Origin: Bolinopsis microptera
Taxonomy: Eukaryota > Ctenophora > Tentaculata > Lobata > Bolinopsidae
DNA length: 20,630 nt
NCBI RefSeq assembly: GCF_026151205.1
Contig: NW_026971902.1
Coordinates: 1-20,630 of the forward strand
Direction of reading: 5' to 3'
Part shown: positions 1-20,630 of the stretch, one piece after another
Numbering within the stretch: the first letter of the stretch is position 1
Layout: each line of letters opens with the position of its first letter
Program-made: the position numbers and the translations under genes
Notes under the pieces: generated by a model
What the model was told of the DNA's origin: nothing
Databases searched by the model: none
The model's input: the letters and a program-made list of their open reading frames with translations, nothing else

Positions 1-290
1 GTGGTTAAATAGTTATTACCTGTCCCAAACCATCAGAAAAATCAAGTTTCGACCTCCCAATCCACTCAGGCCACTTCCAGGGGCCACGCCCATCCCAAAA
101 TAGCTGAGATCCAGGTAAAATCAAGATTGAAAATCTTTACCTCTGTAGGGGATTTATGTTCCAGGGTATTTGGAACATGTTTTTATGTAAAAATGGGTAG
201 TACCTGACCCAAACCATCAGAAAAACCGAGTTTCAACATCTTGACCCACTCAGGCCGCTCCCAGGGGCCACGCCTAACCCAGAAAAGTTA
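1..290 (-). repeat. Inverted units of the 184-bp minisatellite
   Basis: About one and a half units that match, as reverse complement, the array at 511-1893. Landmarks are ACCTGTCCCAAACCATCAGA at about 19 and a second diverged copy at about 209, the words CACTCAGGCC and GGGGCCACGCC, and GTAGGGGATTTATGTTCC. The units are more diverged than those at 951-1858. No coding content is seen. Confidence 0.85.
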
Positions 291-510
291 CAGGAAGTGG
301 GGCCTAATCACCTGAACAGGTAATCCAATCACCTGATCACACGTAATTAATAAACTCGTTATGCCTCGTATCTCGGTCAAATGAGAAGCTACAACTCTCC
401 TTTTTTCAGATCGAACGTAATTTGAATGGCCAAATACAATTCCATAAAGTTTGGCTTGATCTGATAATCAAAACTATCAAATAAATGCGATAATGAACCT
501 TCATTCATTG
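291..510. other. Unique spacer between inverted minisatellite arms
   Basis: AT-rich sequence with no gene seen. It separates the minus-oriented repeat units from the plus-oriented array. A short direct repeat (AATCACCTGAACAGG / AATCACCTGATCAC) occurs near 308-342. Confidence 0.5.
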
Positions 511-1893
511 AATGAGTGGTGATAGTAAGTCATACCAAAAAGAATACCCCGGAACACAAATCGCATACGGTGGTAAAGATTCTCAGTCTGGGTTTTATGG
601 GATTTTCAGATATTTTTGGATGGGCGTGGCCCCATGGAGTGGCCTGAGTGGGCTGAGAGGTCGAAAATTGATTTTTTTAATGGTTTGGGGCAGATACCAA
701 CAATTAAACCACCTTAACAAATTCCAAATACCCCGGAACATAAATCCCCTACAGGGGTAAAGATTCTCAGTCTGGATTTGTAGGGGATTTGACACGGCTT
801 CCAAATCCCCTACAAATAGTTGCGCATTGTTCCTGGGAGTGGCCTGAGTGGGTCAAGGGGTCGAAACTTGGTTTTTATGATTGTTTGAGCCAATTACTAC
901 CTATTAAATCACCTAAACATGTTCCAAATACCCCGGAACATAAATCCCCTACAGGGGTGAAGATTTTCGATCTTGATTTTACCTGGATTTCAGCTATTTT
1001 GGGATGGGCGTGGCCCCTGGGAGTGGCCTGAGTGGGTTGGGAGGTCGAAACTTGATTTTTATGATGGTTGGGGACAGGTACTAACTATTTAAACCCCTAA
1101 ACCTGTTCCAAATACCCTAAAACATAAATCCCCTACAGGGGTAAAGATTTTCGATCTTGATTTTACCTGGATTTCAGCTATTTTGGGATGGGCGTGGCCC
1201 CTGGGCGTGGCCTGAGTGGGTTGGGAGGTCGAAACTTGATTTTTCTAATGGTTTGGGACAGGTACTAACTATTGAAACCCCTAAACCTGTTCCAAATACC
1301 CCGGAACATAAATCCCCTACAGGGGTAAAGATTTTCTATCTTGATTTTACCTGGATTTCAGCTATTTTGGGATGGGCGTGGCCTGAGTGGGTTGGGAGGT
1401 CTAAACTTGATTTTTCTAATGGTTTGGGACAGGTACTAACTATTGAAACCCCTAAACCTGTTCCAAATACCCCGGAACATAAATCCCCTACAGGGGTAAA
1501 GATTTTCGATCTTGATTTTACCTGGATTTCAGCTATTTTGGGATGGGCGTGGCCCCGGGGCGTGGCCTGAGTGGTTTGGGAGGTCGAAACTTGATTTTTC
1601 TGATGGTTTGGGACAGGTACTAACTATTTAAACCCCTAAACCTGTTCCAAATACCCTGGAACATAAATCCCCTACAGGGGTAAAGATTTTCGATCTTGAT
1701 TTTACCTGGATTTCAGCTATTTTGGGATGGGCGTGGCCCCTGGGCGTGGCCTGAGTGGGTTGGGAGGTCGAAACTTGATTTTTCTGATGGTTTGGGACAG
1801 GTACTAACTATTGAAACCCCTAAACCTGTTCCAAATACCCCGGAACATAAATCCCCTACAAGGGTCAAATCCCCTACAAATCCCCTACAAAAA
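511..1893 (+). repeat. 184-bp tandem minisatellite array
   Basis: The word ACAGGGG recurs at 751, 951, 1135, 1319, 1490, 1674 and 1858. The regular spacing is 184 bp. One unit is 171 bp, having lost 13 bp of the CCCCTGGGCGTGG segment, and the older 5' units are 187-200 bp apart. Each unit contains a CCCCT-AC-AGGGG mini-hairpin, a GGGATGGGCGTGGCC block and GTTTGGGACAGGTACTAACT. Central units are nearly identical and edge units are degenerate, as expected for unequal exchange. The array ends with three AAATCCCCTAC words at about 1851-1890. Open frames inside it simply follow the repeat and look non-coding. Confidence 0.92.
776..817. repeat. Perfect 16-bp-stem hairpin in the array
   Basis: ATTTGTAGGGGATTTG at 776-791 is exactly the reverse complement of CAAATCCCCTACAAAT at 802-817, with a 10-nt loop. 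It is made of the array's own AAATCCCCTAC word facing its inverse, so it marks an internal inversion junction of the repeat. Confidence 0.85.
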
Positions 1894-2364
1894 TCAAGGA
1901 AACGTGCTCTCATGCACTATGGCTGAGCTTTGATGTAAGGTCACGTAATGAGTCGTGTTGACTTATACTTATAGTTATAGCCTTTCCTTTGTGAAAAATC
2001 GTCTGATCATGACCATTTTAATGCAATGTTTGTGCAGACTGAAAGAAAATTATTCGTTTTGTTGACTTTCACCTATTCACTACTTTTTTTATTTCCTCAC
2101 TTTTTTTGTCCTCCAGAGACATGAGACTGAGAGACGCATAATTTGCCGATTTTGGTTGAAATAGATAGAAAGTCTTTGTTAATACACAAAATCTATTTGA
2201 TGGAACCGTTTTAAATGTTTACCATTTATTGTTTTTAGGCTTCATCTATTAGAGTTAGGCTAGTGATGCACATTAGGGCAGCTGCATTGAACAGTATAAT
2301 ATATGAACATCTCATATTATATATGAGTAATAATCATGGTATAAGTGCTCGATAAATTTTCCAG
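1894..2364. other. AT-rich region, no gene recognised
   Basis: No coherent exon, RNA gene or repeat family was recognised. It ends at a reasonable 3' splice site (TTTTCCAG, 2357-2364) that opens the candidate gene. Confidence 0.4.
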
Positions 2365-2370
2365 GGAGTT

Positions 2371-3330
2371 ATGGGTGATTTTATAAAAAGTTTGGTGACA
2401 TTTGGTAAAAAGTATCTCTCGCCCCCTGTCATCTTACTAGTGGCACATTTGGTGAGTTTAATATAAATATAATGTATTACTTAGTTATGCTATAAAAACA
2501 TGTCATGAATAATTAATATACCAGGGGGCAGGGGGAGCCATGCAATAATCTATTCTCACTAGGACAAGACTAATCGCGAGAGGGAATGTTTTTAGCATTC
2601 CCTGTCAAACATTATACCAATTAGTGTTATCATTTTATCTCCTTGAAAGCCAAGAAGATAAGACTGTCGTATAATTTCAGTTGTACGCTACTCTAACCTA
2701 TATAGTCTATAGTGTATGTACTTAACACTGTTATAGATGATACTGGGAACTATAACTGTTGGAACGGCAAGACAACAGCACTGACATGGTTTGCTAAAAT
2801 TGTAATTAATCGTGTAGTGGTTGCGTATTGTTAGTGCTTGAAAATACAAACGTTGTGCTTTATGATATTTAACACTTTCTGATCGTTACACTATAAGTAT
2901 AACTAAGTTACGATGTACGAGATATCGATAAAACATACAAGATGATGCATGTTCCAGGGTGTTCGGTTTGATAGAAGTTGTTTCCTTTGTTAAATACAGG
3001 CAAACAGAGGAAATTGTACCGGCTCTTATTTCCTTCTTTGCCTTCTGGCTCACTCTATTCGGATTACAGGTAATTTTTGGAAACAAGAAAGTGTCCTCTG
3101 CTTCATACAAGTCAGCCTAAAATTGATAAAATATGCTTGCCTATGTAATTAATTTGACTCGCATCAACGTAACGTGAATTATTATTTCAGCATGCACCGT
3201 TCTTCTGCCACTACCGCACTCAGACTGGATTCGTTGTGGGAAGCATAGTTCATCTTTAATTGATGTTGGACTCTCCGTTATTTACATGAGCTGGTGTAAA
3301 AGCAAGATCGACAAAAATGTCAAGAAATAG
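2371..3330 (+). CDS. Candidate small three-exon membrane protein gene
   Basis: Three phase-compatible exons can be read. Exon 1 is 2371-2451 (coding from ATG, 27 codons; exon starts after TTTTCCAG at 2364; donor TTG|GTGAGT). Exon 2 is 3000-3069 (acceptor with a pyrimidine tract ending TACAG; donor CAG|GTAATT; enters in phase 0 and leaves in phase 1). Exon 3 is 3191-3330 (acceptor TATTTCAG; 45 codons to TAG at 3328-3330). Together they give about 96 residues starting MGDFIKSLVTFGKKY and ending KSKIDKNVKK. There are hydrophobic stretches around residues 16-27 and 33-58, and near 75-85. I do not recognise the family. The ATG may instead lie inside an internal exon of a longer gene, since GVM is open back to the acceptor. 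An alternative frame across exons 2-3 is also open but does not fit exon 1's phase. Chance assembly is possible. Confidence 0.35.
2581..2603. repeat. Short hairpin in putative intron
   Basis: AGGGAATG (2581-2588) faces CATTCCCT (2596-2603) across a 7-nt loop. It is a weak structure in the first intron of the candidate gene, and no function is inferred. Confidence 0.4.
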
Positions 3331-3824
3331 TTACTTTGAATAGCAGATTCATACATTGACTTTGATCGTGTGAAATGTGAACTTATGATTTATGTTAGGG
3401 GTCGTTCACATATTAGTATTATGTAATCACTTTTTGGACAATTTTTAATCCCCCATCCCCCCTCCGTAATCAGTTTTTGGCTTTACACATAGCTATTGTC
3501 AATTGTGTCAAAATTACGATAGCGTAATTATATGGAAATTAATAGCGTCATATAACAGAAGCTGGTGGATGACCGACCATGTTTTATGCATACGTCATTC
3601 TAATTATGTACGCAAACATGCATGATCCAGACGATCGCATGCAACATGTATGTGGTATGATGTAGCTCGGATCGCGTCGATTCACGTGCGTTATCGCGCG
3701 ATCGAGCGCTACATGGAAATCATAATATTGTCTTGGCGCGTTACAAAAAGCACACCAGACAGAGCCTAAAATCAAGCGTTTTATGCAATTACGCAGACTA
3801 ATTTCTTGTACATAGATTCTACTA
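3331..3824. other. Intergenic stretch with a CpG-dense patch
   Basis: No gene is supported. Around 3660-3720 the sequence has an unusual number of CG dinucleotides for its AT-rich surroundings (GGATCGCGTCGATTCACGTG, then TTATCGCGCGATCGAGCGC). It ends in CTA (3822-3824), the left flank of foldback element FB-1. Confidence 0.45.
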
Positions 3825-5130
3825 TAGTAAGGGGAAAAGTGGCATTCCGTTGGATTCGAATGTTCACAAGGATTTCTCAACGGAATATGGTAGTTAGGAC
3901 CCCTACGAACATAATTAGACTTGTTGCCAATTTTGTATCTCAACGGAAACACCACTTTTACCACTTTTTACCACCTTTGTACCACCTTTCTGGTTTGCCA
4001 AATATCTTTAGTTGTGAACATCATAGAAGGCTGAAAATTAACCTAGAATGTTTATCTTATCAAGGAGTAAAACTTTTGTATCAAAAATTTTTACATTGGA
4101 CAATCAGCTAATTGGATAATTACCAATTAGTTAATCACCAAAAAAAGTGAAAATTTTTTATTGGCTCAAAATGATTGAAATCGTTTGAAACACGGAGAAA
4201 TGTAGTTTTTAGAAAAACTTCAAAAATTTTTCACTTAAAATTTTTTTTCGAGACTTCAAAAAAAAGTTTGAAAATTTGAAAATATTTTTTTCCGCCAGAA
4301 GTGATCGAATTACATGAAACGTGGATAAAAATGCTTTGCAGAAAAAATTCGAAGATTTTTAGATTGGGGAATACTAAAACTCTAAAATCATCAATATTTG
4401 AAGTTGGAGTTCAGTAAATCTCGACATATTTTAGTAATTAGGAATAGCTTAGCGGAAAGGGCTGGACCTGAAAAAGGTTAACCACACAATATTAGAGTTT
4501 CATAACTAATTACAATACAGCTTTATCAAATTCCACATAAAGAAACATCACAAAAGGACCATTTAAGATCGAACCGATTTTACCTGCTGTACTATCATTT
4601 TATTGATTTCAATGATCAAAACCTCTGTCAATCTTGCCAATCTATACCGGGTATCTGAATGTACCGGACCTCTTATTTACCTCTATAATTAGACCCAGTT
4701 GTGCAAGAAATGCGATTTCTCACAGGGGTTTCTTTAAACTGTGCACTTTTTGTCACTCTCGCAACTCGCAAGAGGCCTGGTATTATAAGGGGGGGGGGGG
4801 GGGGGGGGGGGGGGGGGAATAACCCCATATGTCATTGCCAGGGTCGGGATAGAGCTGGAGATAGCATTGAAAAGTTGCTAGAAATAGCTAGATTTAGAGT
4901 AAACTGGTGGTAGCTGGGTGGTGCTAGCATGGATGTAGCAGAACGTAGCTACACGGGGTTTCATTGGAGTTGGTTATTTTAATGGCCAAAGAGTGCCGGA
5001 ACTAAAGTTACTTAAGATTGCAGTTTAGGGGCAGTGTAAACCACGGTGTAGTCAGGGACACAGAGCTACAGTGCAGGAGTACTGTAAAATAACAGTGCAA
5101 GTGATACAGTCTGCAACAGTAAAACTCCGA
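3825..5130 (+). repeat. FB-1 left arm
   Basis: Matches 5714-7119 in inverse and 13799-15181 directly. It includes an AT-rich segment with A- and T-tracts at about 4135-4350 and the segment AGGCCTGGTATTATAAGG before the G tract. It ends with CAGTAAAACTCCGA. Relative to the other arms it lacks the GGTCGATTTAAGG segment near the tip and the TATAGGAAGCGAG...TACCTCG segment after the G tract. Confidence 0.9.
4789..4817 (+). repeat. 29-bp G homopolymer in FB-1 left arm
   Basis: An uninterrupted run of 29 G. The right arm has a matching run of 29 C at 6125-6153. Both FB-2 arms have only seven. Confidence 0.95.
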
Positions 5131-5713
5131 AGAAGGAGATAAGATTGTGGCTGCAGAGGAGGAGAGTAGCTGGAACCTGATTGTGTTTGTGTTGAAAGAA
5201 GAGGAGGAAGAAGAGTTTCCTGCTTTGGTAACTGTATTTTTGGAAGAGGTGGGGTGAGAACTTATTTTCAAGCGACATAACAAGGGTGGGCTGGAAGCAA
5301 CCAGATACAGCTATCCGACCTATTAAGATCACCGTCCTGAGCTTAACAGCATTTCATCAGAATCTTATGAAAACAGAGAGACTGACCCACCCTTTTTAGA
5401 TCCAACGAAACCCTTTATATAAATCGACTTTTCTGCATGAATTACTTCATGGTATCTTCTTATCAAGGCTATAGACCTTGCCGTACCGGATTTATTGATC
5501 AAAGTGAGTCTCTTTAGCCCTCTTCTTGTTTAGAGCTTTAGGTAAGTGATCAAACTCTTCGCTACTCGCTCTTCACTGGATCTATCAGGACAGATTCACA
5601 TCTTTTTAGGTCTCAACCAGCCTTAGTTTTCCTGTTTTCATCATGTAGTACGTTCTGCTACCTCCATTTTAGCACCACCCAGCTTCCATCAGTTCACTCT
5701 AAGTCTAGCTTCG
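5131..5713 (-). repeat. FB-1 central loop
   Basis: This 583-bp loop is the reverse complement of the FB-2 loop (15182-15759), so the two elements lie in opposite orientation. It starts with GAAGAAGGAGATAAGATTG and contains a TATATAA box on the minus strand (5415-5421). It contains serine-codon-rich low-complexity open frames, which I read as non-coding because they come from purine/pyrimidine-skewed repeats. Confidence 0.85.
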
Positions 5714-7119
5714 TCGGCGTTTTACTGTTGCAGACTGTATCACTTGCACTGTTCTATTGCAGTACTCCTGCACTGTAGCTCTGTGTCCCTGACTACACCG
5801 TGGTTTACACTGCCCCTAAACTGCAATCTTAAGTAACTTTAGTTCCGGCACTCTTTGGCCATTAAAATAACCAACTCCAATGAAACCCCGTGTAGCTACG
5901 TTCTGCTACATCCATGCTAGCACCACCCAGCTACCACCAGTTTACTCTAAATCTAGCTATTTCTAGCAACTTTTCAATGCTATCTCCAGCTCTATCCCGA
6001 CCCTGGCAATGACATATGGGGGTTATTCGAGGTATATGGCATAGCAAACGAAGCGGCATGCGCATTCACAATACAAAAAAGCCACAATGGATGATGGAAG
6101 GTATATTTACACTCGCTTCCTATACCCCCCCCCCCCCCCCCCCCCCCCCCCCCTATAATACCAGGCCTCTTGCGAGTTGCGAGAGTGATAAAAAGTGCAC
6201 AGTTTAAAGAAACCCCTGTGAGAAATCGCATTTCTTGCACAACTGGGTCTAATTATAGAGGTAAATAAGAGGTCCGGTACATTCAGATACCCGGTATAGA
6301 TTGGCAAGATTGACAGAGGTTTTGATCATTGAAATCAATAAAATGATAGTACAGCAGGTAAAATCGGTTCGATCTTAAATGGTCCTTTTGTGCTGTTTCT
6401 TTATGTGGAATTTGATAAAGCTGTATTGTAATTAGTTACGAAACTCTAATATTGTGTGGTTAACCTTTTTCAGGTCCAGCCCTTTCCGCTAAGCTATTCC
6501 TAATTACTAAAATATGTCGAGATTTACTGAACTCCAACTTCAAATATTGATGATTTTAGTATTCCTCAATCTAAAAATCTTCGAAATTTTTCTGCAAGGC
6601 ATTTTTATCCACGTTTCATGCAATTCGATCACTTTTGGCGGAAAAAAATATTTTCAAATTTTCAAACTTTTTTTTTGAAGTCTCGAAAAAAAATTTTAAG
6701 TGAAAAATTTTTGAAGTTTTTCTAAAAACTACATTTCTCCGTGTTTCAAACGATTTCAATCATTTTGAGCCAATAAAAAATTTTCACTTTTTTTGGTGAT
6801 TAACTAATTGGTAATTATCCAATTAACTGATTGTCCAATGTAAAAATTTTTGATACAAAAGTTTTACTCCTTGATAAGATAAACATTCTAGGTTAATTTT
6901 CAGCCTTCTACGACGTTCACAACTAAAGATATTTGGCAAACCAGAAAAGTGGTACAAAGGTGGTAAAAAGTGGTAAAAGTGGTGTTTCTGTTGAGATACA
7001 AAATTGGCAACAAGTCTAATTATGTTCGTAGGGGTCCTAACTACCATATTCCGTTGAGAAATCCTTGTGAACATTCAAATCCAACGGAACCCTTAAATCG
7101 ACCACTTTTCCCCTTACTA
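5714..7119 (-). repeat. FB-1 right arm
   Basis: The full-length inverse of the left arm, retaining the segments the left arm has lost. It carries the uninterrupted target site (around 6165-6178, CCAGGCCTCTTGCG) into which the Academ-like transposon is inserted in FB-2. Confidence 0.9.
6125..6153 (+). repeat. 29-bp C homopolymer in FB-1 right arm
   Basis: A run of 29 C, exactly matching the length of the G run in the opposite arm. Confidence 0.95.
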
Positions 7120-7842
7120 CTAGAAGACGTAAGATTTCCTTTAAACTTGACAGATAGCTTTAAGACGGATAATCTGATAGTGATACAGCAGGGTGTCATA
7201 ATTATTGGCGTGTTTGGAATTTTATGTGTATTTTATGATGAAATCAATATTTTTCAATGAGTCATAACTTTACTTCTGAATGCCGAAATTACGAAATTCA
7301 AAAACTGGTCTGTAGACAATCGTTTGAACTTTTTCTGAATTTCAGAATTTTGTGTTGATGTACCTCACTTCGAACACAAGAAAATATATTCATGGTGTGG
7401 TGCGACTAACGGAAGATTATCTCCAAATTCCTCAGATGCGATTTTCAGACAGTAAGATGAGTACAAGGCTGATAATCTGTGCAAGTTTGGACGAATTTCT
7501 ACGAGCCAAATTTGAGATATTACTTGAAACACAAGAAAATGTCTCTAAATCAAATTTTAAGTGATATCTCGACTTAATATAATTGACTCGAAGAAATGAA
7601 GAGCGGAAACTCCAACTCGCCCTAAATTGAGGAGACACTGGACAGTGGACACAAACTGACTGAGCCAGGAGGTCACGGGACATGGTATCTGAAATAATCG
7701 TATTTTGGATCTTAAAATCGAGTTTTGAAGCTGTAGTGGAACGATAACATATTTGTCAAACTTAAAAAAGGGACACTAGGTTCAATACAAATCGCAGCAC
7801 TATAAAATGGAAATGTACACTTTTAAATACTTATAACTTAAC
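7120..7842. other. Region without recognised gene
   Basis: The open frames here (for example 7352-7564 plus and 7432-7683 minus) show no recognised domain, no splice context and no codon pattern that I trust. I see no structured repeat. Confidence 0.4.
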
Positions 7843-7844
7843 TA

Positions 7845-8151
7845 CAGTGAAACTTTGGCCGGTTAGATCCGGACAGAGAATAGAGATTATTTTTTTGAAA
7901 ATAAGTTAGTCTGGATATTAAAGGAATAAGGAATTGGGATGCTCATTGCTCAATATCATATATGAATATGATGCTTAATATAATGATTAATTTCACTATC
8001 ACGCCTGACGGCTGACGTAGAAGTCACACATCCCGGCTATGTTCTAATTATACATAATAAACGGTGGAAACTGAAATCTCGGTTTCGACTGCATTTCGAC
8101 GGGACTATTAACAAATCTTTAACGTTTGGTCCGGAATCCAGAGTTTCACTG
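7845..8151. mobile_element. pogo/Tigger-like MITE
   Basis: The left end TA|CAGTGAAACTTTGG...ATCCGGAC and the right end, read inversely, TA|CAGTGAAACTCTGGATTCCGGAC, form terminal inverted repeats of about 24 bp. The left copy carries an 8-bp interruption. TA dinucleotides flank both sides (7843-7844 and 8152-8153). The CAGTGRAAC...TCCGGAC ends and TA duplication are typical of the pogo/Tigger branch of Tc1-mariner. The 307-bp body has no transposase. It lies downstream of the last CBS-like exon. Confidence 0.65.
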
Positions 8152-8477
8152 TAGACTATTTTAACTTGACGCAAAAACCCAATCATATAACTTTGCACAA
8201 AGAAACCTAAAAAACAACTCATTAAAAAGCAAAGCATGCTAAAACTAAAACAATAGACACTGGTGGGAGATAAAACATATTATGTGACACGTGACAGTGA
8301 TATTGGGGTTTGATTGGTCAATGATGGCAGCTGACTGGTAAATATATGGCACGTGTCAGAACAAATATGTTTCGGCTCCCAACCAGTATCCCTATCTATA
8401 ATAATCATGCGGCATATTCTTTGAATGAAAATATACCTAAATAAAATGCTCGTTAGACTTTTAATTAAAAATGTTCA

Positions 8478-8523
8478 AAACCTCTATGTTAAAATGTCCG
8501 AAACCTCTATGTTAAAATGTCCA
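8478..8523. repeat. 23-bp tandem duplication
   Basis: AACCTCTATGTTAAAATGTCC occurs at about 8479 and again at 8502. It lies in the presumed 3' untranslated region of the distal CBS-like terminal exon. Confidence 0.8.
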
Positions 8524-8574
8524 CCGTTTCGAACTCTAAAAATAGATTCATCCCAAAACACGGTCCCTAGGGAA

Positions 8575-8711
8575 CTAGTGGAAACCATTGGTAAGGGGTA
8601 CTTTAGGTGGTGTTTCCTCTGAGCCTTCGTTCATAAGGTAGTGTACAATATCACTTCTGCTCAGTATACCAAATACGATCTGCTTCTCTGTGTGGACACC
8701 GTCATCGTCAT
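8575..8711 (-). CDS. CBS-like gene, distal alternative terminal exon (B)
   Basis: Read on the minus strand after the acceptor TTGTATTCAG, the exon completes a TAT codon with the T left by exon 12578-12662. It runs DDDGVHTEKQIVFGILSRSD and then IVHYLMNEG, followed by about 16 residues to a TAG at 8575-8577. This is the last beta-strand and helix of a CBS motif. The shape K/R-Q-x-V-F-G-[IV]-[LV]-[ST]-x-x-D-[IL]-[LV] is that of the C-terminal end of cystathionine beta-synthase, whose tandem CBS (Bateman) domain regulates the pyridoxal-phosphate enzyme that condenses serine and homocysteine, and binds S-adenosylmethionine in vertebrates. A minus-strand ATTAAA at 8459-8464 could be a poly(A) signal. 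It may be an alternative to exon 10186-10358 or belong to a tandem copy. Confidence 0.72.
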
Positions 8712-8743
8712 CTGAATACAATATTATATATCATATTATTATT

Positions 8744-8841
8744 GTTTTCTTGGGTATGTTTCTATTGATCCCGTCTGATGCGACAAGGAAAAGGCTCCTT
8801 GTCGCATCAAACGGGATCAACAGAAATTTACCCAAGAAAAC
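8744..8841. repeat. Long near-perfect hairpin upstream of exon B
   Basis: Arms of 46 bp (8744-8789 and 8796-8841) with only four mismatches and a 6-nt loop. The core is GATGCGACAAGGA facing TCCTTGTCGCATC, and the outer ends are GTTTTCTTGGGTA / TACCCAAGAAAAC. In the minus-strand transcript it lies about 30 nt upstream of the acceptor of the distal CBS-like exon. It could be a palindromic MITE, a small-RNA precursor or a splicing-control structure, and the sequence alone does not decide. Confidence 0.85.
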
Positions 8842-9597
8842 ATTTCAACTATGCGACTCATAAATAATATTCCAATCCGGATTTTACACATTATTATTAC
8901 TATTATATTATAATGCAAATGGTTAACAATAATTAGTGTTCATTTTACTAGAGTATCATCTATTCCATCTCAATCAGTACTTATTTCAAGCATTTTATTT
9001 TCCCGTCGAACATTCCATCTATCATTATGACAAACCGCAATATTAGGTAAAGTTATTTCTGATTTCAAGCAATATTGTGTAACATTTACACGTCTAATTA
9101 TATCAGGGTATCAAGTTGATTGAGTTTAGTATCCAAATTCCATCCAAATATTAACTTAACGGGTGTAACGGGTTTTGGTAGCACCTTTAAAACACGTTCA
9201 ATGCTTTCACACAGATTTATATGTTCACAAGGGTAGGAATAATTGTAACGTATAAATTGCCTCTTAAACACAGTACGCAGTGCTAGTATACTGGGCTACT
9301 GGCATTAGTTGCCGTATCGTGAATTGAAATGCCCCAAAATGTCGATATAGATCTTTTTCATGAATTCCTTAAATTTTATTAGAATTTCCAACTGTACTGG
9401 CCGTTCACCAGAATAATCATTTATTAATTTGTCAGTTATTACTCGAACTAACGTTTTTGATATTTACCATAATATTTTGAAATGAACTAAAAACCACACC
9501 AAACTAAAACCACACCAAGCTTATATCTGGAGATGAGAAATTTACCATATTATTATTCATACTGCATACTTTATTAGGTACAAATAAAGTGAATTTA
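8842..9597. other. Intron/intergenic AT-rich sequence
   Basis: No exon or known element is recognised. A simple ATT-rich tract lies at about 8890-8912. Confidence 0.4.
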
Positions 9598-9599
9598 TT

Positions 9600-9743
9600 G
9601 CAAATGTAGTGCAAATGTAGTGCAAATGTAGTGCAAATATAGTGCAAATATAGTGCAAATATAGTGCAAATATAGTGCAAATATAGTGCAAATATAGTGC
9701 AAATATAGTGCAAATATAGTGCAAATATAGTGCAAATATAGTG
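9600..9743. repeat. 11-bp minisatellite (13 units)
   Basis: CAAATGTAGTG at 9601, 9612 and 9623, then CAAATATAGTG ten times from 9634 to 9743, with a strict 11-bp period. Because 11 is not a multiple of 3, all frames stay open and generate artefactual LHYICTIFA-type peptides on the minus strand. Confidence 0.95.
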
Positions 9744-10110
9744 TATTTAGTGCAGTCAAACATCACCCAATTCGAAAAATGTATGAAAAGATTTGAGGGT
9801 TAAATGAAAATATTGAGATAAAATTGAAAATTATGTGCTTTTTGGTGAACTCCGAGAGTCTCAGTAAAATAATAAAAGGATGATGCTTTGCTGTTATGAT
9901 TGAAATTAAAATGCATTGAAAAAAAGTTTAGAATGGCAAAAAAAGGTCATTTGATTGTGCATATATAACATGTTCCGTATCATCACATTTTCGCCATAAT
10001 TCATTTAAGTGCTGTAAAAATCAGACTCAGAATATATAGATCACTGCAAACATACACTAATATATAACACACGCACACATAAATCAGCAAACCAGCACAT
10101 TTTCAGTTTT

Positions 10111-10150
10111 TTAAAGTGAAACATCAGCTTTTAAAGTGAAACATCAGCTT
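10111..10150. repeat. Perfect 20-bp tandem duplication
   Basis: TTAAAGTGAAACATCAGCTT occurs twice back to back, with a third partial AAGTGAAACAT at about 10160. It lies just 3' of the stop codon of the proximal CBS-like terminal exon on the minus strand. Confidence 0.92.
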
Positions 10151-10185
10151 TCACAAAAAAAGTGAAACATACTCAGATCACGGCA

Positions 10186-10358
10186 TCACGACTCATTATC
10201 ACATGACTTTAAACTTTCGACATCTGATCCGACGGTTTTATCATCTGATACCCCGTTGGTATAAAGGTGAGGTCCAGCTATGATGTAAGCTAACAGGTGG
10301 GAGGCGGTGACAGTACCAATGTACATTTCACGTGGTGCAGGTTTGCCGTCATCCTCGT
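10186..10358 (-). CDS. CBS-like gene, proximal alternative terminal exon (A)
   Basis: After the acceptor AATTTTCAG the minus strand reads, in the phase set by exon 12578-12662, Y then EDDGKPAPREMYIGTVTASH and LLAYIIAGP. A polar tail of about 27 residues follows to TGA (10186-10188). It aligns position by position with the distal exon (DDDGVHTEKQIVFGILSRSD / IVHYLM): same splice phase, same DDG entry, same strand-helix layout, but clearly diverged residues. GTVTASHLLAYI is a typical CBS-motif end. The two exons therefore look like duplicated, interchangeable last exons giving different C-terminal halves of the final CBS motif. Alternatively the distal exon belongs to a decayed or tandem paralogue. 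The intron from the shared exon would be 2,219 nt. Confidence 0.7.
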
Positions 10359-10425
10359 CTGAAAATTACTACAAATGAACTCTTACATCTTACTATATAT
10401 AAAGCGAGACGATATGTATATTAAT

Positions 10426-10442
10426 AATATATATATATATAT
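10426..10442. repeat. (AT)n microsatellite
   Basis: Uninterrupted alternating AT within the putative intron. Confidence 0.9.
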
Positions 10443-10559
10443 GTTTATCCGTACCATTTTACTGACGCCACGGCATCAACTTTAACGCGACTTTCCCTGA
10501 TGCGGGACAGGGATATATGGAAGGGGTTATCTGGCGTAGATCGGACTTAGTTCCGACAT

Positions 10560-10655
10560 ATTAGTAGTAGTAGTAGTAGTTACATACTATAAAATTACAT
10601 ACTATTAACTTACATACTATTAACTTAGATACTAATAACTTACATACTGTAAACT
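10560..10655. repeat. (AGT)n and 15-17-bp degenerate tandem repeat
   Basis: About six TAG/AGT triplets are followed by five variants of TTACATACTATTAAC (at about 10580, 10594, 10609, 10625 and 10638), each with small changes. Confidence 0.8.
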
Positions 10656-11227
10656 TTTATTTCTCTAAAGTGATCGAAATAATAAATAAAAATGTAAATT
10701 ATGGAAGTTTCGCTAAGAAAGTCTAATAGAACACTTCGTGAAATTTGATCAGAATAAAAATACAATTTTGAAGAATTTAATTATGACTCATCTTAGAGAC
10801 CATCATGAGTCTATAAACTTACTACAAGCCAAACTCCTTATATTCTACAATATTGTTGTTTATCCATTTTAACTTGCTCCTAATACAAGTAGTCATGGTT
10901 TGTACGCATTGTCTGGGCGGCATGTCTGCAGCGAATTACGTCAAACAAATATATTTAACCAGCGCTTCTATGAAAATGTAATTCACTTCATTTCACGGGA
11001 CAAATTAATGCCACATGTTTTTCTGAGAAATTGAGTTACCGAACTTATCAGTGTACATTTATGACTTAGCTGATTCTGGATAAAATAACGCTTTCAAGTC
11101 CGATCTCTGAATAATTAAGACAGGATTAATATTGAATTTGTCTGACCGCTAGAGGGAGTTAGTATAGTATTTCATACCCAATGCTCGGTGAGGATGACGT
11201 ATTAAAAACCGGTTGGGTTATAAATAC

Positions 11228-11254
11228 ACCTGTGTAAGAGCAGGTTACACAGGT
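11228..11254. repeat. Short perfect hairpin
   Basis: ACCTGTGTAA (11228-11237) faces TTACACAGGT (11245-11254) across a 7-nt loop. It could be an isolated palindrome. There is no T-tract that would suggest a terminator, and none is expected here. Confidence 0.7.
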
Positions 11255-11459
11255 AACTAGAGTCTTTAGTCTCTAGGGGAAATAATAATCCTACCCTCTC
11301 TGCTCTACAATTGTTTCCTTTCATGGTAAACCTTCTAAGTTTTAATAGTTCTTTTTCTTAAGCTTACATCTTTTATACCAGAAGATATAAATGAGGTAAA
11401 TAAATTACTCTGATGTTGTCTTTTCTTATTATTAAATAGTCAAAGATATCTTTTGAGAC

Positions 11460-11711
11460 AAAAATGTAGGGGTACAAGTCCGGATGGTAGCAAAGAACCA
11501 AAAATGTAGGGGTACATTTTCCGGATGGTAGCAAAGAACCAAAAATGTAGGGGTACATTTTTCGGATGGTAGCAAAGAACCAAAAATGTAGGGGTACATT
11601 TTCCGGATGGTAGCAAAGAACCAAAAATGTAGGGGTACATTTTTCGGATGGTAGCAAAGAACCAAAAATGTAGGGGTACATTTTCCGGATGGTAGCAAAG
11701 AACCAAAAATG
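11460..11711. repeat. 41-bp minisatellite with 82-bp higher-order period
   Basis: AAAATGTAGGGGTAC recurs at 11461, 11501, 11542, 11583, 11624 and 11665, with a truncated copy at 11706. The unit also contains CGGATGGTAGCAAAGAACC. From the second copy on, units alternate between ATTTTCCGG and ATTTTTCGG, so the real amplification unit is a dimer of 82 bp. All three minus-strand frames are open, giving a 41-residue peptide cycle. This follows from a stop-free unit not divisible by three and is not evidence of coding. Confidence 0.95.
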
Positions 11712-12577
11712 GTCCATCTTATTTTTAAAACACTCGATCAGACAGTAACCACGTAAATGTAGATAGAATAGTGATATAGGGTGATATAGGAACTAGTCAT
11801 GAATTACACTTGAAGATTTGTGAAATGTTTGAAATTGTAGCTTCCACATTTCTTAGACCAGTTAAATTCGTTTACACACATAACAGCTAGTTTATAGAAA
11901 ATGAAATTAACATCCTAACTCTAACTGGATTCCTCTCTTTTGTTGAAGCTCACTAATATTAATAATTTGACAAAAGTCTGAATACGTCTGTACCATATTA
12001 TAAGCTACTAGCTACAAAGTGTTGCATATTTGTGAATACGTCTGTACCATATTATAAGCTACTAGCTACTAGGTGTTGCATATTTGTGAGGTGGTAAGAA
12101 ACACGTGGACTCTACTTTATTTGAACCACGAACTAACAAACCTGAGAATGTTCACATTTAAGTTGGTTTGGTTATAATAAACCAGGATTACCATGTTTAA
12201 TTATATTGCACAAAGAAAGTCCACTGAACTAAGCTAACGTTTTCTAACTGGCAAGCTTTCAGCAGGGTTATTGTTGACCATGCAATAATTACTATTAGTA
12301 TAATAAATAAATAAATTCTAACATTTATTACACGCTTCGACATTAAAATATACCCGACAAAGATGTACATTTAAGTCATTCAAGCGAGACTTAGTGTTGA
12401 AATACCAAGATTATGGACTTTTTTATCAGTTCAGATTTTATGAACAAATATTTGTATGAAGTTACCAAAATTATTATGATTATAACTATGTATAATTAAT
12501 ATGATCATAATTAATGTAATAGCATAATTACTATTAGTATGATTGGTGTAATTTATAGTATTATAAGTATTACTCAC
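11712..12577. other. Putative intron sequence
   Basis: AT-rich with no exon recognised. It contains the 54-bp tandem duplication at 11980-12087 and AT-rich ATTACTATTAGTAT words at about 12288 and 12527. Confidence 0.45.
11980..12087. repeat. 54-bp tandem duplication
   Basis: GAATACGTCTGTACCATATT starts at 11980 and again at 12034, and the copies differ at only a few bases (GCTACAAAGTG versus GCTACTAGGTG). The near-identity indicates a recent event. Confidence 0.93.
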
Positions 12578-12662
12578 AGTACTGCCACCCTTTGGTAACG
12601 ATGACGAAGTGATCGTGGTCCAACATCTTAGAAACTACAGCCAGAGATGTATCCACAGAAAC
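12578..12662 (-). CDS. CBS-like gene, shared internal exon
   Basis: An 85-nt exon on the minus strand between acceptor TTCTCGCAG and donor ACT|GTGAGTA. It reads VSVDTSLAVVSKMLDHDHFV then IVTKGWQY, and leaves one T for the next exon. This is the start of the last CBS motif: a strand, the helix S-L-x-x-V-S-K-M-L and the DHF-V-I-V strand. It resembles the L-x-x-DHF-A-L-V-V-x-x-x-Q-Y segment near the C-terminus of animal cystathionine beta-synthase. Joined to either terminal exon (10186-10358 or 8575-8711) it gives an uninterrupted frame through a complete CBS motif with QYY[ED]DDG at the junction. The catalytic pyridoxal-phosphate domain and earlier exons must lie to the right, beyond FB-2 and the window. 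Assignment to cystathionine beta-synthase rather than another CBS-motif protein is likely but rests on a short segment. Confidence 0.75.
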
Positions 12663-12668
12663 CTGCGA

Positions 12669-12738
12669 GAATTACGTCATGTTACGTCATACTACGCCAT
12701 TTAACGTCATACTACACCATGTTACGTCATGATACGTA
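12669..12738. repeat. 10-bp minisatellite of ACGTCAT units
   Basis: Seven consecutive decamers: ATTACGTCAT, GTTACGTCAT, ACTACGCCAT, TTAACGTCAT, ACTACACCAT, GTTACGTCAT, GATACGTACG. It lies immediately 5' of the shared CBS-like exon on the minus strand, overlapping where its branch point would be. ACGTCA resembles a CREB/ATF half-site, but position and repetition make chance amplification more likely. Confidence 0.9.
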
Positions 12739-13136
12739 CGCTTCTATTCTATAGTTAAAAGACTTAAAGTTGGCGGTTAATATCGACTACCGAGCAACAT
12801 CTAGTTACTTCTGACAACGTGACGATGTAAACTGTAATTTCAAGTGGTATTATCAGACAACACCCAATCTTTCCGTTAGATAGTAATAACTTGGGTTTCC
12901 ATTTCCGCCCTGACTCAATAATCCGAAAACCGTTCAGTACGAAGTCCCATTTATGTAGATTTATAATTTATATGGATTTAACCGTTGCAGATTGAGAAAT
13001 GAGAATATAAAAACACAAATCATCAACATGCTGTGTGTCGAGTGAGCCCCAATGATATTACACATGATATTCCCGATCAATAGAACGGTCCTGTTCGACC
13101 TGTTAACACACTCAGCAGTGCACCGTGTTACTTTTA
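12739..13136. other. Putative intron sequence, nothing recognised
   Basis: No exon of the CBS-like gene or other feature could be supported on either strand. Confidence 0.4.
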
Positions 13137-13430
13137 GGCGGCGGCGGTCTGGACGCCAAAATTGGTGGGCGGCGGCGGTATGACTATGAGATATCCAAAC
13201 CGCGGTCTGTGAGGTGTACTGTGTACTGTGTACATTATGGTAATTTGGTTGTGTTACTGATGTATATGAATCGATTTCTTAATATCACTCTACATTGAAG
13301 AACTAATTTATCGTTAACAGAGATGTATTTGTTGATCTGATGGCCAATACCTCAAAGACCGCGGTCTGGGTCAAAATCTCGTGGCGGCGGTCTGGGACAA
13401 AATTTCGCGGCGGTGAATCGCGGTGGTGTA
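13137..13430. repeat. GC-rich GGCGGCGGTCTGG repeat block
   Basis: The word GCGGTCTGG or close variants occurs near 13144, 13202, 13361 and 13388. A roughly 27-bp semi-tandem unit (CGGTCTGGGTCAAAATCTCG / CGGTCTGGGACAAAATTTCG) lies at about 13362-13415. The block contrasts sharply with the AT-rich surroundings. The right side, read inversely, begins CAGAGACGTACACCACCGCG, like an hAT-type terminus. The opposite side (CAGCAGTGCACCGTG near 13112) is only weakly similar and no 8-bp duplication was found, so the element class is unproven. Confidence 0.55.
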
Positions 13431-13798
13431 CGTCTCTGACATTCAGAGTATTCATAGTTAGGGCTGGGATTATTTAAAACAAAATTCGTACTAATATTGT
13501 CACTGGTATTATTGTCACGATATTATTCTTGCAGTTTAAGAGAAAAACAAGCCAATCCTTTTAGAACGCAAGCGTCTTCTTTGTAACTCATAATGTGAAT
13601 TGTGAGCTGTGGATCTAATTTCGGTAAAGTATCTAATCCAGTCCTTATCGCTGGCTAGAATTGATCACGTTATCAACCGACTATACCTTGTGACTACGAC
13701 ACACTGTAACCACGTGCCCGACAAACTAGTGCTGTACCATACCAACACAATATTCAATGTCTTGCGTCCTGTAAAATTGGCATAGCAAAGCATGATAA
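13431..13798. other. Flank before FB-2, nothing recognised
   Basis: No gene or repeat supported. It ends at TAA (13796-13798), the presumed left copy of the FB-2 target duplication, whose partner lies outside the window. Confidence 0.4.
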
Positions 13799-15181
13799 TA
13801 GTAAGGGGAAAAGTGGTCGATTTAAGGGTTCCGTTGGATTTGAATGTTCACAAGGATTTCTTAACGGAATATGGTAGTTAGGACCCCTACGAACATAATT
13901 AGACTTGTTGCCAATTTTGTATCTCAACAGAAACACCACTTTTACCACTTTTTACCACCTTTGTACCACTTTTCTGGTTTGCCAAATATCTTTAGTTGTG
14001 AACGTCGTAGAAGGCTGAAAATTAACCTAGAATGTTTATCTTATCAAGGAGTAAAACTTTTGTATCAAAAATTGTTACATTGGACAATCACCTAATTGGA
14101 TAATTACCAATTAGTTAATCACCAAAAAAAGTGAAAATTTTTTATTGGCTCAAAATGATTGAAATCGTTTGAAACACGGAGAAATGTAGTTTTTAGAAAA
14201 ACTTCAAAAATTTTTCACTCAAAATTTTTTTTCGAGACTTCAAAAAAAAGTTTGAAAATTTGAAAATATTTTTTTCCGCCAAAAGTGATCGAATTGCATG
14301 AAACGTGGATAAAAATGCCTTGCAGAAAAATTTCGGAGATTTTTAGATTGAGGAATACTAAAATCATCAATATTTGAAGTTGGAGTTCAGTAAATCTCGA
14401 CATATTTTAGTAATTAGGAATAGCTTAGCGGAAAGGACTGGACCTGAAAAAGGTTAACCACACAATATTAGAGTTTCATAACTAATTACAATACAGCTTT
14501 ATCAAATTCCACATAAAGAAACAGCACAAAAGGACCATTTAAGATCGAACCGATTTTACCTGCTGTACTATCATTTTATTGATTTCAATGATCAAAACCT
14601 CTGTCAATCTTGCCAATCTATACCGGGTATCTGAATGTACCGGACCTCTTATTTACCTCTATAATTAGACCCAGTTGTGCAAGAAATGCGATTTCTCACA
14701 GGGGTTTCTTTAAACTGTGCACTTTTTATCACTCTCGCAACTCGCAAGAGGCCTGGTATTATAGGGGGGGTATAGGAAGCGAGTGTAAATATACCTTCCA
14801 TCATCCATTGTGGCTTTTTTGTATTGTGAATGCGCATGCCGCTTCGTTTGCTATGCCATATACCTCGAATAACCCCCATATGTCATTGCCAGGGTCGGGA
14901 TAGAGCTGGAGATAGCATTGAAAAGTTGCTAGAAATAGCTAGATTTAGAGTAAACTGGTGGTAGCTGGGTGGTGCTAGCATGGATGTAGCAGAACGTAGC
15001 TACACGGGGTTTCATTGGAGTTGGTTATTTTAATGGCCAAAGAGTGCCGGAACTAAAGTTACTTAAGATTGCAGTTTAGGGGCAGTGTAAACCACGGTGT
15101 AGTCAGGGACACAGAGCTACAGTGCAGGAGTACTGCAAAAGAACAGTGCAAGTGATACAGTCTGCAACAGTAAAACTCCGA
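13799..15181 (+). repeat. FB-2 left arm
   Basis: Near-identical to FB-1 arms, with the tip TAGTAAGGGGAAAAGTGGTC. It retains the segment after the G tract (TATAGGAAGCGAGTG...) that FB-1's left arm lost. The G tract here is only 7 bp (14764-14770). Confidence 0.9.
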
Positions 15182-15759
15182 CGAAGCTAGACTTAGAGTG
15201 AACTGATGGAAGCTGGGTGGTGCTAAAATGGAGGTAGCAGAACGTACTACATGATGAAAACAGGAAAACTAAGGCTGGTTGAGACCTAAAAAGATGTGAA
15301 TCTGTCCTGATAGATCCAGTGAAGAGCGAGTAGCGAAGAGTTTGATCACTAACCTAAAGCTCTAAAGAAGAAGAGGGCTAAAGAGACTCACTTTGATCAA
15401 TAAATCCGGTACGGCAAGGTCTGTAGCCTTGATAAGAAGATACCATGAAGTAATTCATGCAGAAAAGTCGATTTATATAAAGGGTTTCGTTGGATCTAAA
15501 AAGGGTGGGTCAGTCTCTCTGTTTTCATAAGATTCTGATGAAATGCTGTTAAGCTCAGGACGGTGATCTTAATAGGTCGGATAGCTGTATCTGGTTGCTT
15601 CCAGCCCAACCTTGTCGCTTGAAAATAAGTTCTCACCCCACCTCTTCCAAAAATACAGTTACCAGAGCAGGAAACTCTTCTTCCTCCTCTTCTTTCAACA
15701 CAAACACAATCAGGTTCCAGCTACTCTCCTCCTCTGCAGCCACAATCTTATCTCCTTCT
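15182..15759 (+). repeat. FB-2 central loop
   Basis: This 578-bp loop has two internal relics. 15185-15250 is a diverged direct repeat of arm segment 14936-15003 (TAGAGTRAACTGRTGG, AGCTGGGTGGTGCTA). 15462-15500 (AGAAAAGTCGATTTATATAA then AGGGTTTCGTTGGATC) resembles the element's own tip at 13808-13842 with TATAA inserted. The resulting TATATAA (15474-15480) could act as a promoter element, but no reading frame follows it convincingly. Confidence 0.8.
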
Positions 15760-16194
15760 TCGGAGTTTTACTGTTGCAGACTGTATCACTTGCACTGTTC
15801 TTTTGCAGTACTCCTGCACTGTAGCTCTGTGTCCCTGACTACACCGTGGTTTACACTGCCCCTAAACTGCAATCTTAAGTAACTTTAGTTCCGGCACTCT
15901 TTGGCCATTAAAATAACCAACTCCAATGAAACCCCGTGTAGCTACGTTCTGCTACATCCATGCTAGCACCACCCAGCTACCACCAGTTTACTCTAAATCT
16001 AGCTATTTCTAGCAACTTTTCAATGCTATCTCCAGCTCTATCCCGACCCTGGCAATGACATATGGGGGTTATTCGAGGTATATGGCATAGCAAACGAAGC
16101 GGCATGCGCATTCACAATACAAAAAAGCCACAATGGATGATGGAAGGTATATTTACACTCGCTTCCTATACCCCCCCTATAATACCAGGCCTCT
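15760..16194 (-). repeat. FB-2 right arm, inner part
   Basis: Reverse complement of about 14745-15181. It includes a 7-bp C tract (16171-16177) equal in length to the left arm's G tract, and stops at GGCCTCT where the Academ-like element begins. Confidence 0.9.
16192..16194. other. Left target-site duplication TCT of the Academ-like element
   Basis: The left flank GGCC-TCT and right flank TCT-TGCGAG rebuild GGCCTCTTGCGAG, which is exactly the uninterrupted site in FB-1's right arm. The partner copy is at 20104-20106. Confidence 0.85.
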
Positions 16195-16651
16195 TAGTTA
16201 GGGCAAGAATTGCTGTTTAAGGGTCAATCTGTGAACAAATTCGTAACAAAGGTTTGTCTACAGGAATGTGTTGTCCATAGTCCCAGGAACCACCAAAAAA
16301 AACCGTCCAGCTGAAACTTTTGGGCAAAAATTTTTATAGTCATTTTTCTCCAGGAACCCATACGCCCCACCCCTAATATTGGTTATTCGGCTCCCGAAGG
16401 TCTTGAGATCTCCATAGGGGGTGCAAAATGACCGCAATGGCCACATTATGGCAGGCGAATGATAGTTTCAGAACGATTGGGGCTTTATTTTTCGAAATAA
16501 ATGGAATTTTTCGAAAGTTTTCGAAATTTTATTGAAATTTCGAAAAAAATACACCAAATTATTTTTAACGCTTATTTCAAATCTTACTCGGGAAATAACT
16601 TCAATTAACAAATATCAAGGTTAACTAACAAACAACAGATTATTGACCAAC
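16195..16651 (+). repeat. Academ-like left terminal inverted repeat (copy A)
   Basis: Inverse match of 19657-20103, extending through the coding-derived words AACAAACAACAG and ATTGACCAA. Minus-strand AATAAA lies within it. Confidence 0.9.
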
Positions 16652-16926
16652 TGAAAACTTTTGGGCAAAAATTTTTATAGTCATTTTTCTCCAGGAACCC
16701 ATACGCCCCACCCCTAATATTGGTTATTCGGCTCCCGAAGGTCTTGAGATCTGCATAGGGGGTGCAAAATGACCGCAATGGCCACATTATGGCAGGCGAA
16801 TGATAGTTTCAGAACGATTGGAGCTTTATTTTTCGAAATAAATGGAATTTTTCGAAATTTTTCTCAATTTTATTGAAATTTCGAAAAAAAATACACCAAA
16901 TTATTTTTAACGCTTATTTCAAATCT
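16651..16926 (+). repeat. Internal second copy (B) of subterminal repeat
   Basis: CTGAAAACTTTTGGGC... to CGCTTATTTCAAATCT repeats 16311-16584 directly. It is more diverged from the right terminus than copy A is: GATCTGCATAGG versus GATCTCCATAGG, and GATTGGAGC versus GATTGGGGC. It ends where the left-specific interior begins. A minus-strand AATAAA at 16825-16830 could be the gene's poly(A) signal. Confidence 0.88.
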
Positions 16927-17018
16927 ATTTAAAAACTCATCTACAAATAACAAATACAGTTAATCTAAAATGTGTATTCTCAGTAAATACCATGACAATT
17001 ATTAATACACAGTTAATA

Positions 17019-19699
17019 TTAATCAAAATTCGCTTGTTCTTCAGGTTCATCATGTCTAATGTTTGTGCAGTTCATACCATGGCATCGTCCACAAGCTGGC
17101 AAACAATTGAAGCCATATTTCCTACATGAACATCTGAAAGTCAAAAAGGCCTGTTCCACATCGACAGAACAGTTACAACATATAAGGTTCAAAATAGACT
17201 CTGGAGCAATTACAGCTTTTGTTGCAACTGGTTCGTAAGTGCCACCAGGAGCCAGTTTCCAGCCGTAGTCAAGGGGATTCAGACTGTCAGCGTTAAGCAT
17301 GACCCAGTTATGGTACTGTAAGTAAGCTCTAAGGATGTGCTCCGTTGCTGAAGCTATTGTTGGAGGTAGCCTATTCGGATTGAGACTCTTTTTCGCTACC
17401 ATCCTATTGTATGCTAGGAATCTCAAAGCAGAAAGAGTCTTTTTCTTGTCACCATAAATGTACTGCAAGAAACAGAGGCCTGCCTCAATAATCTTTTCTT
17501 TTGATTCTCTCACCGAAAGTAATGTTGCCAACTGACCTTGCTCATCAAAGGTGAGAGCTTTCTTTAGCACTTTAACCTTGCTAAAACCAAACAGTCCACT
17601 GACGCTATCAAAACCTGAAATACTATGAATTAGAAGAAGTATCTCCTTTTCTTTATGATCTAGATGACTTGATATTTCTTTGATTGAATATGTACCCTTC
17701 TCCATTGTTAGATAAATATCATTGTGATGGTCACTGTTGAAATGATGTACTAATAGACTTGAACTATATCGGTATCCTCAGCCTTCAATTCAACATCGCC
17801 AAGGAATGACATTTCCAATGTTTTCTTTGCAATTAAAGTATCAGCATCGTTACAAGCTCTGATCACTTCAATACCATTTACAGTAAAAATGCTTGAGATA
17901 AGGTCGATCAGTTCTTTTTTGTTATTGTTGTTGCTCAGAAATGTTGTTTTGGTGACAGTACAAAAGGTGGATTTCTTTACAGCAATATTAGCACAGAACG
18001 CTTTTACTCTCCTCTTGTGCTCGTGATCTTTAGTAGAAGGCTCATATCCATCAAAAATCACAGTAACTTCCCGATTTTTAGGGATAAGCTTCAAGTACTC
18101 CATTGCTACCTCACCATAATTGTCACACCCTTTAAATGAGCTTAGTTGGTGAATTAGCCAACCTCCATCAATGACTAGTGGGATCGTGAAGCTGCAAGAT
18201 TTAAGTGTAGATTGGTTTATACCAAGAGCAGCCTTATTAGATTTCCTCATCATCTGATATTGATCAAATAAGCTCATCGGCACCACAGTTAACTCGTATC
18301 ATGTTAGGCATTCCTCTATTGAAGTATCTCTATCAGCAACCAAGACTAGACGGTTAAAACACTTCAACGGATCGACTGCAACGCTTTTATTATTCACTTT
18401 AACCTGCTTTCTTAGTTGTGTCATGTTCTTTGCTTTACCTTTGATACTTATCTTATCGATGAATGTCAACCCATCTAGCTCACGTTGAAGGACAGCCCCA
18501 ACGGCCAAACATTCCTCGGGATTCACCTCATCGTTCCCAGCCTGTGATATAAGACCAGTCGAAAAAGATATTAACTTAGTCTTATCTTCGGATTCTGTAA
18601 AGTCGACAGTGACTTTAAACCAAGTTAATAATTTTCCAAATACATCACAGTTTTTCTTGATTGATGACTTGGTAAGATCTGAGTGGATGGCAGCTTTAGT
18701 TGGTACTCCTCGCTTCGATGAATTAGCTAATGAATCTCCAAAAGACTGATTTATTAAAGCCATCTGATTCAGGGTGGCCACCCATAACTTGTGAGCGGAC
18801 TCACGATTACGCATCCGTCCACTTGTTAATCCACTACTAGATTTAGCTGCCCTCATAAGACTCTGCTCTATGGAGAGGTCAGTCCACACCCCGGCCCACT
18901 CGTGGTCGTTGTAACAAACCGTGTGAAGCCCAGTTACTTTAAAGGTCTTCAAGAGCGCCCCATACTTGACTTTAAAAATAGCATCCTGCTCCAAATACAG
19001 TCTTAAAGCTTTTGCATACTGTCCCCTCCCAGCTGCTGCGAAGTAGGGCAGCATCAAAGCTACTGCTGATAAATGCATATTGTAGTCGTGCAACCTCTCT
19101 GCTCTTATGAAGTCCTTTACTAGTGTTATCATGTTGTGGTAAGTAACCCATAGAGCTGCTGTTCTACTGTTGGAAAACAGGTTCTTTAGAAGCAGGGTTA
19201 TTTTCTCTGATAGATCCTGAATAGATTTAGTCTTAAAGTTAACACCTAGATTTTCGTTCACACATTTGTTGATGTAACCTTCCAAGTCTACTAGTTCATC
19301 GTCGTAAACTTCTTCCTCTATAATGAAACAACAAAGAGCGGCGTCGATCAGAAAGTGGGCTCTCAACGCTTTATAGTAAGATCCTCCATCCGATATATGC
19401 GTGACGTCTCCAGGATACACGAGTTTGATGAGCTCCTCTAAACCCGAGTCTGCCATTTTATAGCCTATGCAGCCAAGAAAACTCGTGAGAGTGTGGAAGC
19501 CCCCAACCCTGACCACAATAGGCATCCCAGTTTCCAGTACTATTCGGGTGGCCTTAATCCACAATGGCAAATCGAATGTGATTATCATCGGCTCACTGTA
19601 GGATAACTTAAGACATTCAACCAGAGTAGTATGTACCGTCGAATAGCTGTCTTGGGGTTGGTCAATAATCTGTTGTTTGTTAGTTAACCTTGATATTTG
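17019..19699 (-). pseudogene. Academ-type transposase/XPG nuclease gene, broken
   Basis: A minus-strand gene remnant of roughly 890 codons in three blocks. Block 1 (19699-18299) is open from inside the right terminal repeat. It contains DSYSTVHTTLVECL, TFDLPLW, GGFHTLTSFLG, DFIRAER, MLPYFAAAGRGQYAKA and TDLSIEQSLMR; the Asp of TFD and Glu of SIEQ are plausible members of the DDE triad. A TGA (18299-18301) interrupts it between ECLT and YELTVVPMSLFD, in the same frame. Block 2 (to 17750) is XPG/FEN1-like: VIDGG, VIFDGYEP...KRR, NDADTLI and EDTD. A one-base-type frameshift near 17752-17758 leads to LLVHHFNSDHHNDIYLT. Block 3 (to 17019) has HSISGFDSVSGLFG and a C-terminal CxC-x6-C-x3-C-x2-C-x4-C cluster preceded by CCxC. 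The usual GCD of the ISGCD-type motif is GFD here. The N-terminus is missing. Only two lesions suggest recent decay. Confidence 0.8.
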
Positions 19700-20103
19700 T
19701 TAATTGAAGTTATTTCCCGAGTAAGATTTGAAATAAGCGTTAAAAATAATTTGGTGTATTTTTTTCGAAATTTCAATAAAATTTCGAAAACTTTCGAAAA
19801 ATTCCATTTATTTCGAAAAATAAAGCCCCAATCGTTCTGAAACTATCATTCGCCTGCCATAATGTGGCCATTGCGGTCATTTTGCACCCCCTATGGAGAT
19901 CTCAAGACCTTCGGGAGCCGAATAACCAATATTAGGGGTGGGGCGTATGGCTTCCTGGAGAAAAATGACTATAAAAATTTTTGCCCAAAAGTTTCAGCTG
20001 GACGGTTTTTTTTGGTGGTTCCTGGGACTATGGACAACACATTCCTGTAGACAAACCTTTGTTACGAATTTGTTCACAGAAAAATCAACTCTTGCCCTAA
20101 CTA
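19657..20103 (-). repeat. Academ-like right terminal inverted repeat
   Basis: Inverse of 16195-16651. Its inner 43 bp overlap the open frame of the transposase remnant (19657-19699), an unusual arrangement that implies the 5' part of the gene was deleted. Confidence 0.9.
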
Positions 20104-20106
20104 TCT
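20104..20106. other. Right target-site duplication TCT
   Basis: Pairs with 16192-16194. The foldback arm resumes directly after it (TGCGAGTTGCGAGAGTG). Confidence 0.85.
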
Positions 20107-20630
20107 TGCGAGTTGCGAGAGTGATAAAAAGTGCACAGTTTAAAGAAACCCCTGTGAGAAATCGCATTTCTTGCACAACTGGGTCTAATTATAGAGGTAA
20201 ATAAGAGGTCCGGTACATTCAGATACCCGGTATAGATTGGCAAGATTGACAGAGGTTTTGATCATTGAAATCAATAAAATGATAGTACAGCAGGTAAAAT
20301 CGGTTCGATCTTAAATGGTCCTTTTGTGCTGTTTCTTTATGTGGAATTTGATAAAGCTGTATTGTAATTAGTTATGAAACTCTAATATTGTGTGGTTAAC
20401 CTTTTTCAGGTCCAGTCCTTTCCGCTAAGCTATTCCTAATTACTAAAATATGTCGAGATTTACTGAACTCCAACTTCAAATATTGATGATTTTAGTATTC
20501 CCCAATCTAAAAATCTTCGAAGTTTTTCTGCAAAGCATTTTTATCCACGTTTCATGCAATTCGATCATTTTTGGCGGAAAAAAATATTTTCAAATTTTCA
20601 AACTTTTTTTATAAGTCTCGAAAAAAAATT
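20107..20630 (-). repeat. FB-2 right arm, outer part (cut by window end)
   Basis: Continuation of the right arm, inverse of about 14222-14745, ending in the AT-rich part of the arm at the window edge. It shares arm-specific variants with FB-1's left arm. Confidence 0.9.

Follow-up and report, generated by a model that had tools for sequence, protein, structure and literature searches.

A cystathionine beta-synthase (CBS) gene of Bolinopsis microptera has two candidate last exons, here called A and B, each of which joins in frame to the same preceding coding exon and completes the same second CBS motif (CBS2). We conclude that the gene, a heme-type animal CBS, probably ends in either of them by alternative use, which would give the enzyme two regulatory forms. 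The gene lies on the minus strand of the window, the whole stretch of DNA analysed (contig NW_026971902.1, 20,630 nt), and its 3' features are collected in Table 1.

Table 1. Features at the 3' end of the CBS gene in the window and their counterparts on contig C10
Feature	Window	Strand	C10	Basis or remarks
Penultimate coding exon, common to both endings (exon 14 in the C10 gene model)	12578..12662	-	14084906-14084990	Open frame between an AG and a GTGAGT donor
Terminal exon A (proximal), stop included	10186..10358	-	14087208-14087380	Phase, homology; acceptor ranks 1 of 190 AG sites; 0/173 differences between copies
Candidate poly(A) signals for A, AATAAA at 9599 and 9575	9570..9599	-		Weak
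Foldback element immediately 5' of exon B	8732..8853	.		Arms 58 nt, 84% complementary
Terminal exon B (distal), stop included	8575..8711	-	14088855-14088991	Phase, homology; acceptor ranks 24 of 190 AG sites; 1/137 differences between copies, synonymous
Candidate poly(A) signal for B, ATTAAA	8460..8465	-		Weak; 110 nt past stop

The window is a second copy of part of a CBS gene on an 18.3 Mb contig, C10, with 99.4% identity across 5.6 kb, and is probably the other allele of that gene. On C10 the gene model comprises 13 constitutive exons (2 to 14) followed by A or B, with all internal junctions GT-AG and in frame; from exon 2 on, the protein has 534 residues in form A and 522 in form B. Both forms exceed the cut-off of 510.25 for the NCBIfam cystathionine beta-synthase model TIGR01137 (630.3 bits for A, 630.8 for B), and a full-length comparison of form B with the PDB gave human CBS as the top match (E = 2.5e-183, chain residues 44-545), bearing out the original prediction that this is a CBS gene. 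In the alignment, PSDCKW and PSPHVH stand opposite PSRCTW and ESPHHH of human CBS, whose Cys52 and His65 we take to be the heme ligands; the gene also encodes GGSVKDRI, and the lysine of GGSVKDR is presumably the PLP lysine. From these sequence features we assign the predicted enzyme to the heme-type animal kind.

Exons A and B are both present, with frames, stops and acceptors intact, on the window and on C10. Since the same arrangement is found on both contigs, we reject an assembly artefact. The two copies differ at 19 of 4549 aligned bases, too few for present-day selection on each exon to be tested from them. Genome-wide protein searches with A, B and the shared exon match only C10 and the window, except for one weak match to the A query (C2:3528260, E = 0.0056, 35% identity); this adjoins a long open frame that by eye resembles an unrelated membrane-protein gene. 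A genome-wide search with the CBS model found seven places on C10, all within this gene, and one at C2:2500287, where a 392-residue frame by eye resembles another enzyme with the same fold and not CBS. A second CBS gene or a duplicated shared exon is likewise rejected, none being found in the 20 kb or in the genome-wide exon searches. In a tblastn search of the 20 kb, exon 14 finds itself (E = 8.6e-17) and then a match over six residues (E = 0.14). In these searches a single copy of the shared exon was found per allele, as had been proposed.

The splice junctions are simple. The shared exon, which aligns to human CBS starting at residue 490 and encodes the first half of CBS2, is preceded by CAG and ends in ...CAGTACT, directly before its GTGAGT donor; its last base opens a Tyr codon that is split in phase 1. 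The acceptor contexts are TTTTCAG for A and GTATTCAG for B, and either join completes the same Tyr codon and remains open to a stop, giving VSVDTSLAVVSKMLDHDHFVIVTKGWQYY-EDDGKPAPREMYIGTVTASHLLAYII... in form A and ...QYY-DDDGVHTEKQIVFGILSRSDIVHYL... in form B. On the window and on C10 alike there is thus one donor, with two in-phase acceptors and a stop in each last exon, and the coordinates, splice signals and phase predicted from the letters alone are correct. The split Tyr aligns without gaps with human Tyr518, and the oligomerisation loop has its human length here, with its Tyr.

That A and B are both genuine CBS endings is supported by comparison with the human C terminus. As candidates we took the phase-compatible open reading frames of at least 30 codons that follow an AG within the 7 kb lying 3' of the shared exon on C10. 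Of these 39, A and B rank first and second against human CBS residues 519-551, with scores of 52 and 46 compared with 28 for the third. They again rank first and second, the next scoring 28, among the 273 such frames on both strands of the 20 kb, and none of 2000 shuffles reached the score of A, that of B, or that of A versus B. The direct similarity of A and B is weak (E about 0.1), yet each is the other's best non-self match in the 20 kb. Their GC contents (46% for A, 45% for B) are close to the 47% of the 13 constitutive exons, whereas the two introns that flank them have 31-32% and the remaining introns 36%; flanking-intron windows of equal length have as high a GC content in 0 of 3345 cases for A and 12 of 3417 for B. 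Together with the phase match and the gene model, these ranks uphold the proposal that A and B complete the same last CBS motif; in the original prediction the motif of B was quoted first although exon A was listed first, a matter of wording only.

General searches respond little to either ending. When full-length human CBS was first used as a tblastn query under default statistics, A appeared only at E = 0.066, and neither B nor the shared exon was listed up to E = 100. A genome-wide Pfam CBS search (12 matches) found the CBS1 exon of the gene and missed the shared exon, A and B; the half-domains score 12.8 and 19.2, under the Pfam cut-off of 24. Relative to the protein cut before its ending (625.8 bits), A adds 4.5 bits and B 5.0 bits to the NCBIfam score.

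The two exons contribute different residues at the position of human Asp538. Exon A completes CBS2 with GTVTASH, followed by a tail of 30 residues, and exon B with GILSRSD and a shorter tail, so that the residue aligned with human Asp538 is His in A and Asp in B. The human D538A substitution abolishes SAM binding and activation (PMC10995199) and gave the lowest SAM response among six mutants (PMC4276868). With Asp kept in B and His in A, the animal could therefore make both a ligand-responsive and a ligand-blind enzyme. D538A also reduces thermal stability and basal activity in human CBS (PMC4276868, PMC10995199), so that form A might be no more than a less effective enzyme. The Phe443-Asp444-Gln445 motif of CBS1 reads Val-Asp-Gln here (NVDQLPVVD). 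Human F443A abolishes SAM binding (PMC10995199), and in Drosophila CBS, which keeps the Asp, the equivalent residue is Val411, which "most probably precludes" binding of SAM (PMC4133348). Because the Phe443 position is Val, as in the fly enzyme, SAM is doubtful as the ligand here, and even form B may not sense it.

How might the two forms be made? In one mRNA exon 14 would be followed by the nearer exon A, and the transcript would be cleaved and polyadenylated before B; in the other the splice would skip A and reach exon B. Both mRNAs would encode an identical catalytic core, CBS1 and first half of CBS2, and would differ in the last strand, the helix and the tail. In form B the second Bateman site would still have its canonical aspartate, which grips the ribose, and form A, with His in its place, would not be expected to hold an adenosyl ligand in the normal manner; the choice of splice and poly(A) site would then select a ligand-responsive or a ligand-blind (or differently liganded) enzyme. 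It is possible, and we suggest it tentatively, that this amounts to a splice-controlled sensor switch, in which the core is given a working adenosyl-ligand site (B) or none (A), and that a repeat-derived hairpin beside the B acceptor tunes the choice. This hairpin (tight form 8743-8842) belongs to the foldback element and leaves a 31-nt spacer to exon B; the RNA fold of 8690-8870 has an energy of -86.3 kcal/mol (z = -13.5), reached by none of 200 shuffles. Five AATAAA hexamers lie between A and B, the two nearest being 587 and 611 nt past the A stop, and none follows B in the stretch scanned (to 7600); since the region is AT-rich, hexamers of this type are expected by chance.

Several observations count against the two-form reading: the small NCBIfam gains, the half-domains below cut-off, the Pfam miss and the absence of B from the first tblastn search, and also the below-average acceptor of B, the hairpin 31 nt away from it and the lack of AATAAA after B as scanned. 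The last three would also fit the main rival, which we regard as rather unlikely, namely that one exon is out of use or decaying. This would most likely be B, its acceptor standing behind an inserted foldback repeat and A being the effective ending. The acceptor of B scores 3.06 against 8.34 for that of A and ranks well below it among the AG sites (Table 1). The foldback family is dispersed, with identities of about 77-86% for other near-full-length copies and of 91-98% for many copies of half length (about 55 nt), so that the insertion at B may be recent or old. Alternatively A may have lapsed, as its loss of the Asp538 equivalent could indicate. Against either version, frames, stops and acceptors are whole on both copies, whose only difference within the two exons is the synonymous base in B; the score of B against human CBS far exceeds that of the best chance candidate; and among the 13 constitutive acceptors, scored leave-one-out, one is weaker than that of B (0.2) and two lie close above it (3.2 and 3.4).

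Both endings might be used with an effect on assembly, stability or location and not on ligand sensing. We think this quite improbable, although the junction falls within the human oligomerisation loop (516-525), which is of human length here and has its Tyr, the tails are of different length and sequence, and the Val at the Phe443 position speaks against SAM sensing by either form. A human alternative exon at the same point converts tetramers and higher oligomers to dimers and roughly halves the cellular half-life, with the SAM response kept (PMC13396399). The Tyr and the residues preceding it are identical in A and B, however, so that the main anchor named in that report is unchanged, and the Asp-to-His change falls at the ligand site. 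Least probable, and very unlikely, is that B or A is the remnant of a tandem second CBS gene whose other exons are lost, or part of a neighbouring gene. Tandem duplication followed by loss can leave two diverged ends side by side, but A and B both fit one phase-1 donor; tblastn with the gene's own protein and with exon 14 alone reveals no second exon 14 in the 20 kb; up to E = 5 the stretch from A to B shows no relic of another CBS exon; a human CBS query finds nothing convincing there; and, in the genome, the only match beyond C10 and the window is that at C2:3528260, in surroundings that by eye are not CBS-like.

Exchange of a regulatory part through alternative exons is known from other enzymes. 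The PKM1 and PKM2 forms of pyruvate kinase arise from internal, mutually exclusive exons that swap a regulatory part and change its control, and the KGA and GAC forms of glutaminase arise from alternative 3' ends that swap part of the regulatory region, also with a change of control. These enzymes are unrelated to CBS, and serve as a working analogy for the two-form reading, without implying membership of one class. Within the CBS family, the Drosophila enzyme resembles the present one in that it is heme-type, has a Bateman module and Val in place of Phe443, and keeps the Asp538 equivalent, as form B does (PMC4133348). Insect CBS differs in being essentially without the oligomerisation loop that is present here (PMC13396399), and the available text of PMC4133348 describes no alternative ending for the fly enzyme and does not contain the word "isoform".

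The closest parallel is isoform 2 of mammalian CBS, in which a variable splice event occurs at the same CBS2 oligomerisation-loop Tyr: in the human protein, 15 residues from an alternative exon 15 replace Tyr518 (PMC13396399). In the lengthened loop the place of Tyr518 is taken by a Ser (PMC13396399), and its codon would be compatible with the phase-1 split seen here. In that isoform, however, a cassette exon lengthens the loop while the last strand, the helix and Asp538 stay (PMC13396399). The original prediction that no such arrangement was known in this gene family therefore needs narrowing, alternative splicing inside the same CBS motif being known in mammals (PMC13396399); for CBS alternative last exons that swap the whole terminal strand and helix we found no report in a search mainly of the open literature, by titles and abstract openings. 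In the present gene, unlike mammalian isoform 2, two terminal exons replace the last strand, the helix and the tail, and the aspartate differs.

CBS sets the flow of homocysteine to cysteine, glutathione and hydrogen sulfide. The human enzyme is reported to be switched on by SAM, and fly CBS is described as constitutively active, without SAM binding (PMC4133348). If the two-form reading is true, two sensor ends on one core would provide a natural comparison, within a single gene, of regulated and unregulated CBS, and the Tyr518 junction, already the point of alternative splicing in mammals, would be suggested as a recurrent place for changing CBS regulation.

As a separate observation, exon A itself contains four GT dinucleotides in the phase that would be right for joining to B as an internal cassette.

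The gene that carries the two endings is a cystathionine beta-synthase (CBS). Its upstream exons lie outside the window and are present on C10, an 18.3-Mb contig of the same genome with another copy of the locus, where exons 2 to 14 and both terminal exons were placed with every internal junction GT-AG and all phases consistent. This model starts at exon 2, the start-codon exon not being placed, and protein lengths counted from there are 534 residues for form A (ending in exon A) and 522 for form B. The two forms score 630.3 and 630.8 bits, respectively, against the NCBIfam CBS model (cut-off 510.25); without its last exon the protein still reaches 625.8 bits, so either ending contributes only about 5 bits. 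The best solved-structure match of form B is human CBS (E 2.5e-183). Whole-genome searches with the joined proteins matched these exons nowhere but on C10 and the window (four of four matches with one query and four of five with the other, the fifth being on contig C2 at 35% identity), and a genome-wide CBS family search gave seven matches on C10 and one on C2, eight in all. Of all junctions in the model, the donor of the heme exon (exon 2) is placed with the least certainty, since that exon ends within a short tandem repeat (about 630-820 of C10:14072001-14082000); two more stretches just downstream encode the same 10-11 residues.

The original prediction, that a single shared exon can be joined to either of two diverged, phase-matched terminal exons, was borne out in the window sequence as regards flanking splice signals, phase and reading frame, both joined frames being open to a stop.

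Exons and associated repeat at the 3' end of the CBS gene in the window
Feature	Position	Strand	Remarks
Shared exon (exon 14)	12578-12662	minus	CAG before, GTGAGT after
Exon A	10186-10358	minus	AG before; completes Tyr codon split after first base
Exon B	8575-8711	minus	AG before; completes Tyr codon split after first base
Foldback (hairpin) repeat	8732-8853		directly upstream of exon B, with 31 nt between its tight hairpin and the exon

The searches support the two ends unevenly. Their Pfam half-domain scores are 19.2 and 12.8, under the cut-off of 24, and a genome-wide Pfam CBS search (12 matches) found the exon of the first motif, CBS1, and missed the shared exon, A and B. The short joined exons give modest E-values against PDB (0.00071 for A, 0.0044 for B), and in an initial tblastn search, run at default statistics with the whole human CBS protein as query, A appeared at E 0.066 and B was not among the listed matches. 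All candidate terminal exons were therefore ranked, namely the 39 AG-ORFs that have 30 or more codons and a compatible phase and lie downstream of the shared exon on C10. Against human CBS residues 519-551, A scored 52, B 46 and the third candidate 28, still the best score besides A and B when the set was widened to the 273 such ORFs found in 20 kb on either strand; none of 2000 shuffles of A or B reached the real score. With human residues 515-551 as query and no composition adjustment, six-frame tblastn placed A first (E 0.001) and B second (E 0.006), with the next at 0.59. Self-matches aside, A has B and B has A as its top match in the 20 kb, weakly (E 0.15 and 0.089), and both have exon-like GC content. 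The observation of two endings is real and unlikely to reflect chance.

What would the swap change? The split tyrosine aligns without gaps to human Tyr518, within the oligomerisation loop, which is also where the alternative exon 15 of human CBS isoform 2 is placed (PMC13396399). The motif that follows reads GTVTASH in form A, GILSRSD in form B and GVVTAID in human CBS, so that the position of human Asp538 is Asp in B and His in A. Replacement of Asp538 by Ala in the human enzyme is reported to abolish SAM binding and activation (PMC10995199) and, among six mutants, to give the lowest SAM response together with reduced stability (PMC4276868). The Asp/His difference thus suggests a ligand-binding form B and a non-binding form A, although form A could be merely less stable. 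Against SAM as the ligand stands the Val that the ctenophore gene has at the position of human Phe443. In Drosophila CBS the corresponding Val411 'most probably precludes' SAM binding although the Asp is conserved (PMC4133348); by this likeness form B may bind a different adenosyl compound, or no ligand at all.

The best reading of the locus, and in our judgement a fairly probable one, is that alternative last exons would give one CBS gene two regulatory ends, the shared exon being spliced to A or to B. Alternative splicing of CBS is already known; as far as the literature was searched, the two-ending arrangement is a new variant. The main rival, which we consider rather improbable, is that one ending, most likely B, is dropping out of use. 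As to how a choice between the endings could be made, exon A is the nearer to the shared exon and its acceptor scores highest among the region's 190 AG sites; the acceptor of B ranks 24th, with one of the gene's 13 constitutive acceptors scoring below it. As RNA, the foldback region beside B has a predicted energy of -86.3 kcal/mol (z -13.5; none of 200 shuffles as low). It is present on both copies of the locus and belongs to a dispersed family with at least 94 matches in the genome, many of them both arms of one place (a lower bound, scoring having covered 40 of 296 candidates). Elsewhere in the genome, identity reaches 98% among half-length copies and is about 77-86% for near-full-length ones. 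The repeat may weaken B, make its use conditional, or have no effect. The interval between A and B contains five AATAAA hexamers, the first of them 587 nt past the stop of A; past B there is an ATTAAA 110 nt from the stop and no AATAAA as far as window position 7600. In AT-rich DNA such hexamers are weak evidence. Between the two copies, the shared exon and A are identical (0/85 and 0/173 bases) and B differs at 1 of 137 bases, a synonymous third-position change (codon derived by hand).

An alignment of the copies over window 8400-12950 shows 19 mismatches in 4549 aligned bases, plus a single 2-base indel. The window is an entire contig, C143 (20,630 bases), of a genome assembled into 232 contigs (264.65 Mb in all), and its positions 7351-12955 align with C10 at 99.4% identity over 5.6 kb flanked by large presence/absence differences. 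The window copy is probably allelic to the C10 locus; a recent duplication is the less likely explanation. Some 3.3 kb of the window copy (3824-7117) is missing from C10, where the two flanks share 6 bases (joined 20 kb, 18892-18897) in the manner of a target-site duplication; long G and C runs lie toward the inner parts of both ends (4789-4817 and 6125-6153), and the segment looks like a mobile element that one copy has and the other lacks. Window 13787-20630 has no match at E 1e-10 within C10:14072001-14092000, so either a large additional segment lies 5' of the shared exon in the window copy or the contig departs from the locus there. Within this part, the minus strand of 17019-19699 holds three long open frames, of 466 and 182 residues in one frame with a single stop between and of 252 residues overlapping in another; they have no Pfam match above cut-off and are probably a mobile-element gene. 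Tandem arrays occur at 832-1865 (184-base units) and in the introns either side of exon A, at 9581-9743 (11-base units) and 11459-11711 (41-base units), the last being open in three minus-strand frames.
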